DNA from: Saprospiraceae bacterium | Lineage (GTDB): Bacteria; Bacteroidota; Bacteroidia; Chitinophagales; Saprospiraceae | Assembly: GCA_026993525.1 (NCBI GenBank) | Contig: JALWSS010000111.1 | Coordinates: 1 to 60,201, forward strand | DNA: 60,201 nucleotides | Direction of reading: 5' to 3' | Shown here: positions 1-60,201 of the stretch, piece after piece | Numbering within the stretch: position 1 is the stretch's first letter | Layout: the number at the start of each line of letters is the position of its first letter | Program-made: the position numbers and the translations under genes | Notes under the pieces: model-generated | Told to the model about the DNA's origin: nothing | Seen by the model: the letters and a program-made list of their open reading frames with translations, nothing else | Databases searched by the model: none

Positions 1-136
1 GGAGAGGAGAGGAATCGAGGAACTGAACCTCAAAAACCTCAATCCCGAGCTTGCCTCGGGACCAAAAACCTTTTAAAAACCCCCACAAAAACCTTCCAAA
101 AAACCTCACAAAAGACACTTAACCAACCTTTTCATC
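1..136. repeat. Intergenic repeat block with GAGGAATC words, 19-mer palindrome and AAAAACCTT-type words
   Basis: The window opens inside a low-complexity block. It begins with GAGGAATC-type words, then carries the palindrome TCCCGAGCTTGCCTCGGGA at 43-61 (7-bp arms, 5-nt loop), followed by degenerate 9-11-bp words of the form AAAAACCTT up to about 115. The same palindrome with the same AAAACCTC surroundings recurs near 36.93-37.03 kb and at 56.06 kb. No gene or clear promoter is seen in it. Confidence 0.8.
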
Positions 137-137
137 G

Positions 138-3100
138 ATGGACAGGAAACTGCTTTTTGCTTTACTCATCCTATTGCCGGAATTTCTTTTTTCACAAACA
201 GATTTTGGAAACCTGAATTACCGCTTTGCGGGGCCCTACCGGGGCGGGCGTTACACGGCTGTTGCCGGGGTCGCTTCGCAACCGGGCACTTTTTACATGG
301 GCACCTCGGGTGGCGGCTTGTGGAAGACGGAAGATTACGGAGTGACCTGGAAAAACGTCTCCGACGGCTATTTCAAAACTCCGTCCATCGGCGCCATCCG
401 GGTGGCACCCGGCGACCCCAACGTGGTGTATGTTGGCACCGGTTCCGATGCCTTGCGAAGCAATATCATCAGGGGCGACGGCATGTACAAATCCATTGAT
501 GCCGGCCGCACCTGGCAGCACATTGGCCTCAAGGATGCCGGCCTGATTGGTGCGGTGGAAGTGCACCCGACCGACCACAACATTTGCTTTGTGGCGGCCA
601 TCGGACAGCCTTTTCAGCCCAACAGCGAGCGAGGCGTTTTCAGAACCAAAGACGGCGGCCGAAGCTGGGAAAAAGTCCTGTTCCTGTCCGATACCACCGG
701 CTTTGCCGACCTGGAATTTCTACCCGGCAATCCCAACATCATCTATGCTGCTGCCTGGCGGGCCGAGCGCAAGCCCTGGACCATCATCAGCGGGGGCAGG
801 GAAAACGGCATTTACAAATCCGTGGATGGCGGCGATAGCTGGACCAAACTCACCAAAGGCCTCCCAACGGATATCGTCGGAAAAATTGACCTGGCTGTTT
901 CGGCCTCCGACTCCAAAGTGCTGTATGCCCTGGTGGAAGCACCGGGCGGGCAGGGCGGCCTGTACCGTTCCGACGATCAGGGGGAGTCGTTCCGGAAAGT
1001 TTCAAATAACCGCTCCATCCTGCACCGGCCATTTTATTTCTGCAACATCACAGCCGATCCGACTGACCCCGAGGTGATCTATGCACAGGCTTTGCGCCTG
1101 TACAAATCAGCCGATGGGGGCCGCAATTGGCGAACCATCCGCACCCCGCACGGCGATGACCACGACCTGTGGATCAATCCCCTTAACCCGCAAATAATGA
1201 TCGAGGCCAACGACGGCGGCGCCAACGTGACCACCAACGGCGGCCGAACCTGGAGCAGCCAGCTCAACCAGCCCACCGCCGAGCTCTACCAGGTGGAAGT
1301 GGACGACCAATACCCGTATTGGCTCTATGCAGGCCAGCAGGACAACTACACCGCCATAGCCTTGCCCAGCTTGCCGCCGGCCACCATGCAACTGGGGGCC
1401 AGCGCTTTCATCATGAACGTGGGCGGCTGTGAGACCGGACCTGCCGTGCCCAAACCCGGCAATCCCGACATTGTGTACTCCAATTGCAAGGGCCGTTTCA
1501 GTGTCTTCAACAAAAAGACCGGGCAGGAACAACACTATGACGTGGGCGCAAGAAATATGTACGGCCACAACCCCGCCGACCTCAAATACCGTTTCCAGCG
1601 GGTGTCGCCCATCCATGTGTCGCCACACGATGCCAATGTGGTTTACCATTGTTCGCAATACGTGCACCGCACCACCAACGATGGCAAAAGCTGGGTAACC
1701 ATCTCACCGGACCTGACGGCCAATGAGCCGGACAAGCAGGTCATCTCGGGCAGCCCCATCACCCGCGACATCACCGGCGAGGAGTTTTACAGCACCATCT
1801 ATTCCATCCGGGAATCGCAGATGACACCCGGCCTGATCTGGGTAGGCGCCAACGATGGCCCCGTTCACATGACCCGTGACGGCGGAAAAAACTGGAAAAA
1901 CGTTACCCCGAAAAAGCTGCCTCCCGGCGGCCGCGTGGATGCCGTTGAGCCCAGCCCGCACGATGTGAACAAAGCCTACATTGCAGCACTCCGCTACCAG
2001 TTGGGCGACTGGAAGCCCTACATTTTCAGGACAAACGACCTTGGGGAAAGCTGGACCCTTCTCACCCCCGGCAACAACGGCCTGCCCGAAGGCTGTCCGA
2101 CGAGGGTGGTGCGGGAAGACCCCCGCCGTGCAGGCCTGCTATTTGCCGGAACGGACTGCGGTGTGTTCATTTCTTTTGACGACGGAAAAAAGTGGGAGTC
2201 TTTTCAACTGAATCTGCCCGTCACCCCCGTTACCGATATACAGATCAGGGAGGACGACCTGGTGCTGTCCACCATGGGCCGTGGCTTCTGGATCATGGAC
2301 AATATCTCTCCCCTTCGGCAAAATTTTGAGTCACTTCCTTCGGATAAGCCCGTGCTCTTCGCTCCTGCGGAGCAAATCCGGCGCAGGCCCGTTTACGGAA
2401 GAGGCACGGAGGCAGTACCTTCACCGGATTATCCCCCTGCGGGTGCCGATATTGACTACTACCTGCCCCGCGACCTCGACCAGCCCTTGAAATTGGTTAT
2501 CACTTCTGAAAAAGGTGCCAAGGTCAGTGTTATTCTCAGTAAAGGTGGAAACAAGAATGAAAGTCCCTCTGGTGCTCCCCAAAGAAACATGGCAACCGGA
2601 GAACTCACCTGGGTCACTGATTCCCGTTTAAAGACTACCAAAGGCTTTCACCGTTTCCGCTGGGATATGCGCCACCCCGGAGCCTGGAGCAGCAACAAAA
2701 ACCGTAGCTACCGCAACGGACCACTCGTGGCCCCCGGTCATTACACCGTCAGGTTACTGACCGGAACCGATGTGCTGCAGCAGGAACTGCACCTCCGGAT
2801 GGATCCGAGGGTAACAGCTGCCGGCGTTTCAACAAAGGACCTTCTGAGACAGGAGGAACTTTCCCTGAAAATTGTGGACCTGATGTCTGCCGCCAATAAG
2901 TTGGAAGATGAATTGAAAGGAGAGCTGAAAGGGTTGATGAAACAGGAAAAAGATGCCCCTCTCTCTCCCAGCCAGCTGGCTCGAAAAGCTCAGTTGGAAG
3001 GCAAATTGAAATTGCTGGTCAATGAAGATGGGCCCTACCCGCAAAACAGGCTGCTCAGCCAGATCCGCTACCTCTATGGCGTCGTCTCCCGTTCAGACCA

Positions 3101-3173
3101 GCAGCCCGGCCTTGACGCTTATGACCGGTACATGGAACTGAAAGAGGAGTTGGAAAAATTGATGGAGGAATAG
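138..3173 (+). CDS. Secreted BNR/sortilin-like (VPS10-type) beta-propeller protein
   Basis: A 1011-residue exported protein. The N-terminus is a signal peptide ending near FLFSQ. Many Asp-box motifs of the form S-x-DGG-x-x-W (for example KSIDAGRTW, RTKDGGRSW, KSVDGGDSW, MTRDGGKNW) follow at spaced intervals to about residue 730, which builds sialidase/sortilin-type beta-propeller blades. The last 250 residues hold a beta-rich part and a charged helical segment rich in Lys/Glu (about 930-1000). Family members in Bacteroidota are annotated as WD40/YVTN/BNR-repeat or glycosyl-hydrolase-like proteins, but I see no catalytic sialidase residues, so an enzymatic role is not supported. It stands alone, converging on the next gene with a 5-bp gap. 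Start chosen at the ATG giving the signal peptide. Confidence 0.8.
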   Translation: MDRKLLFALLILLPEFLFSQTDFGNLNYRFAGPYRGGRYTAVAGVASQPGTFYMGTSGGGLWKTEDYGVTWKNVSDGYFKTPSIGAIRVAPGDPNVVYVGTGSDALRSNIIRGDGMYKSIDAGRTWQHIGLKDAGLIGAVEVHPTDHNICFVAAIGQPFQPNSERGVFRTKDGGRSWEKVLFLSDTTGFADLEFLPGNPNIIYAAAWRAERKPWTIISGGRENGIYKSVDGGDSWTKLTKGLPTDIVGKIDLAVSASDSKVLYALVEAPGGQGGLYRSDDQGESFRKVSNNRSILHRPFYFCNITADPTDPEVIYAQALRLYKSADGGRNWRTIRTPHGDDHDLWINPLNPQIMIEANDGGANVTTNGGRTWSSQLNQPTAELYQVEVDDQYPYWLYAGQQDNYTAIALPSLPPATMQLGASAFIMNVGGCETGPAVPKPGNPDIVYSNCKGRFSVFNKKTGQEQHYDVGARNMYGHNPADLKYRFQRVSPIHVSPHDANVVYHCSQYVHRTTNDGKSWVTISPDLTANEPDKQVISGSPITRDITGEEFYSTIYSIRESQMTPGLIWVGANDGPVHMTRDGGKNWKNVTPKKLPPGGRVDAVEPSPHDVNKAYIAALRYQLGDWKPYIFRTNDLGESWTLLTPGNNGLPEGCPTRVVREDPRRAGLLFAGTDCGVFISFDDGKKWESFQLNLPVTPVTDIQIREDDLVLSTMGRGFWIMDNISPLRQNFESLPSDKPVLFAPAEQIRRRPVYGRGTEAVPSPDYPPAGADIDYYLPRDLDQPLKLVITSEKGAKVSVILSKGGNKNESPSGAPQRNMATGELTWVTDSRLKTTKGFHRFRWDMRHPGAWSSNKNRSYRNGPLVAPGHYTVRLLTGTDVLQQELHLRMDPRVTAAGVSTKDLLRQEELSLKIVDLMSAANKLEDELKGELKGLMKQEKDAPLSPSQLARKAQLEGKLKLLVNEDGPYPQNRLLSQIRYLYGVVSRSDQQPGLDAYDRYMELKEELEKLMEE

Positions 3174-3178
3174 GCCGG

Positions 3179-3685
3179 CTACTTTGCAAAAACCTTCCGC
3201 CATCCCCACCTTGTCGCTAACAACAGGCCGGCCAGGATGAGCAGGGCTTGCCAGAATGGCAGGAAAGACACCACCCAAATCCGGGTGCGGTCAATGATCC
3301 ACAGCAGGGCCAGCACAGCGCCGATCATCGTCAGCAGGCCGGTGATCTTTTCAAATCCGGGTATGGCATCCAGGTTCACATTGCGGCGGATGACCAGCAG
3401 CGTGGCCACCATGGAAAGTATCGGCAGGACCTGGGTGTAAATGTCCGTCTCCAAAATGCTTCTCCGTTCAAACAAAAAGAGGTAAGCGCTCAAAAACACC
3501 GCAAACATCCCCGGCACACAACTCAGGTATATCAGTGTGGAATACACGTATTTCCACGGGCTTTCATGGCCTTCACCTTCGGCAAAACGACCGGTCAGCC
3601 ACGCCGCTATCGGAAGCAGCAGAAAATAAGCGAGAATCCATACCGGATTTTCCGAAAGCAGTTGAAAGAATTCCTGAAGGGTCAT
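3179..3685 (-). CDS. Four-TM integral membrane protein, unknown function
   Basis: A 168-residue protein with about four hydrophobic helices (near residues 14-30, 45-72, 85-100 and 115-160) and a short basic C-terminus (GWRKVFAK). I do not recognise a named family. The gene converges on the BNR-repeat protein with only 5 bp between stop codons, and it is followed upstream by an intergenic repeat block, so it is probably monocistronic. Codon use and composition match the neighbours and the ATG start gives a plausible first helix. Confidence 0.65.
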   Translation of the reverse strand: MTLQEFFQLLSENPVWILAYFLLLPIAAWLTGRFAEGEGHESPWKYVYSTLIYLSCVPGMFAVFLSAYLFLFERRSILETDIYTQVLPILSMVATLLVIRRNVNLDAIPGFEKITGLLTMIGAVLALLWIIDRTRIWVVSFLPFWQALLILAGLLLATRWGWRKVFAK

Positions 3686-3956
3686 GCTGGGTTGTTTTTG
3701 GTTTATGGAGGATTATGGCCCCGATTTTTATCGGGGATGGAGGATTATAGAGGGTTATGGAGGATTATAAATGTTTAGGATGATCATAGTCAAATCCTCG
3801 GTTCCTCGGTTCCTCTCCCGATCCCGTCCCGATCCCGTATCCCGAACGCTTTCGGGATCGGGATTCGGGATCGGGATCGGGACTCAATTCCTCAATTCCT
3901 CAGTTCCTCCCCCGATGCCGATTATTATCGGCACGGGGCTCAGTTCCTCAACAAAC
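3686..3956. repeat. Composite repeat block: ATGGAGGATT words, CTCGGTTC octamers, nested GATCCCG hairpin
   Basis: In order: ATGGAGGATT words around a perfect hairpin CCCCGAT-tttt-ATCGGGG (3719-3736); octamers of type CTCGGTTC (about 3797-3815); a long nested palindrome built of GATCCCG and its complement (about 3816-3889); CTCAATTC/CTCAGTTC octamers (3890-3910); a second hairpin (3909-3938, CCCCGATGCCGAT / ATCGGCACGGGG); and a final CTCAGTTC unit that abuts the odhB stop codon. No coding potential is seen apart from antisense shadows. Confidence 0.85.
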
Positions 3957-5210
3957 TCAAAGGTCCAACAACAGGCTCACCGGGTCTTCCAGCAGTTGTT
4001 TCACTTTCACCAGGAAGGTTACCGAAGAGCTGCCGTCAATCACGCGGTGGTCGTAGCTGAGGGCGAGGTACATCATGGGGCGTATTTCCACCTGGCCGTC
4101 AACGGCTACGGGGCGCTGTTGGATGGTGTGCATGCCGAGGATGGCGCTTTGGGGCTCGTTCAGTATCGGGGTGCTAACCAGCGAGCCAAACACACCGCCG
4201 TTGGTGATGGTGAAGGTGCCGCCGCTCATTTCCTCCAGGCTGAGGGTGCCGCCACGGGCCTTCTCTGCCAATTCCTTGATTTTGTATTCCACCTGGGCAA
4301 AGTTGAGCGACTCCACGTTGTGCACCGGTGGCACCACCAGACCGTTGGGCGTGCTGATGGCGATGGAGATGTCCACGTAGTCGTGGTAGATGATCTCGTC
4401 GCCGTCTATCATGGCGTTTACCTCGGGCATTTCCAGGAGGACTTTTGCGCAGGCCTTTGCGAAGATGCTCATAAAGCCCAACTTGATGCCGTATTTCTCC
4501 ACGAAGCGCTCCTGGTATTGCTTTCGCAATTTTATCACCTCAGTCAGGTCCACCTCGTTGAAGGTGGTGAGCATGGCCGTGCTGTTTTTGGCGCTTACCA
4601 GTCGCTTCGCAATGGTGCGGCGCATGCGGCTGAGCTTCTTGCGGCTGCTGTTGCGGCTGAAGGTTCCCGCAGTTGTGGCCGGTGCAGCCGGTGTTTCGGT
4701 CTTTTCTTCTTTGGGCGGTGCGGCAGTTTTGTTTTCAACGGCCTTGAGGGCATCTTCTTTGGTGATGCGTCCGTCTTTGCCGGTGCCTTTTACATCGGCC
4801 GGGTTGATGTCATTCTCCGCAAGAATCTTGGCAGCAGCAGGGGAGGGATGGCCGGCGGCGTATCCGGAAGCCGGTTCTGCCGGCCGGGCCGGAGCGGGGG
4901 CTTCTGGTGCCGGGGTTTCGGGCGTTGCCGGTTTTTCTTCCCTGGGTGCTTCTCCGCCGTCGGCTTTGGCCACCGAAGTGTCAATTTTGGCCACCAGGGC
5001 TCCTATTTCGAGGTCGTCGTCTTCTTTGGCTACATGGATGAGTTTGCCGGCAGCTTCGGCCGGGAACTCCAGCGTGGCTTTGTCCGATTCAAATTCACAG
5101 ATCGGCTCGTCCAGTTCCACATATTCTCCGTCGGCTTTCAGCCATTTGGAGAGGGTGACTTCGGTAATTGACTCGCCCACGTTGGGCACTCTCATTTCGA
5201 CGATCGCCAT
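3957..5210 (-). CDS. odhB: 2-oxoglutarate dehydrogenase E2, dihydrolipoyllysine succinyltransferase
   Basis: The E2 core of the 2-oxoglutarate dehydrogenase complex, transferring the succinyl group from lipoamide to CoA in the TCA cycle. The 417 residues show a lipoyl domain with the lipoylated Lys at about 44 (ESDKATLE), an Ala/Pro/Glu-rich linker, a peripheral subunit-binding domain ([13 protein letters not shown] to EDALKA, about 125-165) and the acyltransferase domain ending in the active-site motif DHRVIDG (His388, Asp392). Length is normal for the family, and the N-terminus ([10 protein letters not shown]) is the usual E2o start. The E1 gene is not adjacent, so the complex genes are split here. 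A repeat array abuts its stop codon. The E2p alternative is less likely because there is only one lipoyl domain and the N-terminus is E2o-like. Confidence 0.93.
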
Positions 5211-5285
5211 TTCGGTAAAAGTTATTGGTACAGATGGGTTTTCGGGCTTTCCGTGCCCGGTTGAAAAAGCGCGGCAAATATAGAT

Positions 5286-6209
5286 TCAATTCCGGTAAGC
5301 GAAACGGTAAATCCTGCCCTGGCCCTTCTTGCCTTCGTCGGCAATGTAGAGGGTGCCGTCTTTGTCAAAGCAGAGGCCTTCGGGCTGCGGATGAACGGAC
5401 TTTTTGAACTTTTCGATGAACAACAGGCGGCCGCCCGGGTCCATCACCATCAGCATCTTTCCGGTGGAGGAGGTCAGGTAAATGTTCCTGTTCAGCGGAT
5501 GCACGGCAATGGCTGATGGGTTGAAGTGCATCTCATTGGTGCCGGGGGCAAAGGTCTCGCAGATTTTCTTGTGGGCTGTGCCCTCCGGGTAATGCTCCAG
5601 CAGCTGTTGAATGTCTTTCAGTTCGAGCACATACACCGGTTTGCGCTGCATTTGCATGCTGTCCAGCGAAAATGCGTAGATGGCTTTTTTGAGTTTGCCC
5701 CCTTTCTCATCAACGCCTTTGCCTTTGCAACCCACCAGCAGTGCATGGCGGGCAGCGTCGTATCCCAGGCCTTCCACGTCGTTTTCTTTGTTGAGAAATG
5801 AGCGGTGTTTGATGGTTTGAGGATGATCGTCCTTCAGGAAATTCCGCACCTGGTAGATGTTGCCATTGCTCTTGATGACGAATGCGTCGTCACCCACCAC
5901 TTCAATACCTTCGTAATCGCCTTCATCCCAGAAGACGATTTTCTTTTCCACCCTGCCGTCCTTTTTTGACAGTACGAAAATGATCCCTTCTTCGTCGTTG
6001 TGAGCCACCAGGTGTTCGCCGTCGTCGCACAGGCTGAGGCCGGAGATTTCCCTCAGTTCCCCGGGGAGTTCAAAAACGGCGTCCGGTTGGTTGATGCTGT
6101 ACGGAAAATCAGGGTGATAAACCACTTCATTGCTGCAAGTGAGCAGCATGGCAGACAGTAGTACCAGTGCTTTTTGAGGAAGTGTGAACAGCGGTGTGAA
6201 GGTGTTCAT
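5286..6209 (-). CDS. SdiA-regulated-type beta-propeller lipoprotein
   Basis: About 307 residues from the chosen ATG at 6209, which gives a lipoprotein signal with lipobox LLTC; an in-frame start 13 codons upstream would bury this signal. The body (ELPGELREISGLSLCDDGE, EGIEVVGDDAFV, PEGLCFDKDGTLYIADEG) matches the SdiA-regulated (YjiK-type) six-bladed propeller family, whose members are surface or periplasmic proteins of uncertain role. It lies downstream of odhB on the same strand with a 75-bp gap, which may or may not be co-transcribed. Function beyond the fold is not known. Confidence 0.72.
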   Translation of the reverse strand: MNTFTPLFTLPQKALVLLSAMLLTCSNEVVYHPDFPYSINQPDAVFELPGELREISGLSLCDDGEHLVAHNDEEGIIFVLSKKDGRVEKKIVFWDEGDYEGIEVVGDDAFVIKSNGNIYQVRNFLKDDHPQTIKHRSFLNKENDVEGLGYDAARHALLVGCKGKGVDEKGGKLKKAIYAFSLDSMQMQRKPVYVLELKDIQQLLEHYPEGTAHKKICETFAPGTNEMHFNPSAIAVHPLNRNIYLTSSTGKMLMVMDPGGRLLFIEKFKKSVHPQPEGLCFDKDGTLYIADEGKKGQGRIYRFAYRN

Positions 6210-6333
6210 GAAAAAGAGATTGTTTATTTGCTTCGCCCTTTCGGGCAATGGTAACTGTGGTATTCAGGACGAAAATCTAAGGCATTTGTTGCGAAGCGAA
6301 GTAAGGAGCGCAAGGAATGGTACAGGCTAAAAC

Positions 6334-6362
6334 AAAAAAAAGTCGCACCAGAAGGTGCGACT
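6334..6362 (-). terminator. Hairpin plus T-tract, terminator-like, leftward-reading
   Basis: A perfect 9-bp stem AGTCGCACC / GGTGCGACT (6341-6349 and 6354-6362) with an AGAA loop. Read on the minus strand it is followed at once by a run of T, the shape of an intrinsic terminator. No minus-strand gene lies to its right, so it may stop antisense transcription or be a relic of a lost gene. Read on the plus strand it is a leader hairpin ahead of fdhD without a U-tract. Confidence 0.5.
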
Positions 6363-6489
6363 GCTAATGACAAATTATAATCTCATGAAAATAAACGACA
6401 TACACTTAACTGGTCAAGAAGTACTTTTGTTTCATCAAATTGTTGATAATCACTCAATTCTGTCTTTTTCTAACCAAACTTTAACAACC

Positions 6490-7335
6490 ATGACCGCAAA
6501 GGGGGTAGACAACAGGGAAATTACAAAGATCAGGGGCCGTGAAGTGCACCGGCTGAACGATCTTCTGGCGGTGGAAGAGCCCCTGGAAATCCGCCTCGGA
6601 ATTGCCACCCGGGGTAACGGCATCCACGAGAACGTGGCCGTGACCATGCGCACCCCCGGCCGTGATGAAGAACTGGCCGCAGGCTTTCTGTTTACCGAAG
6701 GGCTGGTAAACAGACCCGGGCAAATACTGGGCTGCGAACCGGTTGAGACCAGATGGAAAGAGGCCCGGGAGAATGTCTTGTTGGTGAAACTCCGGGAGGG
6801 CTCCGAAGGCTTACTCAAAAAAGTGAAAAGGAATTTCCTCACCACCTCGGCCTGTGGCGTTTGCGGCAAGGCCTCCATCGAGTCGGTGCAAACCAGGAGC
6901 GAGTATGATATTCCGGAAGGGAGTCCGGTTTTTGATGCCACACTGCTGCACGACTTGCCCGTACGGATCAGCGGCCACCAATCGGTATTTGACTGCACAG
7001 GTGGACTGCACGCAGCCGCAATTTTTGATGCCTCGGGCCAGTTGCAACTGCTCCGTGAGGACATTGGCCGCCACAATGCCGTTGACAAGGTGATTGGGGC
7101 CGCCTTCCTGAACGGGCAGCTTCCGCTGGCGCAGCACCTCCTTTTGGTGAGCGGCAGGGCCGGCTTTGAACTGGTACAGAAGGCCGTGATGGCGGGCATT
7201 CCGGTGATGGCAGCGGTGGGTGCCCCGTCGAGTTTGGCGGTGAAGCTGGCGGCAGAGGCGGGCATGACCCTGATCGGTTTTCTTCGCAATGGCCAGTTCA
7301 ATATCTATTGCGGAGAAGAACGGGTACAAACATGA
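6490..7335 (+). CDS. fdhD: Formate dehydrogenase accessory sulfurtransferase FdhD
   Basis: FdhD carries sulfur from a cysteine desulfurase to the molybdenum/tungsten cofactor of formate dehydrogenase in the cytoplasm. The 281-residue product has the family features: an N-terminal NREITKIRGREVHRL segment, the GF-LFTEGLV region, the active-site pair in CGVCGKAS, the HAAAIF stretch, REDIGRHNAVDK, and a C-terminal VSGRAGFELVQKA / APSSLA / GFLRN block. Starting at the ATG at 6490 gives normal family length; an in-frame ATG at 6355 lies inside a hairpin and adds 45 unlike-family residues. No formate dehydrogenase subunit is in this window, so its client must be encoded elsewhere. Confidence 0.9.
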   Translation: MTAKGVDNREITKIRGREVHRLNDLLAVEEPLEIRLGIATRGNGIHENVAVTMRTPGRDEELAAGFLFTEGLVNRPGQILGCEPVETRWKEARENVLLVKLREGSEGLLKKVKRNFLTTSACGVCGKASIESVQTRSEYDIPEGSPVFDATLLHDLPVRISGHQSVFDCTGGLHAAAIFDASGQLQLLREDIGRHNAVDKVIGAAFLNGQLPLAQHLLLVSGRAGFELVQKAVMAGIPVMAAVGAPSSLAVKLAAEAGMTLIGFLRNGQFNIYCGEERVQT

Positions 7336-7346
7336 ACCGGGAGCAC

Positions 7347-7378
7347 TTGCACGGCAGCCTTCAGGTTTCGTATATTTG
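7347..7378 (+). promoter_or_regulatory. Bacteroidota-type promoter ahead of the THX gene
   Basis: TTG at 7347-7349, then 21 bp, then TATATTTG at 7371-7378, matching the TTG / TAnnTTTG pattern of Bacteroidota housekeeping promoters. It lies about 44 bp ahead of the THX start codon, just after the fdhD stop. Confidence 0.65.
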
Positions 7379-7421
7379 CCGCCCTTTTGAAAATCAGTCA
7401 TTCATCAAAACCACTATTGCA

Positions 7422-7544
7422 ATGGGCAAAGGAGATAGAAGAACCCGCCGTGGCAAGCTTTGGAGAGGCTCTTATGGCAAAAGCCGCAACAAAAAGACCA
7501 ACAAAGCTCACGAGCCTGTAAAGGACCAGAAAAAGAACGGATAA
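7422..7544 (+). CDS. 30S ribosomal protein THX
   Basis: A 40-residue, strongly basic protein (GKGDRRTRRGK, WRGSYGKSR) matching the small bacterial ribosomal protein THX, which sits in the head of the 30S subunit. The ATG at 7422 gives the family start MGKGD. An upstream in-frame start at 7308 would overlap fdhD and add unrelated sequence. It has its own promoter (TATATTTG) and a strong hairpin terminator, so it is probably a single-gene transcript. Confidence 0.9.
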   Translation: MGKGDRRTRRGKLWRGSYGKSRNKKTNKAHEPVKDQKKNG

Positions 7545-7562
7545 AACCACCGTTGTCACCAT

Positions 7563-7605
7563 AATCCCCTGCCTGTGATGCCAATCCACAGGAAGGGGAT
7601 TTTCA
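7563..7605 (+). terminator. Intrinsic terminator after the THX gene
   Basis: Long stem: AATCCCCT-g-CCTGTG pairs with CACAGG-a-AGGGGATT (7563-7577 with 7587-7601), 9-nt loop, followed by TTTC. Placed 19 bp after the THX stop. Confidence 0.8.
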
Positions 7606-7618
7606 TATCAGAAAGGCT

Positions 7619-7984
7619 ATGAAACTGAGGATCTTCGGCAACAGCATCAGGCTCCGCCTTTCACAAACGGAAGTGGAGCGCCTGCACACCACCGGCAAAG
7701 TGGAAGATTGTGTTTCCTTCGGTAAATCCGCCCTCACCTATACCCTGGAATCCTCCGGCATTTCAGAAATAACCACCTCTTTTGAAAATAACCGCCTGGT
7801 CGTTTCAGTGCCCGCAGGTGCTGCCCGTCAATGGGCCGCTTCCGATGAAATAAGCCTCAAAGCAGAAAAACCCCTCAACCCGGGCGAATCCCTCAAAATA
7901 CTCATCGAAAAGGATTTCAAATGCCTCACCCCCCGTGATGAAGATGAGTCGGACAATTTCCCGAATCCCAACAAGAGTTGTTGA
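7619..7984 (+). CDS. DUF7009 family protein
   Basis: A 121-residue cytoplasmic protein beginning KLRIFGNSIRLRLSQTEVE, the hallmark N-terminus of the DUF7009 family found in Bacteroidota. No function is known for it. The C-terminus (EKDFKCLTPRDEDESDNF) holds the Cys-containing segment usual in the family. It is followed four bases after its stop by a composite repeat array, and preceded by the THX terminator, so it needs its own promoter, which I could not pick out. Confidence 0.75.
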   Translation: MKLRIFGNSIRLRLSQTEVERLHTTGKVEDCVSFGKSALTYTLESSGISEITTSFENNRLVVSVPAGAARQWAASDEISLKAEKPLNPGESLKILIEKDFKCLTPRDEDESDNFPNPNKSC

Positions 7985-8164
7985 GGCAGTGGCTCCCCGA
8001 TGCCGATGCCGAAAGCCTTCGGCATCGGCACGGGGCAGGCTGTAGCTGGTAGCTGGTAGCTCCCCGAGGGATCGGGGCAGGCTGTAGCTCGTAGCTCCCC
8101 GAATACCCGGGGCAGGCTGTGGCTCGTAGTCAATCCTGCCAACCGATAACCGACAACCGATAAC
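7985..8164. repeat. Composite repeat, left part, interrupted by the IS3 element
   Basis: In order: a hairpin of GCCGATGCC / GGCATCGGC type inside CCCC/GGGG ends (about 7994-8035), GTAGCTGG and GTAGCTCG octamers interleaved with small CCCCGA/TCGGGG hairpins (8036-8130), a linker CAATCCTGCC, then CCGATAA/CCGACAA heptamers (8140-8164). The array continues at 9789 after the insertion sequence. The same modules in the same order occur inverted at 37.94-38.17 kb. Confidence 0.9.
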
Positions 8165-8400
8165 TGGATCGGCCCGGAAAAAGTTTAGTCGATTTGAGTT
8201 GAATGTCAACTCAACAGGAGGTTAAGATTAAGAGCGAAAGCGCTCACACGACATTGGGTTTTTTTCTTTTTTTCCGGTTGGCGTCCCCATGTGGAAAAGG
8301 TGAAGGGCAGTACTTAACCGCCCCTCCCTTTTTGAGACGCAACCGTCTAAAATCCTGCTTGTTCGCTCAAACCCAAAAGAGCCACGCAGGCAAAAGTCAT

Positions 8401-9297
8401 TCATCCATTTGGATGGTAAATTTTCACAATAGTTCTTTGACAAATTGGCACCGATTCAATCATCCGTTCATAGTCAGCTGGGGAAAGTTTGCCCAGAGAA
8501 GAATGTGAACGATAGCAATTATACGATTTTTTCAGCCATTCTTGTTGTGATTTGAGTTGCTGGATTGAGTTGACGACTATGCCATGGAGCATGTGGTTTT
8601 TCAAGATGTCATTCAACGATTCTGCATGAGAATTCTCAAAGCAACTAGTAGCCATACTTGAAACCATATTTAGTTCACCTAACAATTTCAGCAGTGGCTG
8701 ATAGATGTATTGCTTGGCCCCATCAGAATGAAAAATGCAGCCTTCCAGACTAGCGGCATCTCGTACTTCAAGGCATTGCTTCATCACCTCATAGGAGGTA
8801 TGCTCTGCTTGCATTGTTGAAGAAAAACTCAATCCCAACAAGTACCGACTGTAAAGATCCATCAAAGTGGTACAATAGCCTATTTTACGACCATTTGTGT
8901 TGGAAAACACATAAAACATATCTGTGGCAAAGGCCTGGTTAATCCCATTCAACTCTTTGCCTTTCAGGAGGTTATCAAATTGAAAGTCACCTTTTTTCGT
9001 ACACCCCTTATAGGCACGTTTGATGGGAATGATCAAGCCTTGCTCTTTGCACAATCGTTCATAACGATGTTTGCTCCAACCGTCTATACTGTCATGATAC
9101 TCAGGTTTGGAGAGAACAAAATTGTACACCTGGCGGATACCTGCACCTGGCAGATATTTCTTTCTGATGTATTTAACCAGATTAATTACCTGGGCTACAT
9201 CTGCCTGAAACTTTGGCTTGCGACCCTGCCGACACAGCCATTGGTAATAGGCCTGCTGACTTCTGTCAAGAGAAGAACATAATTGATTGATAGTCAT
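8401..9297 (-). CDS. IS3-family transposase, OrfB (DDE integrase domain)
   Basis: A 298-residue transposase catalytic subunit. An N-terminal HTH_21-like region (SSLDRSQQAYYQWLCRQG) precedes an rve-type core with the three acidic residues in ATDMFYV, HSDGAKQY and NSHAESLNDILK. The second Asp and the Glu are about 33 residues apart, close to the DD(35)E spacing of IS3. The C-terminal SHSSLGKLSPADYE motif is usual for OrfB. Its ATG overlaps the stop of orfA by 4 bp (ATGA), suggesting translational coupling; a programmed frameshift making an OrfAB fusion is the family alternative. No internal stop or frameshift is seen, so the element may be active. Confidence 0.9.
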   Translation of the reverse strand: MTINQLCSSLDRSQQAYYQWLCRQGRKPKFQADVAQVINLVKYIRKKYLPGAGIRQVYNFVLSKPEYHDSIDGWSKHRYERLCKEQGLIIPIKRAYKGCTKKGDFQFDNLLKGKELNGINQAFATDMFYVFSNTNGRKIGYCTTLMDLYSRYLLGLSFSSTMQAEHTSYEVMKQCLEVRDAASLEGCIFHSDGAKQYIYQPLLKLLGELNMVSSMATSCFENSHAESLNDILKNHMLHGIVVNSIQQLKSQQEWLKKSYNCYRSHSSLGKLSPADYERMIESVPICQRTIVKIYHPNG

Positions 9298-9719
9298 TTG
9301 CCCGGGCTTTTCTTTCTGGATTTGCTGGATGGCTTGTCTCCAAAAGTTTTTTTTAGATCCTGTTGATAGTGCTCTGCAGCTAGATCAATTATCTTATCAA
9401 GCATCATCACCTTTGCCTGAGTTTTACCGATAATTTCATAAGCCTGGGCCAGTTCTTTTTCAAGTTTCTTACGCTTTTGAAACTCACTCTTAACCTCAAT
9501 CACTTTTCGCAATGGAGGCTCATAAAATGGTGAATATTTCTTTTTCCATTTGTAAATGGCAGCTGAGCTAACCTGGTATCGCCTCGTTGCCTCAGCAACA
9601 GTTAATTCACCATTATCGATCAAATTGACAATCTCAATCCTGGCTTCTTCGCTAAAGTAGCGTTGTTCTTTGCTCCTGGATGAAGATGATTGATTCGGTG
9701 TTGATTTGGACTTTTTCAT
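9294..9719 (-). CDS. IS3-family transposase, OrfA (HTH)
   Basis: A 141-residue DNA-binding subunit of the same element. It has a Lys/Ser-rich start, a helix-turn-helix (EEARIEIVNLIDNGELTVAE ... YQVSSAAIYKWKKKY, about 25-65) and a C-terminal coiled-coil segment rich in Lys/Glu/Gln (KLEKELAQAYEIIGKTQAK), as usual for OrfA proteins. It overlaps orfB by 4 bp. Composition of both frames is more AT-rich than neighbouring genes, in keeping with a mobile origin. Confidence 0.88.
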   Translation of the reverse strand: MKKSKSTPNQSSSSRSKEQRYFSEEARIEIVNLIDNGELTVAEATRRYQVSSAAIYKWKKKYSPFYEPPLRKVIEVKSEFQKRKKLEKELAQAYEIIGKTQAKVMMLDKIIDLAAEHYQQDLKKTFGDKPSSKSRKKSPGK

Positions 9720-9788
9720 GCCCTAAAATAGTTTGTATGCCGAGTTTACTGTCAACTCGATGGACTAAACACTTTTTGGGCAGGTCCA

Positions 9789-9910
9789 AACCGACAACCG
9801 ATAACCGACAACCGATAACCGACAACCGATAACAACCTTCATAACCCTTCATCCCCGATGAAAATCGGGGTCATAATCCTCATAATCCTCATAATCCCTC
9901 ATAACCTTCC
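9789..9910. repeat. Composite repeat, right part
   Basis: Heptamers CCGACAA/CCGATAA continue from the left side of the IS element (9789-9833), then CCTTCATAACC, a hairpin CCCCGAT-gaaa-ATCGGGG (9853-9870), and nonamers CATAATCCT up to about 9904. Confidence 0.88.
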
Positions 9911-10386
9911 CCAAAAAAAAACGCAGGCGCCCCTGTATTCACCCGCCCCAGGCGGGCAATCAGGAAGCGGCCTGCTTTACGTGTTCCGGGTTGACAGATG
10001 GCGAGCCATGAACTGGCAACACCATCAACACCCGAATCCACACCCCTGTATTTTTCGACTTTAGTGTTTCAGTTGTTGAGGACCAAATTGAATGTTGCCC
10101 GTCGGAATTGTTGCCCGAAGGGCGAAGGCAATTATATCAGAAAGGAAGAAGCAGATCAGGCGGGTAAAAGGTGTAATCGGTCTCAGCAAGCACAAACATA
10201 GGCGCATTGGGGAGCTTGCCCGTTCCGAATACTTCCGAACCGGAATAAATACGGGTTGGACGAGAACCGGGAAATACCGGGAACGAGGATAAACGCCCTA
10301 TTTTGCCGAAGGGAAAAAAAGATACCGGGCCAAAGCAGCCTTTTAGTCAAAGGGCTTGTACTGTGAGTTGAATATCCGCAAGATCA
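9911..10386. other. Gap of about 475 bp without recognised gene
   Basis: Between the repeat array and the sigma factor gene. I see no coding region with a family signature on either strand, only a small CGCCC..GGGCG hairpin near 9946-9957 and a GCCCGAAGGGC palindrome near 10124. A clear TAnnTTTG promoter was not found; TATTTTGC near 10299 is one base off and sits about 80 bp ahead of the sigma factor. Confidence 0.5.
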
Positions 10387-10947
10387 ATGGACAATCCCGC
10401 CGGAGACATTCTGGAGCGCATCATCGAGGGGTGCCTGAAGGAGCAGCGCAGCAGCCAGCATGCGTTGTACAAGATGTTCTATTCGTATGGGATGAGCATC
10501 TGTTTCCGCTATTCCAATGATGAGCAGGAGGCGGTTGGGATATTGAATGAGGCGTTTCTGAAGGTTTTTGACAACCTGAAAAAATATGACCCCGCAAAAG
10601 GTGAATTTAGAAGCTGGTTCAGGGTCATACTGGTCAACACGGCCATCAATCATGTGAAGAAGCAACAGAAATTCAAACTGGAAGTAGCAATGGATGAAGC
10701 AATGGACGTCCGGCAACAGGAAGACATCCTCAGCCGGATTGGGTACAAAGAACTGATTGCCATGGTGCAATCCCTGTCGTTGGCGTACCGGACAGTTTTC
10801 AACCTGTACGTCATTGACGGTTTCAAACACGAAGAAATTGCTCAGCAACTGGGCATCACGGCGAGCACCTCTAAAAGCAACCTTGCAAGGGCCAAGGCCC
10901 GCTTGCGGGATATGATACGGGAAAAGCTAAAAGCGAAGTATGCCTGA
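10387..10947 (+). CDS. ECF-type RNA polymerase sigma-70 factor
   Basis: A 186-residue extracytoplasmic-function sigma factor. Region 2 is at about 20-100 (FRYSNDEQEAVGILNEAFLKVF, FRSWFRVILVNTAINHVKK) and region 4 at about 120-180 (LSLAYRTVFNLYVIDGFKHEE, IAQQLGITASTSKSNLARAK). Its stop overlaps the next start by 8 bp, and that next gene encodes a single-TM protein, which is the usual layout of an ECF factor with its membrane-bound regulator. It would direct RNA polymerase to an unknown regulon upon an envelope signal. Confidence 0.9.
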   Translation: MDNPAGDILERIIEGCLKEQRSSQHALYKMFYSYGMSICFRYSNDEQEAVGILNEAFLKVFDNLKKYDPAKGEFRSWFRVILVNTAINHVKKQQKFKLEVAMDEAMDVRQQEDILSRIGYKELIAMVQSLSLAYRTVFNLYVIDGFKHEEIAQQLGITASTSKSNLARAKARLRDMIREKLKAKYA

Positions 10948-12190
10948 TTGGACAGACAAGGACATGGAGCAATTGTTCAGGAAAGCTGCCGGCCAGCAGG
11001 AGTTTGAATACAACGACGCTGCCTGGCAGGACATGGAGCATTTGCTGGATGTACGAAAGCGCCGAAGAAGGTTCTTCTTCTGGTGGTGGCGGGTGCTTGG
11101 TTTGTTGCTTCTCGTCGGAATGACTGGACTGGGTATATACCTCTTTTCAGATGGTAGCGGGAATAAGCCGGTTGCCTCCCTTTCAAACCAGGGTGCCGAT
11201 ATAACCGCCCGTTTGCCGAAGGATAAGGCGGCAGCCCGTGATGTTGCCGAAGCTGATAATCTTCAAAACACCAATCGCCTGCAGGATGCACCGGATGAAC
11301 CGGTATTGAAGGAAGAAGTAAACGGGTCAAAGTTCAGGGTCTCAGCAACAAAAGGGGCTTCCGACCCGGTGGGTCAAACACAGGCTGACCATGCCGCCGG
11401 CACCCCGACACCTGAATTCAGCTCTCGGGCTAAAGAGCCCGGCGAGCCTGACCTGAAAGCAAACGCCGTTTCAGAAAAGGTGCACCTGTCAGGTTTTTTG
11501 TTGCCGGTTCTGCCAATGCGGATGTTGGATGCTGCGCCCCCGGTGCCGGCACTGAACGCGGCCTTTTCAGCTGACACGGCGCAAGAGGATGGGCAGGATG
11601 GATTCAAAGGAATGTACCTGGCGCTGGTGGCAGGTGGTGAGCTGACCTCGGTGGGGCCCGATGATTTTGCCCAGTTGAATGCAAAATTCGGACTTGGAGC
11701 GGAGTATCGCATTTCAGCCAGTCTCGGCATTGCAACGGGGGTCAACTACCTGAGGTTGGACTACAGGGCCGGTGAAGGCGAGTACACCCCGCCAAAAGGG
11801 TTCTGGACCCGAAAAATTGCTCCGCAGTCCACCACCGGCCGTTGTGATATTCTGGAACTTCCGTTGAGCCTGAATTACCATCGGCAACTCAAATCGGGAG
11901 CAGGCCTGCGTGTTTCAGCGGGGTTGTCGTCTTTGCTGATGCTTCGCCAGAGATATTACTACCAATACGACCTGCCGGATGACGATCTTATCCGGAAATG
12001 GAAAAGCAATGAACTCAACAGCTACTGGTTCTCACTCGGCACCCTCTCTTTGGGCTATGATGTTCCGGTGAGTGCCAGTACCAGCATAAGCATTGTGCCT
12101 TACATGCAGTTTCCTGTCAAGGGTATCGGGCATGGCAATGTCAGGCTATACAGCGCCGGTATTGCTGCCAGTTTTGGCTGGAGACTGTGA
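10940..12190 (+). CDS. Membrane-anchored partner of the ECF sigma factor with barrel-like C-terminal domain
   Basis: A 416-residue protein. Residues 1-45 are a short acidic/aromatic cytosolic segment (EQLFRKAAGQQEFEYND, WQDMEHLLD), followed by a positive cluster (KRRRRFFFWWW) and one transmembrane helix (about 50-70). A low-complexity periplasmic linker runs to about 215. The C-terminal 190 residues alternate aromatic and small residues (GMYLALVAGGELTSVG, GLGAEYRISASLGIATGVNYL, final SAGIAASFGWRL) like a PorT/OMP-type beta-barrel repeat. The 8-bp overlap with the sigma gene makes an anti-sigma or signal-sensing role likely; that is inference. A barrel attached to an inner-membrane helix is topologically odd. 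Confidence 0.7.
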   Translation: MPDWTDKDMEQLFRKAAGQQEFEYNDAAWQDMEHLLDVRKRRRRFFFWWWRVLGLLLLVGMTGLGIYLFSDGSGNKPVASLSNQGADITARLPKDKAAARDVAEADNLQNTNRLQDAPDEPVLKEEVNGSKFRVSATKGASDPVGQTQADHAAGTPTPEFSSRAKEPGEPDLKANAVSEKVHLSGFLLPVLPMRMLDAAPPVPALNAAFSADTAQEDGQDGFKGMYLALVAGGELTSVGPDDFAQLNAKFGLGAEYRISASLGIATGVNYLRLDYRAGEGEYTPPKGFWTRKIAPQSTTGRCDILELPLSLNYHRQLKSGAGLRVSAGLSSLLMLRQRYYYQYDLPDDDLIRKWKSNELNSYWFSLGTLSLGYDVPVSASTSISIVPYMQFPVKGIGHGNVRLYSAGIAASFGWRL

Positions 12191-12332
12191 ACACGGATGA
12201 GGGTGACTCTAACCCTCGCCCGGATTTACCGATCATACTGTTTTGGGATACAACTGCTTTCAGTTTGCTGAAGGCAGGGTGGGAAACTATTGTCCGAACT
12301 TTTTTAATTAAATCAAACAAATTCAATTGGTT

Positions 12333-13973
12333 ATGAAACTCAGAATTCTACGCAACCTTTCACTTTTGGCAGGTCTGCTTTTTACCGTTTTTCCTTCGGT
12401 AAACGGGCAGGTGGTACAATTGAACCTGATGGGCATGACTCCCCACGTCGGGCAAAAATTTGAAGCCCGGCTGGTGGACAAGGCCACCCTCCGTGAGGTG
12501 GACAGAACGAAGGTGGACCCCATTGCCTCGGTGGATTTCAGTATTACACTTACGGGCGAAGTGGGCGGAAATTACTTCATTGACTTTTATGCTGACCTGA
12601 ACATGAACGGCACTTACGATGCTCCGCCTGTGGACCATGCCTGGCGCCTTGATGCAGACAACATCGCCATGGGGCTCAATCAATTTGACTTCACCCATGC
12701 AGGCAATTTTACTGACATCGAATGGCGGCATGCCATCACGATGAATTTTACTGGAATGACCCCGCACGTCGGGCAGATGTTGCAAATCAGGGTGAGAGAC
12801 ATCAACCAAACCGGCCGTGAAGTTGGCCGGGTGGTCATCGGTGCCATCGAGCAGCAGGATTTTTCCGTCTTGTTGCCTTTTGTAGTTCCCGGAAGAAGCT
12901 ACTTTCTGGACTTCTTTGCTGACCTGAACCAAAATGGAATGTATGATGCACCGCCGTTGGATCATGCCTGGCGGGTCATGGTTTCTGAAGCAAGTGGCGA
13001 CATGGAGGTTGATTTTGAGCATGCCGCCAATTTCACGGATATCGGAGCTTCGGGATCAGTGAGTGTCAATTTTACAGGCATGAACCCCCACGTAGGTCAA
13101 TTGCTGGAGCTCAGGGTCATCAACAGCAATACCGGCCAGGAAGTGGAGCGCCACCGCCGAATGATCGTTCAACCCGATTTTGTGGTGGAGATTCCCGGCG
13201 TGCAGCCAGGAGAGAATTACGACGTGGATTTTTATGCGGATTTCAGCATGAACGGCCTTTACGATGCTCCGCCCATGGACCACGCCTGGCAGGAATCCTT
13301 TACTGCCACCGGAGCCAACGACGAGGTCAACTTTGCCCACAATACCGGTTTTACCGACATCGAATGGAAATATTTGTTCACCCTGGCGGCAGAAGACATG
13401 CAACCCCATGTGGGGCAAAAGTTTGAGCTCCGGGTGGTAAAAACAGGCGACAACGAGGAAGTGGGGCGTTTCTCCATGCCATCCATCATGGTTCCGGACT
13501 TCTTTGTAAGGGTGCCCGGTCTGGAACTGGGCGACGATTACAACATTGACTTTTACGCCGACTTCAACATGAATGGGGTGTACGATGCTCCGCCCATGGA
13601 CCACGCCTGGAGAGAAACCCTACAGGACGACGAAGGAGATGAAACCATCTCTTTCCACCACAACACTTCTTTCACCGACATTATGTTCCCAACGGCCACC
13701 AGGGAAATTGTCAACCTGGAAAGTGTCAGCCTCTACCCCAATCCTGCGGACGATTATGTGGTTGTGGAGCTGAACCTGCGGTCTTTCACCACTTTGAATG
13801 CCCAGGTGATCAGCTTGCCGGGAACGGTGGTTTCGGAACTGCCGCAGACCGGGTTTGCCGAAGGAAATAACAGCCTGCTCATTCCGCTCGGAGACCTGCC
13901 TTCAGGATTCTATTTCCTTAAAATCCAGGATGATCAGGGCGGACTGTTGATGACCAGGCTGATCAAAAAATGA
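12333..13973 (+). CDS. Secreted four-repeat protein with T9SS type A sorting domain
   Basis: A 546-residue exported protein. After a signal peptide (ending SVNGQ) come four tandem repeats of about 100 residues, each with a GM-x-PHVGQ opening and a D(L/F)NMNG-x-YDAPP-x-DHAW segment that looks like an Asp/Asn-rich calcium-binding loop, and each ending in a FTDI block. The last 80 residues are a Por-type secretion signal (SLYPNPADDYVVVEL ... GFYFLKI ... LIKK). It should be exported by the type 9 system to the cell surface. The domain is not one I can name. The start is the ATG at 12333 that gives the signal peptide. A terminator follows. Confidence 0.85.
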   Translation: MKLRILRNLSLLAGLLFTVFPSVNGQVVQLNLMGMTPHVGQKFEARLVDKATLREVDRTKVDPIASVDFSITLTGEVGGNYFIDFYADLNMNGTYDAPPVDHAWRLDADNIAMGLNQFDFTHAGNFTDIEWRHAITMNFTGMTPHVGQMLQIRVRDINQTGREVGRVVIGAIEQQDFSVLLPFVVPGRSYFLDFFADLNQNGMYDAPPLDHAWRVMVSEASGDMEVDFEHAANFTDIGASGSVSVNFTGMNPHVGQLLELRVINSNTGQEVERHRRMIVQPDFVVEIPGVQPGENYDVDFYADFSMNGLYDAPPMDHAWQESFTATGANDEVNFAHNTGFTDIEWKYLFTLAAEDMQPHVGQKFELRVVKTGDNEEVGRFSMPSIMVPDFFVRVPGLELGDDYNIDFYADFNMNGVYDAPPMDHAWRETLQDDEGDETISFHHNTSFTDIMFPTATREIVNLESVSLYPNPADDYVVVELNLRSFTTLNAQVISLPGTVVSELPQTGFAEGNNSLLIPLGDLPSGFYFLKIQDDQGGLLMTRLIKK

Positions 13974-14000
13974 GAAAGTTCTTTTGATCTTGTTCTAGCA

Positions 14001-14043
14001 ATTTCACCGGTTTGGGTACAGGCTGCCTGACCGGTGATTTTTT
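14001..14043 (+). terminator. Intrinsic terminator after the T9SS protein gene
   Basis: TCACCGGT (14004-14011) pairs with ACCGGTGA (14030-14037), followed by TTTTTT. It lies 31 bp after the stop and only 22 bp ahead of the next start. Confidence 0.75.
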
Positions 14044-14064
14044 GACTTCAAAAAAATCTGTCTT

Positions 14065-14424
14065 ATGATTCAGAAAAAAATCTTTGTGATTGCAGTGCTC
14101 GCATTTCTGGCCATTCAGTCCTGTAAAAAAGACGAGGATACCACTCCGGAATGCAATACGATGAATGTCAGTTTCAGCCAGGATATCTTGCCCATCATTG
14201 AAAGCAACTGTTTCAACGGTTGCCACAACGGCAGCAACCCAAACTCGGGTTTCACCCTGGAAACCTACAACGATGTAAAAAAGAAAGTGGATGAGGGCAG
14301 GCTGGTGGGTGCGGTTAAACGGGATCCGGGTTTTGTGCCCATGCCATTCAACAAAGCCCCCCTCAGTGACTGTGATCAAAGCCTGATAGAAGCATGGGTC
14401 AATCAGGGGGCACCTAACAATTGA
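14065..14424 (+). CDS. Small c-type haem lipoprotein with a CX3CH motif
   Basis: A 119-residue lipoprotein (lipobox AIQSC at about 20) related to the single-haem cytochrome domains that are common in Bacteroidota surface lipoproteins: VSFSQDILPIIESNC, GFTLETYNDVK, GRLVGAVKRDPG, MPFNKAPLSDCD, IEAWVNQGAPNN. The haem-binding motif reads CFNGCH, that is C-x3-CH, not the usual C-x2-CH. The region with Met in MPF may give the distal ligand. Electron transfer is the family role but no partner is nearby. Whether haem is attached with three spacer residues is uncertain. Confidence 0.72.
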   Translation: MIQKKIFVIAVLAFLAIQSCKKDEDTTPECNTMNVSFSQDILPIIESNCFNGCHNGSNPNSGFTLETYNDVKKKVDEGRLVGAVKRDPGFVPMPFNKAPLSDCDQSLIEAWVNQGAPNN

Positions 14425-14428
14425 GATT

Positions 14429-14562
14429 GTTTAGTCCGCCTTTCGGTGGCGTTTAGGCACCTTCGGTGCGTTTAGTCCGCCTGGCGGCGGAGTTTAGGGC
14501 CCTGCGGGCCGTTTAGTCCCCTGTCAGGCGCTGACTTTCGGTCAGCTCCTGAATTACCGGGG
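14429..14562. repeat. GTTTAG-hairpin tandem array
   Basis: Five units start with GTTTAG at 14429, 14451, 14470, 14492 and 14511, so spacing alternates 22, 19, 22, 19 bp. Each unit carries its own short hairpin with a different stem: CCGCC/GGTGG, GCACC/GGTGC, TCCGCC/GGCGGA, GGCCC/GGGCC. The fifth holds a long interrupted stem (14518-14562) with CCCC/GGGG ends and inner TCAGG..CCTGA and CTGAC..GTCAG pairs. Confidence 0.88.
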
Positions 14563-14567
14563 TGTAT

Positions 14568-14604
14568 AAAAAAAAACAGGAGCCAACCGGAAGTCGGCTC
14601 CTGT
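14568..14604 (-). terminator. Intrinsic terminator for the leftward basic-tail gene
   Basis: ACAGGAGCC (14577-14585) pairs with GGCTCCTGT (14596-14604); on the minus strand a run of T follows (14568-14576). A second G7/C6 stem with T6 at about 14605-14632 reads on the plus strand and could stop rightward transcription. Confidence 0.78.
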
Positions 14605-14651
14605 GAGGGGGGGCGGGTTACCCCCCTTTTTTGTGGATGGAACTTGATTTT

Positions 14652-15695
14652 TCACCCGCCTCTTTTTCGCTTCGTCGTAGTGGTTTTTCGGGCTCCGCGC
14701 TTTTTACCACCTTTGCTTACGCCGGCTTTTTTCGTGGTCTTTTTGCGCACAGCGCTTTTCTTGCCGGATTTTGATTTCGCTCTGGTGGTAGTGGTGGTCT
14801 TTTTGACTCCCGCCTTTTTACCGGATTTGGTTTTTACACCGGCTTTGGTGGTTGTAGTGGTCTTTGACACCTTGCCCCGCGGGGTTTTGACGGTCGTTTT
14901 TGTGGTGGTTTTACTCACGCCGGCTTTTCCTTTTACGGTTCTGGTTTTTCTGACGGTGGTGGTCCTGGTCCGTACCGTGTGCGAGTAGGTTCTGCGGGGT
15001 GCGTAAACCCTGTGGGCACGGGTAACTCTGTGAACATGAACCACATGGTAGTGCCTCCTCCACGGGTGCGTGTGTACTACGAATACGTGGAACGGACGGG
15101 GCCTCCAGGGTCTCCACCAGCGGGGGTAGTAGGCCCAGCGCCAGGGAGAAACCCACACCACATAAGCGGGGCTGTAAACGAATCTGACACAGGGCCACAG
15201 CCATACGTTGACGATCACTCTTTCAAAGTCTGCGTGCGGGCCGCCTTTGCCATCGCGACTGAATTCTTCCTCGTACGGTTCCACAATGGTTTGCTCGCCG
15301 TACACGTCTTCATCGCCGATGATCTGGAGCATGGCTTCCTCGGGGCCGGTCTTTTCCAGTTCAATAACTGCCACGTCCTGTTTTTCATCTTCACTGACGT
15401 AAACCTGCAGCACGATGGCGTGTACGTCGTCCTCCATGTTGTCAACCACCCGGACGTAATCCACCTTGCCGTCTTCGTTGAGGTCCAGGTTGTTCACGTT
15501 GTTATCTTCGGAATTGAGCGCTTTTTCAAATTCTTCCATGGACTGGGCTTTTTTGAAAAGCTCCAGGGCACCTTCCAGGCTGAAGTTGTCTCCGGGAAAT
15601 CCCGTGCTGTCCACTTCGGTTTGAGAAATTGCCGGTACGGCGAAGATGCTTATCAGTAAAAGACAACTGATTTTGACAAAAAATTGCTTGATCAT
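14652..15695 (-). CDS. Secreted protein with histone-like Lys/Arg/Thr-rich tail
   Basis: A 347-residue exported protein. A signal peptide (ends AISQ) leads to a 120-residue acidic domain (SMEEFEKALNSEDNNVNNL, NEDGKVDYVRVV, VAVIELEKTGPEEAMLQ). Then comes a Trp/Arg/His-rich segment (about 165-235, e.g. PYVVW-like and RWWRPWRPRPFH) and finally about 130 residues made of Lys/Arg/Thr repeats (KTTTKTTVK, KSGKKAGVKKTTTTT). The first part resembles a Bacteroidota family with an NEDGKVDY-type motif; I do not know its function. The tail resembles histone H1-like low-complexity sequence, but with a signal peptide it would act outside the cytoplasm. Confidence 0.75.
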   Translation of the reverse strand: MIKQFFVKISCLLLISIFAVPAISQTEVDSTGFPGDNFSLEGALELFKKAQSMEEFEKALNSEDNNVNNLDLNEDGKVDYVRVVDNMEDDVHAIVLQVYVSEDEKQDVAVIELEKTGPEEAMLQIIGDEDVYGEQTIVEPYEEEFSRDGKGGPHADFERVIVNVWLWPCVRFVYSPAYVVWVSPWRWAYYPRWWRPWRPRPFHVFVVHTHPWRRHYHVVHVHRVTRAHRVYAPRRTYSHTVRTRTTTVRKTRTVKGKAGVSKTTTKTTVKTPRGKVSKTTTTTKAGVKTKSGKKAGVKKTTTTTRAKSKSGKKSAVRKKTTKKAGVSKGGKKRGARKTTTTKRKRGG

Positions 15696-15892
15696 GGCTT
15701 CATGAGTTTGATGAATAATCTGGATTCTAACACTTGTTCATCGAAATGAACAGGCAACAGATAGGGGGAGGCCGGCAGGGTTTAATCGCTAAGAAATTCT
15801 TAACAGTAAATGAATTCAAGAACCAAAGCCAGCCCGCAAGAGGAGGGCATTGCCCGAAAGAAAGAACAATTCAGCACTGAGAAAAACGAAAA

Positions 15893-18478
15893 TCAGCGAT
15901 TGCCACCACTCCTTCCGGTGCCAAAGGGGTCTTCGAAAAACTGCTCGTTGGATGCCGGAGTGCCATCGGGGTTTTCGTCAAATTCATCTTCGCTGTTGTC
16001 GCGGTTGTCAAAGCCGTCACAATCGAGGCCGATGCTCAGGTCTCCTTCGGGTTTGACAAATTTGGCTTTCCAGTCATAGCCTGATTCAGGATCGTTTTCC
16101 AGGCTGCTGAGAAAGGCTTTGCAGAAGGGTTTGGCCATTCTGGAACCCTGACCGTCGTAGAGGGTGAGGAAGCGCACCCAGCGGTCTTCTCCACCCACCC
16201 AGGTTCCAACCACCAGGGTAGGTGTGATGGCCATGAACCAGCCATCAACATAGTTGTTGGTGGTACCTGTTTTGCCGCCCACTTCGCTTTTGAGGCCCAT
16301 GCGGCCACTGGCGTATTTCAGCATCTCAACCATCACGTAATTGGGTTCCTCTTCCAGCACCTGTTTTTCCATCTGCTCCTGGGCATAGATGGTGCGTCCG
16401 TTTTTGTCTTCAATCCGGGTGATGAAAATGGGGCGATTGGAGTAGCCGTTGTTGGCGAAGGTGGTGTAGGCGCCGGTCATGTCGTACACGGACAGATCGG
16501 CGGCGCCGAGGCAGATAGACGGTTGCCGGGGAATCTTCCTGGTGTCAATTCCCATGTTGCCGAGCAGCTCGATGACGGGGTCAACGCTGCCCAACTGCTG
16601 CATGAGGAAGACTGAAACGGTATTGACTGACTTTTTCAGGGCTTGCCGCAACTGCATCCGCTGGCCGGTGTATTTTCCGTTGGCATTTCTTGGCGTCCAG
16701 GGGTCGAGCAACCCGAAATTTCCATCGCCCGGAAAGATGGTGCGCTGGATGTCATCCACTTCCTGGCAGGGCGAAATTCCCTGTTGCGCAATGGCGGTGG
16801 CATAGATGAAGGGCTTGAATGTGGAACCCACCTGCCGGTTGGACCGGGTGTGGTCAAAGGCAAAGTACTTGTGATTGATGCCGCCGATCCACGCTTTCAC
16901 ATGCCCGTTGCGGGGGTCCACGGCCAGGGAACCGATTTGCAAAAACAAGTGGTGGTATTTGAGCGAGTCGAGCGGGGACATGGTGGTGTCCTTCTCGAAG
17001 GTTTCGTTGTAGTCAAACACTTTCATTTTCACCGGCTTGTTGAACTCCTCTTCAACCGCTGCCTGAAAAGCTTTCCAGTTGGATTTCAGCTCATTCCACA
17101 ATTCATTTTGCATGGCTTCCCGGTACAGCGCCACTTGTTTGGAATTGAGCGTTTTGCCAGACACCAGCCTGGCAAAATAACCGGGCTCTTCTGACTCTTC
17201 AACCATGCGTTCTATGGCTACATCATTGAGCCGGAGGTCGGGAATTGCGTCCTCGAGCCGGGTTTCAATATTGTCCAAAAACCTGCTGCGCATCCTGGCA
17301 TAGCGGTCTGACTCCCGGACCATTTGCCGGAGCTTCCATTTGCGGTAATTCAGCTCGGCCTGGGTGGTGTGCTTTTTATCAACGTAATCCCAGGGAGACA
17401 TTTTCTTTTCCTTGAACCAGCGCCGCCAAAACCGCTTCTGAAGTGCTTTCATACTTGTAAACATGGCCTGCTCGGCATGTTTCTGGAAAACGGGGTCAAT
17501 GGTGGTGTAGATTTTCAGGCCATCTTTGTAAGGATTGTAAGGTGAGCCATCGGCTTTTTTTCGGGCCTCATCGCCGGGCAGGATGTCGTGAAGCAGCATT
17601 CTTGCCACTTCGGAACGGAAGTACTGGGCCAGCCCCTGGGTGTGGGATTTGCGCTTGAAATTTGACAAGTCAACCGGCAAGACCTTCAGGCTGTCGTAAA
17701 CTTCTCTGTCCAGAATGTTGTTTCGCACCATCTGGTAGAGCACCACATTTCGCCTTGCTTTGGCTCTTTCGGGGCGCCTTCTCGGGTTGTAATGCCAGGG
17801 GTTCTTGAGCATTCCCACCAACATGGCTGCTTCTTCCACCTTCAGCGAATCCTGGGTTTTTCCAAAATAGGTTTCACTAGCCGCCTTGATGCCGTAGCTG
17901 TCGTAGAGGAAATCGAACTTGTTCAGATACATGGCGATGATCTCCTCTTTGGTGTATTTGCGCTCCAGTTGCACGGCGATGATCCACTCTTTCAGTTTCT
18001 GAATGACCCGCTCTGTTCCGGAACCGGGCTTACCGGTAAAGAGCAGCTTCGCCAATTGCTGGGTGATGGTGCTGGCGCCTCCCGAGCTGCGGTCGCCCAT
18101 CAGGATGGTTTTGAAGAATACCCTGCCCAATGCCTTGAAATCTATGCCGCTGTGCCGGTGGTAGCGCGCATCCTCGGTGGCAATGAGCGCCTGAACGATG
18201 TAAGGTGAAAGCTCGTCGTAGCTGACTTGTACCCTGTTTTCAATGAACAGCCTGCCAAGCACTTCACCGTTGTTGGCTAGTATCTCCGATGCAAGCTCAC
18301 TGCGGGGGTTCTCCAACTCCCGTGTGTCGGGCAGGTCAGAAAAAGACAGGACGACAAAGGTGATGATCCCCAGTGCGATCCCTGCAAAAAACAGCCTCCA
18401 CATCCACCGGATTATTGCTGCGTACCTCACTTGTTTTTGCTGACGCAATGACTCTTCGTTCAAATGATATTCTGACAT
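15893..18478 (-). CDS. Penicillin-binding protein 1A family bifunctional peptidoglycan synthase
   Basis: An 861-residue class A PBP that polymerises glycan strands and crosslinks peptides in the periplasm. One TM helix near 30-50 precedes a GT51 domain (ATEDARYHRHSGIDFKALG with catalytic Glu, GGASTITQQLAK, about 100-290). The transpeptidase domain has the nucleophile in GSTFKP, the SVN motif in KKSVNTVS and KTGTT near residue 735. An insert with charged helices (about 340-480) sits between the domains, as in other Bacteroidota PBP1A proteins. The C-terminal tail is acidic (DNSEDEFDENPDG). A TAACTTTG box lies about 65 bp upstream. Likely monocistronic. Confidence 0.93.
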   Translation of the reverse strand: MSEYHLNEESLRQQKQVRYAAIIRWMWRLFFAGIALGIITFVVLSFSDLPDTRELENPRSELASEILANNGEVLGRLFIENRVQVSYDELSPYIVQALIATEDARYHRHSGIDFKALGRVFFKTILMGDRSSGGASTITQQLAKLLFTGKPGSGTERVIQKLKEWIIAVQLERKYTKEEIIAMYLNKFDFLYDSYGIKAASETYFGKTQDSLKVEEAAMLVGMLKNPWHYNPRRRPERAKARRNVVLYQMVRNNILDREVYDSLKVLPVDLSNFKRKSHTQGLAQYFRSEVARMLLHDILPGDEARKKADGSPYNPYKDGLKIYTTIDPVFQKHAEQAMFTSMKALQKRFWRRWFKEKKMSPWDYVDKKHTTQAELNYRKWKLRQMVRESDRYARMRSRFLDNIETRLEDAIPDLRLNDVAIERMVEESEEPGYFARLVSGKTLNSKQVALYREAMQNELWNELKSNWKAFQAAVEEEFNKPVKMKVFDYNETFEKDTTMSPLDSLKYHHLFLQIGSLAVDPRNGHVKAWIGGINHKYFAFDHTRSNRQVGSTFKPFIYATAIAQQGISPCQEVDDIQRTIFPGDGNFGLLDPWTPRNANGKYTGQRMQLRQALKKSVNTVSVFLMQQLGSVDPVIELLGNMGIDTRKIPRQPSICLGAADLSVYDMTGAYTTFANNGYSNRPIFITRIEDKNGRTIYAQEQMEKQVLEEEPNYVMVEMLKYASGRMGLKSEVGGKTGTTNNYVDGWFMAITPTLVVGTWVGGEDRWVRFLTLYDGQGSRMAKPFCKAFLSSLENDPESGYDWKAKFVKPEGDLSIGLDCDGFDNRDNSEDEFDENPDGTPASNEQFFEDPFGTGRSGGNR

Positions 18479-18890
18479 AGTAATGTTTGAGTTTCAGCCC
18501 CCCCGGGTATTTCTCCTTCTGTTCATTTCCAGGGCGGCTACAAAGTTATAAAAGCAACACCCACCTTTGTCTAAGTCTTAAGCCGGTTTTGGGGATTTAA
18601 CAAGTCAAATCAGATCGAGGTTGCGGACTTTGGGCGTCCATCAGGGGCTTTGTCAATATGCGAATGTACGCCCTGTGGTCTCGACAATTCTTCAACAATT
18701 GACAAGTGTCAACCTTCAATGAGTTAATAATCATGTGGTTAGCCATGCCTATTGTAACTTTAGTCACAAAGTGATTTGCAGTTGGATTTGTACCTTTCGA
18801 CGATGAATCATTCGGGTTCAAAGCAAAATTCTCGTAACCAGGCCGGACTGCTGATAGCCCTATATCACATCCGGCAAAAATCAACTGCGT
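18479..18890. other. Divergent control region between pbp1A and the FadL-like gene
   Basis: A 412-bp gap between divergent genes. It holds TAACTTTG on the minus strand (complement of 18541-18548) as a possible pbp promoter element without a clear TTG partner, a perfect palindrome TTGACA-AG-TGTCAA at 18699-18712 that could be an operator, and TACCTTTC at 18791-18798, one base off the TAnnTTTG element, 93 bp ahead of the FadL-like start. No small gene is supported. Confidence 0.45.
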
Positions 18891-20249
18891 ATGAAAAACC
18901 TGCTTAGTCTGTTAGCAATTTTGGTCACAATCAGTTTACAAGCCCAGACTGGCCACATCCTTCAGGGTGCCGGTGCTGTGAACTTTTCCATGGGAGGGGC
19001 CGGAACCGCCCTGCCCGTTGATGCTGCCGGGGCCTTGCAGTGGAACCCGGCTTCCATCACTGCTTTCGACAACAACGAGCTTTCTTTCAGTGTGGCTTAC
19101 TTCACGGCTGCACCCGAGGTGTACTCCAAAGTGGTGCAACCCGATGGACAAGGTGGATTTATTACCATTGAAGGACTTACGGAAGATGAAAAAGGCGCTT
19201 CTCCGCTGCCTACCCTCGGAATTGTCTTTGCCAAACCTGACAGCAAACTGAAATTTGGGGTTTCAGCCGTTGGAGTCAGTGGTTTTGGGGTGGACTTCCC
19301 GGAAACTACCAACCTGCCCACGGGGCCCGGCTTTGATCCTACCAACTCCAACCCCTTGCTGTACCCGCAGTCAATGGGTGGTTTCGGACGCCTGTTTTCT
19401 GAATACCAGCTTTTGCAAGTGGGATTCACCGCCGCCTACGAACTGGCAGAAGGATTCTCAGTGGGCCTGACGCCTTTGTTCAATTACTCTTCACTCGAGA
19501 TCAAGCCGGTGCCAATCGCTCCGCCCTCTCAACAACTGGGTTACTATCTGGGTGACAAAGCATCTGCACTCGGCTTCGGGTTTCAGGCCGCATTGTTTTA
19601 CAAAACGGAAATGGGATTGAATTTCGGTCTCACCTACAAGAGCACTCAACAGTTCAGCGATCTCAAAATCGGAGGTCAATACCTGGACGGCTCCAAAGCG
19701 CCCGTGACGAACTTCAACATGGATTTCCCCTCCATTATTTCCGCAGGCATTGCCTACAGCAATGACATGATTGACATTGGGGTGGATTATCGCCTTATCA
19801 ACTATGAAAATACCGATGGATTCAAAAAGTCAGGTTGGGTGATTGCAGAAAACGGTTTTCCAAACGGTGCCGTAGCCGGTTTCGGCTGGAAAAACGTCCA
19901 CGTCGTTGCCCTGGGCCTGCAGTACAAAGGCATTGAAAACATCCCCATCCGTTTGGGATACACCTACAACACCAGCCCGGTCAATGAAGACAACCTGTTC
20001 TTTTCAACTCCTGCCACGGCCATCATTCAAAATGCCGTTCAGGCTGGCATAGGTTACAATATCAATGACAAGCTTGGACTTAATCTGGCCTATCACCACG
20101 GGTTGGAAGGAGAAGTGAAAGGACAATTGTTCAACCCCATGTTCATCTCAGCGGAAGACCCCTATGGCAAAGTTCCTCAAAGTGAACTCATCGCCAGGAT
20201 GACAACGGATATGATCGTTCTGGGACTGACCTACGGCTTTGGAAAATAA
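18891..20249 (+). CDS. OmpP1/FadL-type outer membrane transport protein
   Basis: A 452-residue outer membrane beta-barrel for hydrophobic substrates such as long-chain fatty acids. After a signal peptide (ends LQAQ) the N-terminal hatch shows the family pattern GAGAVNFSMGGAGTALPVDAA ending in WNPASI. The rest alternates polar and aromatic residues and closes with IVLGLTYGFGK, a C-terminal strand suited to BAM recognition. It has a strong terminator and stands alone. The exact substrate cannot be told from sequence. Confidence 0.88.
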   Translation: MKNLLSLLAILVTISLQAQTGHILQGAGAVNFSMGGAGTALPVDAAGALQWNPASITAFDNNELSFSVAYFTAAPEVYSKVVQPDGQGGFITIEGLTEDEKGASPLPTLGIVFAKPDSKLKFGVSAVGVSGFGVDFPETTNLPTGPGFDPTNSNPLLYPQSMGGFGRLFSEYQLLQVGFTAAYELAEGFSVGLTPLFNYSSLEIKPVPIAPPSQQLGYYLGDKASALGFGFQAALFYKTEMGLNFGLTYKSTQQFSDLKIGGQYLDGSKAPVTNFNMDFPSIISAGIAYSNDMIDIGVDYRLINYENTDGFKKSGWVIAENGFPNGAVAGFGWKNVHVVALGLQYKGIENIPIRLGYTYNTSPVNEDNLFFSTPATAIIQNAVQAGIGYNINDKLGLNLAYHHGLEGEVKGQLFNPMFISAEDPYGKVPQSELIARMTTDMIVLGLTYGFGK

Positions 20250-20273
20250 ACTTAAATCAGAACTCCCACGGTA

Positions 20274-20310
20274 GCTCCGCCAGCCACCCAATGCCGGCGG
20301 GGCTTTTTTT
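20274..20310 (+). terminator. Intrinsic terminator after the FadL-like gene
   Basis: GCTCCGCC (20274-20281) pairs with GGCGGGGC (20296-20303), followed by TTTTTTT. It lies 24 bp after the stop. Confidence 0.8.
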
Positions 20311-20359
20311 AATGGTTTTTTCTCCGGTTTTTTATTGGGCTTTTGCAAGAGGTTTTTAG

Positions 20360-20401
20360 CCCTACACCCTACACCCTACACCCTACACCCTACACCCTAA
20401 A
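20360..20401. repeat. CCCTACA heptamer array in a 5' leader
   Basis: Five CCCTACA units and one CCCTAAA, ending five bases before the ATG at 20406. It must lie in the 5' untranslated leader, or in the upstream promoter, of the next gene. Confidence 0.92.
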
Positions 20402-20405
20402 CTAT

Positions 20406-20972
20406 ATGCCACTTCGTCTTTTTGTTTTTTTCGTCGCAATGGGCTTTGCAGCCACCGGTGTGCAGGCCCAGCGCATTGATTACCCGCCCGGGTTTGCCCG
20501 CCTGCTGGAGCAGTGCGACCTGGTGTGGTTCGAACCCCTCGATGCCGGCTACCGGGACACCTACCAGAACAGCGACAACCCCGTCTTGTGCGACCTGGCC
20601 CTCCGTTCTCCGAAGGAAAAACTCGAAATAAGACTCAAGATCATTCCCTGGCTCAACAGGGATGTCAAAACCCAGGCACCCAACGTCATCGCCTGGCGGG
20701 CCCTTACCGATGTGGCCGTCAACGACGACGACAACCTGATTTCCGGCATACAGCTCTCAAAGGATGAAGCCCGGGAGCGCTTCGGTGCCGACATGGCGGT
20801 GATGTACTTTTTTACCCCAAAACCCATTTTCTCCAACTATCCCTACTGCCGCATGCTGGCCCTCGCCAAAGAAGGAAAAGCCACCGTCCTGGTCTTTTGG
20901 TTTTTCGAAGATGAAAGCAATCCCGCACTGGACCACCGAATGGAACTCATTGCTTTCAATCGTGACTCGTGA
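20406..20972 (+). CDS. Small exported protein of unknown function
   Basis: A 188-residue protein with a signal peptide (VFFVAMGFAATGVQAQ). The mature part begins RIDYPPGFARLLEQCDL and contains conserved-looking aromatic and charged segments (KIIPWLNRDVKTQAP, WRALTDVAVNDDDNL, VMYFFTPKPIFSNYPYCRM, VLVFWFFEDESN). I do not recognise a family. The start is the ATG directly after the heptamer array; reading upstream in frame would translate the array. The last codons and the stop (CGT GAC TCG TGA) lie within a GTGACTC heptamer array, so its C-terminus is supplied by the repeat. Confidence 0.7.
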   Translation: MPLRLFVFFVAMGFAATGVQAQRIDYPPGFARLLEQCDLVWFEPLDAGYRDTYQNSDNPVLCDLALRSPKEKLEIRLKIIPWLNRDVKTQAPNVIAWRALTDVAVNDDDNLISGIQLSKDEARERFGADMAVMYFFTPKPIFSNYPYCRMLALAKEGKATVLVFWFFEDESNPALDHRMELIAFNRDS

Positions 20973-21023
20973 CGCGTGACGCGTAACTCGTGACTCGTGA
21001 CGGGCGTGACAGGAGTGACGAGT
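20961..21023. repeat. GTGACTC/GTGACGC heptamer array
   Basis: About eight degenerate units of GTGACTC/GTGACGC, starting inside the 3' end of the preceding gene. The same word, in complement, makes the array at 53,999-54,057. Confidence 0.85.
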
Positions 21024-21107
21024 GCTTCCAAAAACCTCTATAATCCTTCATAATCCAAATTTAACCACAGAGTTATAGGAGTTAAAACAGAGTTGAGCAG
21101 AGTATAC

Positions 21108-21264
21108 CTGCCAACTGCCAACTGCCAACTGCCAACTGGCAACCGCCAACCGCCAACTGCCAACTGCCAACTGCCAACTGCTAACTGCTAACTGGCAACT
21201 GCCAACTGTCAACTGCCAACTGCCAACTGTCAACTGCCAACTGCCAACTGCCAACTGCCAACTG
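21108..21264. repeat. AACTGCC heptamer array, about 22 copies
   Basis: A 157-bp run of CTGCCAA units with a few variants (CTGGCAA, CCGCCAA, CTGCTAA, CTGTCAA). It is the longest single-word array here. A TAACCACAGAG dispersed element precedes it (21061-21104) and AATCCTCAT words follow up to the stop of the Nramp gene. Confidence 0.93.
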
Positions 21265-21283
21265 ATGAAATCCTCATAATCCC

Positions 21284-22486
21284 TCACCCCCCAACCACCT
21301 TCCACAGGTTATACACCCCCAGGCCGGTCACAACCAGCACCACCACGGCCATCAGGGTGTTGGTGAAGCGGGTGTTGAGGTATGGTTGGGGAAGCAGTTT
21401 CCGGTCGTTGACGACCATCCATAGGAAGATGGCCACGATGGGCAGCAGGAAGCCGTTAGCGGCTTGCGCCGCAATGATGGCGGGGATGGGCTTCACCCCG
21501 GTCAGGCCGAACAGCAATCCGGCACCCAGCACCAGGGCCCATACCAGGCGGAAATTCCGGGATTTTGTGTTCCAGTGGTCCTCGCCGTTGCCGAAGATGG
21601 CCTGGCCCGTTATTGCGGCAGCGAAGGGGGCCGTGATGGCCGAGCTGATGCCGGCGGCAAAGAGGCCAAAGCCAAAGAAATCGCCAGCCCGGTTGCCGAG
21701 GGTGTCTCCGAGGGTGGCAGCCAGGGCAGCGAAGGAGAAATCGCCCTTTACCTGCGTACCCGTCAGCACGATGGCCAGGGAGATGAGACCTCCGATGCCA
21801 ATGGCCGGCAGCAGGCTTTTGCGCATTTCTGACACGTTTTGGCCTTTGCTGAGGCCGCTGCCCAGGAAGAGGTTGTAGGGCACTACCGTGGTGCCGATGA
21901 GGCCAATGATGAGCAACCCGGAGCCTTCTGGAAAAGACGGCAGCACCAGGCTGCCGGCCAAACCGGCGGCAGAGACGGGGGCCTGAACCCCCACCACCAC
22001 AAAGGCCACCCCCATCAAAAAAACGATGAATGCCAGTGCGCCGGTGATGATCCGGATACTGCCGGTCCAGAGCAGGATGGCGGCCAGCAGGCCGAGGCCG
22101 GCCAGCCAGTATTCCGGCGGGGCGCTGCTGACCAGTTGCAGGCCGCTGACAGCCCCCAGCAGGTTGCCGGCCTGGTAAGCGGCGCAGCCCAGCGCCACCG
22201 CACCGAACAAAAAGATTCTCAACCATCTGGCGCTGCGGCCACCGTACCGCAAGCCGATGAGTTGCCCCAGGGTTTTGCCGGAGGCGATGGTGATGCGGGC
22301 AGCAGCTTCCTGCAACACCATCGTGGCAATGATGGAGAATGTGAGCGCCCAGATCAGGGCCAATCCGAATGAAGCGCCGGCTTTGGAGCAGGTGGTCACG
22401 GTGCCGGGCCCGATGAAGGCCGCCGGGATGATGCTCCACAGCAGCAGGCCGGCTACGCCCTGGCCGGTTTGCAAGAGTTTTGGCAT
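21284..22486 (-). CDS. Nramp-family-like metal ion transporter lacking the canonical metal-site motifs
   Basis: A 400-residue inner membrane protein with about 11 helices and the Nramp/LeuT-type pattern. In place of the DPGN motif of helix 1 there is GPGT (residues 26-29), and in place of the helix 6 MPH motif there is VPYN (202-205). The remaining Nramp signatures such as SAGASFG-like (KAGASFGLALIW) and QEAAARITIASGKTLG are intact. Known Nramp proteins import Mn or Fe with proton; the loss of the key Asp and Met suggests another ion or mechanism. A strong hairpin lies just before the start, and its stop (TGA, 21284-21286) falls in an AATCCCTCA word. Confidence 0.8.
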   Translation of the reverse strand: MPKLLQTGQGVAGLLLWSIIPAAFIGPGTVTTCSKAGASFGLALIWALTFSIIATMVLQEAAARITIASGKTLGQLIGLRYGGRSARWLRIFLFGAVALGCAAYQAGNLLGAVSGLQLVSSAPPEYWLAGLGLLAAILLWTGSIRIITGALAFIVFLMGVAFVVVGVQAPVSAAGLAGSLVLPSFPEGSGLLIIGLIGTTVVPYNLFLGSGLSKGQNVSEMRKSLLPAIGIGGLISLAIVLTGTQVKGDFSFAALAATLGDTLGNRAGDFFGFGLFAAGISSAITAPFAAAITGQAIFGNGEDHWNTKSRNFRLVWALVLGAGLLFGLTGVKPIPAIIAAQAANGFLLPIVAIFLWMVVNDRKLLPQPYLNTRFTNTLMAVVVLVVTGLGVYNLWKVVGG

Positions 22487-22501
22487 GTGTCAGTTTTTTC
22501 T

Positions 22502-22539
22502 TCGCTGCGCAATGGAGTAAGTGCTCCGTTGCGCAGCGA
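22502..22539 (-). promoter_or_regulatory. 16-bp leader hairpin upstream of the Nramp-like gene
   Basis: TCGCTGCGCAATGGAG (22502-22517) pairs with CTCCGTTGCGCAGCGA (22524-22539) with one G-T wobble and a 6-nt loop. It lies 16 bp upstream of the start codon. Both arms begin with a one-base variant of the dispersed 11-mer TCGCTTCGCAA. It may be a leader control structure or simply an inverted pair of that repeat. Confidence 0.6.
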
Positions 22540-22736
22540 GTGCCAAAGAAAACAAAAGACAAAGAATCGGGACGGTATCGGCATCGGAGAACTCAGGTTT
22601 GAGATTGTTTCCGCCGGTAAAATAAATTCAGCGATCGTTTTCAAAAGAGTTCTTTGTCAAAGTACCTTTGTCGTTTCCGGTGCAGCCGGAAAAACCCAAC
22701 CGCCGGCCGGCGGCAAAACCTCATACGATCCACCTC

Positions 22737-23549
22737 ATGAACCCAGCCTACCTGCCCAAAATACAGATCATCTCCGACCAGGTGCAAGCACCACCCCTCG
22801 GCCGGAAAAGGCGTATTGCAGTTTTGCTGCCTTACGATTACCATCGCAGTGACAAGCACTATCCGGTGCTTTACCTGCAGGATGGCCAGAACCTGCTCGA
22901 CAACCGCTCGCCTTTTGGCAACTGGCATGTGGACCGAAAGCTGGCCGAAATGGCCGAAAAGGGCATGCACGAGCTGATCGTAGTGGCTATAGACCATGCT
23001 GAGAAGGACCGGGTCCGGGAGTTTTCACCGCCGGACGTGACCCGCTTTGGCACCAGCTTCGGCAAGCAATACGCCCAGTTCATCACCAAAGAGCTCAAAC
23101 CCTTTGTGGACGCCAGTTTCCGCACCCTGCCCGGCCGCCGGAACACCGGCATCGGAGGCAGCAGCATGGGCGGGCTCATCAGCATTTACTCCGGTTTCAT
23201 GTTTCCGGAGGTTTATGGCAAGCTGCTCATCTTCTCCCCGGCACTGTGGGTGGCCCCCAAGATCTACTTCCAGGCCATGAAGTTTTACAACCCCTTTGCG
23301 ACGAAAATTTATATTTATGCCGGCGGCAACGAGAGCGAAACCATGCTGCCCAACGTGCAGCGCCTCATCAATGTGCTGAAACACCGGGGACTGGACGGCT
23401 CAAAAATTGAATTCAAACTCTCCGTTGACCCCAAGGGCCAGCACAACGAGTACAAATGGGGCGAGGAGTTTCCCAAGGCCGTTGAGTGGCTGTTTTTCGA
23501 AGAAAAAGCCAAAACAAACACCAGCGAAAAATCGGCTGAACATACATGA
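22737..23549 (+). CDS. Putative esterase of the Esterase D / enterochelin esterase type
   Basis: A 270-residue alpha/beta-hydrolase. Visible are LGRKRRIAVLLPYDY, VLYLQDGQN, a nucleophile elbow GGSSMGG, SPALWV and a C-terminal QHNEYKWGEEFPKAVEWLF with the likely catalytic His. This pattern fits the putative esterase family (PF00756). No signal peptide is seen, so it is cytoplasmic. Its stop overlaps the glgA start by 4 bp (ATGA), implying an operon, but why an esterase would pair with glycogen synthase is unclear. The ATG at 22737 is chosen; the upstream extension is unlike the family. Confidence 0.8.
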   Translation: MNPAYLPKIQIISDQVQAPPLGRKRRIAVLLPYDYHRSDKHYPVLYLQDGQNLLDNRSPFGNWHVDRKLAEMAEKGMHELIVVAIDHAEKDRVREFSPPDVTRFGTSFGKQYAQFITKELKPFVDASFRTLPGRRNTGIGGSSMGGLISIYSGFMFPEVYGKLLIFSPALWVAPKIYFQAMKFYNPFATKIYIYAGGNESETMLPNVQRLINVLKHRGLDGSKIEFKLSVDPKGQHNEYKWGEEFPKAVEWLFFEEKAKTNTSEKSAEHT

Positions 23550-24976
23550 GAATACTCCACATCAGCATGGAATGCTACCCTGCCGCCAAGTTCGGAGGAC
23601 TGGGTGACGTGGTGGGAGCCCTTCCCATCTACCTGAACAAAATGGGTATAGACACCTCCGTGGTCATGCCTTTTCACCACACAAAATGGTTGCTCAACCG
23701 GCAATACCGGGAGGTTTTCGCCGGGCATGTGCGGCTGGGCCGGCGCGAGGTCTGGTTCAACATCCTGGCCGTGGAGGGCGCCGATACGGGCTTCCCGCTT
23801 TACGTGGTCAACATCCCGGGCTTTTTCGACCGGCCGGGTGTTTACGGCCCACCGGAAGGCGGCTGGTACGGCGATGAGTTGCAACGGAACCTCTTGTTCC
23901 AGCAGGCCGTGCTGAAATGGGTGGTGGACATGCAATGGAAACCCCGGGTGCTCCATTGCCACGATCACCACACCGCACTGATACCTTTCATGGTGAAGTA
24001 TTGCCCGGAATTTTCTTCGCTGCGCAACATCGCCACGGTCTTTACCATCCACAACGGGGCCTATCACGGCGCTTTCGGATGGGACCATGTCGGGCTCATG
24101 CCGTTCTTTTATTCCGAAGCCAGGGGGTTTCTGGACTGGAACAACAGCATCTGCCCACTGGCTGCGGGCATCAAGTGTTGCTGGCAGCTCACCACCGTGT
24201 CCAAAGGCTACCTGGAGGAACTCCGGTACGATTCCAACGGCATGGAGGCCCTCATCAACCAGGAATTGCCAAAGGCGAAGGGAATTGTCAATGGCATTGA
24301 TACCAACCTCTGGAACCCCGCCACCGACCGGCACATAGCCCACAATTACGACGGTAAGAACATTGCGGAATTCAAAGAAAAAAACAAGGTCAAACTGCTC
24401 GATCGCTTCCGGATCATCCCCGATCTGCCCATCGTCACCTTCATCGGCAGGCTGGTAAAGGAGAAAGGTGCCGACCTGCTGCCCGACACCATCCGCCGAT
24501 GCCTGGCCAACGGCCTGAAGGTGGGCTTTGTGGTACTGGGCACCGGCGACAAATGGCTCATGGATGTTTTCGATCGCCTGCGCAACGAGGCTTCCGGATA
24601 CTTCGACGTTTCGCTGGAGTACAACGAGGGCCTGGCACACCAGCTCTACGCCGGTTCTGACTTTCTCATCATGCCCTCCAGGGTGGAACCCTGCGGCCTC
24701 AACCAGATGTATGCCTGCCGCTATGGCACGGTTCCTATCGTGCGCAGCGTGGGTGGATTGAAAGACACCATCCCCGACATCGGTGAACGGGGCGGCCGGG
24801 GCATCCGATTCAACCGCTTCACCGTCGAAGATGCTTCCATGGCCGTGTTCCGGGCATCCAAACTGTACGAAAACCCGGAAGCCCTCAACAAACTTCGACA
24901 GCACATCATGTCCGTGGATTTTTCCTGGGAAAAGTCAGCCAAAGACTACCAGCGGCTTTATGAGGAAGTTATGTGA
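23546..24976 (+). CDS. glgA: Glycogen synthase (GT5, ADP-glucose type)
   Basis: A 476-residue starch/glycogen synthase that adds glucose from ADP-glucose to alpha-1,4-glucan. The N-terminal GT5 domain has ECYPAAKFGGLGDVVGALP (family K-x-GGL), HCHDHHTAL and FTIHNGAYHG; the C-terminal GT-B domain has GRLVKEKGADLL and the nucleotide-binding RVEPCGLNQMYACRYG with VRSVGGLKDT. Length and start (MRILHISMECYP) are normal. It is translationally coupled to the esterase. No glgB, glgC or glgP is in the window. Confidence 0.93.
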   Translation: MRILHISMECYPAAKFGGLGDVVGALPIYLNKMGIDTSVVMPFHHTKWLLNRQYREVFAGHVRLGRREVWFNILAVEGADTGFPLYVVNIPGFFDRPGVYGPPEGGWYGDELQRNLLFQQAVLKWVVDMQWKPRVLHCHDHHTALIPFMVKYCPEFSSLRNIATVFTIHNGAYHGAFGWDHVGLMPFFYSEARGFLDWNNSICPLAAGIKCCWQLTTVSKGYLEELRYDSNGMEALINQELPKAKGIVNGIDTNLWNPATDRHIAHNYDGKNIAEFKEKNKVKLLDRFRIIPDLPIVTFIGRLVKEKGADLLPDTIRRCLANGLKVGFVVLGTGDKWLMDVFDRLRNEASGYFDVSLEYNEGLAHQLYAGSDFLIMPSRVEPCGLNQMYACRYGTVPIVRSVGGLKDTIPDIGERGGRGIRFNRFTVEDASMAVFRASKLYENPEALNKLRQHIMSVDFSWEKSAKDYQRLYEEVM

Positions 24977-25480
24977 TTTTTTTGAGGAATCGAGCCCCGA
25001 CATTCGTCGGGAGAGGAATCGAAGAATCGAAGAATCGAAGAATCGAAGAATCGAGGAATCGAGGAATCGAGGAATCGAGGAATGATCAGAACTGGAAGTG
25101 TTCGTGCTTGACCCACGGGCAATCTCAGTTCCTCAGTTCCTCAATTCCTCAGTTCCTCACTTCCTCACTTCCTCACTTCCTCACTTCCTCAGTTCCTCAG
25201 TTCCTGAGTCCACTGTAAAAAGTGGTATTTCCAATTGCGACGGAAAGCTGATGAACAGTTGATTAATAATTGAATGTTTAACATTCTAAAGTTCAATCAA
25301 CGACGCATCTCAAAAACCTCAAAAACCCATTCAAAAACCTTAAAAAACATGAGTTCCTTCGAAAATGGGGGTTTTTGCAGTGCTCTCAGTTCCTCAGTTC
25401 CTCAGTTCCTCAATTCCTCAGTTCCTCAGTTCTTCAGTTCCTCAATTCCTCACTTCCTCAGTTCCTCACTTCCTCATTCC
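24977..25480. repeat. Large composite repeat: GAGGAATC octamers, then two CTCAGTTC octamer arrays
   Basis: A 504-bp gap with GAATCGAA/GAGGAATC octamers (24983-25085), then CTCAGTTC/CTCACTTC octamers (25124-25208), a non-repetitive 100 bp, AAAAACC words with a hairpin-forming pair AAAACCCATT and AATGGGGGTTTT (25314-25377), and a second CTCAGTTC array (25384-25477) that abuts the stop of the ABC exporter. The two word types are close to reverse complements in their GAGGAA/TTCCTC core. No gene is supported. Confidence 0.9.
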
Positions 25481-27244
<1,764 letters not shown>

Positions 27245-27299
27245 TCAATTGCGCTTTGCTGTTGAACCACAAAGCTAAGCTTGTTGCAGCTTCGCCGGT

Positions 27300-27441
27300 T
27301 GGCAGGTTTTTTCCAAGGTTTTTGCAGGGGTTTTAGAATGGTTTTTATAAGGGTTTTTTGAGTGGGTTTTTAAGGGCAAGTCAATGTGGGCTTAACCTTG
27401 GCGAGGTTCTAAACCTCGCCGAGGTTGGCGTGCTCAAATCC
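27300..27441. repeat. GGTTTTT words and a 15-bp hairpin between two minus-strand genes
   Basis: Irregular words GGTTTTTNNNNGG (27303-27375) are followed by a stem AACCTTGGCGAGGTT (27394-27408) with AACCTCGCCGAGGTT (27412-27426), one G-T wobble, 3-nt loop. No U-tract follows, so it is not a standard terminator. The words are the complement of the AAAAACC words seen elsewhere. Confidence 0.75.
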
Positions 27442-28224
27442 TCAAATCTTCAGTTCTTCACCCAACAAAAACTTCCTCAACACTTCGAGCAGGGCTTTGG
27501 GTTGTTCGGCGTGCACCCAGTGGCCGGCATTGGGGATGCTTGTGATTTTTGCCTTCGGAAAAAGGGCTTTGATGACCGGCTCATCGTCATTTTGGATATA
27601 GGGTGAGTTCTCTCCTTTGATGAACAGGGCAGGCCCCTGGTAAGGCTGGTCCGCCTCGACCTCATCCAGGATGTCTTCGTAATGTTTGTAAATGACCGGC
27701 AGGTTCATCTTGAATTCAAATCCTCCTTCCGGTCTCCGGGTCAGGTTTTTCATTAAGAATTGGCGGATGCCGGCCTGTGGGATGTACCTGGCCAGTTTTT
27801 CATCTGCGTCGCTGCGTTCGGTCAGGGTCTCCGGGTGGAGGTTTAGCAAGGCCTGAAAAATAACCTCGTGGTTATTGGGGTAGCGTCTGGGCGCAATGTC
27901 CACCACCACCAGTTTTTTTACCAGTTCCGGATAAGCAAGGGCCAGTTGCATGGCCGTTTTTCCGCCCATGGAATGTCCCATGACGTATGCCCCGTCATGC
28001 ATCCAGTGCTGTTCCATGAATTCCCGGATGTCTTCGGCCATTGAGGAGTAGTCGTGGTCTTCCGAGTGTGGTGAGCGGCCGTGGTTTCGCTGGTCAATCA
28101 GAAAGACCGAGAAGTGCTTTGCCAGTTTTTTGCCGAGGGTAACCCAATTGTCCAAGGTGCCGAACAATCCGTGCAGGATGATGAGCGGCTCGCCCTGTCC
28201 AAACTCTTTGTAGTTCAACTGCAT
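27442..28224 (-). CDS. Alpha/beta hydrolase, YbfF-type esterase
   Basis: A 260-residue cytoplasmic hydrolase. It shows the oxyanion region LHGLFGTLDNW, IDQRNHGRSPHS, nucleophile elbow GHSMGGKTA, VVVDIAPRRYP, and the C-terminal NAGHWVHAEQP with the catalytic His. This set is typical of the YbfF acyl-CoA/ester hydrolase branch. The ATG at 28224 gives the family N-terminus (MQLNYKEFGQGEPL); the longer frame opens with TTG and adds nothing family-like. Natural substrate unknown. Confidence 0.87.
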   Translation of the reverse strand: MQLNYKEFGQGEPLIILHGLFGTLDNWVTLGKKLAKHFSVFLIDQRNHGRSPHSEDHDYSSMAEDIREFMEQHWMHDGAYVMGHSMGGKTAMQLALAYPELVKKLVVVDIAPRRYPNNHEVIFQALLNLHPETLTERSDADEKLARYIPQAGIRQFLMKNLTRRPEGGFEFKMNLPVIYKHYEDILDEVEADQPYQGPALFIKGENSPYIQNDDEPVIKALFPKAKITSIPNAGHWVHAEQPKALLEVLRKFLLGEELKI

Positions 28225-28467
28225 GGTCGTTTTTTTTGTGGTGGTTCCTGAATCAAGCGCTATCAATCACCCCTTGCCTCTCACGGAGCCCACAAAGTCC
28301 ACGGAGGCTTTTCTCTGTGTATCCAAGGGGCTCTGTTAAAGGAACTCAGACGGGATTATGGAGGATTACCCGTATCTTCTCTAAACTTTTCTAAACTTCT
28401 CTAAACCCTTGTCAACCCCTCTAAACCTCCCAAAAACCCAGCAAACAACACCTGACAAAGTGAAAGG
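28225..28467. repeat. Repeat block: CACGGAG...CTCTGTG element, GGATTATGGA word, CTAAACTTTT decamers
   Basis: Contains CTCACGGAGCCCAC..CCACGGAGG..CTCTGTG (28278-28318), matching the element at 60,016-60,060, one GGGATTATGGAGGATTA word (28353-28368), and decamers of the type TCTAAACTTT (28377-28430). No gene is seen. Confidence 0.8.
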
Positions 28468-29946
28468 TTATCCCCTCAAAAAAGCGACCGTTTTGAGCAT
28501 GTCATTGTGAAGGGTGCGGTCGGTATTCAATGCAGGTACCGCTTTGCGGTATTGAGCCAGGTGGTCTTCCAGAACCGGGGAGGTTTTCAATGGCCGGCGG
28601 AACTCCATGGCTTGCGCTGCCGTCATGAATTCTATGGCCAGCAGGCTCTCCAGGTTTTTTACCACCCGGAAAGCTTTGGTGGCGGCGTTGGCACCCATGC
28701 TCACGTGGTCTTCCTGCCCGTTGGACGAGACGATGCTGTCAACCGATGCCGGGGTGCAGAGTTGCTTGTTCTGGCTGACGATGCTGGCGGCAGTGTATTG
28801 CGGGATCATCAGGCCGGAGTTGAGGCCTCCTTCCGGCGTCAGAAAAGCCGGCAGGCCCCGCTGCCCGGAGATGAGCTGGTATGTGCGCCGTTCGGAAATG
28901 CTGCCCAACTCAGCCAGCGCAATGGCCAGAAAGTCCAGTGCCAGTGCCAGCGGCTGTGCGTGGAAGTTGCCACCGGAGAGGATGGCGTCCGAATCGGGGA
29001 AGAGCGTGGGGTTGTCGGTCACGGAGTTTATTTCCCGAAGGAAAACCTGCTCAACGTGGGCAATGGTGTCGGCACTGGCCCCATGCACCTGCGGCACGCA
29101 CCGAAAGGCGTAGGGGTCCTGCACGCTTTCTTTTTCCTTCGCAACGATCTCGCTGCCCGCCAGAAAACCACGGATGGCTTCGGCCACCGCCATCTGTCCG
29201 GGGTGTGGTCGCACTTCGTGCAACAAGGCACTGAACGGGCTCGGCCGGCAGTCGAAAGCATCTATGGACAGGGCTGCGCACAGGTTGGCCGTTTGCAGGA
29301 GCCGCTTTGCCTCCAGCAATGCCCAGGTGCCGTAGGCGCTGCAAAACTGGGTGCCATTCAGCAAGGCCAGGCCCTCCTTGGGACCCAGTTCCAGTGGTTG
29401 CCAGCCCAGCTCGTCATGGGCTTCCGAGGCGGTCATTTTTTCTCCTTTCAGGTAAACTTCACCCTCACCGATGAGCGCCAGGCTGAGGTGGGCCAGGGGG
29501 GCCAGGTCGCCGGAGGCACCCAGTGAGCCCTGCTGGTAAATGACCGGCAGCAAATCGGCGTTGAAAAAATCCACCAGCCGCTCAACAGTTTGGATTCGAA
29601 CTCCTGAAAATCCTTTGGACAACCCCAGGGCCTTCAGCAACAACATCAACTTCACGATGGGCAGCGGCACCTCCTCGCCCATCCCGCAGGCATGGGAGCG
29701 TACCAGGTTTTCCTGCAATTGCCGAAGCTGGTCATTGCTGATGCGCACATTGCAAAGCGAACCAAAACCGGTGTTGATGCCGTAAAAGGTGCCGCCTTCG
29801 TCCAGCTTATTCCTCAAAAACAGGCGGCATTTCCGGATATTCTCTTTGGTCTCTTCGGAAATGCCGAGGCTGGCTCCGGGCTGCATCAATGCACCGATGG
29901 TCTCAAAATCAACCGGCGCCGGTGTGATCTCAAAATGGTAGGGCAT
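28468..29946 (-). CDS. hutH: Histidine ammonia-lyase
   Basis: A 492-residue MIO-dependent lyase converting L-histidine to urocanate, the first step of the hut pathway. The autocatalytic Ala-Ser-Gly triad is at 144-146 (GSLGASGDLAPL). Other family signatures are YGINTGFGSL, LLNGTQF, VQDPYAFRCVPQVHGA, DNPTLF and the SNGQEDHVSMG block. The Tyr in YGINTGFG acts as base. No hutU, hutI or hutG flank it, so the pathway genes are dispersed. HAL is preferred over aromatic ammonia-lyases because of the general pattern, but fine specificity cannot be settled. Confidence 0.9.
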   Translation of the reverse strand: MPYHFEITPAPVDFETIGALMQPGASLGISEETKENIRKCRLFLRNKLDEGGTFYGINTGFGSLCNVRISNDQLRQLQENLVRSHACGMGEEVPLPIVKLMLLLKALGLSKGFSGVRIQTVERLVDFFNADLLPVIYQQGSLGASGDLAPLAHLSLALIGEGEVYLKGEKMTASEAHDELGWQPLELGPKEGLALLNGTQFCSAYGTWALLEAKRLLQTANLCAALSIDAFDCRPSPFSALLHEVRPHPGQMAVAEAIRGFLAGSEIVAKEKESVQDPYAFRCVPQVHGASADTIAHVEQVFLREINSVTDNPTLFPDSDAILSGGNFHAQPLALALDFLAIALAELGSISERRTYQLISGQRGLPAFLTPEGGLNSGLMIPQYTAASIVSQNKQLCTPASVDSIVSSNGQEDHVSMGANAATKAFRVVKNLESLLAIEFMTAAQAMEFRRPLKTSPVLEDHLAQYRKAVPALNTDRTLHNDMLKTVAFLRG

Positions 29947-30194
29947 GGCTTTCGTTTTAGGCCCGCAAAGGTAGGGAACGCGAAGGGGAAAATTTTAGGG
30001 ATGAGGGATGCCCCGTGCCATCCCGATCCCGAAAGCTTTCGGGACGGGATCGGCATCGGGGGAGGGATGAGGGATGAGGGATGAGGGATGAGGGATGAGG
30101 GATGAGGGATGAAAGCGCTAGCTCTCCCAAACCCTACACCCTACTCCCTACTCCCTACTCCCTACTCCCTACTCCCTACTCCCTACACTCCACC
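29947..30194. repeat. Composite repeat: GATCCCG hairpin, GGGATGA heptamers, CGCTAGC linker, CCCTACT heptamers
   Basis: A nested hairpin CCCCGTGCC..GATCCCG..GGGACGGGAT..GGCATCGGGG (30011-30062) leads to about eight GGGATGA heptamers (30063-30111), a linker AAAGCGCTAGCTCTCCC, and CCCTACA/CCCTACT heptamers (30130-30188) that end beside the stop of the NtrC-type gene. The same order of hairpin-or-heptamer, GCTAGCG linker and CCCTA heptamer is seen at 34.8 kb. Confidence 0.9.
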
Positions 30195-31535
30195 TCAACC
30201 ATTCAGTTTATATTCTTCGATCTTGCGGTACAGTGTAGCCAGGCCGATGCCGAGCAGTTCGGCGGAGCGGGTTTTGTTGCCGTTGGTGTAGGCCAGCACT
30301 TTTCGGATGTGGAGTTTTTCCATTTCGGCCAGTTTGAGGGCGTCGGCGGGGTCGCCGGTTTCGGTGTAGGCGAAGTCAAAGGGCAGGCAGTCGAGGGTCA
30401 GTTCGTCGTTGGTGGCGAGGATCACGGCCCTTTCGATCACGTTTTTGAGTTCCCGGATATTGCCTTTCCAGGGGTGGTTGACGAGGGCTTTGCGGAAGGC
30501 CTCATTCATGCTGAGTGGCTTTCGGTTCATGCGGGCGGTGAACATCTGGATGAAGTGATCGGCCAGTAGGGGGATGTCGTCTTTTCGTTCCGCCAGGGAA
30601 GGGAGGCGGATGCTGAACACGGAGAGGCGGTAGAAGAGGTCCAGCCGGAACTTACCGGTTTCGCTTTCGGTTTGCAGGTCCCGGTTGGTGGCGGCAATGA
30701 CCCGCACATCCACTTTGGTTTCTTTGGTTTCGCCCACTTTGAAAAAGCATCCGGTTTCCAGTACCCGCAGGAGTTTTGCCTGAAGGGCGAGGTCCATTTC
30801 ACCGATTTCATCGAGGAAGATGGTGCCGTGGTTGGCTTCTTCAAAGAGGCCTTGTTTGTCGCGGCTGGCACCGGTGAAAGAGCCCGCTTTATGGCCGAAC
30901 ATTTCGCTTTCCAGCAGTTCTTTTCCGAGGGCACTGCAGTTGATGGCGATGAAAGGTTTTTGATTGCGCTGACTTTCGTAGTGGATGGCCTGAGCAAATA
31001 CTTCTTTTCCCGTGCCGGTTTCGCCGGTGAGCAGAACGGTGGTATCCGTGGCGGCCACTTTTTTGGCCAGTTCCACCGCCTGGATCATGGGTTTCGACTT
31101 TCCGACGATCCGGTCAAAGCGGTAGCGTTCGCCCATGGCCTCTTCCAGCTCCTGCACCCTGAACTGAAGCTGGGCTTTGTCAACGGCTTTGTTCACCAGG
31201 GGAATGATTTTGTTGTTGTCATCGCCTTTGGTGATGTAGTCAAAAGCGCCGTTCTTGATGGCGGTAACGCTGTCGGGTATTGTGCCGAAGGCAGTAAGTA
31301 AAATCACCTCACTTTGGGGGCTGACTTTTTTGATCTGTGGCACCATCTCCACGCCGTTGGCATCGGGAAGTTTTACGTCGCAGATCACCGCGTGGATTTT
31401 TTCCTGTTCCAGAACTTTCAGGCCCTTCTTTCCATTTTCAGCTTCGTAAACTTCGTAGCCCTCCAGTTTGATGATCCGGCTAAGCAGGGTCCTGATGTCC
31501 CGTTCGTCGTCAATGATGAGTATGTTGGCCCGCAT
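30195..31535 (-). CDS. Sigma-54-dependent response regulator (NtrC family)
   Basis: A 446-residue transcription activator. The receiver domain (1-120) has the acidic pair in IIDDERD, the phosphoacceptor Asp in VICDVKLPD and the Lys in YITKGDD. The AAA+ domain (about 145-380) has Walker A GETGTGKE, a loop reading GSFTGA rather than GAFTGA, Walker B IFLDEIGEMD and a GIRE-like R finger region. A Fis-type HTH (NKTRSAELLGIGLATLYRK) closes the protein. It would activate sigma-54 promoters on phosphorylation. No histidine kinase lies beside it, so its partner is elsewhere. Confidence 0.92.
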   Translation of the reverse strand: MRANILIIDDERDIRTLLSRIIKLEGYEVYEAENGKKGLKVLEQEKIHAVICDVKLPDANGVEMVPQIKKVSPQSEVILLTAFGTIPDSVTAIKNGAFDYITKGDDNNKIIPLVNKAVDKAQLQFRVQELEEAMGERYRFDRIVGKSKPMIQAVELAKKVAATDTTVLLTGETGTGKEVFAQAIHYESQRNQKPFIAINCSALGKELLESEMFGHKAGSFTGASRDKQGLFEEANHGTIFLDEIGEMDLALQAKLLRVLETGCFFKVGETKETKVDVRVIAATNRDLQTESETGKFRLDLFYRLSVFSIRLPSLAERKDDIPLLADHFIQMFTARMNRKPLSMNEAFRKALVNHPWKGNIRELKNVIERAVILATNDELTLDCLPFDFAYTETGDPADALKLAEMEKLHIRKVLAYTNGNKTRSAELLGIGLATLYRKIEEYKLNG

Positions 31536-31555
31536 CGTTCTTGGTAATCTCGTTT

Positions 31556-31912
31556 TTGGTTTTGTTTTTTTTAAACCACAGCGTTTAACAGAGTTGTTTC
31601 ACAGAGTTCCACAGAGTATGGCTCCCCGATGCCGATGCCGAATCCCGTCCCGAAATCCTTCGGGATCGGCATCGGCACGGGGCAGGATGTGGCTCGTAGC
31701 TCGTAGTAAGAGCTAGCGCCCCTAAACTCTACACCCTACACCCTACACCCTACTCCCTACTCCCTACACCCTACACCCTACTCCCTTAAACCACAGCGTT
31801 TAACGGAGTTATTTCACAGCGTTCCACAGAGTTTTTTCACGGAGCCTCACGGAGCTAGTGCCCCAAACCCTAAACTCTAAACTCTACACCCTAAACTCTA
31901 CACCCTAAACTA
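31556..31912. repeat. Composite repeat: ACCACAG elements, GATCCCG hairpin, GCTCGTAG octamers, CCCTACA heptamers
   Basis: Two copies of an AAACCACAGCGTTTAAC..CACAG(A/C)GTTCCACAGAG element (31573-31618 and 31789-31832) flank a nested hairpin (31621-31683), GCTCGTAG octamers (31688-31707), a linker AGAGCTAGCGCCCC and CCCTACA/CCCTACT heptamers (31719-31784). A second heptamer array (31864-31912, CTCTAAA and CCCTAAA) runs into the TAG stop of the next gene. Confidence 0.9.
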
Positions 31913-34702
31913 TCTTATCAAATCAATGTACCCCCTCAACACCACCGGAGACAACACATTGCCGGTGACCCTTTGTTCGATCACCTTGCAAACATAATGG
32001 TAAGTGCCGGCTGGCAGGGCTTTGCCTTTGAGGTTTTCGCCTGTCCAGTTGATATTGGGGTCATTGGTGCGGAAGACGAGCTGTCCCCAGCGGTTAAAGA
32101 TCTGCAATTCGATGCTTTCGATGAAGCAGTAGGGGTAGGGGGTGAACAGGTCGTTGAATCCATCCCCGTTCGGTGTGAAAGCGTTGGGCAGTTCGTAGTT
32201 CGGGCAGTTGTCAACACAGACGATATTGCTGAAGGCACTCTCATTGAGGAAAGTGTCCAGGGCCGTGACGGCATAGCAACCGGCGATGCCACGTTCGGGT
32301 TGGTGGTAAAAGGTTGTGTCACCGGAGTCGTCAATGTTGCCGATGAGTTCCAGCGATTGTCCTTCAGTGGCGGCGAAATAGATGTTGTAGCTGACCACGT
32401 CGTCCGTTTTTTCGCAGAGGTTCATGGGGTTGATCCATGACAAGCGGTTTTCCAGCACCTCGTTTTCCTGGCAGTTGATGTCTTCGTTGCACAGGTTGTG
32501 CACCGAAAGTTCCGGCGGGCAGGGCGGCACGTTGTCAACCGGTACGGCACAGGCCTCCTGGCTCAGGTTGACCAGTGGCGAGGGTATTTCAGGAATGCCG
32601 AAGGTGCCCTCAGCTTTTACAAAGTAGCAGTATTCCCGGCCGTTTACCAGGCCTTCGTCCAGGTAGGTAGTGTCATTGGTGGTGCTGATGGAATCCCAGG
32701 TGGCGCCATTGAAGCGATACACCACGAAGTTTTCATTGACCCAGGGCACGCTGTATGCCCAGTTGAGTTCATTGGCGTTGTCGGTGGGGGCGATGGAGAG
32801 GAAGACAGAGGAGGCAGCAGGCGCATAACCCAGTGGCGTCGTTTCCCCGTTTACGAAGAAAGCTATGTCATAGGTGTAGGCCTCATTCAGGGTATTCAAT
32901 CCTGCATCCAGGAATTCGCTCTGAGTCAATTCCCAATAGTTCTGTGCGGTAAATTCGGCGATGGTGCTGAAGTTGGTTCCGCCAATGCCGTCGGCCCTGC
33001 GAAGCTGGTATCGGTAGGGTGGCGGATTGAGCAGGGTGTCCAGGTCTTCTGCCAGTGGTTTGACCCATTTCACCAGTATCCGGCCGTCGGTGGCGCTGGT
33101 TTGCTCCACCGAGACGTTGGTGATGAGCGGCACATTGCGGCGCAGCTGCACACAAATTTCATCGCTGGGCAGGCTTTCCACCAGGTTATAGGGTTGGCCG
33201 GTTTCTGTTCGCTTCGCAAAACGGGCCAGCACGCGGTAGCAGTAGGTGCGGCCCCGTTCCACGTTGGTGTCCGTCCATTCGTGGCGGTCGCCGGTTTGGG
33301 CAGGCAATACGTTGGCCATGAAAGTGTAGCCCTTGCCATCCAGGCCGGGGGCACAGGTGTCAATGGGGAAGTTGTTGCTGCCTTCCCGTCGCCAGACTGA
33401 GAAGCCGAAGAAGTAATCGTTCTGTGTCTGTTCACAAGTGTAGGGCTTCGCCCAACTGATGGTTATCCTGTCCGATTCCGGTTCGGCCTGCATGTCTTCC
33501 GGTTGGGGCCCCACCACTTTGATCTGCACCGTTTTCAGGGTGGCCAGGCCGGTTGATCCAGGCACGTTCTGGAGGAAGAAATCGTCTTCGGCTTTGAAAA
33601 CCACGGTGTAGGGCAGGTCAGAAATGTGTTCGCAGGTTGTTTGCCACCGGAAGGTTTTCGTTACGGGTTGCTGTTCGTAGGTTGCCGAGGGGTTGCCCAG
33701 GGGGCGCCAGTTTTCCACGTCCTCAGCCGGGCTGAACTCCACGATGAAAGGAGAGCCCAGCGCCGACAGCTTGATCTGGTCACCAGCGTCGGGGTCGGTG
33801 GCAGTCACGTTGAACTGCACCAGATCACCGGCCACCACGCATATTTCGTCTATGGTTTCGATTTCCGGAGCCCTGTTTTCATCGCATTGGAAAACGAGTA
33901 TCTGCATGTCTCTGATGGTGGTATCAATGGGCACCCCGTCTCGCCATGAGATGATGATCATGGCCACGTTGTACTCACCCGGCACCTGAGGGGCTTCCCA
34001 TTTCAGGGTGCCTTTGGTGGGGTCCAGGGTCAGGCAGCAGCCGCCGTTTCCGGGTACATCCTGGGGCCAGATGTAGTTGGGCACGGGAGTTCCGGTTGCC
34101 TGCATGGGCACTATGAGTTCGTAAGTCAGCTTGTCGCCGTCGGGGTCGTGGGCGCCGGGGTTGTGGATGAAAGTTTGCCCCACACAGGCGTAGTCAATCG
34201 GTGGGTTGAGCAGCACCGGGGTATTGTTGCACCCGTCGAAGGCGCCGTTGTACAAAGTGAAAGTCGTTTGCAGGTGGAAAGGCACGTTTTCCGAGCCCGG
34301 CGGGTTTACATTGAGAATGCCGCCATTCCGGTTGGGGTCGGTCATGGAAACGGTGTATTGCCCCGGCCCCGGATAGATGTGGGTGGCAACGTAGAGGTTT
34401 TTCTTGATGTCGTTCGGAAGGGGCTCCCCTTGTGGAGCCACGCCCGGATCGGGTTGAAAGCCGTTCACACGGGCCACCCGTTCGCACACCCCGTCGCCCC
34501 AGCAGAGTGTCAGGGTATCGCGGTCAGCCGGGATGCTGCTGGTTTTGGTGTAGGTGATGATGGTACAACGGACCATGTTGCTGGAGCAGCCGTTAATCTG
34601 TTCGATGACGATCTCGCCGGCCCGGTTGTGGGTGGCAAAGGCACTGGTGGCCAGTTGCGAAGCGAGTAAAACCAGAAAAAATATTCGTAACAATGATTTC
34701 AT
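31910..34702 (-). CDS. Large surface protein with T9SS type B (gliding-associated, CHU_C) sorting domain
   Basis: A 930-residue exported protein from the ATG at 34702, which gives a clean signal peptide (MKSLLRIFFLVLLASQLATSAFA); the longer frame would bury it. The N-terminal part (ATHNRAGEIVIEQI, CWGDGVCERV) and the PKD/cadherin-like stretch (NRAPEIETIDEICVVAGD, VTATDPDAGDQI) are common in Saprospiraceae surface proteins. Two fibronectin-III-like regions follow (about 430-790). The C-terminus is a CHU_C domain (LPNAFTPNGDGFNDLF, IFNRWGQLVF, LPAGTYHYV), the type B signal for secretion and SprA-dependent surface anchoring. An adhesin or structural role is inferred. Its TAG stop lies in the CCCTAAACTA end of a heptamer array. 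Confidence 0.88.
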   Translation of the reverse strand: MKSLLRIFFLVLLASQLATSAFATHNRAGEIVIEQINGCSSNMVRCTIITYTKTSSIPADRDTLTLCWGDGVCERVARVNGFQPDPGVAPQGEPLPNDIKKNLYVATHIYPGPGQYTVSMTDPNRNGGILNVNPPGSENVPFHLQTTFTLYNGAFDGCNNTPVLLNPPIDYACVGQTFIHNPGAHDPDGDKLTYELIVPMQATGTPVPNYIWPQDVPGNGGCCLTLDPTKGTLKWEAPQVPGEYNVAMIIISWRDGVPIDTTIRDMQILVFQCDENRAPEIETIDEICVVAGDLVQFNVTATDPDAGDQIKLSALGSPFIVEFSPAEDVENWRPLGNPSATYEQQPVTKTFRWQTTCEHISDLPYTVVFKAEDDFFLQNVPGSTGLATLKTVQIKVVGPQPEDMQAEPESDRITISWAKPYTCEQTQNDYFFGFSVWRREGSNNFPIDTCAPGLDGKGYTFMANVLPAQTGDRHEWTDTNVERGRTYCYRVLARFAKRTETGQPYNLVESLPSDEICVQLRRNVPLITNVSVEQTSATDGRILVKWVKPLAEDLDTLLNPPPYRYQLRRADGIGGTNFSTIAEFTAQNYWELTQSEFLDAGLNTLNEAYTYDIAFFVNGETTPLGYAPAASSVFLSIAPTDNANELNWAYSVPWVNENFVVYRFNGATWDSISTTNDTTYLDEGLVNGREYCYFVKAEGTFGIPEIPSPLVNLSQEACAVPVDNVPPCPPELSVHNLCNEDINCQENEVLENRLSWINPMNLCEKTDDVVSYNIYFAATEGQSLELIGNIDDSGDTTFYHQPERGIAGCYAVTALDTFLNESAFSNIVCVDNCPNYELPNAFTPNGDGFNDLFTPYPYCFIESIELQIFNRWGQLVFRTNDPNINWTGENLKGKALPAGTYHYVCKVIEQRVTGNVLSPVVLRGYIDLIR

Positions 34703-35249
34703 AATTCCAAATGGTATTCGTAACGAGCGGTTTTCACCTGATAAGCAGCACAAATCTGCGCTTCCACACCCTGTTCAGGGATGAGGGATGAGGGATGAGG
34801 GATGAGGGATGAGGGATGAAAAGGGCTAGCGTTTCTAAACCCTACACTCTACACTCTAAACCCTAAACCCTAAACCCTAAACCCTAAACCCTACACTCTA
34901 AACTCTAAACTCTAAACTCTAAACCCTACACCCTACACCCTACACCCTACACCCTACACCCTACACTCTACACTCTACACTCTACACTCTACACTCTACA
35001 CCCTAAACCCTTCTCCAAAAGTAATTCTATTACCAGTAAAAAACCGGCCAATTGTCCGTTTGGTCAGGATCAAGCGCTTTTTGCCCGTGAATTTGACATC
35101 CGGCCTGAAATAATCGTTGTCCCTGGGGTGTTTTACTGGCCGGTTGGCGGAATTGACTACGTTTGTCGCTTCCAAAAGTAAACTGCCAGGTACCGGCATT
35201 GTTTCCAGAATTTCAGCCGGCAGGCTGTACAACAGAATAATTAACAGGC
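34703..35249. other. 547-bp gap with repeat array and possible promoter
   Basis: Between divergent genes. The left third holds the repeat listed separately. The right part (35013-35249) is unique sequence; TACGTTTG at 35158-35165 fits the TAnnTTTG element about 85 bp ahead of the M28 peptidase, though no TTG lies at the usual distance. A stem CCGGCCAATT (35044-35053) and complementary GGCCGGTTGG (35138-35147) could pair loosely. No gene is supported. Confidence 0.5.
34778..35012. repeat. GGGATGA heptamers, GGCTAGCG linker, long CCCTAAA/CCCTACA heptamer array
   Basis: About six GGGATGA units (34778-34819), linker AAAAGGGCTAGCGTTT, then about 25 heptamers of CCCTACA, CTCTACA, CCCTAAA and CTCTAAA (34835-35012). 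Four consecutive perfect CCCTAAA units occupy 34861-34888. Confidence 0.93.
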
Positions 35250-36902
35250 ATGAACCGGATTTATTCTCTTTTCACTTTTCTGATTATTTCTTCGGGCCTT
35301 GCGGCCCAACAAGCTCCGGAATTGAGCGCCGACGCTCCGGACCACCCCGTGCTGACGGCCGTTGAGGGGGCTGCACCGTTTGCCGCCACCATTACCGAAG
35401 AAGACCTCAGGTCTTACCTCAACGTGCTGGCTTCAGACTCCCTGCAAGGACGTGAAACCGGCACCGAAGGGCAGCGCATGGCGGCGGATTTCATCGCACA
35501 AAATTTTGAAACCCTCGGCCTGCCCAAAATCGGCGACCCCGACCCTGAAACCGGCCAACCCACTTATTTCCAATACATCGCCTTCACCTCTGAACGCTGG
35601 GACCGCGGCGGTCTGAAACTGAAAGTCGGCGATACCGAATACGGCTTTCTCAAAGATTTCTATGCTTATCCTTCGGAAAACGCCGATAAAGGGGAGGCCG
35701 AAACCCCGGAAGTTTTGTTCCTGGGTTACGGCATTGATGACGAAAAGTACAGCGATTACACCGGCGTTGACGTGGCCGGCAAAACCCTGCTGGTCTATGC
35801 CGGCGAGCCGCAGGATGCTGCCGGAAGGTCTTATGTGACCGGAGACACTTCCCTTTCAGAATGGTCGAAAGACCATCGCCTGAAGTTGGAAGCAGCCTAC
35901 CAACATGGGGTGGAGCGGTTGCTCATCATTGACCCCGACATAAAGAGAAACATCTCCAAAAACAGGATGGCCCTGTTTGGCGGGCGCATGAAAATGGGCT
36001 GGGGCGGCAAGGCCGCTGAGCGCTTTGCCAACAGCTTTTTCATCTCCTCAACAGTGGCGCGGGCCATCGTTGGAGATGCATTTGAAGAATTTGTGAAGGT
36101 GAGAGACAGCATCAAAGCCACCGGTAAGCCTGCGCATCTCACACTGAATACTTCCCTGGTCACTTCGCAAAAGAAACTGGTGAACCAGCTCACCGGCTCC
36201 AACGTGCTGGGATATGTGGAAGGCGTAGATGCAAACCTGAAAGACGAGGTGGTGGTGGTGAGCGCCCATTACGACCACCTTGGTATGCGTGGCAACTCCA
36301 TCTTCAACGGCGCTGACGACAACGGCTCCGGCTCCAGCATGGTCATGGACCTGGCGCAGGCTTTTGCCGAAGCGAAAAAGGCTGGTGCGGGCCCGCGGCG
36401 TTCTGTGCTGTTTTTGCTGGTGAGTGGAGAAGAGAAGGGCCTGCTCGGCTCTGAGTTCTATTCTGAACACCCCGTGTTCCCGTTGGAAAAGACCGTGGCG
36501 GATGTCAACGTGGACATGATTGGCCGCACCGATAAGAAACACCGTGACAACCCCAATTACATTTACGTCATCGGAGCCGACCGGCTGAGCATCATGCTTC
36601 ACAAGATCAACGATGCCGCCAACCGGCAGTTTGTCCACCTGGAGCTGGATTACACCTACAACGCCAAAGACGACCCCAACCGCTTCTACTACCGCAGCGA
36701 CCACTACAACTTCGCCAAACACGGCATCCCTTCTGTTTTCTTCTTTTCCGGCACCCATGAGGATTACCACCGCCCCACCGACACCGTGGACAAAATCATG
36801 TTCGACAAAATGGTGAAGATCGGAACCCTGGTATTTTACACCACCTGGGAGCTGGCCAACCGCGATGAACGCATCCAGGTGGATGTGACGGAGGAGGAGT
36901 GA
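35250..36902 (+). CDS. Secreted M28-family zinc aminopeptidase
   Basis: A 550-residue exported metallopeptidase. Signal peptide ends SSGLAAQ. An N-terminal part with an inserted PA-like region (about 110-260) is followed by the M28 catalytic core: AHYDHLG (first His), FNGADDNGSG (bridging Asp), VSGEEKGLLGSEFY (catalytic Glu and Zn ligand), VNVDMIGR (Asp) and a final His in FFSGTHEDYHRPTDT. All zinc ligands are present, so activity is likely. It would cleave N-terminal residues from peptides in the periplasm or outside. No T9SS tail is visible. Confidence 0.9.
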   Translation: MNRIYSLFTFLIISSGLAAQQAPELSADAPDHPVLTAVEGAAPFAATITEEDLRSYLNVLASDSLQGRETGTEGQRMAADFIAQNFETLGLPKIGDPDPETGQPTYFQYIAFTSERWDRGGLKLKVGDTEYGFLKDFYAYPSENADKGEAETPEVLFLGYGIDDEKYSDYTGVDVAGKTLLVYAGEPQDAAGRSYVTGDTSLSEWSKDHRLKLEAAYQHGVERLLIIDPDIKRNISKNRMALFGGRMKMGWGGKAAERFANSFFISSTVARAIVGDAFEEFVKVRDSIKATGKPAHLTLNTSLVTSQKKLVNQLTGSNVLGYVEGVDANLKDEVVVVSAHYDHLGMRGNSIFNGADDNGSGSSMVMDLAQAFAEAKKAGAGPRRSVLFLLVSGEEKGLLGSEFYSEHPVFPLEKTVADVNVDMIGRTDKKHRDNPNYIYVIGADRLSIMLHKINDAANRQFVHLELDYTYNAKDDPNRFYYRSDHYNFAKHGIPSVFFFSGTHEDYHRPTDTVDKIMFDKMVKIGTLVFYTTWELANRDERIQVDVTEEE

Positions 36903-36904
36903 GT

Positions 36905-37045
36905 GGGAGGTTTTTGAGGTTTTTGTCCCGAGGCAAGCTCGGGATTGAGGTTTTTTGAGGTTTTTGTCCCGAGGCAAGCTCGGGATTGAGGTTTTTGATG
37001 TTTTGGCCCCGAGGCTAGCTCGGGATTGAGGTTTTTGTTGGTTTT
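36905..37045. repeat. Three tandem 40-41-bp units with the TCCCGAGGCAAGCTCGGGA palindrome
   Basis: Palindromes at 36926-36944, 36967-36985 and 37007-37025 (third copy has GGCTAGCTC instead of GGCAAGCTC), each inside GAGGTTTTT words. Period is about 40-41 bp. It is the complement of the element at 43-61 and 56,058-56,076. Confidence 0.9.
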
Positions 37046-37102
37046 TTTGGCCAGGTGCTGCTCAAGCCACTGCCTGCAGATTCAGTTTGTTTTTGTCAAA
37101 TC

Positions 37103-37128
37103 GAGGTCCGGGAAGGGCCTCTTTTTTT
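37103..37128 (+). terminator. Intrinsic terminator downstream of the M28 peptidase gene
   Basis: GAGGTCC (37103-37109) pairs with GGGCCTC (37115-37121) with one wobble, 5-nt loop, followed by seven T. It sits about 200 bp after the peptidase stop, beyond the repeat units. Confidence 0.65.
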
Positions 37129-37150
37129 GTTTGAAAAAATGGCTATGCGC

Positions 37151-37181
37151 TTGACTTAATGAAACAATTTGTTTTATTTTG
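37151..37181 (+). promoter_or_regulatory. Possible promoter ahead of the glucosaminidase gene
   Basis: TTG at 37151-37153 and TATTTTG at 37175-37181, 21 bp apart, resembling TTG / TAnnTTTG with the second box one base short. It lies about 36 bp ahead of the ATG at 37217. Confidence 0.45.
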
Positions 37182-37216
37182 CATTCTGTTTCAATAAATT
37201 TAAAACAAATGGTGTC

Positions 37217-37930
37217 ATGAAAGCGCAACATACCCTCCGGGACTTGTTTTTGGCTCTTCGTCAAAACTGGTTCAGAATCTCTGTGGCTGCCTTGCTGTTG
37301 TACCTTTTTTTTCATCGTGACATGCGTGTGCAGGTGCAACTGAATGCTCCCAACCATCCAACCATTTCCCAACGGGGAACGACCTATCCACAACTGCCGG
37401 AAGAGCTGCACCAGCCTTCCGAAAAGCTTGGGCTGCTGTTTTCCGGAACGGAAGAAGAAACTGCCGGCCTGAAGGACGACCTTCGCAAACTGGACGAGTA
37501 CGAAATAGATGCCTTCGTCCAGCGCTTTGTGGATGTGGCCCGCGTGGAAAAGGAAAAATTCGGAATACCGGCTTCGGTGGTGCTGGCCACGGCCCTGTAC
37601 GAAAGCACAGCCGGCCACCGTAAAACCGCCGATGTACACACCAACAACTATTTCGGTTTGCTGTGTGCAGAGCCCTCGGCCTACTCCCCGGCCTGGCAGG
37701 GCGGCTGCAAGAAGGTGGATCACTTGCTCTACAGGAAATACCAGACGGCCTGGGAGAGTTTCCGGGATTTTTCCTGGTTCGCCTACCGGCAACTCGGCAG
37801 CCTGTCAGGGGAGGACTACCGGGTTTGGTCCGAGGCCCTGGGCCGGAAACTGTACGGGAAGGACCCTGCCTTTGCCGCCAATGTCATCGCACTGATCGAA
37901 CGCTACTCACTGGATGATTACGATTTCTGA
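37217..37930 (+). CDS. Membrane-anchored glucosaminidase-domain protein
   Basis: A 237-residue protein with one N-terminal helix (about residues 18-32, ISVAALLLYLFFH) and a periplasmic glucosaminidase domain of the LytG/FlgJ type (PF01832; about 95-235): EIDAFVQRFVDVARVEK, IPASVVLATALYESTAGH with the catalytic Glu, NNYFGLLC and a C-terminal EALGRKLYGKDP. It would cleave beta-1,4 bonds in peptidoglycan. The ATG at 37217 lies after a promoter-like box; an earlier ATG at 37169 would start inside it. Confidence 0.85.
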   Translation: MKAQHTLRDLFLALRQNWFRISVAALLLYLFFHRDMRVQVQLNAPNHPTISQRGTTYPQLPEELHQPSEKLGLLFSGTEEETAGLKDDLRKLDEYEIDAFVQRFVDVARVEKEKFGIPASVVLATALYESTAGHRKTADVHTNNYFGLLCAEPSAYSPAWQGGCKKVDHLLYRKYQTAWESFRDFSWFAYRQLGSLSGEDYRVWSEALGRKLYGKDPAFAANVIALIERYSLDDYDF

Positions 37931-37936
37931 TTTGAG

Positions 37937-38195
37937 GATCATGACCCCGATATTCATCGGGGATGAAGGGTTATGAAGGGTTATGAGGGTTGTTATCGGT
38001 TATCGGTTGTCGGTTATCGGTTGTCGGTTATCGGTTGTCGGTTGGCAGGATTGACTACGAGCTACGAGCCACGAGCTACGAGCTACAAGCCACAGCCTGC
38101 CCCGTGCCGATGCCGATCCCGATCCCGAAGGATTTCGGGACGGGATTTGGCATCGGCATCGGGGAGCCACCCAAACGGGGCAGCTACGGCAGCGT
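37937..38195. repeat. Composite repeat, inverted copy of the 8-10 kb element
   Basis: In plus-strand order: hairpin CCCCGAT-att-ATCGGGG type (37952-37969), GAAGGGTTAT words (37968-37988), TTATCGG/TTGTCGG heptamers (37990-38044), linker GGCAGGATTG, CTACGAGC octamers (38054-38090), then a nested GCCGATCCCG hairpin ending GGCATCGGGG (38098-38163). Reading the complement gives the same modules in the same order as 7,985-9,910 without the insertion sequence. Confidence 0.92.
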
Positions 38196-38687
38196 TCATG
38201 TGAGGGATGAGTGGTTTTTGATGAGTTGCAGGGGGTTCTCCCGGTAGAGCTGCTCGTTTTCAGGGCTGTAGCCAAAGGTGGCATGGGGCAGCAATTTGTT
38301 CAGAAAACGGGAGACCATACGCAGCTTGCGTGCCGGCACAAACAGGCTGATCTCCTGGCCATTCACCAGTTTGAAGTACATTTGCCCGGTTTCCCAGAGA
38401 TAGAAGCCAAAGGGCATCACCTGGGTGCGAACGGTGTAAACCCAAACGATTCGCAAGGGATTGTTGAGCAGGGTTTGCCAGAGCGGATGGGCTTCGGCCC
38501 GGGGTTGCTTCAAGGCCCTTTTGAGCAACAGCAACCCGGCCAGCCACAGGGTCAGTGCGAGCACGGCAATCCAGGTGCCCAGGTGCCGGCACCAGATGAA
38601 CAAGGCGGCACCGGCGAGGACGGGCAACCAGGCCAGCAGCAATTGAGCGCCAGCCTCCCGCCGGATGCAACGGAGCAACAATTTCAT
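38196..38687 (-). CDS. Small membrane protein of unknown function
   Basis: A 163-residue protein from the ATG at 38687 (a longer frame opens with TTG at 38747). Two hydrophobic helices (about 17-32 and 36-54, LPVLAGAALFIW, LALTLWLAGLLLL) precede a soluble part with WQTLLNNPLRIVWVYTVRTQ, FGFYLWETGQMYFKLVNGQE and LPHATFGYSPENEQLYRENP. I do not recognise the family. The final residues HSSLT come from a CATCCCTCAC repeat word that supplies the region of the stop. Confidence 0.62.
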   Translation of the reverse strand: MKLLLRCIRREAGAQLLLAWLPVLAGAALFIWCRHLGTWIAVLALTLWLAGLLLLKRALKQPRAEAHPLWQTLLNNPLRIVWVYTVRTQVMPFGFYLWETGQMYFKLVNGQEISLFVPARKLRMVSRFLNKLLPHATFGYSPENEQLYRENPLQLIKNHSSLT

Positions 38688-38752
38688 TGCCGGATGGCGA
38701 AGCAAAGCCTGTTCGGAATGCAAAAGTTTTTGTTTTAGGAAAATCAAACAAA

Positions 38753-38786
38753 TTGTTCTAAAATAGGCGCTCAGCGATTAGCTTTG
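38753..38786 (+). promoter_or_regulatory. Promoter of parE
   Basis: TTG at 38753-38755, 23 bp, TAGCTTTG at 38779-38786, an exact match to TTG / TAnnTTTG. It lies 58 bp ahead of the parE start. Confidence 0.7.
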
Positions 38787-38844
38787 CGTAAAGTTAGGCC
38801 ACATTGCACGAAGGGCCTGGAGAGAATTAATCAAACTGTCATCA

Positions 38845-40761
38845 ATGAGCCAGCAAGTCACCTATACTGAAGACAATATCAAACACCTGGACTGGAGGGA
38901 GCACATCCGGATGCGCCCCGGTATGTACATCGGAAAACTGGGCGATGGTTCCAGTTCTGACGATGGCATTTACGTGTTGCTGAAAGAGGTGATTGACAAC
39001 TCCATTGACGAATACACCATGGGCTATGGCAACAAGATTGACATCTCCATCAAAGACGGTGTGGTGCGGGTCAGAGACTACGGCCGGGGCATTCCCCTCG
39101 GCAAAGTGGTGGAGTGCGTGTCGCAAATGAACACCGGGGGCAAGTACGACAGCAAGGCCTTCAAAAAGTCGGTGGGGCTGAACGGCGTGGGTACCAAAGC
39201 TGTCAATGCCCTTTCAACCTGGTTCCGGGTGTCGGCCGTGCGGGAAGGAAGAATCAAAGTGGCGGAGTTTGAACTGGGCAATTTGAAAAAGGAACACCGG
39301 GTGGCAAAAACCGATGAACCCAACGGCACCATCGTGGAATTTCAACCCGATGACACGATATTTAAGAATTACAGGTTCCGCAACGAGTTCGTAGAAAACC
39401 AGCTCTGGAATTACGCTTACCTGAACGCCGGATTGAAGATCCGCTTCAATGGGGCAGTGCTCCAGTCAAAACACGGCCTGCTGGACCTGCTCAACAAAAA
39501 GCACAACCCTGAGCAGACCCTTTATCCGGCCATCCACCTGGTGGGAGAAGACATCGAGGTGGCCATCACCCACGGCACGCATTACGGAGAACAGTATTAC
39601 TCTTTCGTGAATGGCCAGTACACCACCCAGGGGGGCACACACCTGAATGCATTCCGGGAGGCACTGGTGAAAACCCTTCGGGATTTTTACAAAAAGGATT
39701 ACGACGCCCGCGACATCCGGGCTTCCATCATTGCTGCCATCAGCATCCGGGTGGAGGAGCCGGTGTTTGAATCGCAAACCAAAACCAAACTCGGCTCGCA
39801 GGACATAGGCCCCGACGGCCCTTCTGTCCGGGTCTTCGTCAACGATTTTCTGAAAAGAGAACTCGACAATTTTCTTCACAAAAACGAAGAGACGGCAAAG
39901 GCCATCCAAAAACGAATCGTGCAATCTGAACGGGAGCGCAAAGAAATTGCCGGTATCAAAAAACTGGCTAACGAGCGTGCCCGCAAAGCCAATCTGGTGA
40001 ACAAAAAACTCCGCGACTGCCGCATCCATTACAGCGACAAGCGCCGTAAGACTGATGCTGACCTTCGCAATGCAAGTACCATCTTCATTACCGAAGGTGA
40101 CTCCGCCAGCGGCAGCATCACCAAGGCAAGGGACGTGCAGACTCAGGCGGTGTTCAGCCTGAGGGGCAAGCCGCTCAATTGCTTTGGCATGACCCGTAAG
40201 ATCGTTTACCAGAATGAGGAGTTGAACCTGCTGCAACACGCCCTCCAGATTGAAAACGGCCTGGATGACCTGCGCTACAACCGGGTGGTCATCGCTACCG
40301 ACGCCGACGTGGATGGCATGCACATCCGCCTGTTGTTGCTCACCTTCTTTCTCCAGTTTTTTCCTGACCTGGTGCGAAACGGGCACCTGTACATCCTGCA
40401 AACGCCGCTTTTCCGGGTAAGGGACAAGCAAAAAACCTTCTATTGTTACGACGAAAAAGAAAAACAGGAGGCCATTGAAAAACTGCGCGGCAAGCCCGAG
40501 ATCACCCGCTTCAAAGGTCTGGGTGAGATTTCGCCGGGTGAGTTCAAAGATTTCATCGGCGAAGGAATGCGCCTGGAGCAGGTCATCCTGCATGACGACA
40601 CCGAACTGGACCAATTGCTCCGTTATTACATGGGCAAAAACTCCATGGAAAGACAGGAATTCATCATTGACAACCTGAGGGTGGAACTGGACGTGGTCAA
40701 GGAAAACGCAAACGGAAAGGAAAAGGAAGCAGAGAAACCCGCAGCGGAAGTGGCCGGCTGA
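38845..40761 (+). CDS. parE: DNA topoisomerase IV subunit B
   Basis: A 638-residue type IIA topoisomerase ATPase subunit that with ParC decatenates chromosomes. The GHKL ATPase shows [20 protein letters not shown] (Mg-binding Asn), [10 protein letters not shown], and [14 protein letters not shown]. The transducer follows, then a TOPRIM domain with EGDSASGSI and [10 protein letters not shown], and a C-terminal [17 protein letters not shown] block. The compact length and absence of a long insert fit ParE rather than GyrB. The parC gene does not follow; an ABC transporter pair does, after a strong terminator. Confidence 0.9.
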
Positions 40762-40811
40762 CAGGGCACTTTTATCGGGTTTTGGAGCTTCTGTATAGAT
40801 TTAGAACCTGC

Positions 40812-40853
40812 AAATGACGGGAGTGCGTTACATTCGCTCCCGTCATTTTTTTT
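40812..40853 (+). terminator. Intrinsic terminator after parE
   Basis: AAATGACGGGAG (40812-40823) pairs with CTCCCGTCATTT (about 40837-40848) around an inner TGCG/CG region, followed by a T-run. It lies about 50 bp after the parE stop. Confidence 0.85.
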
Positions 40854-40886
40854 CGTCGCAATTCTACCAGTCAACAAAACTCCACA

Positions 40887-41813
40887 ATGAATATCCTCCA
40901 ACTGGAAGAAGTGGTAAAAACCTACGACAAGACCGTCGCGGTTGATCACGTCAGCTTTTCCATCCCCAAAGGCCGGATCTTCGGCCTGCTCGGTCCGAAC
41001 GGTGCGGGTAAAACCTCCCTCATCCGCATCATCACCAGCATCACCAGGGCTGACAACGGCAAGCTGTTTTTTGACGGCCAGCCACTGCAAAGCATTCATT
41101 CTGAGCGAATTGGATACATGCCGGAAGAAAGGGGGCTCTACAAAAAAATGAAGGTGGGGGAGCAACTGCTCTACCTGGCCCAGTTGAAAGGCCTGCAGTA
41201 CAGAGATGCCCGTAATCGCCTCCGGCAATGGATGACCCGCTTTGAGATCATGAACTGGTGGAACAAGAAAATTGACGAATTGTCAAAGGGCATGCAGCAA
41301 AAGGTGCAGTTCATCAGCACCGTGGTGCACGAGCCCGACCTGCTCATCCTCGACGAACCTTTCAGCGGACTGGACCCCATCAATACCAACCTCATCAAAA
41401 GTGAGATCAGAGAACTGAACCGGAAAGGCATCAGCATCATCTTCTCCACCCACCGAATGGAACAGGTGGAAGAAATGTGCGAACACATTGTGCTCATCAA
41501 TCAGGGCCGCAACGTGCTTACCGGAGAGGTAAATGAAATCAAAGAGCGTTTCAAGGAAAACATTTTTCGCATCGAATACAGCGGTGACCTGCCATCCGAA
41601 CTGGATGCAATGGACGCCGGCAACCACCAGTTCTCCATTGTTTCCAGACGGGATCATTCCCTTCGGGTAAAAGTGGAAGAAGGAGGCGATTCCAATGACC
41701 TGCTTCGTTTCCTCATCCAAAAAGGCGTTCACATCCTGGCTTTCAACGAAGTGCTGCCCAGCATCAACGACATTTTTATCAGGGTGGTGGAGGGAGACGA
41801 TATTCAGGGATGA
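40887..41813 (+). CDS. ABC transporter ATP-binding protein (NatA-like)
   Basis: A 308-residue ATPase for an ABC-2 type exporter. Walker A is GPNGAGKTS (about 36-44), signature LSKGMQQKVQ, Walker B LLILDEPFSGLDP, switch His in FSTHRME. The C-terminal 80 residues form the DUF4162-like tail common in this subfamily. Its partner permease is the next gene, but a 189-bp repeat block separates them. NatA of Bacillus exports sodium; the substrate here is unknown. Its stop codon (GGA TGA) is the first word of a GGGATGA array. Confidence 0.88.
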   Translation: MNILQLEEVVKTYDKTVAVDHVSFSIPKGRIFGLLGPNGAGKTSLIRIITSITRADNGKLFFDGQPLQSIHSERIGYMPEERGLYKKMKVGEQLLYLAQLKGLQYRDARNRLRQWMTRFEIMNWWNKKIDELSKGMQQKVQFISTVVHEPDLLILDEPFSGLDPINTNLIKSEIRELNRKGISIIFSTHRMEQVEEMCEHIVLINQGRNVLTGEVNEIKERFKENIFRIEYSGDLPSELDAMDAGNHQFSIVSRRDHSLRVKVEEGGDSNDLLRFLIQKGVHILAFNEVLPSINDIFIRVVEGDDIQG

Positions 41814-42002
41814 GGGATGAGGGATGAGCCTGTCCGGCTGCCGCCAGGCCAGACGGGGGATGAGGGATGAGGGATGAGGGATGAGGGATGACCTCCTCAC
41901 ACCTAAAAACCTTCAAAAAACCTTCAAAAAAAACCTTCAAAAAACCTTCTAAAAAACCTTCAAAAAACCCCCAATAAAGACCTCAAACAAAAACTTTCAG
42001 CA
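41814..42002. repeat. Repeat block inside an ABC transporter operon
   Basis: GGGATGA heptamers (41806-41827), an inserted segment GAGCCTGTCCGGCTG..CCAGGCCAGACGGG (41826-41859) that recurs at 56,668-56,700, more GGGATGA units (41858-41889), then AAAAAACCTTC words (41902-41968). It lies between the ATPase and permease genes. Confidence 0.9.
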
Positions 42003-43334
42003 ATGAAAAAACTCTGGCTCATCATACAGCGTGAATACATCACGAGGGTTCGTAAAAGGAGCTTCATCCTGATAACCTTGCTATCACCCATCATTATGGT
42101 GGCCATCATGACCTTGCCGGCCCTGTTGGTCTCTTTTGCCGGCGATGACCAGCAGCGCAGCATCGCCGTGGTGGACGAGAGTGGTGCAATGGGTGACGAG
42201 ATCGAGGGGAATGGAAAATTGATTTTCGATGTGAGGGAGGAGCCGCTGGAGGATTTGCGAAAGCGGTACAAGGAACTGGGCTTCGACGGCGTGCTTTACA
42301 TCCCCGGACTGGAAGAAGGTGCATCCGAGGTGAGGGTTACCTATTACACCGAAGATCAGCTCTCGTTGAGCCTGGAGAATAGCATCGAGCGGGCGGTTGC
42401 CGACCGCTTTGAAGACTACAAAATGCAGCTGGCCGGATACGACCAGGAGATCATTAACAGCTTCAAAACCAAAGTAGCCCTTCAACTCAGGGAACAGTAC
42501 GTTGACGAAAACGGACAGCTAATAGAGAAGGAGAAAAAAAGCAGCGCAGGTGTGGCAACGGTTATTGGTTTCGTGGCGGGGTTCATCATTTACATGATCC
42601 TGATCTTTTACGGCGCCATGATCATGCGCTCCGTAATGGAAGAAAAGACCAACCGGATTGTGGAGGTGATCATATCTTCCGTGAGGCCTTTCCAATTGAT
42701 GCTCGGCAAGATCATCGGTGTGAGCGGGGTAGGTCTGACACAGATGCTCGTCTGGATCATTCTGGTAACGGTTTTGATGAGTGTGGTCGGAATGTTTGTC
42801 AGCGTTGACCCGGCCAGCATGCAGGATGCCATGAACAACCCCATGGTACAGGCGCAACCTTCTCAAATGGGCCAGGTGGAAGAAATGCTTGACATTGTGA
42901 CGAGTCAGAATTGGGGCTATATCATCCCGGTTTTCCTCATATATTTTCTCGGAGGCTATTTCATCTATTCCTCCATGTTTGCCGCCGTGGGCAGCGCCAT
43001 GGGCGATGATCTGGGGGAAGGACAACCGCTCACTTTTGTGGTGATGCTGCCCATCATTCTGAGTATCATCATGATCAGTCCGGTCATAGAGAGCCCCAAC
43101 AGTACCCTGGCGGTTTGGCTCAGCATGATACCGCTGACTTCACCGGTGATCATGCCGGCCCGGGTGGCCTTTGAGCCGCCGTTGTGGCAGTTTCTGGTCA
43201 GTGCTGTTGTGCTGATTGCCTCTGCGGTTTTGTTCGTTTGGTTGTCGGGAAGGATTTACCGGGTGGGTATTCTGATGTATGGAAAGAAGGCCTCCTTGAA
43301 AGAACTCGGCAAATGGATGTTCTACAGAGAATGA
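42003..43334 (+). CDS. ABC-2 family transporter permease (NatB-like)
   Basis: A 443-residue permease. One N-terminal helix (about 20-45, SFILITLLSPIIMVAIMTLPA) is followed by a large periplasmic domain (about 50-180) and then about five helices (VATVIGFVAGFIIYMILIFYG, LIGVSGVGLTQMLVWIIL, GYIIPVFLIYFLGGYF, VVMLPIILSIIMISPVI, FLVSAVVLIASAVLFV). The motif RSVMEEKTNRIVEVIISSVRP is the conserved cytoplasmic segment of this permease family. It works with the ATPase encoded upstream to export an unknown substrate. Confidence 0.88.
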   Translation: MKKLWLIIQREYITRVRKRSFILITLLSPIIMVAIMTLPALLVSFAGDDQQRSIAVVDESGAMGDEIEGNGKLIFDVREEPLEDLRKRYKELGFDGVLYIPGLEEGASEVRVTYYTEDQLSLSLENSIERAVADRFEDYKMQLAGYDQEIINSFKTKVALQLREQYVDENGQLIEKEKKSSAGVATVIGFVAGFIIYMILIFYGAMIMRSVMEEKTNRIVEVIISSVRPFQLMLGKIIGVSGVGLTQMLVWIILVTVLMSVVGMFVSVDPASMQDAMNNPMVQAQPSQMGQVEEMLDIVTSQNWGYIIPVFLIYFLGGYFIYSSMFAAVGSAMGDDLGEGQPLTFVVMLPIILSIIMISPVIESPNSTLAVWLSMIPLTSPVIMPARVAFEPPLWQFLVSAVVLIASAVLFVWLSGRIYRVGILMYGKKASLKELGKWMFYRE

Positions 43335-43434
43335 TTACCCGGATGTTGCGAAGCGAGGGACAAAATTTTGGTGCTGAAAAGTTCATTTTTCTCAAAATCC
43401 TTTAATTTCGCACCCGCTTTGAAAAGCTGTTCAT

Positions 43435-43508
<74 letters not shown>

Positions 43509-43527
43509 CATCAGGAAAACCAACAAA

Positions 43528-43557
43528 AAAGCCCTGCTCTTCGGAGCGGGGCTTTGC
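43528..43557 (+). terminator. Terminator after tRNA-Ala, probably bidirectional
   Basis: AAAGCCC-t-GCTC, loop TTCG, GAGC-g-GGGCTTT (43528-43555). A-tract on the left and short T-tract on the right allow use by both the tRNA and the leftward DUF6438 gene. Confidence 0.75.
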
Positions 43558-43581
43558 TGATTCAGGGCTGTCTGAATGTTT

Positions 43582-44121
43582 TTATTTTTCTTCGGCCTTC
43601 CAATCCAGTCCCTCTATCAACTCAGAAAGGAACTGTTCGAAAGCCAGCAGGTTTTCAGGTGCATCGAGGGTGTCCACCACTTGCTTTTCCATGTCTCCGA
43701 TACGCACATACGTGATGGTGCCGGGCAGGTCTGCCACCTGCATATTTGTGGGGTATTTGGCCTCCAGGTCGAAGTAGTTGAGTTCGTTGGCTTTGGCTTT
43801 GATTCGTTTCAGCACGTCGGGCAGCACCCGGGCGGTGTGCCAACCTTGCCGTTCAACATTCATTCGGCCGTACCAGGTCACTTTGCCATCGCTGTAGAAT
43901 TTTACCTGGTAAACGGGGCATTTGCCGAAGCAGGCGGTTTTTTCGAAAGCTGCCACCAGGTAGGCGTTTGACTGTGCCGGCGGGGCCACGGTTTCATCGG
44001 ATTGGGTGGCCACGGTATCCTGTGGGGCGGTGGTGGGTTCCTGCATCACTTTGCCGGCTTTCCGGTGGCAGGCCACCAGTGCCAGCATTGCGACGAGAAG
44101 AGGAAAGAGGAGTTTCTTCAT
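43582..44121 (-). CDS. DUF6438 domain lipoprotein
   Basis: A 179-residue lipoprotein from the ATG at 44121 (lipobox ALVAC). The mature part holds the DUF6438 signature: FEKTACFGKCPVYQVKFYSDG, KVTWYGRMNVERQG, with the Cys pair C-FGK-C, and later NYFDLEAKYP and ADLPGTITYVRIGD. Function unknown. It lies directly downstream of yidC (44 bp from the yidC stop) on the same strand, so it may be co-transcribed. Confidence 0.82.
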   Translation of the reverse strand: MKKLLFPLLVAMLALVACHRKAGKVMQEPTTAPQDTVATQSDETVAPPAQSNAYLVAAFEKTACFGKCPVYQVKFYSDGKVTWYGRMNVERQGWHTARVLPDVLKRIKAKANELNYFDLEAKYPTNMQVADLPGTITYVRIGDMEKQVVDTLDAPENLLAFEQFLSELIEGLDWKAEEK

Positions 44122-44165
44122 GGTAATTGGTTTTGGAACAAGAGGCAGCGAAGCCGGCGTTTCCA

Positions 44166-46052
44166 TTATTTCTTTTTGCCTCTGCCGGCAGCTTTGCGTT
44201 GTTCGGCAACTGCCTGTTGCTGCTTGAGTGCTTCTTCCAGGCGGCTTTGGAAACCACCTTTTTTCCTGGGCTTCTTTCGGTGGGCTTCCATCTCTTGCTT
44301 GATCTTTTCCTTGTCAATGATGTAATTCTTGGTGATTACCGTCTGGGCAATGTTGGTCAGGTTACTGAACACCAGGTAACAGGTCAGGCCGGAGGCGAAA
44401 TTGTTGAAGAAAAACAGGAAGAAAACCGGCATGAGGTACTGCATGTACTTCATCATCTGGGCATTGCCTCCACCCATACTGCTCATGTCCATCACCTTCA
44501 TGTTGTAATAGGTGTATGCGATGGTGGACACTACCCATAGCAGGGTGAAAAGGCTGACGTGCTGACCATAGAACGGCAATTCCCACGGAAGCCAGAATGC
44601 GGCATCGTAGCTCGAGAGGTCGGTGGCCCAAAGGAAGCCCACCTGCCGGAACTCGATGCTGGCGGGGAAAAACCGGTACAGTGCAAACCAGATGGGCATC
44701 TGTAATACAACAGGAAAACATCCGCCCAGAGGATTGACACCATATTCCCTGTACAGCTTCATCGTCTCCATCTGAACTTGTGATTGGTCGCCCTTGAGTT
44801 TTTTCTTCAATGCTTCTATCTCAGGTTTCAGAACTGCCATTTTTGATTGAGAATAGAGCATCTTGTAAGTCAGAGGATACAAAGCCAATTTTACCAGCAG
44901 GGTCAGGATGATGATGGCAAGGCCCTTCACACCAATCAATGAATTGAGAAAATTGAACAAGGGACGGATCACCCAACGGTTGGCAGCACCAAGAATGCTG
45001 CGACCAAAAGGAATGATGTCTTCCAGTTGATTGCCATAAGCCCGAAGGGTTTCAAAATCTTTCGGGCCGATATAGAACTCCATGTTGAATTCCTGTGCCG
45101 AGGAGGGGATCAGTATGTGGGAGGTCAGCTTTTTCAGGTCTTCATCCTCCGGGTTCAGTACGTTGACTTTCAGGTCGGCACCCTTGAAAGGATTTCCCTT
45201 CGTCAGCAATGCGCTGGCAAAGAACTGGTTGGAGTGAGCCACCCACTCCACCGCTGTGCCCTCCAGTTTCTCTTCATCGTCGCTGGTGCAGGAGCAATAG
45301 TCGTAATCGTCACTGACCGGCTTGTAATAGATGGTGGAGTAATTTCGCTCGTACTTGTGGTTGAGTTCGAGCTTGTCGAGGTAATCCACCCAGCGCAAGG
45401 TGAGATTTTCGCGGGTGCGGTCCAGGGCGTTGTTCAGCCCGGGCATGTTCAGTTGGTACTGCACGCCGTAGCTGTCGGGTTGCAGGCTGTATTTCTGTTC
45501 AAAATACCCGCCGGTTGTGGTGGGGGCCCTGAAGGTGATGCTTTTGCCATCACCTGATTTTGTTGCTTCAAAATAGAGATCGGCGCTGCTCACGGAGCCA
45601 GAGGGAACATTGGCCACCGGGAAGAGGTATTCGAAGCGGTTTTTCTTGTCTTCGAGCAATTTGAGCGGAATCTTGTGCTCTTTGTGCAGCGAATCAAGGA
45701 TGACCTTGAAGTGCTGCTTCAATTCCACTTCCACGATGCGGCCACCCTTGTTGGAAAGCAACATCCGAATGACCTCATTTTCCAGGGTGAAGAATTGTTC
45801 TTCTCCACGTGCTGCGGGGCTGAAAGGGCCATAAGCCTGAGCGATTTGGACAGTGGTGGCAGTGGTGTCCACCGGTTGCGGAATGGGTTGAGCGGCAGCG
45901 AGGCTGTCGGCCCGAAGCTGTTCTATTTGCCGAAGGGAATCCTGGGATTGCTCCTGTTGGGCAACTTCGGCCGGGTCGGGGGCCATGGTGGTTTGCCAGA
46001 CGATGAGAATGGCAAAGATCAGCACAAAACCAATGATCGTATTTCTATCCAT
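44166..46052 (-). CDS. yidC: Membrane protein insertase YidC
   Basis: A 628-residue insertase that integrates and folds inner membrane proteins with or without SecYEG. It begins with the classic MDRNTIIGFVLIFAILIVWQ helix, then a large periplasmic domain (about 50-350) and the five-helix core from about 365 with WVIRPLFNFLNSLIGVKG, LTLLVKLALYPLTYKMLYSQ, NPLGGCFPVVLQMPIWFALY. A basic C-terminal tail (RKAAGRGKKK) can bind ribosomes. A TACCTTTG promoter element lies about 115 bp upstream. Confidence 0.95.
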   Translation of the reverse strand: MDRNTIIGFVLIFAILIVWQTTMAPDPAEVAQQEQSQDSLRQIEQLRADSLAAAQPIPQPVDTTATTVQIAQAYGPFSPAARGEEQFFTLENEVIRMLLSNKGGRIVEVELKQHFKVILDSLHKEHKIPLKLLEDKKNRFEYLFPVANVPSGSVSSADLYFEATKSGDGKSITFRAPTTTGGYFEQKYSLQPDSYGVQYQLNMPGLNNALDRTRENLTLRWVDYLDKLELNHKYERNYSTIYYKPVSDDYDYCSCTSDDEEKLEGTAVEWVAHSNQFFASALLTKGNPFKGADLKVNVLNPEDEDLKKLTSHILIPSSAQEFNMEFYIGPKDFETLRAYGNQLEDIIPFGRSILGAANRWVIRPLFNFLNSLIGVKGLAIIILTLLVKLALYPLTYKMLYSQSKMAVLKPEIEALKKKLKGDQSQVQMETMKLYREYGVNPLGGCFPVVLQMPIWFALYRFFPASIEFRQVGFLWATDLSSYDAAFWLPWELPFYGQHVSLFTLLWVVSTIAYTYYNMKVMDMSSMGGGNAQMMKYMQYLMPVFFLFFFNNFASGLTCYLVFSNLTNIAQTVITKNYIIDKEKIKQEMEAHRKKPRKKGGFQSRLEEALKQQQAVAEQRKAAGRGKKK

Positions 46053-46167
46053 TCAGGTGAGAATATGTGTTTTTGAACGAGTGTCAGCATAGTTGCCAGA
46101 GCCTTTGGCGGGCAGGAAAAATCCCATGATTCAACTGCTTTTGCCCAAAGGTTCCGCAAAAGTGCCG

Positions 46168-46175
46168 CAAAGGTA
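46168..46175 (-). promoter_or_regulatory. TAnnTTTG element upstream of yidC
   Basis: The complement of 46168-46175 reads TACCTTTG, an exact match to the Bacteroidota -7 element. A TTG at standard distance was not found. The implied leader of yidC would be about 110 nt. Confidence 0.45.
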
Positions 46176-46262
46176 ATCTTTTCCAATGTTCTTATGGATA
46201 AACTCCGGGGCTTATGGGATCGGTGCCCGGCTGATACAGGGTAAGCGGCAGCATCGGGACAA

Positions 46263-46295
46263 GAAAAAAGCCCCAACCATGTTGGCCGGGACTTT
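46263..46295 (-). terminator. Intrinsic terminator of the 46.3-kb gene
   Basis: On the minus strand AGTCCC-gg-CCAAC, loop CAT-like, GTTGGGGCT, then six T (46264-46269). Centre stem CCAAC/GTTGG. It lies about 30 bp after the stop at 46323. Confidence 0.65.
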
Positions 46296-46322
46296 CCATT
46301 TGTGTTCAAATGTTTGGGTCTC

Positions 46323-47153
46323 TTATGAATTCTTCAAACGGGTGTAGCTGGGCAGGGCAATGATGCCATCCTCTGCAAGGGCCTGAAACAGGTAGGTCTG
46401 GGAATAGCCGCTGTTCATCAGGTATTGTCTGTCCAGCCTCCGGAAAAGGTTCTTGAGCTGATCGGCAGTGACGGGGCCACGCTGATAGTAGTTGAGCGTC
46501 ATCGCCATGAAACGGTTCAGGCTGATTTCCTGGAACTGTTGGGCTGTCAGCTTGGTTTTTGGCAAAGCGGCCAGCGCTTTTTCAGCATGACTGATCGCAA
46601 TGGACGACCAAAGGCGCTGTTTGCCGGGGCTGCTGCTCAGTTTGCTCAGCAGAATAGACGCCAGGCAAAGCGAGTTGTACTTCTCGATGAACTCCCGGGT
46701 GCTCAGGGCCCCATCCGGTTTGGCTTCCAGTGATTCCATGAACTTCAGCACTTCCCTGCGCTGTTCCAGGGAATTGCCGTCGGCAACTTTTTGCGAAGAA
46801 AAAGCATCCATGACCATTTGTGGCAGGTTGCTGCCAATGTCAATGGGCTTGGGTGCAGGCTCGATGTTCAACTGGAAATCGGGTATCAACGCTGCACTGT
46901 GTGGCTGGGAAGTGGATTTGACCTGAAAGCAAAGTGCAGCCACCCAAACCACGCTGATCAGGGAAATGGCAAAAATGCTTTTTTCCAAAATGGCTTTGTC
47001 CTGAATGGGATTCCCGTCTTTGTCAACGGGCGGGTAAATGAAATACCAGGTGTATTTCGCCAGGGTTTTGATGGGACTCGTAACCGGCTGAAACTTGCGG
47101 TCAATTTTCCGGAGCAAGTGTTTCAATCTTGAGATTTGCTTGTGGACGTTCAT
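46323..47153 (-). CDS. Single-TM protein of unknown function
   Basis: A 276-residue protein from the ATG at 47153; a longer frame to 47291 adds unrelated residues. One helix at about 85-100 (SIFAISLISVVWVAALCF) follows a basic cytosolic part (RLKHLLRKIDRKF). The periplasmic part is mostly helical (LEQRREVLKFMESLEAK, WSSIAISHAEKALAALPKTK, LKNLFRRLDRQYLMNSGYSQ), possibly TPR-like helix pairs. I do not recognise a family. Confidence 0.65.
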   Translation of the reverse strand: MNVHKQISRLKHLLRKIDRKFQPVTSPIKTLAKYTWYFIYPPVDKDGNPIQDKAILEKSIFAISLISVVWVAALCFQVKSTSQPHSAALIPDFQLNIEPAPKPIDIGSNLPQMVMDAFSSQKVADGNSLEQRREVLKFMESLEAKPDGALSTREFIEKYNSLCLASILLSKLSSSPGKQRLWSSIAISHAEKALAALPKTKLTAQQFQEISLNRFMAMTLNYYQRGPVTADQLKNLFRRLDRQYLMNSGYSQTYLFQALAEDGIIALPSYTRLKNS

Positions 47154-47565
47154 TTTGGGACTATTGTTGGTTGTCCCCAGTGGAACTCTTGTAATCGGCG
47201 TTTCCCAACTGGGCTTGATTGCAATTAGATCATTGGCCGGGCGGGTTTCTTTCGCTTCGCAAAAATGGCTCCATGCTTTTTTCGAAAACAAAGTTGAACC
47301 AAAAGGCTAAAACACGCCTGGTTTGACTGATCCAATGCAATTGAGTGTTTGGATAATGTTCCGTTTTCACATAGCCTGGTCGAAAACTGTGCATCGTCTC
47401 CATGCAATGCACGGGCAAGGTAATAAAGAGTGGGTAAAAGATGTCTTTCTCAGGGGTAGGGTAGAAAATCATTCTTGCTAACGCAACTTGCGTGGATTTG
47501 TTACAGCCTTGCAAGGTATTGTTCCGGATTGTGTATTGTTGTCCGTCATTGAATTGTTTTTGCCC

Positions 47566-48234
47566 ATGCTATCAGAAAAGTTAGCCCTTCATTTTGAAGC
47601 ACTTGCCAGCCAACTCCCGCCGGTTCCGGCGGGCGTTTCCTGGCTCAATCCGCTCGTTGAAGTTCCTGAATGCAGCCCTGTGTTTTTGGCCTTTCTGAAC
47701 AAGTATTACACTGATGAGCAACCCCGGCAACTCATTCTGGGCATCAATCCCGGGCGTTTTGGAGCAGGACTCACCAATGTGGCCTTTACCGATCCGGCAC
47801 ACTTGCTTCGCAAATGCGGCATTGATTCCGGCTTTGACAAAAAGGAAGAACTCTCCGCAAAATTCATCTACATGGTCATTGATGCTTTTGGGAGCGTGGA
47901 GCAGTTTTACTCAAAATACTTCGTCAACTCGGTGGTGCCTTTCGGCTTCGTGAGGGATGGGAAGAACTACAACTATTACGACGATAAAAAACTTCTTGAA
48001 GCGGCAAGGCCACTGGCCATCCGGCATATTCAGGGCCTGCTCGAGTTGGGAATGGACCGCTCCCGTTGCATTTGCCTTGGCGAAGGCAAAAATTTCAAAT
48101 TCCTGAAAAAACTCAATGACGAAAAAGGGTACTTTGATGAGGTGATTCCGTTGTCACACCCCCGTTTCATCATGCAGTATCGCCGGAAAAAACTCAGCGA
48201 ATACCTGAAGGCCTACCTCGACGTGCTTCGTTAA
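47566..48234 (+). CDS. SMUG2-like uracil-DNA glycosylase family protein (DUF4918)
   Basis: A 222-residue protein of the SMUG2/DUF4918 group in the uracil-DNA glycosylase superfamily, expected to excise damaged bases from DNA. Motifs are the LILGINPGRFGAGLTNVAF active-site loop, FVNSVVPFGFV and the C-terminal HPRFIMQYRRKK with the leucine/histidine loop. The ATG at 47566 (MLSEKLALHFEAL) is chosen; the upstream extension is not family-like. Its stop overlaps that of the RsmB-like gene by 4 bp in convergent orientation. Confidence 0.82.
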   Translation: MLSEKLALHFEALASQLPPVPAGVSWLNPLVEVPECSPVFLAFLNKYYTDEQPRQLILGINPGRFGAGLTNVAFTDPAHLLRKCGIDSGFDKKEELSAKFIYMVIDAFGSVEQFYSKYFVNSVVPFGFVRDGKNYNYYDDKKLLEAARPLAIRHIQGLLELGMDRSRCICLGEGKNFKFLKKLNDEKGYFDEVIPLSHPRFIMQYRRKKLSEYLKAYLDVLR

Positions 48235-49448
48235 CTTTTTCTCTCAAGCAAGGCCATGTAGAAGCCATCCGTGCCATGCTCCGAGGGCAAAAGGTGCCGG
48301 CTGTCAAGCAGTTGAAAGTCCGGGTTTTGTTTGAGAAAGCACTCCACCTGGTACTCGTTTTCCGAAGGAAGGATGCTGCAGGTGGCATATACCATCCTGC
48401 CGCCGGGTTTCAGCATGCGGCTGTATGAGCTCAGAATCCCGGCTTGCGTTTCTTTAATGCCTTCGACAAATTCCGGGGTGAGTTTCCATTTGGCATCCGG
48501 GTTTCTTCTCAGTACGCCGAGGCCCGAGCAAGGCACATCCAACAGCAGCCGGTCGGCGCTGCCGGCCAACTGCTTTATGGTGTCGGTGCTTTGGATGGGC
48601 ATTGGTTGAATGATGCGCAATCTGTTTCGCCTTGCCCGGCGCTTGAGTTCGTCCAGTTTCCAGGCTTCCGTGTCCATGGCGATGATGCTGCCCCTGTTTT
48701 TCATGAGCGAAGCCAGGTGCAGGGTTTTGCCGCCGGCTCCTGCGCAGGCATCCACCACCTTCATACCGGGTTTCGGAGCCAAAAATCTGGCTATCAACTG
48801 AGAACCCTCATCCTGAACTTCAAAATGACCTTTGAGGTAGAGTGGGTGACGGACAATGTTTCCTCTTTTGCCCAGAATGATGGCATCTTCTGACAAACTT
48901 CCTGCCTTTGGTAACCAGCCTTCCTTTTCGAGCGCTGCCAGCAGAGTTGCCCTGTCGGTCAACTGCGCATTCACCCTGATAGCCACTTCAGCAGTCTGGT
49001 TGAGGGCGGTCAATTCCCTCAGCCATTTTTCACCCATTTCCTTCCGGCCCAGTTGGTCCAGCCAGTCAGGGATTGATTGCATAATTGCCGGTCTGCCGGC
49101 AAGCACCTGTCGCCTGTGCGCCAACAATCCGGCGTTCAGGCCGTCAAATTCCTTCCATTCGGGCAAGGAATGTCCCTCGGTCAGCAGCCTGGCACCCAGC
49201 AGTCGGAGCAGTAGCGCATCCTCATAGGGAGGCTTCGGAGGGTCTTTTTCGAAAGCCAGGTTCCACAACAGCCGCCACCAGCGAACGATGTCGTAAACGG
49301 CGGATGCTACGAAGGCCCGGTCACGGCTGCCCCATTTGCGGTTGGCTTTCAGTAGCTGCGCAATGACCTTGTCGGCATACCGCCCCTCCTCGAATATTTG
49401 CCGAAGGGCGAAGGTCACACCATTTGTCAGGGGCCGGTGGAGGCGCAT
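48231..49448 (-). CDS. RsmB/NOP-family rRNA cytosine-C5 methyltransferase
   Basis: A 405-residue SAM-dependent RNA methyltransferase. The N-terminal NusB-like helical part (about 1-130) is followed by the Rossmann domain: VDACAGAGGKTLHL (SAM motif I), DTEAWKLDEL, LLDVPCSGLG (motif IV Cys, product release) and YATCSILPSEN (motif VI, catalytic Cys). The set fits RsmB, which modifies C967 of 16S rRNA, though YebU/NOP alternatives cannot be excluded. Convergent 4-bp overlap with the glycosylase gene. Confidence 0.88.
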   Translation of the reverse strand: MRLHRPLTNGVTFALRQIFEEGRYADKVIAQLLKANRKWGSRDRAFVASAVYDIVRWWRLLWNLAFEKDPPKPPYEDALLLRLLGARLLTEGHSLPEWKEFDGLNAGLLAHRRQVLAGRPAIMQSIPDWLDQLGRKEMGEKWLRELTALNQTAEVAIRVNAQLTDRATLLAALEKEGWLPKAGSLSEDAIILGKRGNIVRHPLYLKGHFEVQDEGSQLIARFLAPKPGMKVVDACAGAGGKTLHLASLMKNRGSIIAMDTEAWKLDELKRRARRNRLRIIQPMPIQSTDTIKQLAGSADRLLLDVPCSGLGVLRRNPDAKWKLTPEFVEGIKETQAGILSSYSRMLKPGGRMVYATCSILPSENEYQVECFLKQNPDFQLLDSRHLLPSEHGTDGFYMALLERKS

Positions 49449-49550
49449 GTTGCTTTTAGGTTAATGAAGTTCAAAGCAGTGGAAAAATCACCGGGGAATT
49501 TCCATGAAAAACCGCTCAGGGCTTTAGTTTCGCCGCAAAGCAAACTACTA

Positions 49551-50897
49551 ATGATCATGAACACTACTTACAAACTCTTTTTGTTCTTCTTTTTTCTCTT
49601 CGCTTCGCAACTTCAGTCACAGGAGGCGGCTTCGGTTGAGAAGCATCCCTTGCTGCAGTCCGGCCCCATGTTGGGCTATACCGATATGTTTGAATCCCTG
49701 ATCTGGGTTCAGACCAAGGAGGCTGCACAGGTGCAGGCAGCTTACTGGCTGGAAAGCAGCCCCGAAAACCGCCACCTTACCAATATGGTCAGAACCCGAA
49801 AGGAAAAAGGTTTCGTGGCTCAGCTCCTTGCCGATGAAGTGGAACCCGGCCAACACTACCTGTATGAGGTGTTCATCAACAATGAAAAAGTGGAGTTATC
49901 CTACCCGACGGTTTTTCAGACCGTGCCACTGTGGCAATACCGGTCAGACCCACCACAGATGAAGATTGCTCTGGGATCCTGTGCTTACATCAACGAGGAA
50001 ACGTACGACCGGCCCGGCAGGCCTTATGGCGGTGGTTACGAAATCTTCGGGGCCATCTACGAGCAACACCCCGATTTCATGCTCTGGTTGGGTGACAATG
50101 TGTATCTGAGAGAGCCGGACTGGTACACCCGCACCGGTTTCCTTCACAGATACACACATACCCGCTCGCTGCCGGAGATGCAACCCCTGCTGGCCAGCAC
50201 CCACCACTACGCCATCTGGGATGACCACGACTACGGCACCAATGACAGTGACCGCAGCTTCGTTTACAAAGACCTGGCTAAGGAAATCTTCGGGTTGTTC
50301 TGGCCCAATCCCCGGAATGGCCTCCCGGGTATGAAAGGGAACACCTCCTTTTTTCAGTGGGGAGATGCTGATTTTTTCCTCCTCGACAACCGGACCTTTC
50401 GCACACCCAACCGCCGCCGTACCGGCGATTGCACCATCCTGGGAAAGGAACAGCTCGACTGGCTCATTGATGCACTGGTTACCAGCAGGGCCACTTTTAA
50501 GTTTGTAGCCATCGGCGGACAGGTGCTGACCTCTTTCGCCAATTTTGAAACTTACGTTAATCTTTGCCCGATGGAGCGAGATTACCTGCTCCGTCAAATT
50601 GAAAGGGAGGACATCAAAAATGTGATCTTCCTGACTGGTGACAGGCACCACACCGAGCTGAGTGTCATGGTGAATGCTGCCGGAAACAAGGTTTATGACT
50701 TCACCGTATCGCCTCTTACTTCCGGTGCACACCAAACTGATGAGCCCAATGTTTACCGGGTGCCCGGAACCATGGTCACGGAGCGGAATTTCGGTACCAT
50801 GGAAATCAGCGGCCCCCGGAAAGAGCGCCAGTTGGTTTTCAACATCTTCGATGTAAACGGTGAACTGCTCTGGTCAGAGACCATTCTGGCTGAATGA
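49551..50897 (+). CDS. PhoD-like alkaline phosphatase, secreted
   Basis: A 448-residue metallophosphatase. The chosen ATG (49551; a second ATG at 49557) gives a signal peptide ending LFASQLQSQ. The N-terminal beta-sandwich (YTDMFESLIWVQTKEA) is followed by the metal-binding core: LGSCAYI, FMLWLGDNVYLREPDW, IWDDHDYGTND, DNRTFRTPN and FLTGDRHHTELS, all PhoD family signatures for Fe/Ca binding phosphomono/diesterases. It is probably periplasmic or outer-surface. The signal-peptide codons contain one copy of the dispersed 11-mer TCGCTTCGCAA. Confidence 0.87.
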   Translation: MIMNTTYKLFLFFFFLFASQLQSQEAASVEKHPLLQSGPMLGYTDMFESLIWVQTKEAAQVQAAYWLESSPENRHLTNMVRTRKEKGFVAQLLADEVEPGQHYLYEVFINNEKVELSYPTVFQTVPLWQYRSDPPQMKIALGSCAYINEETYDRPGRPYGGGYEIFGAIYEQHPDFMLWLGDNVYLREPDWYTRTGFLHRYTHTRSLPEMQPLLASTHHYAIWDDHDYGTNDSDRSFVYKDLAKEIFGLFWPNPRNGLPGMKGNTSFFQWGDADFFLLDNRTFRTPNRRRTGDCTILGKEQLDWLIDALVTSRATFKFVAIGGQVLTSFANFETYVNLCPMERDYLLRQIEREDIKNVIFLTGDRHHTELSVMVNAAGNKVYDFTVSPLTSGAHQTDEPNVYRVPGTMVTERNFGTMEISGPRKERQLVFNIFDVNGELLWSETILAE

Positions 50898-50986
50898 GAC
50901 CCGGTAAAGAGACTTTGATTGTTTAATTTGGGCCTGATGATTCAATCCCTGATCAACATTTTATGTGGTTGGTTCAGTCACTTTTT

Positions 50987-51634
50987 CTATTTGCCCTGCT
51001 TTAATTGTGCGAGCCGGTTTATTTCAGACCGGATTTCTGCAATGACTTCGGGATTCATTATGACCTTTTTCCTGTTCTCGGTTGTAGAAAAAATGTAAAA
51101 CACTTTGCCACCAAATCTTTTTTGGAATTTTTCATGGGTCTCTTTTTGCAATCGGGTCTCCGTAAATATCTGAGAGAGTTGAATTCCCCTGGTTGCCGGT
51201 TTAATTTGAAGGCCTATATATTTTTCGTTGATTTTAATGTAAAAATCAACATTGTACAATCTGTCCCATTGATCTGGTGCAGGCTGAATCTTTAAACCCA
51301 ACTCATGTTCAAGTTGGCCATAGATAGTTTTTATTTCCCTGCAATAACCGTCGTATGTTCTGTCAATTACCATTTGGAGCATGTAATCAATGCAATCTTG
51401 TTCTGTAATTTCCTCAACTTCTGCTGAAATGACTTCAGTGATTTTGATATATAGTTTTTTGCCAAGTTCTATAATGTGTTCTTTAGGGCGCACCCTGGAA
51501 AAGTAGTACTCCTTCCATTCGTTTAAAGTCTTGGGTGCACATTGTCGGATACTTTCAGATGTTGGTCCAACATTTCTCTTGAAGTTTAGCTGGAATCGGT
51601 TCATGGCGCTGTTTAGTATCCATTCTTTAGGCAT
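50987..51634 (-). CDS. MjaI-type restriction endonuclease
   Basis: A 215-residue type II restriction enzyme. The N-terminal EWILNSAMNRFQLNFKRNVG and RQCAPKTLNEWKEYYF pattern matches the MjaI restriction family (PF09568), known to cut CTAG. A PD-(D/E)xK-like centre is seen as Asp130 (NVDFYIK) with Gln143-Ile-Lys145 (GLQIKP), where the usual acidic residue is Gln. Its start overlaps the stop of the methyltransferase by 8 bp, so the modification gene is translated first. The gene is AT-rich compared with neighbours, indicating transfer. Specificity for CTAG is family-based inference. Confidence 0.8.
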   Translation of the reverse strand: MPKEWILNSAMNRFQLNFKRNVGPTSESIRQCAPKTLNEWKEYYFSRVRPKEHIIELGKKLYIKITEVISAEVEEITEQDCIDYMLQMVIDRTYDGYCREIKTIYGQLEHELGLKIQPAPDQWDRLYNVDFYIKINEKYIGLQIKPATRGIQLSQIFTETRLQKETHEKFQKRFGGKVFYIFSTTENRKKVIMNPEVIAEIRSEINRLAQLKQGK

Positions 51635-52919
51635 TTGATTTCAATTTTAAGAATTTGTTTTTGTATTTAAACTCAATGGTTGTGTCCACCTCTGCCAGTC
51701 CATTTTTTATTAGATGAGCATTCAGGAAAGTTTTATTTTTTAAATAGAGATAGCACATCAGGTTGTTCTTCTGGTCATATTTGATTTCATCAAATTTCAT
51801 GAAGACCTTTTGGCCTTTTGTTTTGTTGGTAAGGAACTGTTTTGCAGAACCATTTGTTTTTTTCTTTTCTTTAACCCCAATGAGTCTGACGGTGAGTCCA
51901 TTGCCAAGTTTCACCAATTCGGGGCTTATGATTTCTTTTACGGTGTGATATTCTTCTCTTTGCTTTCCATTTTTATCTATTTTGGAACCAAATTGTAGTT
52001 TTTTAGGGTCAACCTTTTTGTCGAGGTTTTGTAAATCAATAAAGCGATAGGGCAGTTTGTTCAACTTTTTTTCTATATCTATATCTATTTCTACTTTGTC
52101 TTTCAAAACTTCGTAAGTAGTTCCTAAAATATCAGTTTGTTGAATATTTAGCTTCTTTTTTGCTATTTCAATAAATTCAGGATTTATTTCATATCCGATA
52201 GAGTTTCTTTCAAGGTTTCTTGCTGCCAACAAAGTGGTGCCACTCCCCATAAATGGATCCAATACGGTATCGTTCTTAAAAGCAAACATTTTTATCAATC
52301 TTCGTGGTAATTCTTCGGGAAACATTGCAATATGCCCATCTTGTCTTGCCCCGCCAAAATTCCAATGACCTGAAAAATATGCCTTCCATTCATCAATGGT
52401 CATTTTGGATTTTTCTTTTAGCTCTTTGCTAATTTTCGAAGTGGGCTTGCCTGGTTTTTTAAAAATGAGAATAAATTCATAATCAATTGATAAAATTCCA
52501 TTCCTTGGTGTTGGGTAGCTACCCATCAGTGATGCTCCTCCGGTGGTGTTTGTGGTGGTTTTTTTTTGCCAGATTATTGCGCCCATATAATCGAACCCTA
52601 TGCTTTCGCAGAACTTGATTATTTCAGTTCGAATAGGAATCACTTTGTAACGACCATAATAAACTGCTCTTGCAAATTGGTCTCCTATGTTAATACACAA
52701 CCTGCAGCCGTTATCAAGAACTCTGTAGCACTCGTTCCAGACAAGATTAAGGTTGTTAATATAAGTTTCATAATCTTCGTGATAACCTATCTGATTGTTT
52801 GTTCCATAGTCTTTTAACTGCCAATAAGGTGGTGAAGTGATGACCAAATGAACGGACTTGTCATTTACAAGGTTCATTTGCCTGCTGTCCCCGTTTATTA
52901 TTTTATGTGTCGTTTTCAT
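51627..52919 (-). CDS. Site-specific DNA methyltransferase (N4-cytosine type, class beta) with C-terminal SNase-like domain
   Basis: A 430-residue modification enzyme. Motif IV is TSPPY at 28-32, the form usual for N4-cytosine methyltransferases, and motif I is DPFMGSGTT at 221-229, so the order is class beta. The MTase ends near residue 265. Residues about 330-425 (GNGLTVRLIGV, GSAKQFLTNKTKGQKV, MCYLYLKN, LNAHLIKNGLAEV) resemble a staphylococcal-nuclease (TNase) fold, but positions equal to catalytic Asp40, Glu43 and Arg87 are Lys350, Lys353 and Asn386, so no nuclease activity is expected. It overlaps the restriction gene. A TAACTTTG promoter element precedes it. AT-rich, likely acquired horizontally. 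Confidence 0.85.
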   Translation of the reverse strand: MKTTHKIINGDSRQMNLVNDKSVHLVITSPPYWQLKDYGTNNQIGYHEDYETYINNLNLVWNECYRVLDNGCRLCINIGDQFARAVYYGRYKVIPIRTEIIKFCESIGFDYMGAIIWQKKTTTNTTGGASLMGSYPTPRNGILSIDYEFILIFKKPGKPTSKISKELKEKSKMTIDEWKAYFSGHWNFGGARQDGHIAMFPEELPRRLIKMFAFKNDTVLDPFMGSGTTLLAARNLERNSIGYEINPEFIEIAKKKLNIQQTDILGTTYEVLKDKVEIDIDIEKKLNKLPYRFIDLQNLDKKVDPKKLQFGSKIDKNGKQREEYHTVKEIISPELVKLGNGLTVRLIGVKEKKKTNGSAKQFLTNKTKGQKVFMKFDEIKYDQKNNLMCYLYLKNKTFLNAHLIKNGLAEVDTTIEFKYKNKFLKLKSNA

Positions 52920-52946
52920 TTACATTTTTATTTAGCGATTTGTGTG

Positions 52947-52972
52947 CAAAGTTAGCCAAAGCCGGGCAACAA
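52947..52972 (-). promoter_or_regulatory. Promoter of the restriction-modification operon
   Basis: The complement of 52947-52954 is TAACTTTG, an exact TAnnTTTG element. TTG (complement of 52970-52972) lies 15 bp further, slightly closer than usual. The implied leader is about 20 nt. Confidence 0.55.
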
Positions 52973-53101
52973 ACCTAAGATGGTATGATAGCTCGGTCCA
53001 ACCTTTTTTGGGTAAAAAAGTTTCGGCAATTTCAGACTTAGCTGAAAGGTACAGCAACCGTGTAAATGATGCGACTTGTTTTGTGATCAAAAGAAAGTCA
53101 A

Positions 53102-53827
53102 TCACATATCAGATATCTTCCTGACCACCCGGTACAGTTTGGTGTGTACGTTCACCTCTTCAACGAAAGGGTCGTATTCGAGGTAGTTGGCAGAGATGAG
53201 TTTCAGGTGGGTCACCCTGTTGCCGTGGAGGATGCGTTGTACGTGTTTTACCCACAGCATTCCGTTGTTCTTCACTGCGTATATTTTGTTGTCTTTGATG
53301 TCTTCGAGCCGGTCAATTTCTTTGCAGACCACAATGTCGCCATCCTGAATGACGGGTTCCATACTGTTGCCGTTGATGTGGAAGGCCACATAGCCGCTGC
53401 CTTTGATGTCGGGCAGGGAGAAGAAGGTGTTGGTCTCGCGGGTAAAACTGTCGGCGCCGGTGGTGGCTCCGGCGAAGGCTTCGGCAGTGGTGAACAGGAT
53501 GCTGCCGGTGCTGGCTGGTGAGGCCACTTCTTTGGTCGGCAGATCCATCCCAAAGGGTGAACCCCGGCCATCGAGGAGGTAATCTTCATTGACTCCGAAT
53601 TCATGGCAAAACTTGCGGGCCTGGGAGTAACTGATGACCCTTTTGTCATCTTTGTTGAGGTAGGCACGGATGATGTGGCCGTAGCCTTTGTTGCCAAGAA
53701 CTTTTTCTGCTACATCGCCAATGCCCCGTCCTTTGCGGTCATTCTTGACGATCACCCCCCGTTCTTCCAGCATCTCAAATGCCTTGACAAATCGCTTGTT
53801 GAGTTCTATGCGGTCTTCTCCAATCAT
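53102..53827 (-). CDS. LexA/CI-like repressor with S24 peptidase domain
   Basis: A 241-residue repressor. The N-terminal part (about 1-90) is an XRE-like HTH region (YSQARKFCHEFGVNEDYLLDG). A linker holds Ala119-Gly120 (AFAGATTG), and the C-terminal S24 domain has Ser155 (NGNSMEPVIQDGD) and Lys194 (WVKHV). The spacing from Gly to Ser and Ser to Lys is close to LexA (site, nucleophile, base), so RecA-stimulated self-cleavage is plausible. It lies next to the restriction-modification island but on the same strand upstream; whether it controls that island or an SOS regulon is unknown. Confidence 0.85.
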   Translation of the reverse strand: MIGEDRIELNKRFVKAFEMLEERGVIVKNDRKGRGIGDVAEKVLGNKGYGHIIRAYLNKDDKRVISYSQARKFCHEFGVNEDYLLDGRGSPFGMDLPTKEVASPASTGSILFTTAEAFAGATTGADSFTRETNTFFSLPDIKGSGYVAFHINGNSMEPVIQDGDIVVCKEIDRLEDIKDNKIYAVKNNGMLWVKHVQRILHGNRVTHLKLISANYLEYDPFVEEVNVHTKLYRVVRKISDM

Positions 53828-53844
53828 GTTGTTTTATTTTAGGC

Positions 53845-53905
53845 TTGTTCAAACAATAAGCAACAATTCGGTGGTAAAGCTAAAACAAATGTTTTTAAAA
53901 AACAA
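53845..53905 (-). promoter_or_regulatory. Candidate promoter and operator of the S24 repressor gene
   Basis: TTGTT-CA-AACAA palindrome at 53845-53856 lies 18 bp upstream of the start codon. Further up the complement reads TTG (53903-53905), 20 bp, TAGCTTTA (53875-53882), near the Bacteroidota consensus. The palindrome would overlap the transcribed leader, a position fit for autoregulation. Confidence 0.42.
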
Positions 53906-53998
53906 AAAGGTGCAAGTAATTTTGTTGGTTTTAAAACAAAAAATTCGAAATGGAGGGGGAGGTTGTAGGTTGTAAGTTGGCAACCTATTTCAGGACAA

Positions 53999-54057
53999 GT
54001 CACGCCGACACGCGTCACGCGTCACGTGTCACGTGTCACGCGTCACGTGTCACGCCG
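53999..54057. repeat. GTCACGC/GTCACGT heptamer array
   Basis: About eight units of GTCACGC or GTCACGT; complement of the GTGACGC array at 20,961-21,023. The right half codes the last six residues and the stop of the GNAT gene. Confidence 0.9.
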
Positions 54058-54626
54058 TCCCGCTGCCAGTCATTCTTCAGCATTGCGTACAGTTCCAGGT
54101 CGTGGTATTTGTCGTACAGCCACAGGGCCTGCCTTAGGGTGCCTTCGTGGGTGCAGCCCAGGCGCTTGCATACTGCCTGGCTTTTGGCATTGCCGGAGGC
54201 GATGTAAAACTCTATTCTGTTGAGGTCTTTGTGACGAAAAAGGTATTCGATAAAAGCTGAACATGTTTTTGTTATCAGCCCTTTTCCTTGCAGGTCGCTG
54301 CGCAACCAGTAACCCACTTCGCAGCTTTTGCGGTCGGGGATGAATTTGACCACGCTCAGGGAACCGGCCAACTGCCCGCGCCAGGTCAGGAAAGTGACGA
54401 GTTGTTTGCCTTCGGCGTTCATCTTCATACTTTGTTGAATGAAGTTTTTGGTATCTGCTGCTGTTTTGGTGCCATCTACCCAGGGAAGCCATTGCCGGAG
54501 GTGAAGCCGGTCAATGTCAACTGCAAGAAATACAGGCCTGGCCAACTCAGGTCGTGCCAGATGAAGGCAGAGTTCTTCGTCTATTTTCAGGAATGGCTTC
54601 AAGTTCCTTATTTCCGGATTAATCAT
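54036..54626 (-). CDS. GNAT acetyltransferase, RimJ/RimL type
   Basis: A 196-residue acetyl-CoA-dependent N-acetyltransferase from the ATG at 54626 (MINPEIRNLKPFLKIDEEL). The GNAT core shows GQLAGSLSVVKFI, CEVGYWLRSDLQGKGLITKT (acetyl-CoA loop) and RIEFYIASGNAKSQAVCKRLGCTHEG. This is the RimL/YdaF branch acting on ribosomal protein N-termini or small amines. The C-terminal GVTRDA and stop are encoded by the heptamer array, so the original end has been replaced or extended. Confidence 0.85.
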   Translation of the reverse strand: MINPEIRNLKPFLKIDEELCLHLARPELARPVFLAVDIDRLHLRQWLPWVDGTKTAADTKNFIQQSMKMNAEGKQLVTFLTWRGQLAGSLSVVKFIPDRKSCEVGYWLRSDLQGKGLITKTCSAFIEYLFRHKDLNRIEFYIASGNAKSQAVCKRLGCTHEGTLRQALWLYDKYHDLELYAMLKNDWQRDGVTRDA

Positions 54627-54701
54627 ACGGGCAACAATTTTTTTGCAGGGCGTTAAACTCTCAGGCAAACCCACCGTCAACAGCCACAAACCGCACGAGC
54701 T

Positions 54702-55268
54702 TTGGAGAACAGGCAAAATGATATTTCAGATGAAAGGATCCTGGAGTTGATGCGCTCCCCGGCAAACGCCGATCGGGGACTTCGCTTGCTGATGGACAAA
54801 TACTCACAGGAACTCTATTGGGTCATTCGCCGCATTGTTTACGACCATGAAGACAGCAACGACGTTCTCCAAAACTGTCTGGTGAAGGTGTACCGCAACA
54901 TACACACTTTCGAAGGAAGGTCAAAGTTGTACACCTGGCTGAGGAGAATTGCCCACAACGAAGCGATAACTTTCTACAACTCCCGCAAGCGCAGAAGAGC
55001 CACTTCCATTGACGACGAAGAAAGTTACGTGGGGCAAACGCTGAGCTCCGACCCCTATTTCGACGGCAACGAGGCGCAGGTGATCCTGCAAAAAGCCATC
55101 GCCACATTGCCCGACAAGCAAAAACAGGTGTTCATGTTGCGCTATTACGAGGAGATGCCCTATGCCCGCATGTCAGACATGCTGGGAACCTCGGAAGGGG
55201 CATTGAAGGCATCTTTCCACCACGCGGTGAAAAAAATTGAGGCTTATGTGGCCAACGTGACAGCCTGA
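54702..55268 (+). CDS. ECF-type sigma-70 factor, second copy
   Basis: A 188-residue ECF sigma factor. Region 2: RLLMDKYSQELYWVIRRIVYD, EDSNDVLQNCLVKVYRNIHTF, YTWLRRIAHNEAITFYN. Region 4: LPDKQKQVFMLRYYEEMPYA, MSDMLGTSEGALKASFHHAV. The best full-length frame opens with TTG at 54702; the first in-frame ATG (54750) would trim the region before helix 1. It heads an apparent operon with the membrane protein and, after a repeat block, the Spy-like protein. Confidence 0.87.
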   Translation: MENRQNDISDERILELMRSPANADRGLRLLMDKYSQELYWVIRRIVYDHEDSNDVLQNCLVKVYRNIHTFEGRSKLYTWLRRIAHNEAITFYNSRKRRRATSIDDEESYVGQTLSSDPYFDGNEAQVILQKAIATLPDKQKQVFMLRYYEEMPYARMSDMLGTSEGALKASFHHAVKKIEAYVANVTA

Positions 55269-55286
55269 ATGGAAAAGCATTGAGCT

Positions 55287-55859
55287 ATGAAAGATAAAAA
55301 GCATTTGAACGAGGAATTGAAAGAACTCTCTCCCTGGCTGCTGTCCATGAAAGAGCAGGGGGATGGATTCAAGGTGCCGGCTGATTACTTCCAAAATCTT
55401 CAGGAAGAAGTCTTGCAAAAAGTTGCACAGCCGAAAACTGCTCCGGAAGCGTCATCTGCTACCTGGCTGGATGAACTGATTGAACGCATTCAGACTGTGC
55501 TGCAACCCCGATATCGCCCGGCTTATGCCTTTGCTGCGATGCTGGTGCTGGTGGCAGCTGTCCTGCTACTGAGAAACCAAACCAATACATCTGCCGGCGT
55601 CGAAGCCGTTGTCCTGGAGGATGTTCCCTCTGAAGAATTGTTCGACTACATCAACAATCACCTGGATGATTTTGCTCCGGAAGATTTGTTGGAGACCCAT
55701 CAGGCCAGCAACGAAGGACTCTCGCTGCCCGAACTGGTGCCTGCACCCGACGAAAGTGAAATTGAAGAATACCTGGATGAAATCATGCATGACATTGATG
55801 TCGAAGACATCGAAAGCATCCTAAAAACCCCAATGACAGGGATGAGGAATGAGGAATGA
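55287..55859 (+). CDS. Putative anti-sigma factor, single-TM
   Basis: A 190-residue protein 18 bp after the sigma gene. A cytosolic N-terminus (ELKELSPWLLSMKEQGDGFK, VPADYFQNLQEEVLQKV) precedes one helix (about 91-105, YAFAAMLVLVAAVLLL) and an acidic periplasmic tail (EELFDYINNHLDDFAPEDLL, EYLDEIMHDIDVEDI). This layout fits the Bacteroidota anti-sigma partners that follow ECF genes. The last residues (GMRNEE) and the stop come from an AATGAGG repeat. Confidence 0.72.
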   Translation: MKDKKHLNEELKELSPWLLSMKEQGDGFKVPADYFQNLQEEVLQKVAQPKTAPEASSATWLDELIERIQTVLQPRYRPAYAFAAMLVLVAAVLLLRNQTNTSAGVEAVVLEDVPSEELFDYINNHLDDFAPEDLLETHQASNEGLSLPELVPAPDESEIEEYLDEIMHDIDVEDIESILKTPMTGMRNEE

Positions 55860-55872
55860 GGAATGAGCTTGC

Positions 55873-55950
55873 CCGGCCCGTCTGGCCGACGCCCGCCCGT
55901 CTGTCTGCCGGACAGGTCTGTCCAGCCTGTCCGTCGGCCAGACGGGCCGG
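55873..55950. repeat. 19-bp inverted repeat with nested inner stem
   Basis: CCGGCCCGTCTGGCCGACG (55873-55891) is perfectly complementary to 55932-55950. The 40-nt loop holds GGACAGG (55910-55916) with CCTGTCC (55926-55932). It sits inside an AATGAGG/GGGGATGAGG array between the anti-sigma and Spy-like genes. Flanking words CAGACGGGG recur at 41.8 and 56.7 kb. Confidence 0.88.
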
Positions 55951-56124
55951 ACAGGGACAGGCTGAACAGACGGGGGATGAGGAAGCGAATTGGTTCGGGA
56001 TACTTGAAAGGATCACGGACTAAAAAAAAACTTCAAAAACCTCACAAAAAACCTCAGTCCCGAGCTTGCCTCGGGACCAAAATCCCTTAACCATCAACTG
56101 CAAATCCTCTTAAATTTTGGAACG

Positions 56125-56601
56125 ATGAAAAAGCTACTTATCTTAACCATCCTTTCGCTCAGTGCCAGTGCTGTGTTGTTTGCACAGCGTGGCCCCAGAA
56201 GCGAACAAGCCAAAGAGCGCATAGAAGCCTACAAGATTGCCTTCTTCACTGAAAAACTCCAACTGACCCCCGAGGAGTCAAAAGAGTTCTGGCCACTGTA
56301 CAACGAGTATGAAAATGCCCGGACAGAACTCCGCCAGAAGTACCACCTGGAAGGCAAGCGCCTCGAACTCCTCTCTGACAGTGAGCTGGAAGAACACATC
56401 GAACAGCAACTGAAAATGGAGGAGGAAATGGTGAAACTGCGCCGGGAGTACGTTTACAAATTCATGGAGATTTTACCCGTCCGCAAAGTGGCTATGTTGC
56501 AAAAAGTGGACAACGAATTCAAACGGCAATTGCTCAAAGAATTGCGCAAGCGACAACAAAACCGCATGAACCCCAACCGCCCGGGAAACCGCCGCAACTG
56601 A
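56125..56601 (+). CDS. Spy/CpxP-like periplasmic protein linked to the ECF operon
   Basis: A 158-residue exported protein with signal peptide (LSASAVLFAQ) and an all-helical mature part: AKERIEAYKIAFFTEKLQLT, PEESKEFWPLYNEYENARTE, LKMEEEMVKLRREYVYKF, KVAMLQKVDNEFKRQLL. This is the type annotated as sensor of ECF-type sigma factor or Spy-like chaperone in Bacteroidota. A role in sensing envelope stress for the sigma factor upstream is inferred from position. A terminator follows directly. Confidence 0.8.
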   Translation: MKKLLILTILSLSASAVLFAQRGPRSEQAKERIEAYKIAFFTEKLQLTPEESKEFWPLYNEYENARTELRQKYHLEGKRLELLSDSELEEHIEQQLKMEEEMVKLRREYVYKFMEILPVRKVAMLQKVDNEFKRQLLKELRKRQQNRMNPNRPGNRRN

Positions 56602-56612
56602 TGAAAAAAAAA

Positions 56613-56653
56613 GAACCCACTGAGAAATGGAATCACGGTGGGTTCATTTTTTT
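56613..56653 (+). terminator. Intrinsic terminator after the Spy-like gene
   Basis: GAACCCAC (56613-56620) pairs with GTGGGTTC (56638-56645), followed by TTTTTTT. It lies 12 bp after the stop. Confidence 0.85.
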
Positions 56654-56950
56654 GAGGAATCGAGGAAATGAGCCTGTCCGGCTGGCGCCAGGCCAGACGG
56701 GGAATCGAGGAATCGAGGAATCGATCCCGACTTTTGTCGGGAGAGGAATCGAAGAATTGAGGCCCGAAGCCGAAGCCGATCTCGAAGAACTTCAGGACGG
56801 CATTGGCTTCGGGATCAACACTTCAACACTTCAACACTTCAATCCCGGAACAAGTCCGGGATCATGAGCTGAGCTCATGACCTTCAACACTTCAACACTT
56901 CAACACTTCAACAATTCAACAATCTCAACAATTCAACAATCTCAACGACC
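56654..56950. repeat. Composite repeat: GAGGAATC octamers, GCCGAAGCC hairpin, CTTCAACA octamers
   Basis: GAGGAATC octamers (56654-56755) are interrupted by the GCCTGTCCGGCTGG..CCAGACGGGG segment (56668-56701). A GAAGCCGAAGCCGATC..GGCTTCGGGATC hairpin (56765-56818) follows, then CTTCAACA octamers (56819-56845), a TCCCGGAACAAGTCCGGGAT hairpin, and CTTCAACA/TTCAACAAT units (56882-56948) that reach the stop of the GDSL gene. Confidence 0.9.
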
Positions 56951-57679
56951 TCACTGCACGGCAGACTTCTGGTACACATCCTGTAGAACCGGTTTCAGCA
57001 CCCGTTCCCATCGGGCATATCCTTTCCGGTTCATGTGGAGCATATCTTCCACAAAAAGGCTTTTGTCCGGTTTGCCGGTGCTGTCCAGCAAGGTTGGGCC
57101 GATGTTTAGGTACAGCACATTTTCCCGTTGCGAAGCGAACTGTTGCATCATGTAGTTGAACTTTTCGAAGTCCTTCCAGAGTTCCCAGCGGGCGGGGGAG
57201 GGCTTGGCCGACAGCACTATAAGTTGTGCATTGGGCAGTTTTTCTTCCATCTGGCCCACCAGCTTTTTGAAATTCTGAAATACCACGGTGAGGTCAGTGC
57301 CTTCGGCGATGTCGTTTTCGCCGCAGTAAAAAACAATGACCCTGGGCTGGTACTTCCACACGATGCGGTCGGCATAGTGCAGCACTTCAGGGATGGTGGC
57401 ACCACCGAAGCCCCGTTGAATTACCGGTAACGGGGCAAATGCACTGTCGGGAGACGGCCACATGCGGATGCTGGAGCTGCCCACAAACAGTATCGCATCG
57501 GCGGGGGGCATGGATTGTTGGTCAGCCTCCTCAAAGGCTTTTATTTCTTCTTCAAAACGGGTAAGATCGGGCTGCTGACCACCCCGGAACATGCCGGCCT
57601 GTCGGGTGTTGGGGGTGTTCTGTTTGCAGGAAAACAGGCCCAATAACATCAAGCCGGCGGCGAATAGTAGTTGCTTCAT
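56951..57679 (-). CDS. SGNH/GDSL hydrolase lipoprotein
   Basis: A 242-residue lipoprotein (lipobox GLFSC) with an SGNH esterase fold. Block I: ILFVGSSSIRMW with the nucleophile Ser; block II: QRGFGGATI; block III: YCGENDIAEG with oxyanion Asn; block V: DMLHMNRKGY with catalytic Asp and His. It would deacylate a carbohydrate or lipid substrate at the cell surface or periplasm. It is downstream of nothing obvious and separated from the GH32 gene by a MITE-like inverted repeat. Confidence 0.86.
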   Translation of the reverse strand: MKQLLFAAGLMLLGLFSCKQNTPNTRQAGMFRGGQQPDLTRFEEEIKAFEEADQQSMPPADAILFVGSSSIRMWPSPDSAFAPLPVIQRGFGGATIPEVLHYADRIVWKYQPRVIVFYCGENDIAEGTDLTVVFQNFKKLVGQMEEKLPNAQLIVLSAKPSPARWELWKDFEKFNYMMQQFASQRENVLYLNIGPTLLDSTGKPDKSLFVEDMLHMNRKGYARWERVLKPVLQDVYQKSAVQ

Positions 57680-57703
57680 GTCAGGAATTTTTCAGTTTGA
57701 CGG

Positions 57704-57799
57704 TAGACTTTATTCGGATTTGTGTGCACCAGCGCACAAACCGTCCAAATTCATTGCTTTTGAAAAAGCTCCATTCAAAAGTTTTTAGAATAAAGTCTA
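57704..57799. repeat. 96-bp MITE-like inverted repeat
   Basis: Ends TAGACTTTATTC (57704-57715) and GAATAAAGTCTA (57788-57799) are perfect 12-bp inverted repeats. Inside is a hairpin TTTGTG-t-GC / GC-g-CACAAA (57719-57740). It is unlike the tandem arrays elsewhere. It lies in the 152-bp gap between the GDSL gene and the GH32 gene. Confidence 0.65.
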
Positions 57800-57831
57800 G
57801 TGGTTGACCGGAAAGTAACAAACTTCGGCTT

Positions 57832-59877
57832 TTACCAGATGGAATTCAAGCGGTGGGCTTCCCCGCTCAGCAGTTGAATGCTTCCTCCTTCGGCAAACAG
57901 CGAAACGGTGCTGTAGTCCTCGTTGGGGAAGAAAATTTCCGTCATCACCCTTTCGCCGTCGTTCATGAATAGCTCACAGGAGGCCCGGTCAAAGTACAGG
58001 TGAAGTTTGATTTTTCCTTCGCCTGGCGGCAATGGGGCAGTATGGCGGCGGCTGGCAAAGAGCGGTGAAAAGTCCGTGTTCCCACTGTGGGTACGGTCGC
58101 TGAACAGCACTTGCTTCTCCAGGTTGATGCCGGCCAGGTAGTATTCTCCTTTGCCGTTGCTGACCTTTACTCCAAATTCCTGCGCCGAAGCACTGTCAAG
58201 GTTGAATTCAACGATGAGTTCCATTTGCGAAGCGGGAAATTCAACCTGACTCAAAACCACTTCGCCGTTAATTTCCCGGGGTTCCAGATTCACTGACCGG
58301 GTGCGCAGATTTTTCAGTTCCGGAACAGGCTGTTGAAAAAGGCGGAAGCCCTCCGTCGTTTTCCGAAGGCTGAGTTCCCGGGGAATGGTCATGGCACTGC
58401 GCCAGGGATGGGTGGGCACCTGCTGGCCGTAGTCCCAGTTGCTCATCCAGCCGATGAACACCCGCCGGTTGTCAGGCACATCCGACCAGGTGACGCCGGC
58501 GTAATTGTCCCGGCCGTAATCCAGCCACACGGCCTTTTCCGTTTCGGAGTTTGCCTTTTCGTCGGAAAAGAGGAAGTGGTCAACATTCAGGTGGCCCCAG
58601 CCGCCGGTGCTGTTGTCCATGATTTCGATATGGGCTTTTTTGCCTTTGAGCGGGCTCACATCCCACCAGTTCCAGAGCATGGTTTCCTGGTGGGTGCCGG
58701 AGGTGGCCCGCACCACCTTGCCATCCACGATGAGTTTGACCAGCAGTCGGAGCTTGTCGTTGCCGCCCCCTGCGAGGAAGTTGATGTAGTCGTGTGCAAT
58801 GGTGAATACAGGTGAACGCAGGGTGCCGGTGGCCTGGTCGCCGCCGTTTGCAGAACGCAAGAACTTATTGCCTGCGGCGCCCGGCACCTCGGTCGTAACG
58901 TCAACAGGGCCGCTGCCCCAGGCTGTTCCTTCAGCTACCCAGCCGTCAAAAGTGCCGTCTTCAAAATCGGCGAAGACCTCCCCTTCGGGAACGTACGCCG
59001 GTTCAAGGCCGAGGTCTTTTGCAAATTCAGGGTCAACCCTGAAGCTCTTTCCGTCGAAATGCCCCACGAAATACTGCGTTCCGGAACCGCCCTGCCAGGC
59101 ACCCGGGTTGATGTTCTGGATGAGCACCCACCGGATTTCGTCGCTGCCTTCCACTTTGGCAGGAAACAGGTCAGGGCATTCCCACACGCCGGCGTGGGTG
59201 CCCCATTCTTTGCCGAATTCACTGAGTTTTTGCCAGTTTTTAAGGTCGGGTGAGCCGTACAATTCCAGGTGGTCCCAGGCGGCCACGGCCATGATCCAGC
59301 TTTGGCTTTCTTCATGCCAGATGACTTTGGGGTCCCGGAAATCCCTCAGACCGGGGTTGGGCACCACGGGGTTGCCCTCGTATTTGGTCCAGGTGCGGCC
59401 ATTGTCGTTGCTGTAAGCGATGGCCTGGTATTGAAAATCTATCCTGCCGGCTTTGTCGCCCTCCATGTCGTGGTAGGTAAAGATTGCGATGAGTGGCGGC
59501 TTCCCGTCTTTGCCAAAGCCGCTGGTGTTGTTCCAGTCCACCACGGCGCTGCCGGAAAAGATATAGCCCAGCGAGTCGGGGTAGAGGGCAATGGGCAGGT
59601 GCTGCCAGTGTACCAGGTCGGTGCTGACGGCGTGGCCCCAGTGCATGGGCCCCCACACGGTGCTGTCGGGGTAGTACTGGTAAAACAGGTGGTATTCCCC
59701 TTCGAAAAAAACCAGCCCGTTGGGGTCGTTCATCCACATTTTCTCCGGAGAGAAGTGGAACTGCGGGCGGTGCGGTTCCTTGTAATAGGTTGAATCGGCA
59801 GTTTCTTTTTCAGGTGTCTGCGTACAGGAGGCCACAAGGGCAAAGAGGGACAGTGTGAGGAGGTTGAGTTTGTTCAT
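57832..59877 (-). CDS. GH32 fructan hydrolase lipoprotein (levanase/inulinase/invertase type)
   Basis: A 681-residue lipoprotein (lipobox LVASC). The five-bladed propeller has the three acidic residues of family GH32: Asp51 in WMNDPNG (nucleophile), Asp in FRDPKV (transition state) and Glu in WECPDLF (acid/base). An insert of about 130 residues (DGTFDGWVAEGTAWGSGPVD to HLNVDHFLFSD), beta-rich and likely carbohydrate-binding, splits the propeller before WLDYGRDNYAGVTW. A C-terminal beta-sandwich follows. It would release fructose from fructans or sucrose at the cell surface. No SusCD pair or transporter is in the window. Confidence 0.9.
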   Translation of the reverse strand: MNKLNLLTLSLFALVASCTQTPEKETADSTYYKEPHRPQFHFSPEKMWMNDPNGLVFFEGEYHLFYQYYPDSTVWGPMHWGHAVSTDLVHWQHLPIALYPDSLGYIFSGSAVVDWNNTSGFGKDGKPPLIAIFTYHDMEGDKAGRIDFQYQAIAYSNDNGRTWTKYEGNPVVPNPGLRDFRDPKVIWHEESQSWIMAVAAWDHLELYGSPDLKNWQKLSEFGKEWGTHAGVWECPDLFPAKVEGSDEIRWVLIQNINPGAWQGGSGTQYFVGHFDGKSFRVDPEFAKDLGLEPAYVPEGEVFADFEDGTFDGWVAEGTAWGSGPVDVTTEVPGAAGNKFLRSANGGDQATGTLRSPVFTIAHDYINFLAGGGNDKLRLLVKLIVDGKVVRATSGTHQETMLWNWWDVSPLKGKKAHIEIMDNSTGGWGHLNVDHFLFSDEKANSETEKAVWLDYGRDNYAGVTWSDVPDNRRVFIGWMSNWDYGQQVPTHPWRSAMTIPRELSLRKTTEGFRLFQQPVPELKNLRTRSVNLEPREINGEVVLSQVEFPASQMELIVEFNLDSASAQEFGVKVSNGKGEYYLAGINLEKQVLFSDRTHSGNTDFSPLFASRRHTAPLPPGEGKIKLHLYFDRASCELFMNDGERVMTEIFFPNEDYSTVSLFAEGGSIQLLSGEAHRLNSIW

Positions 59878-59911
59878 CGTCTGAGGGTTGCGTGTTTGGG
59901 TAACGTGGCTG

Positions 59912-60201
59912 TAAAGTTAGTTGGTTGAGAGGAGTTCCCCGTGCCGTCCCGGTCCCGAAGCCGATGCCGATAGTTGTCGGCATCGGCTTTCGGGAGTCTC
60001 GGGATCAACTTTTATTGCCTCTCACGGAGACCACTGCGCCCACGGAGATTTTTCTCTGTGTTTTTGGGCGCCCAACGCTGGCAGGGTTCGGAACCACTGC
60101 CAGCGTTCGCAATCGGGGCCGCAACCGGAAGTTGCAAGCTCATTCCTCACCCCTCACCCCTCATCCCTCATCCCTCATCCCTCATCCCTCATCCCTACCC
60201 C
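59912..60201. repeat. Terminal composite repeat and possible GH32 promoter
   Basis: The complement of 59912-59919 is TAACTTTA, one base off the TAnnTTTG element, 35 bp ahead of the GH32 start. Beyond lie a GCCGATGCCGATA / TGTCGGCATCGGC hairpin with outer TCCCG..CGGGA (59946-60003), a CTCACGGAGACC..CCACGGAG..CTCTGTG element (60018-60060), a unique stretch, and CATCCCT heptamers (60143-60199) at the window end. Confidence 0.82.

Follow-up and report, generated by a model that had tools for sequence, protein, structure and literature searches.

Strand-polar strings of heptamer words and small palindromes form a modular intergenic repeat system in a Saprospiraceae genome

Two look-alike loci in a 60,201-nt window of a Saprospiraceae bacterium (the whole stretch analysed here, contig JALWSS010000111.1) are no coincidence and are members of a genome-wide, strand-polar and modular intergenic repeat system. 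About ten word families make up its strings, which include the types S-A-O-P-X-O, S-B-T, G-B-T, G-A-X and E-F, and the S, X, T and G words have a period of 7 and form tandem 7-nt units in intergenic DNA. A preliminary description had recognised one composite at two loci, whereas we find strings of several types assembled from shared modules.

Composite 1 occupies 7995-8164 and 9789-9905 on the forward strand, and its halves are separated by an IS3-type insertion. It begins with a long nested hairpin element h of 45 nt (CCCCGATGCC...GGCACGGGGCAGG, 7995-8039), followed by module S, an array of GTAGCTC/GTAGCTG/GTGGCTC heptamers broken by two short hairpins (8042-8125), and by the linker TCAATCCTGCC, module A (8130-8140). 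Module X comes next as an array split into a left half of CCGATAA/CCGACAA heptamers (8141-8164) and a right half of CCGACAA/CCGATAA heptamers (9789-9833), and the string closes with AACC and the module O words TCATAACCC/TCATAATCC (9834-9905), among which lies a hairpin element i (CCCCGATGAAAATCGGGG, 9853-9870) with TCAT on either side. Composite 2, the complement of 37937-38164, contains all of the named modules in identical order, that is, a long nested hairpin h of 69 nt (38096-38164), module S of GTAGCTC heptamers (38055-38095), the linker TCAATCCTGCC (38044-38054), module X of CCGACAA/CCGATAA heptamers (37992-38043) and module O with TCATAACCCTT words (37937-37991) and a hairpin i inside at 37945-37962.

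With the insertion sequence left out, the local alignment of the two composites scores 123.7, far above the highest values obtained from 200 mononucleotide shuffles (13.0) and from 200 shuffles of 7-base blocks (41.2), and bears out the earlier claim that the loci share their modules and module order. Their 400-bp flanks are unrelated (10.9 against a maximum of 12.0 and 8.7 against a maximum of 13.0 in 100 shuffles each), which rules out a segmental duplication including neighbouring unique DNA. The proposed extent of 7985-9910 minus the insertion sequence holds insofar as the two loci match, but the borders of composite 1 had to be corrected to those given above, and the S unit is not an octamer but the heptamer GTAGCTC. 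Similarly, the order is common as had been proposed, but more than copy number differs, since composite 1 carries inserts at two points (21 and 28 nt), and both include a short hairpin that is absent in composite 2. The 21-nt alignment gap corresponds to an h element CCCCGAGGGATCGGGGCAGG in its usual register after (A/G)GCT (8062-8081), and the 28-nt gap to another h element, CCCCGAATACCCGGGGCAGG (8097-8116), together with one heptamer.

Elements of the IS3 family are hallmarked by a DDE transposase, TG...CA ends and a duplication of 3-4 bp. The insertion at 8165-9788 (minus strand) has the features of this family, with TG...CA ends flanked by AAC on either side, transposase ORFs at 9294-9719 and 8401-9297, and profile matches to rve and HTH_Tnp_1 as well as to NF033516 (E 2.8e-38), the latter with 132.1 bits under the cut-off of 160. 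It sits within the CCGACAA array as a separate insertion and is no part of the composite.

A third S-type string in the window (31576-31909, forward strand) is composed of CACAGAGTT-type words, a nested hairpin, GTAGCTC-type words, the linker GAGCTAGCGCC, CCCTACA heptamers, further CACAGAGTT-type words and CCCTAAA/CTCTAAA heptamers, and the orthologous gap of a congener (G004) reads P S4 A P T6. The linker followed by CCGA is found at three places in this genome when up to two mismatches are allowed, so that the suggestion to look for it elsewhere led to one further place (C38:1942-1958); an exact linker scan of the genome_contigs sequence set gave 39 places (around 30 expected by chance for a 17-mer), all of which lie outside arrays as judged by eye.

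Word order was quantified in this genome (G000; 184 clusters in 741,250 bp selected for repeats, 14% sampled) and in G004 (88 clusters in 421,176 bp); the 40 stretches from G000 and 20 of those from G004 had been picked for repeats or synteny. In G000, S precedes the linker A (22/22), O (TCATAATCC; 22/22), P (CACAGAGTT; 18/18), X (CCGACAA; 16/16) and T (CCCTACA; 9/9) on the same strand without exception, P precedes X in 20 of 21 cases and G precedes T in 29 of 32, while P before T (13 to 6) and O before P (7 to 16) are loose pairs. Strand agreement is similarly high for O-X (32/32), S-X (16/16), G-T (32/34), A-S (22/24) and O-S (22/23). The G004 clusters have S before O (16/16), A (13/13) and T (11/12), with exceptions in which P (3/14) or T (1/12) comes before S. 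Module order is strict for some pairs and loose for others rather than generally fixed across copies. At the level of single tokens, the order of h, S and G before X and T is broken in 30 of 196 pairs in G000 and 13 of 80 in G004. The order of h before S and the downstream side of h were partly built into two search patterns. The strings lie between called genes, yet 17 of the 184 clusters are inside called ORFs. Several contigs of the draft assembly terminate within such arrays.

The palindromes of ca. 18 to 21 nt (h insert, 21 nt; j, 19 nt; i, 18 nt) occupy fixed registers within the words and are sometimes nested. Nearly every copy of element h follows (A/G)GCT (38 of 39 in G000, 24 of 25 in G004), and 34 of 43 copies of j fall into three word contexts with one register per context. 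Their abundance is unequal in the two congener samples, with 43 copies of j in G000 against a single one in the smaller G004 sample and 28 copies of i against two.

Orthologous gaps tend to retain word families with rebuilt interiors. We compared 50 gaps between G000 and G004, of which 33 contain tokens in both genomes and share signed word families with a mean Jaccard index of 0.447, compared to 0.081 after shuffling and reached by none of 5000 shuffles, a null that is lowered by the mixing of gap orientation. Unsigned sharing over all 50 gaps exceeds expectation for S (P value 5e-3), T (5e-4), O (1e-5) and P (2e-3), and no persistence was detected at these gaps for modules X, D and E. Turnover is fast: of 12 gaps with X, 11 have it in G000 alone, and S is present in a single genome in 8 of 13. 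Composite 1 is missing from its orthologous gap in G004, which measures 106 bp and holds TCATAATCC-type words, and composite 2 is likewise missing from its own.

At least one gap seems to have received a complete copy of another gap's string, judging from two near-duplicate C105 strings (L163:3311-3632 and 6577-6918) that lie about 3 kb apart and align over 354 bp at 87%, with indels as a large part of the differences. In G004, the gap orthologous to the second one holds a different string. This pair supports string copying as one half of the earlier suggestion that the composite had moved or been copied as a unit, but nothing indicates self-transposition. It is the one clear case of whole-string copying, and most of the listed cross-locus matches are partial. 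Matches over several word families connect 171 of 16,836 cluster pairs within G000 and 81 of 3,828 within G004, compared to 64 of 16,192 between the genomes, and 49 of 65 P modules have their nearest other-locus neighbour in the same genome (reached by 8 of 5000 label shuffles). The L156 region is not comparable with G004 because it gave short array-type matches only.

The part with GTAGCTC and hairpin (the S pattern) is present in this genome and in G004 as one of 13 congeners searched, and was not found in the other 12. Arrays of heptamers are in themselves nothing peculiar to these two, since nine of the 12 other congeners have arrays of period 6-12 in the few loci covered (15 arrays in about 130 kb), one of them, in G012, with the word AGGGATG. 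Four GTRGCTS heptamers with at most one mismatch occur in two of 395 genomes sampled across the phylum (G004 was outside the draw), this one and G438, where inspection of six places by eye found no linker or hairpin modules. The CCCTAMA word occurs in five of 248 genomes drawn from the order, including this one.

We consider it probable that the strings are non-coding DNA copied from gap to gap, accompanied by slippage and by tiny palindromic insertions. Heptamer words would gain and lose copies through slippage, palindromes of about 18-21 nt (h, i and j, besides a longer k) would be added at fixed word registers and sometimes inside one another, similar to the small dispersed repeats (SDRs) of Nostoc, and gene conversion, recombination or replication template switching would copy whole or partial strings into other gaps. 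Shared words and linkers would act as homology for this copying, which would preserve order and orientation and alter copy number and interior. We infer the molecular mechanism of copying, the direction of change and the mode of palindrome movement from these comparisons, and the strings may mainly be selfish or neutral filler that is tolerated at gene 3' ends, though a function that maintains them is possible. An ancestral shared string with differential loss would also give the order and the persistence at orthologous gaps, and the copying case is not polarised by a third genome. More tentatively, the strings might constitute an undescribed class of polar heptamer and micro-palindrome strings, spread by homology-directed copying without a transposase of their own, with a dialect per genome and families kept at orthologous gaps.

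Among the alternatives, it is unlikely though worth weighing that the strings act as functional RNA or as signals at 3' ends, for example as mRNA stabilisers, terminators or processing sites, with selection maintaining their order and direction. This idea would fit their position, since 16 of 19 S strings with an upstream neighbour ending there (out of 29 with two called neighbours) start -18 to +15 nt from its stop codon. Similarly, array strand and gene strand agree among co-directional genes by 45 to 23 in G000 (P value 0.01) and 21 to 12 in G004 (P value 0.16), and G000 clusters lie in 24 convergent and 13 divergent gaps as compared to 57 and 71 among gaps of at least 80 bp. These counts omit 21 of the 88 G004 clusters and 79 of the 184 in G000, namely 50 with mixed strands, 17 within ORFs and 12 at edges. 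Composite 2 also folds better than dinucleotide shuffles (z -5.0). On the other hand, the fast turnover of X (G000 only at 11/12 gaps) and S (one genome only at 8/13), the lack of the S pattern in 12 congeners, and an Rfam search of the window that matched only a tRNA speak against a functional RNA. No U-tract follows the hairpins of the two composites by eye, and the idea of Rho-type sites was rejected given the small excess of C over G on the gene strand (mean 0.04 and 0.10). A single non-autonomous element (MITE-like or REPIN-like) containing the entire composite and mobilised in trans by a transposase seems quite improbable, though both composites are absent from their orthologous G004 gaps and Y1-type transposases are present (two matches in G000, one in G004). 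By eye, neither terminal inverted repeats nor a target duplication were apparent around the whole composite and string ends vary between loci. Word families persist at orthologous gaps, and Y1 matches are found in 10 of the 12 congeners that lack the S pattern, with 1 to 9 per genome, and are missing from the remaining two, whose completeness is 89% and 78%. No searched word array or hairpin lies within about 1.5 kb of the Y1 copy at C142:6116, and we rejected a RAYT/REP link for lack of correlation. Two single CATAANC words lie inside this Y1 gene; a second G000 copy is located at C158:13322, and surroundings were examined for C142:6116 only.

It is very doubtful that an RNA-templated polymerase, i.e., a reverse transcriptase of telomerase-like kind, writes the heptamers. 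A short template would suit heptamers with limited variants and fixed linkers, but we rejected this idea with no RVT_1 candidate in this genome (estimated completeness 100), one in G004, and matches also in six congeners without the S pattern. Just as improbable is an order that reflects one long stem with heptad-phased pairing between the words on its 5' and 3' sides. The G-B-T strings at 29995-30195 and 34770-35015 fold with z of -7.6 and -2.5, octamer E comes close to the reverse complement of octamer F, and among letter permutations only one of 140 gave a better array than CTCAGTTC, none of 70 a better one than CTCAATTC, and none of 15 a better one than S with CCCTACA, which ranks first. 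By contrast, the ranks are unremarkable for S-X (16 of 20, 44 of 60, 17 of 60), G-T (6 of 15, 7 of 15, 14 of 30), S with CTCTAAA (15 of 30) and D-X (17 of 20, 59 of 60, 11 of 20), so that these controls do not bear out the phased stem for S-X, with E-F and S with CCCTACA at or near the top. Independent slippage and chance would suffice for heptamer arrays alone but are refuted for the composite by the agreement in order, strand, palindrome register and non-repetitive linkers, in line with the earlier argument that slippage cannot give common order and linkers.

The STRRs of cyanobacteria are heptanucleotide intergenic repeats, and our strings resemble repeats of this STRR/LSSR type in being tandem 7-nt arrays in intergenic gaps. 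While those are read as single-word arrays without higher order, we find ordered multi-word strings with linkers. The SDRs of Nostoc punctiforme (Elhai and colleagues, 2008) are reportedly hairpins of 21-27 nt that often lie within heptamer arrays and are sometimes nested, and h, i and j (about 18-21 nt) are alike in lying inside word arrays and in being nested. The 21-nt h insert fits the length, whereas j (19 nt) and i (18 nt) are shorter, the host belongs to a different phylum, and each palindrome keeps a preferred register within a given word here.

Long simple sequence repeats (Mrazek 2007, as summarised in parts of PMC4679880), TAACTGA repeats (MacGregor 2015, PMC4679880) and GGGAATC and GGGGA(C/T)T repeats (PMC4692102) have been described previously. 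By eye, our X arrays contain CTGATAA units, whose rotation AACTGAT differs from TAACTGA in phase alone. The sections of PMC4692102 cited here report two Xanthomonas that carry repeats between the same genes with extensive variation in length and sequence, and section 12 of PMC4679880 describes two nearly identical intergenic regions of Elizabethkingia anophelis that contain larger heptamer-repeat assemblages. These sections describe no word order, whereas the word families found here are arranged in order and with strand polarity, joined by conserved linkers and interspersed with inserted palindromes. PMC3116915 names SDRs and, in the parts cited, presents REP/REPIN sequences with RAYT transposases as short extragenic palindromes with ordered higher-order clusters in Pseudomonas fluorescens SBW25; here, no link to a Y1 transposase was found and the strings are mostly tandem words rather than palindrome doublets. 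The ingredients are thus of known kinds, and we did not find the order grammar in print, with no ordered multi-word composite among titles or abstract starts in a search of the open-licence literature.

In the literature sections cited here, bacterial heptamer repeats are mostly described one word at a time with their spread unexplained. Two congeners with aligned genes make rebuilt gaps comparable, so that slippage, string copying and the insertion of palindromes can be told apart more easily. If confirmed, transposase-free string copying would account for why repeat order is kept and would offer a testable route for the multiplication of dispersed non-coding repeats in bacteria.

Composite 1 (7995-8164 and 9789-9905) starts 10 nt past the stop codon of its upstream neighbour, a DUF7009 gene (7619-7984), and is split inside its CCGACAA array by an IS3-type element (8165-9788); when one copy of an AAC repeat is removed, the array halves on either side of this element are in register. 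The 5' part consists of a palindromic hairpin (h), GTAGCTC-type heptamers with two more h hairpins and the linker TCAATCCTGCC, and the 3' part of CCGATAA/CCGACAA heptamers, AACAACC, TCATAACCC words, a second kind of hairpin (i) and TCATAATCC words. Composite 2 (37937-38164, minus strand), ca. 30 nt beyond the end of the gene at 38196-38747, carries the same string, and both direct reading and alignment bear out the preliminary description of identical modules in identical order. The alignment likewise confirms that copy numbers differ; the other main differences are a longer nested loop in composite 2's first hairpin and two inserts in composite 1, a 21-nt one made up of one hairpin and a 28-nt one made up of a hairpin and one heptamer. 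Given that the composites align while their flanks show no alignment above shuffles, neither chance nor a segmental duplication including neighbouring unique DNA accounts for the match, and we rejected both.

With up to two mismatches, the pattern GGGGCAGGCTGTRGCTCGTAGCT matched 34 times in G000, the draft genome (5,156,449 bp in 230 contigs) to which the window belongs as contig C111, and 35 times in its congener G004. The remaining 58 of the 60 genomes covered, which include 12 congeners, gave no match. Heptamer or octamer arrays per se are not confined to these two genomes, as arrays of period 6-12 turned up in 9 of the 12 other congeners (15 arrays overall, from few loci totalling ca. 130 kb), including AGGGATG x4 in the congener G012. 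In G000, array interiors contain one end of the window (60139-60201), the starts of contigs C38 and C96 and the ends of C99, C154 and C163, which means that these repeats interrupt the assembly. We sampled the window and 40 further G000 stretches picked for known repeats (741,250 bp in total) with a regular-expression tokeniser that recognises the families S (GTAGCTC), D (GTGACNN), G (GAGGGAT), E (GAATCGAG), F (CTCAGTTC), O (CATAATCC), P (CCACAGAGT), T (CCCTACA), X (CCGACAA/CTGCCAA), Q (TTCAACA) and K (AAAAACCT), the linkers A (CTGCTAA or TCCTGCCAA) and B (GCTAG) and the hairpins h, i, j and k. These definitions were drawn up on the window plus early loci, and further modules may be missed; genes were called by a simple coding-score method. 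The tokeniser found 184 clusters in G000 and 88 in 421,176 bp of G004. An element of the form CACGGAG...CACGGAG...CTCTGTG at 28282-28319 and 60023-60060 resembles CACAGAGTT words and may be a separate repeat family.

The idea that module order is fixed held in the sampled G000 stretches for S, which on the same strand precedes A (22/22), O (22/22), P (18/18), X (16/16) and T (9/9) in all clusters. It did not hold for other pairs in general: P comes first in 20 of 21 P-X cases and G in 29 of 32 G-T cases, but A versus P (11 to 8), P before T (13 to 6), P before O (16 to 7), X before O (23 to 9) and D before X (13 to 6) are loose. Strand agreement in G000 is high for S-X (16/16), O-X (32/32), G-T (32/34), A-S (22/24) and O-S (22/23) and lower for A-X (23/29), A-P (19/26) and E-F (4/9). 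In G004, S comes before O (16/16), A (13/13), T (11/12) and P (11/14), and G before T (7/9). At the token level, the 5' words h, S and G lie ahead of the 3' words X and T in 166/196 G000 and 67/80 G004 pairs. The order of h before S was partly ascertained via the search patterns and is given no weight. One intergenic gap can hold several strings in succession.

The palindromes sit at fixed registers. Hairpin h is preceded by (A/G)GCT in 38 of 39 G000 copies (GACT in the remaining one) and 24 of 25 in G004, and its length to the end of CAGG is 20 nt in 29/39 and 19/25 copies, respectively. Hairpin j occurs 43 times in the G000 sample versus once in G004; 39 of the 43 copies take four forms (two sequences and their complements), and the 43 lie in the K context (22), at the P-X junction (7) or in X (5), at one register in each, with 9 elsewhere or variant. 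The sampled copies of i number 28 versus 2, and those of k 13 versus 0 by a strict and 26 versus 5 by a looser pattern. Though a 4-nt direct repeat (TCAT or CCAT) flanks i in 25 of 30 copies, this is no proof of target duplication since the adjoining words contain CAT.

Two gaps ca. 3 kb apart on G000 contig C105 share one string in opposite orientations over 354 bp (87%, with long identical stretches); hairpins nest, and one hairpin of this pair differs by paired indels in both arms. The G004 orthologue of the first gap opens with a similar kind of words but that of the second holds another string (P S6 O P A O); the simplest reading is that, in G000, a copy of the first gap replaced the content of the second. 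Multi-family matches (at least 90 bp, 82%) link 171 of 16,836 cluster pairs within G000, 81 of 3,828 within G004 and 64 of 16,192 between them, the last count including orthologous pairs; pairs less than 2 kb apart in one stretch are excluded from the matches and kept in the totals. For 49 of 65 P modules, the nearest neighbour at another locus belongs to the same genome, against a mean of 31.8 under label shuffling (8/5000 shuffles reach 49). Next to copying of strings between gaps, a transposon carrying the composite as a whole unit and an RNA-templated writer of the repeats seem less likely, as does a conserved RNA signal. Composite 2 folds with a z of -5.0, mainly due to its hairpins. Letter-permutation controls lend no support to pairing of S with X words; top or near-top ranks in them go to the E and F octamers and to S paired with CCCTACA. 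At 25005-25215, the octamer arrays GAATCGAG and CTCAGTTC are near reverse complements with a co-fold z of -4.4 (of 140 letter permutations, 1 does better). A tRNA gene (43435-43508) is the window's sole Rfam match at the gathering threshold; a T9SS type B sorting domain is encoded at 31910-34753 and points to Bacteroidota.

The closest known counterparts are the heptamer repeats described in cyanobacteria and elsewhere, together with the small dispersed repeats in Nostoc. The order grammar was not found in the literature searched, with most subscription papers outside coverage. The closest precedent found is a pair of nearly identical intergenic assemblages of heptamer repeats in Elizabethkingia (PMC4679880); PMC4692102 treats other heptamer repeats and PMC3116915 REP/REPIN elements. 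Six places read in G438, a genome from another family of the phylum (L227-L232), contain GTGGCTC/GTAGCTC arrays, one or more of which begin at a stop codon, and GAGTAGC/GCTACTC heptamers in inverted arrangement; none of the G000 linkers and hairpins was seen there.

Among 29 S strings, 19 have an upstream neighbour ending there, and 16 of these start at -18 to +15 nt of its stop codon. Convergent gaps hold 24 G000 clusters and divergent gaps 13 (G000 has 57 and 71 gaps of these two types, respectively, that measure at least 80 bp), and clusters between co-directional genes weakly track gene direction (45 to 23 in G000, 21 to 12 in G004); these orientation counts leave out 79/184 G000 and 21/88 G004 clusters that are mixed, inside open reading frames or at edges. 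Such placement could reflect function or mere tolerance.

Positions 86-59941 of the window are collinear with G004 contig C102 at 77-88% identity, and both composites are missing there. The orthologous gap of composite 1 is a 106-bp spacer with TCATAATCC-type words instead, and in place of composite 2 there are 1,494 bp in which such words are visible by eye. This sequence also has a minus-strand open reading frame (C102 55437-56930; 15561-17336 of stretch L143) for a protein that resembles HTTM / vitamin K-dependent gamma-carboxylase, with matches to HTTM at E 2.3e-79 and to the lumenal domain of vitamin K-dependent gamma-carboxylase at E 2.6e-45. At 14429-14523, GTTTAG words alternate with small G+C-rich hairpins, and the G004 orthologue of this gap is ca. 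94 bp shorter and without the array. Among 50 orthologous gaps, each reaching 40 bp or more in one or both genomes, S is present in both genomes, G000 only and G004 only in 5, 5 and 3 gaps, X in 1, 11 and 0, O in 13, 4 and 4 and j in 0, 9 and 0. Where both genomes have modules in a gap (33 gaps), the signed-family Jaccard index averages 0.447 versus 0.081 shuffled (reached by 0/5000), but the shuffle also disrupts gap orientation, so that unsigned hypergeometric results over all 50 gaps carry more weight. By these, sharing exceeds expectation for S (P 5e-3), T (5e-4), O (1e-5), P (2e-3), K (2.5e-3), G (0.03) and F (0.04) and does not for X, D and E. This family sharing indicates that gaps tend to retain their kind of string, with the interiors rebuilt.
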